From an uncultured Bacteroidales bacterium (GTDB lineage: Bacteria; Bacteroidota; Bacteroidia; Bacteroidales; UBA932): DNA of 7,063 nucleotides. The notes beneath the pieces were generated by a model. The model was not told the origin of the DNA, did no database searches, and worked only from the letters and a program-made list of their open reading frames with translations. Location of the stretch: positions 1 through 7,063 of the forward strand of contig CAMZCW010000120.1 in the NCBI GenBank assembly GCA_947305045.1, read 5' to 3'. The first letter of the stretch is position 1. Each line of letters begins with the position of its first letter. The translations under genes were made by a program, and so were the position numbers. Shown here one piece after another: positions 1 through 7,063 of this stretch.

Positions 1-449
1 TGGGCATTGCCCTTGGCGCGGAGGACTACAGCGCCAACCTCAAGACCAACCGCACGCCGGGAGGCGCAGAACTCCTGTTGGCCCGCGAGCAAATTGTAGT
101 GGCCGCCCGCGCTGCCGGTATCTGCTGCTTCGACACCGTGTATTCCAACCTGGACGATATGGAAACCTTCCGGAGGGAGGTGGAACTCATCAAAACGCTG
201 GGCTTTGACGGGAAATCCATCATCAACCCGCGCCAGATAGAGGTGGTGAACAGCGTCTTTACACCCACCGAGAAAGAAATCACCAAGGCCCGCGCCGTGG
301 TGGCCGCCATCAAGGAGGCTCAGGCCAAGGGATCCGGTGTCATCTCGCTCAATGGTAAAATGGTAGACCGTCCGGTTGTGCTGCGCGCAGAGCGTACCAT
401 CGCCCTGGCCGTGGCTGCCGGTGTAATCGACAAGGAGGAAGTGTTATGA
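1..449 (+). CDS. citE: Citrate lyase beta subunit CitE (C-terminal half, 5' partial)
   Basis: The reading frame enters at position 3 and gives 148 residues before TGA at 447-449. CitE is the citryl-ACP lyase subunit, which cleaves citryl-S-ACP to oxaloacetate and acetyl-S-ACP in the cytoplasmic citrate lyase complex. The fragment opens with GIALGAEDYSANL, the family's Gly-x-Glu-Asp-Tyr/Phe segment whose Asp contributes to Mg2+ binding. It continues with FDTVYSNLDDMETF, GFDGKSIINPRQI (the conserved G-F-x-G-K-x-x-I-x-P-x-Q segment) and MVDRPVVLRAERTIALA at the C-terminus. The family is about 290-300 residues, so roughly the N-terminal half lies upstream of the window. The stop overlaps the citF start (ATGA, 446-449), which implies translational coupling. 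The identification is secure; the upstream neighbour citD is expected but not visible. Confidence 0.95.
   Translation, partial: GIALGAEDYSANLKTNRTPGGAELLLAREQIVVAARAAGICCFDTVYSNLDDMETFRREVELIKTLGFDGKSIINPRQIEVVNSVFTPTEKEITKARAVVAAIKEAQAKGSGVISLNGKMVDRPVVLRAERTIALAVAAGVIDKEEVL
433..438 (+). promoter_or_regulatory. Shine-Dalgarno sequence for citF
   Basis: AGGAGG lies 7 nt before the ATG at 446, inside the last codons of citE (encoding part of DKEE). It fixes the citF start at 446 despite the product being shorter at its N-terminus than well-known CitF proteins. It is the only clear Shine-Dalgarno sequence among the starts in this window; the others show none, as is usual in Bacteroidota. Confidence 0.7.
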
Positions 450-1864
450 GAAATTCCAAAGTTGTAACGCTGGAAGAGGCCATTCGCCGTTCCGGCCTCA
501 AAGACGGCATGACCATCAGCTTCCACCACCATTTCCGTGGCGGCGACAAAGTGGTGAACCTGGTAGTGGACAAACTGGCACAAATGGGCTTCAAGGACCT
601 CAAACTGGCTGCTTCCAGCCTCTCGGACGTCCACAAACCGCTCATCGAGCACATCAAAAGCGGGGTTATCACCGGCATTTCCACTTCCGGTCTTCGCGGA
701 GAACTGGCCGATGCCATCTCCCACGGCCTCCTCAAGGAACCGGTAGTATTCCGTTCGCACGGCGGCCGCGGCAGCGCCATTGCCAGCGGTGAACTCCAGA
801 TCGATGTCGCCTTCCTGGGCGCATCGGCTGCGGATGAATTAGGCAACGCCTGCGGCGTCCCGCGATCGGAAAACGCCAAAAGCATCTGCGGTTCACTGGG
901 GTATGCCCTTCCGGACGCCCGTTATGCTAAGCATGTAGTTGTGATTACGGACGACCTTGTAGCCTATCCCAACCTGCCCGCCGGCATTCGCGGCGCAGAC
1001 GTAGAGTCTGTAGTGGTTGTGGACAGCGTAGGGGACAGTACCAAAATCTCCGCCGGAGCTATCCGCGACTCCAAGAACCCTCGGGATATCCTGCTGGCCA
1101 AACAGGCTGCCAAAGTGGTGATTAACTCCGGTTACTTCCAGGATGGCTTTAGCATCCAGACCGGTACCGGCGGTGCCTCACTGGCGGTTGTCAAATACAT
1201 CCGCGAGGAAATGCTCAGCCGCGGCATCAAAGCCTCTTTCGCCCTGGGCGGTATCACGGCCCACATGGTAAAACTCCATGAAGAGGGGCTCATCGGAAGG
1301 CTCATCGACGTCCAGTCCTTTGACAAAGTGGCGGCGGAATCCATTGCCAAGGATTCTTCCCATGTAGAGGTATCGGCCGTGGAATATGCCTCCGGGCAGC
1401 ACACGGGCTCCGCTACCCATGCGCTGGACATTGTGATTCTGAGCGCCCTGGAGGTAGATACCCAGTTCAATGTAAACGTGCTGGTGGGGTCGGACGGTAT
1501 TATCCGCGGCGCCATTGGCGGTCACCAGGATACGGCGGCAGACAGTGCCCTGAGCATCATCGTGTGCCCGCTCTTGCGCGGTCGCATCCCCTGTGTGGTG
1601 CCTAAAGTCACTACACTGATAACGCCCGGTAAGTCCGTGGATGTGGTGGTTACCGAGTACGGCATTGCCGTGAATCCGGACCGGCCGGAGATTGCGCAAA
1701 AGCTCAAGTCCGCCGGACTGCCGCTGACAGATATCAAAGAGCTGGCGGCCAAGGCCACTTCCATCATCGGCACGCCGGACCCGTTGCCGTTTGGAGACAA
1801 AGTGGTGGGCGTAGTAATGAACCGCGACGGTTCCGTGCTGGATAAGATTTACAATATTCAGTAG
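446..1864 (+). CDS. citF: Citrate lyase alpha subunit CitF (citrate:acetyl-ACP transferase)
   Basis: This 472-residue protein is the alpha subunit of citrate lyase. It swaps the acetyl group on the ACP prosthetic group for citrate, producing citryl-ACP and acetate. Recognisable family segments are SLEEAIRRSGL-like residues 9-18, GMTISFHHHFRGGD at about 21-34, SGLRGELADAIS, SGELQIDVAFLGA, CGSLGYA, NSGYFQDGFSIQTGTGGASLA around 230-247, FALGGITAHMV, DVQSFD, LSALEVDTQFNVNVLVGSDG near 330-352, the GGHQDTA segment, and RGRIPCVV...ITPGKSVDVVVTEYGIAVNP near the end. These are CoA-transferase-fold signatures. As I recall the E. coli protein (510 residues), it has about 40 extra N-terminal residues that are absent here, yet a strong Shine-Dalgarno at 433-438 supports this start. 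The start overlaps citE by 4 nt. Confidence 0.97.
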   Translation: MRNSKVVTLEEAIRRSGLKDGMTISFHHHFRGGDKVVNLVVDKLAQMGFKDLKLAASSLSDVHKPLIEHIKSGVITGISTSGLRGELADAISHGLLKEPVVFRSHGGRGSAIASGELQIDVAFLGASAADELGNACGVPRSENAKSICGSLGYALPDARYAKHVVVITDDLVAYPNLPAGIRGADVESVVVVDSVGDSTKISAGAIRDSKNPRDILLAKQAAKVVINSGYFQDGFSIQTGTGGASLAVVKYIREEMLSRGIKASFALGGITAHMVKLHEEGLIGRLIDVQSFDKVAAESIAKDSSHVEVSAVEYASGQHTGSATHALDIVILSALEVDTQFNVNVLVGSDGIIRGAIGGHQDTAADSALSIIVCPLLRGRIPCVVPKVTTLITPGKSVDVVVTEYGIAVNPDRPEIAQKLKSAGLPLTDIKELAAKATSIIGTPDPLPFGDKVVGVVMNRDGSVLDKIYNIQ

Positions 1865-1906
1865 CAAAGATCCCTGTTGTACCGGATCCTATGTAAATGA
1901 TTGAAC

Positions 1907-2830
1907 ATGAAAAAGTTAATTGCCGTATTACCCCTGATGCTGCTGGTGTTTCCCATGCTGGCGCAAAAAACGTATCACTTTGCCACACGGGATACCTTGA
2001 ATCTGTATATGGATGTTTATCAGCCAGCTGCTGGTTCCGAAACTGTTTTTGAGGGTCATCAGAAGCCTACAGTCCTCTTTGTGTTTGGCGGTGGCTTTAT
2101 CATGGGTGAACGCGATGGAAAGTTCCAGAAACAGTGGTTCGATCGGCTCACCCGGGCCGGATATGGCGTTGTGGCTATAGACTATCGACTGGGGATGAAA
2201 GGATATAAGGTTGGGAAAGGTTTGTCCGGGGCGTATAAAGCATCCGACCAGTTCCTGTTGTCGCAGGAAATAGGTGTGGAAGATGTATGCTCCGCCGTCA
2301 ATTTCCTGGCAGAGAACGAGGTTGGAGTGGATGTGAACAACCTGGTGCTGGCAGGCTCTTCTGCGGGAGCCATTATTGCCTTGGCTACGGAATACCACAT
2401 TGTGAATGGAGATGCACCCGAATTGCCTGAGGGCTTCAATTTCAAGGGCGTCATGTCCTTTGCCGGAGCAGTTATTTCCACTGACGGAAAGCCGGAATTC
2501 AAAACACAGCCATGTCCTATCGTTTTTTTCCATGGTACGGCAGACAAAGCCGTCGCGTATGAAAAATATGCCTATTTTGGCCGTGGCATCTGGGGGAGCT
2601 CCTTTTTTGCCAAACAGTTCAACAAAAAGGGATACCATCACCTCATTTATCGGTTCGACGGTCGCACGCACGACGTTGCCGCCTATGCGAATGCCCTTTG
2701 GGACTTGGAGATGAACTTCCTTGAGTTGGATGTCATGCAGGGCCGTCAGCGAACGGTAGATGCCCTCATCGCAGATCCGTCGCTTCCGTCATGGGGGAAT
2801 ATTTCCATGGATTCCATTTATCGGAATTAA
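1907..2830 (+). CDS. Exported alpha/beta-hydrolase, esterase-like
   Basis: This is a 307-residue protein with a Sec signal peptide: MKK, a hydrophobic stretch to about residue 18, and likely cleavage after Ala19 in MLA-Q. It is therefore predicted to be periplasmic or secreted. The alpha/beta-hydrolase fold is shown by an oxyanion-hole-like FGGGF at 60-64, AGYGVVAIDYRLG at 84-96, the nucleophile elbow GSSAG at 150-154 (Ser152), a candidate acid Asp213 in HGTADKAV, and a candidate His255 in GRTHDVA. This resembles the carboxylesterase/BD-FAE group; the substrate cannot be told. I chose ATG 1907 over TTG 1901, which would add two residues before the MKK signal start. It sits 42 nt after citF, in the middle of the citrate lyase genes, and its codons look more AT-rich than those of citF. 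No link to citrate metabolism is evident. Confidence 0.85.
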   Translation: MKKLIAVLPLMLLVFPMLAQKTYHFATRDTLNLYMDVYQPAAGSETVFEGHQKPTVLFVFGGGFIMGERDGKFQKQWFDRLTRAGYGVVAIDYRLGMKGYKVGKGLSGAYKASDQFLLSQEIGVEDVCSAVNFLAENEVGVDVNNLVLAGSSAGAIIALATEYHIVNGDAPELPEGFNFKGVMSFAGAVISTDGKPEFKTQPCPIVFFHGTADKAVAYEKYAYFGRGIWGSSFFAKQFNKKGYHHLIYRFDGRTHDVAAYANALWDLEMNFLELDVMQGRQRTVDALIADPSLPSWGNISMDSIYRN

Positions 2831-2836
2831 TTAGTA

Positions 2837-3598
2837 ATGAAAAAGTTAGTAGTTCTTATTCTGGTCTTGTTGCCGCTCGTGGCGGCTATGCCGCCCAGGC
2901 ATGGACTGCCGGAATCGGCAAAGGGAGTGACTCAGTATGAGGTGCATTACAATCGTGGCGGCCTGCATGCAAAAATGGCTACGGCAACCTTTATGCTGAA
3001 CGATGCAGCCTGGCAGGAGAATCCAGCTTATTTCTCCAATTTCACCGTTCGCGCCGCCAATGTGTTCAAACTCTTCATGCTGGGCGAGTATAAAGTGAAT
3101 ATCTTCCTTTCCAAAGAGGACATGCACCCGTATTACTACTCGTTCCCACACAAGAAAAAAGGAAAACAGCGGCACCTGGAGTTTTTTTACAAAGAACAGG
3201 AAGTGGAGTCTGTCCTGCAGATAGAAGATTACCCGGAACCGATTCGTCAGGTTTACGCTACGGAAGGAATTCCCACCTTGGACGTAGCCTCTTTCGCCCT
3301 CTTTTTACGCAGCTTGGACCCCACGGATATCCGGGGCCATTCCGTGCGGGTGAGTCTGCTTTTGGCCACATGCAGCGTGCCGGCAGAACTGCGTTATATG
3401 GGAGAAGATTACGATTTTTGGCCGGGAGAGGTCTCTTACCGCTATCAGGTTAACATGCTTGGCAGGGGATTGATGGAGAATGGCGCCGGCAATGAAATCG
3501 ACATTTGGGTGTCCGGCCAGGCTGAACACGCCCTCCGCGGCTTGCAGGTAGAACTGAAGAAAGGAGCAATCCTGGCCAAAATGGTCCAGCCCGAATGA
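2837..3598 (+). CDS. Exported DUF3108-family protein
   Basis: This is a 253-residue protein with an N-terminal signal peptide (MKKLVVLILVLLPLVAA, probable cleavage near residue 17). There is no lipobox Cys, so it should be a soluble periplasmic or secreted protein. The mature part is beta-rich and starts with YEVHYNRGGLHAKMATATF, typical of DUF3108. It continues with KVNIFLSKEDMHPYYYSF, LEFFYKEQEVESVLQI, the TLDVASFALFLRSLD segment and YRYQVNMLGRGLMENGAGNEIDIWVS near the C-terminus. DUF3108 has no established biochemical function that I know of, and none is assigned here. It begins 6 nt after the esterase stop. Its own stop overlaps the citX start (ATGA, 3595-3598), so it is probably cotranscribed and translationally coupled with citX even though it is exported and CitX is cytoplasmic. 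Family assignment is by recognition of the pattern, not by search. Confidence 0.75.
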   Translation: MKKLVVLILVLLPLVAAMPPRHGLPESAKGVTQYEVHYNRGGLHAKMATATFMLNDAAWQENPAYFSNFTVRAANVFKLFMLGEYKVNIFLSKEDMHPYYYSFPHKKKGKQRHLEFFYKEQEVESVLQIEDYPEPIRQVYATEGIPTLDVASFALFLRSLDPTDIRGHSVRVSLLLATCSVPAELRYMGEDYDFWPGEVSYRYQVNMLGRGLMENGAGNEIDIWVSGQAEHALRGLQVELKKGAILAKMVQPE

Positions 3599-4110
3599 TT
3601 ACCCTGGAGCAACTTCTTGCCAGTCGGGATGCCCGGGCACAGCACCAGCGGAATCTGCTGGCTGCCTGGCCGGATCATACGCTCATTTGTCTCACGGTAC
3701 AGTTTCCCGGGCCCGTCAAACGCTCCGCATCCAGCCTTGTAGTCGGAGGTGCAGGCTTGGCCGCCCTTCTGGATACCTTTGGCAGCGTGATACGACACGC
3801 TCAGGTCCGGGACCTGGAAACCGGGTATGAAGCCTATCTCCTGGTCCCGCTGCCGGCCGCGCTGGTAAAAAAAACTTGCTGCCACATAGAAGATACGCAT
3901 CCCCTGGGTCGATTGATGGATATTGACGTAATAAGTTCTGAAATTATGCCCGGCCAGACCGGGCATCTCTTGGACCGAAGCATCATCGGCCTTGAACCCC
4001 GTCGCTGCCTCCTTTGCGACCAGCCTGCCCGCTACTGCATGCGGGCCCATACGCACACGATCGAGGAACTGCTCTGTAAGATTGAACAGATGGTGACGGA
4101 TTTTGCTTAA
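3595..4110 (+). CDS. citX: CitX, apo-citrate lyase phosphoribosyl-dephospho-CoA transferase
   Basis: This 171-residue protein is recognised as CitX (holo-ACP synthase of citrate lyase). It transfers the triphosphoribosyl-dephospho-CoA precursor to a serine of the CitD carrier subunit, releasing pyrophosphate. Signature segments are LLASRDARAQHQRNLL at 7-22, LICLTVQFPGPVK at 30-42, HPLGRLMDIDVI at 102-113, and the Cys-rich RRCLLCDQPARYCMRAHTH at 136-154 (Cys138, Cys141, Cys148). The length is close to the usual size of about 170-185. It overlaps the upstream DUF3108 gene by 4 nt and lacks a Shine-Dalgarno. Between DIDV and the RRCLLC motif there seem to be about six extra residues compared with relatives as I remember them; these coincide with a 21-nt hairpin (see 3946-3966). 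Confidence 0.93.
   Translation: MITLEQLLASRDARAQHQRNLLAAWPDHTLICLTVQFPGPVKRSASSLVVGGAGLAALLDTFGSVIRHAQVRDLETGYEAYLLVPLPAALVKKTCCHIEDTHPLGRLMDIDVISSEIMPGQTGHLLDRSIIGLEPRRCLLCDQPARYCMRAHTHTIEELLCKIEQMVTDFA
3946..3966 (+). repeat. Short codon-aligned hairpin inside citX
   Basis: ATGCCCGG (3946-3953) is the exact reverse complement of CCGGGCAT (3959-3966), with a 5-nt loop CCAGA. The 21 nt are in phase with the reading frame and make exactly seven codons, CitX residues 118-124 (MPGQTGH). It could be a small palindromic insertion or a chance inverted repeat; no second copy is visible here. Confidence 0.45.
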
Positions 4111-4126
4111 AATCCCAAACAAATCC

Positions 4127-4157
4127 TTGTTAATTCTCTTATAAATCCGTACATTCG
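4127..4157 (+). promoter_or_regulatory. Possible Bacteroidota-type promoter upstream of citCG
   Basis: In the 100-nt gap between citX and citCG, TTG (4127-4129) is followed after 20 nt by TACATTCG (4150-4157). That approximates the Bacteroides -33 TTTG / -7 TAnnTTTG consensus with one mismatch in the -7 box. Initiation would fall near 4163-4166, leaving a leader of about 45 nt before ATG 4211. The region is AT-rich relative to its surroundings. No terminator hairpin with a T-run is seen in the gap, so readthrough from citX is also likely. This is a weak, pattern-only call. Confidence 0.3.
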
Positions 4158-4210
4158 CGTTGTAATTGTTTTACAGGTCAAACCGGGAGTATTGGGAAGC
4201 CTGTGGGATA

Positions 4211-6286
4211 ATGGAACCATACACGAATAACCACATACAGGAGATGCCCTTGCAGTCTCCTTTCTTCCGCAGCAAAGTGGAAAGTTTCCTCCGGGCAAAC
4301 GGCCTGCGGATGGAAACATTGGATGTATATTACACCCTACAAAATACAGATGGAGACATCCTGGCAGGTGCAGGCTTCGCCGGGGATGTGATTAAATGCG
4401 TGGCGGTGGCTGAGGAAGCCCGTTCAGAGGGACTTGTTGCACCGCTTGTATCCCATATTCTTTCCCAGCATGGAGCGGGGAACCTGAAAGTGTTCACCAA
4501 GCCGGAGAACGAAGCCGTCTTTTCTAGCCTTGGCTTCCATGTGATTGCCCGCGCTCCGCTTGCCATTCTTATGGAAAACGGCAGGGGACTGGATGCCTAT
4601 TGCGCCTGTCTGAAAGATACACTCGCTGCGCCTTCGGCTTCGCTCGGTATGACAGGTTCCTTGTCATTTCGAGCGAGCGCAGCGAGTCGAGAAATCCCCT
4701 CTGTCGGGGTTATAGTCATGAATGCCAATCCTTTCACCCTGGGGCACCAATACCTGCTGAAGCAGGCCGCCGCCCAGGTGGACTGTCTGGTGGTCATTCC
4801 CGTGAAGGAGGATATATCCGTCTTTCCCTATGTAGAGCGTGTGTCCATGATAAAAGCCGGTGCCAAGGAGATCTCTCCGCGCGCTACGTTGGGTCGAGAT
4901 GACAAAGATGTCGTACCGAGCGAAGCGAGTGTATCTCCAATACTTGTTGTAGACGGCAGCGACTACCAAATCTCCGCCACTACTTTCCCCACCTACTTCC
5001 TCAAAGACCTCTCTGAGGCTGCTGAAACCCAGATGCGGCTGGACCTGGACCTTTTTGCCCGGCACATTGCGCCGGCCCTGGGCGCCACCGTCCGCTTTGT
5101 GGGTTCCGAGCCTCAGGACCCGCTCACGGCCCGCTACAATGCCCTCATGCAGGAACTGCTGCCCCTGAAGGTGGTAGAGATCCCTCGTTTATCAGCATCC
5201 GTAGATATTTCAGAAGAAAATTATTTTTCGCAAGGCTTTGCGAAAAACCAATTTTCTTCTGACGATGGAACGCCGGAGCACAATACGAAGGCCATTTCGG
5301 CATCGACCGTTCGGACTGCCCTGGAGCAGGGGAGTTACGCCCGTGCTGCCGCGCTGTGCCCGGAAAGCACGCGGCCCTACCTGATGGCGGCCCTGGCGGA
5401 GCGCGCCCTGCGCCTGGAATTGGATACACCGCTCAAACCCGGCCTGGTGGGCCCGGACAGCCATGGAGCGCATATAGACATGGACTATGCCCTCATGCAA
5501 AAAGCCATCACCGCACTCCGCCCTTACTGGAGCCGCATGGCCAAGGCCAGTGTCCCTTCGCTCCTGCAAATGATTGGCATCGAGGCAGAGAAAGCCATGA
5601 AAAAAGCCACGGGCGGGGTGAACACCCACCGCGGCGCTATCTTCGCCCTGGGCCTGGCCCTGAATGCCCGTGGAATGGAAGTGCCTGTAACAGAGGGAGT
5701 TATGCAAAATCGTCTATGTAAAACTGCAGAGACGATTTTGCATAATCAATTGACTGAAAACAACTTACATTCCACGCTTCAAAATGGGCGCAACGCAGCC
5801 CGCTCCCACGGCGAAGAGGCCGTGAGCCAGTACGGTGTCAAAGGCGCCCGCGCACTCGCCCTGGAGGGCTACAAAGACCTCTGGACCAACTGGCTTCCGT
5901 ATTATAGAGATACACTCGGCCTTCGGCCTCGGTATGACAGGAATGAAGACCGGCCTATGCCCTCTGTCATACCGAGCGAGCGTAGCGAAGCGAGTGTATC
6001 TCCTGCCCAAAAGACACTTTTGCGCATCATGTCCACCCTGGACGATACTTGCGTCATTCACCGGGTGGGCTATGAAAGGGCACAGGAGGTGAAGCGTGAG
6101 GCTGCTGACGTACTCATGGCCGAAGAAAAATGGTTTTTCGCAAAGCCTTGCGAAAAATATTTTTCTTCGGCAGGTAACATGCTTCAGGACCTCTGCGCCC
6201 GCTATGCCGCGGAGGGCATTTCGCCCGGCGGGGCAGCGGACATGCTGGCCCTTACTATCCTTATTGACTCATTAACAAACAGATAA
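4211..6286 (+). CDS. citCG: CitC-CitG fusion: citrate lyase ligase / triphosphoribosyl-dephospho-CoA synthase, with repeat insertions
   Basis: This is a 691-residue fusion. Residues 1 to about 392 are CitC, which acetylates the citrate lyase carrier using ATP and acetate. A GNAT-like part holds [20 protein letters not shown] and GLGFHV-like FSSLGFHV. The nucleotidyltransferase part holds [10 protein letters not shown] (170-179), [45 protein letters not shown] and ISAS (362-365). Residues from about 393 are CitG, which makes 2'-(5''-triphosphoribosyl)-3'-dephospho-CoA from ATP and dephospho-CoA. Its motifs are [49 protein letters not shown] and [13 protein letters not shown]. The usual GARGEA motif reads GARALA here. 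Repeat elements encode residues about 135-162, 220-243, 334-351, 497-512, 566-598 and 637-654, falling between the motifs. ATG 4211 was chosen over TTG 4166, which would add 15 residues. There is no frameshift or stop. The stop is 5 nt before the hydratase start. Confidence 0.92.
4614..4697 (+). repeat. Family A REP-like doublet 1 (head-to-head) inside citCG
   Basis: The left arm, 4615-4654, runs AGATACACTCG ... GGTATGACA. It is the reverse complement of the repeat type TGTCATACC...GTGTATCT. After a 7-nt spacer, the right arm, 4662-4696, runs TGTCATTTCGAG ... GTCGAGAAATC, a second subtype with the same TGTCA end. The arms face each other head to head, like the paired REP units of BIMEs/REPINs. 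The element encodes about residues 135-162 of CitCG ([10 protein letters not shown]... to SREI), between the GNAT-like part and [10 protein letters not shown], where characterised CitC proteins have no comparable segment. The 4614-4697 span is 84 nt, a multiple of three. Confidence 0.85.
4870..4938 (+). repeat. Family A REP-like doublet 2 (head-to-head) inside citCG
   Basis: The left arm, 4870-4904 (GATCTCTCCG ... GAGATGACA), is a degraded copy. It matches the reverse complement of the right arm of doublet 1 at 26 of 35 positions with no gap. After AAGA, the right arm, 4909-4938 (TGTCGTACCGAGC ... GTGTATCTCC), is a near-perfect copy of the other subtype. The total is 69 nt, or 23 codons, encoding about residues 220-243, between KAGAKE and [12 protein letters not shown]. 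The order of subtypes is the reverse of doublet 1. Confidence 0.82.
5211..5261 (+). repeat. Family B palindromic element, copy 1, inside citCG
   Basis: This is a near-perfect hairpin. The outer arms are CAGAAGAAAATT (5211-5222) and AATTTTCTTCTG (5250-5261). The inner arms are TTTTTCGCAA (5224-5233) and TTGCGAAAAA (5238-5247). The loop is GGCT, with a small A / CC internal bulge. It encodes residues 334-351 ([10 protein letters not shown]...FSSD) in the CitC part just before ISAS, where relatives have only a short linker. A second copy in the opposite orientation is at 6119-6171; the 47-nt cores differ at only two positions. Confidence 0.92.
5700..5745 (+). repeat. Family C palindromic element inside citCG
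   Basis: There is a perfect 16-bp inverted repeat: TTATGCAAAATCGTCT (5700-5715) and AGACGATTTTGCATAA (5730-5745), separated by 14 nt. It encodes residues about 497-512 ([16 protein letters not shown]) of the CitG half. It is unrelated in sequence to families A and B. Only one copy is in the window, so its being a dispersed repeat is inferred from the perfect stem and its position in a gene rich in such elements. Confidence 0.75.
5907..6002 (+). repeat. Family A REP-like doublet 3 (head-to-head) inside citCG
   Basis: The left arm, 5907-5939, runs GAGATACACTCGGCC ... GGTATGACA. The spacer is 25 nt (5940-5964). The right arm, 5965-6002, runs TGTCATACCGAGC ... GTGTATCTC. Both arms belong to the same subtype, with the variable part in the middle of each arm. 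The total is 96 nt, or 32 codons, encoding about residues 566-598 ([12 protein letters not shown] ... [10 protein letters not shown]), between the [10 protein letters not shown] region and [18 protein letters not shown] of the CitG half. Confidence 0.88.
6119..6171 (+). repeat. Family B palindromic element, copy 2 (inverted), inside citCG
   Basis: The outer arms are GCCGAAGAAAAAT (6119-6131) and ATTTTTCTTCGGC (6159-6171). The inner arms are TTTTTCGCAA (6134-6143) and TTGCGAAAAA (6148-6157), with loop AGCC. The loop and the GG / T bulge are the reverse complement of copy 1 (loop GGCT, bulge A / CC), so this copy is inserted in the opposite orientation. It encodes residues 637-654 ([18 protein letters not shown]), shortly before [13 protein letters not shown]. 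Confidence 0.92.
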
Positions 6287-6291
6287 CTATT

Positions 6292-7063
6292 ATGGTAGAA
6301 CTCATTCCACATGGTGTTTACCTGCTTGACGGAAAAACCGTTGCAGAAAAAGCAGACCTCACCCCGGACCAGGCCCGGGAAAACACCATCACCTATCAAA
6401 TCCTTCGCGCCCATGACGTGAACGGCTCCAAGGGCAAGTCCCTCAAGATCCGTTTCGACGCCATGGTATCCCATGACATCACCTACGTGGGCATTATCCA
6501 GACAGCCCGTGCCAGCGGTCTGGAAAAGTTCCCGCTGCCGTATGCCATGACCAACTGCCACAACTCCCTGTGCGCCGTAGGTGGCACCATCAACGAGGAC
6601 GACCATGTGTTCGGTCTCAGTGCAGCCAAAAAGTACGGCGGTATTTATGTCCCTGCCAACCAGGCGGTTATCCACCAGTATGCCCGCGAGGCCCTCACCG
6701 CCTGCGGCAACATGATCCTGGGCTCGGACTCTCACACCCGCTACGGCTCCTTGGGCAACATGGGCGTGGGCGAAGGCGGCGGCGAGCTGGTCAAACAACT
6801 TCTTAAAAACACCTGGGACATCAACGCCCCCGAGGTGGTGCTGGTTTGGCTGGAAGGCAAGCCCAAGCATGGGATTGGCCCGCATGACGTGGCCATCTCC
6901 CTGGTGAAAGCCACCTTCGAGAGCGGCTTTGTGAAGAACAAGGTGCTGGAATTTGCCGGCCCCGGCGTGAAGGAACTGCCTATCGACTTCCGCAATGGCA
7001 TAGACGTTATGACCACCGAAACCACCTGCCTGTCAAGTATTTGGATTACGGACGATGAAGTAA
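6292..7063 (+). CDS. YbhJ-like aconitase-superfamily hydratase (3' partial)
   Basis: The frame is open from ATG 6292 to the window end (257 codons plus one base; the final TAA letters are out of frame and not a stop). The start, [15 protein letters not shown], and the segments [82 protein letters not shown] and [16 protein letters not shown] fit the aconitase-superfamily proteins annotated as 'hydratase' (YbhJ type). The (S/T)DSHT motif is the hallmark of the aconitase/LeuC fold. Full-length relatives are around 750 residues, so about a third is seen, and the later [4Fe-4S] ligand cysteines are outside. It starts 5 nt after citCG without a Shine-Dalgarno, so it is very likely cotranscribed. 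Dehydration or hydration of citrate or a related tricarboxylate is an inference from the fold and the operon; the true substrate is not shown. Confidence 0.88.

Follow-up and report, generated by a model that had tools for sequence, protein, structure and literature searches.

The window, the whole stretch of 7,063 nucleotides of Bacteroidales DNA that was analyzed, contains a citrate lyase operon comprised of the end of a citE-like gene, citF, an esterase-like gene, a DUF3108 gene, citX, citCG, and an aconitase-family gene. The esterase label is that of the first, sequence-only reading. Positions 4211–6286 of the plus strand encode the fused citrate lyase ligase/CitG protein (Pfam Citrate_ly_lig and CitG) in a reading frame of 691 codons that is open throughout. 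The best other protein shares 84% identity with the window CitCG, and the name Candidatus Cryptobacteroides is attached to 2 of the 120 CitCG protein matches listed. The closest genome loci lie in the Bacteroidales MAGs UBA2716 (L001, 80%) and UBA3764 (L002, 76%). Relatives are designated by G numbers for genomes and L numbers for loci, L136 being the citCG gene of G001, and the census of repeats was made on the relatives' genomes. An Rfam scan of the window at the gathering threshold returned zero matches, and comparison with plasmid DNA gave four records, none of which spanned more than 4% of the query. The gene had been described as essential-looking, which fails for the group of genomes around G001, where a CitCG protein match, in some cases partial, was found in 56 of 200.

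The initial annotation reported six in-frame palindromic or paired-repeat elements in citCG, and all six are present close to where it placed them, accounting together for ~400 nt of open frame. Three are head-to-head doublets of TGTC-tagged REP units (family A), each with two units whose TGTCAT-type heads face one another: A1 at 4615–4697, recognized from its inverted repeats and as an alignment insert; A2 at 4868–4938, identified from sequence with the left unit read by eye; and A3 at 5908–6003, identified from sequence and inverted repeats. The two family B hairpins are inverted repeats, B1 at 5210–5262 on the plus strand and B2 at 6119–6171 in the opposite orientation, on the minus strand. 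The remaining element, C, is a coding hairpin at 5699–5746, an inverted repeat with arms at 5700–5718 and 5727–5745. The folding z values of the insert segments, calculated against dinucleotide shuffles, are −5.0 for A1, −3.9 for A2, −4.5 for B1, −5.4 for A3, and −7.5 for B2. The initial annotation saw no similar elements in citE, citF, the esterase gene, the DUF3108 gene, or the hydratase gene; scans with the A core (three matches) and the B core (two matches) gave no match in the window outside citCG. The left half of A3 (5908–5945) is a tandem repeat with one unit in the window and three in L001 and L002.

Strong folding is also found in the inserts of related genes. With the C block left out, inserts of closer relatives, defined by a summed BLAST score of at least 545 and not by taxonomy, had z below −2 in 46 of 65 cases and below −3 in 35 of 65, compared with 4 and 3 of 65 equal-length core windows; the inserts are mutually non-independent, which qualifies the Mann-Whitney p of 7e-13. 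Among inserts of more distant relatives, z was below −2 in 1 of 14. In the predicted model of CitCG, residues 140–161, 223–240, 330–359, 490–539, 563–610, and 634–659 have pLDDT values below 50. The insert sites are low-confidence stretches of this model, whose mean pLDDT is only 60.

Occupancy of Protein Loops in Relatives

In an alignment of CitCG proteins (38 of the 120 listed), the residues of A1, A2, B1, A3, and B2 fall where close relatives have gaps, a coincidence that the initial annotation had proposed to test. Across 99 distinct citCG genes, 113 inserts were counted in ten blocks, with 34 in the C block, using a threshold of at least 10 residues (at least 12 in the first block). The same site may be occupied in different ways. 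At site 6, the window, L001, L002, and L003 share one orientation of B, L159, L005, L152, and L008 have the opposite one, and L139, L157, and L164 have CCCG-type hairpins instead; in many other genes this site is empty or different. At site 2, the window has a REP doublet, L002 a lone REP, and L001 nothing; the site is occupied by B copies in L003 and L159, and by stacked other hairpins plus B in L008 and L144. A B-like tail (ASPAHAD) without the B hairpin is present at site 2 of L152 and L141 and at site 6 of L144, as if the hairpin had been lost. Loop 5 of citCG in L149 and L141 contains long inverted repeats unrelated to A, B, or C.

Other proteins show similar variation. In an alignment of the query with 21 of 120 listed KsgA proteins, in which some of the length differences lie elsewhere, the loop after residue 26 is short in proteins of 264 residues and filled in others of up to 316 residues, the fillers being peptides that at the protein level resemble A, CCGG-type, or other inserts. 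In an HI0933-like protein, the position ahead of one conserved segment is occupied by A in G001 and G002 but by B in G005. A given protein loop is empty in some species and occupied by one family or another in others. The suggestion that several small hairpins have repeatedly colonized loops of CitCG is supported by its loops, which hold different families or none depending on the species, and the KsgA loop, which behaves alike at the protein level, is counted toward it. The many host genes and the varying CitCG and KsgA loops together point to a lineage-wide process rather than to one odd gene.

Dispersal of Families A and B

Copies of A and B are dispersed across related genomes, and many lie within genes without disrupting the reading frame. 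The A core, with at most one mismatch, was matched in 11 of 14 genomes, with 38 matches in G001, 62 in G002, and 119 in G008, and gave zero matches in the Leyella stercorea and Prevotella bivia genomes. The placement of A units was determined with a looser pattern and a purpose-written gene finder that missed some genes, on stretches chosen largely for holding A, units less than 150 bases from a stretch end being skipped. On these terms the 68 units of the G001 stretches divide into 22 within predicted genes, 16 overlapping gene ends, and 30 that are intergenic; the corresponding numbers for the 23 units of the G002 stretches are 7, 7, and 9. Since 90% of stretch bases are predicted to be coding and about one-third of the A units are in genes, A is concentrated between genes. 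The intragenic hosts include DNA polymerase I, a Mur ligase, MetG, KsgA, UvrA, MurB, IspG, TatD, a PmbA/TldD protein, and a radical SAM/UPF0004 protein, and all 20 A-host proteins scanned had known domains. Among 32 in-gene rows, window included, two of which have no translation, 18 are read in the SVIPSEASVS frame, 6 in a reverse frame ending LGMT, and 4 in a CHSERS-like frame.

The A units carry TGTCAT heads and thus the CGTC/TGTC tag that characterizes tagged REPs. Inspection of single units by eye shows AT at the base of a stem that is interrupted by mismatches, and the doublets are head-to-head in 3 of 3 cases, a count made in the window only. Family A is filed as a CGTC-type REP, provisionally as regards the stem and the predominance of dimers.

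Family B hairpins are 41–53 nt long. A search of 400 genomes from the related group found the B arms GAAAATTATTTT...AAAANCAATTTTC in 24, and a reversed control of the arm pattern gave zero matches in the same 400 genomes. The B loci examined are a subset of the genome matches, with rows sharing identical near flanks merged, and comprise 68 rows or, with two elements listed on both strands, 66 distinct copies. The gene finder placed 33 of the 68 rows inside genes, 15 were moved to the intragenic class by reading, and 20 are outside or unclear, so that 46 of the 66 distinct copies are inside genes (32 by gene finder, 14 by manual reading). The rows that were moved are L257, L273, L287, L259, L262, L094, L091, L096, L268, L090, two of L099, and three of L270; L091 and L094 were checked with Pfam and the others were judged by resemblance. 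Of the 33 gene-finder rows, 26 are in the ENYF.....KNQFS frame (EKYF...KNHFS included) and 4 are of the EKWFF type. Hosts of B include CitX, MutY, AtpB, RnpA, RibF, the HI0933-like flavoprotein, UDP-glucose dehydrogenase, and a glycosyltransferase, with known Pfam domains in 8 of 8 host proteins scanned. In L257, L273, L287, L294, and L093, B apparently lies in the N-terminal AtpB tail that precedes the conserved domain, the AtpB identity having been checked with Pfam on L093 only. G198 (L258, L277, and L280) has 16 forward and 16 reverse B arm matches, far above the other genomes, and all five of its B copies examined are outside genes according to the gene finder.

Because the search pattern fixes the B arms, these show no variation. 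In the inner stem of 32 distinct B cores, 35 cells are changed on both sides, compared with 15.2 ± 2.5 in shuffles, whereas the count of further pair types shows the opposite trend (8 versus 9.6 shuffled). Family B is filed as an untagged hairpin working like a Rickettsia palindromic element (RPE). The B cores have on average 4.8 open frames of 6 compared with 3.7 in shuffles, and the third A doublet has 4 compared with 1.2. Stop-free frames were rejected as a sign of adaptation to coding, as single A units, D units, and the 53-nt B1 are not clearly above shuffles.

Base Pairing of Hairpin C

C had been described as a plain insert like the others, a description ruled out by the 99 homologues, where its codons are present as a 72-nt version in 33 and a 48-nt version in 57. 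Over all 33 of the 72-nt segments, 74.0% of positions are paired in the register of the window hairpin, compared with 28–43% in 26 other registers. Covariation was analyzed on 30 of the 33 segments, L138, L156, and L148 being omitted without a set rule; in these 30, pairing is 74.2% (slid versions, 32–40%), both sides are changed at 17 of 22 pairs, and the covariation score is 0.367 compared with 0.170 ± 0.016 in shuffles and 0.08–0.11 with the partner slid by 1–3 columns. One pair that joins two second codon positions is G-C in 13, C-G in 11, and A-U in 3 sequences, indicating that amino acids were changed on both sides while the pairing stayed. The strength of the hairpin differs between genes and is not always high: against synonymous recoding, z is near −3 for the window and L136, near −1 for L002, and near 0 for L137. 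G-U occupies 20 of 283 paired cells of the inner stem, a scarcity that fits arm-to-arm copying better than stepwise selection on RNA, although copying is unproven. We lean toward the pairing being kept by arm copying during replication rather than by hairpin selection. C is filed simply as a coding hairpin.

Conservation of Shared Inserts

Some inserts shared between species are nearly invariant at third codon positions. For A1, A3, and B2 jointly, 74 of 74 third positions are identical between the window and L136 and 72 of 74 between the window and L002, compared with 0.80 and 0.64, respectively, in the 25-codon flanks; for B2 alone the comparison with L136 is not significant (p 0.2). The HI0933-like insert behaves similarly, with 31 of 31 identical and flanks at 0.72. 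B1, by contrast, is at 0.77 between the window and L136, close to the core value of 0.73, and the MurB insert is at 10 of 18 with flanks at 0.80. A search of 1.93 Mb of partly overlapping sequence located the A3 linker in citCG orthologues and nowhere else, so that A3 resembles a single insertion that these genes share. The strong conservation of the shared inserts is not accounted for by selfish DNA that moved recently; nucleotide constraint, short-patch exchange between species, and repair copying are possible causes.

Transposase Genes

Y1_Tnp matches were found in 13 of 13 genomes searched, including two without the A core. At 23 of 25 Y1 loci, the two of P. bivia being left out, the A core was absent among the REP-like matches listed, and at no fewer than 4 of these 23 the displayed frame was not a transposase. 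With Y1 genes found also in genomes that lack the A core, and with no A core among the matches listed at the 23 loci, no transposase partner is claimed; the Y1_Tnp genome and locus searches tied neither A nor B to a transposase. CCGG-type hairpins lie within the Y1 stretches of L230 (two), L247, and L249, and at L237 a Y1 transposase-like frame is preceded, at a distance of ~180 bases, by a strong hairpin whose head is CGTCAC.

Interpretation and Alternatives

We consider it likely that these are protein-coding palindromic elements spread throughout the Bacteroidales lineage, which insert in frame, are tolerated in loops, and are mobilized in trans, C being an older hairpin that has been kept. 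The A and B repeats would then be putative mobile DNA of a non-autonomous kind, dependent on an enzyme supplied in trans. Insertions in frame in tolerant loops would survive and be translated as flexible loops, and other insertions in genes would be lost. C may be an older hairpin of citCG, still base-paired through template-switch copying of its arms or through selection on the hairpin. The host mechanism rendering insertions harmless that the initial annotation had offered finds no support: loop tolerance and loss of out-of-frame insertions would suffice, and 46 of 68 A units in the G001 stretches are either outside genes or across gene ends. More tentatively, the intragenic palindromes could be actively kept, by arm copying or hairpin selection, overriding the protein in tolerant loops and reshaping housekeeping proteins. 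We are doubtful of this, slightly more so because B1 and the MurB insert do not share the conservation; if it is true, the two arms would be held complementary over long times, and hairpin inserts would multiply, endure, and alter many housekeeping proteins.

The hairpins could instead be kept for a function at the nucleotide level, acting for example as mRNA or DNA hairpins in translation pausing or mRNA decay, making the insertions adaptive and not merely tolerated. Such a function would accord with the near-invariant third positions of A1, A3, B2, and the HI0933-like insert relative to their flanks and with the preservation of C pairing through double changes. However, the same loops are hairpin-free in many relatives, B1 is no better kept than the core, the MurB insert is kept worse than its flanks, and G-U pairs in C are few, and we judge this explanation to be unlikely. 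The covariation of C, together with the long inverted repeats of unrelated sequence in the L149 and L141 loops, would also suit an origin in place, in which fast-evolving loops gain inverted repeats by template switching without any mobile element. This is very improbable as a general account, given that A and B recur with the same sequence at unrelated genes and in intergenic DNA; the dispersed, near-identical copies exclude an in-place origin for A and B, whereas C and the unique loops may have such an origin. It is scarcely credible that the inserts are junk and citCG an allele in decay. The protein match in only 56 of 200 genomes might be expected of such a gene, but the frame is open, zero stops occur inside any listed genome match, and the insertions are also found in housekeeping genes. 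Moreover, core identity between the window and L136 is 0.73 at third positions compared with 0.92 at first and second positions, which makes a decayed allele unlikely.

Relation to Known Repeat Systems

The comparisons below are with the available portions of the papers cited. CGTC-tagged REPs, which form predominantly head-to-head dimers, occur in Bacteroidetes (Di Nocera et al. 2013, PMC3733652); they are defined by an 8–9-bp stem starting with AT, a 4–5-nt loop, and a short tail, have intragenic copies in other bacteria, and lack a dedicated transposase (PMC3733652). Family A shares with them the tag, head-to-head dimers such as the doublets of the window, a Bacteroidetes host, intragenic copies, and the lack of a dedicated transposase, and like them was not seen to flank transposase genes (matches listed at 23 Y1 loci). 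Intragenic Bacteroidales copies, the untagged family B, and a maintained coding hairpin such as C are outside the description in the available text of PMC3733652. The REPIN is likewise a head-to-head REP doublet, as in family A, but is moved by a RAYT, and the space in which it was counted was extragenic (Bertels and Rainey 2011, PMC3116915); in the present genomes, the matches listed at 23 Y1 loci gave no case of A flanking a transposase gene.

The palindromic elements of Rickettsia are in frame in many protein genes, with several families and several copies per gene (PMC3733652, PMC2229807, PMC6649704); RPE-4 and RPE-6 are intragenic members of the tagged REP superfamily (PMC3733652). A and B resemble RPEs in lying in frame in protein genes that have insert-free homologues. 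RPE hosts are Rickettsiales, whereas the present hosts are Bacteroidales that are not intracellular as far as known, and Rickettsia elements lose repeat identity over time (PMC6649704 in its available part), whereas C stays paired and most of the shared inserts tested are conserved. Coding inverted repeats in the mitochondria of Nematomorpha, possibly kept by template switching (PMC6649704), are similar in lying inside genes and in their possible maintenance, but, as described in the portion available, are long, perfect, and located in conserved regions, unlike the short palindromes in variable loops seen here. RepRanger (PMC12306157) provides further background on repeats. The statement that nothing of the sort was described for Bacteroidota needs dividing, in that CGTC-tagged REPs are reported in Bacteroidetes, and no report of intragenic palindromes in Bacteroidales was found in the literature within reach, which excluded the supplementary gene list of PMC3733652, subscription papers, and supplements. 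Two results exceed what such elements are known for, namely the pairing of C kept through changes on both sides and the third-position conservation of three shared inserts.

Rickettsia is the best-known source of protein-coding palindromes, and here several families of them are in many core enzymes of gut Bacteroidales, with many relatives in which a loop is empty or filled, making element movement, loop tolerance, and arm matching testable. SVIPSEASVS, CHSERSEES, and DTLASLGMT in predicted proteins may be inserted repeats that disturb alignments and domain annotation.
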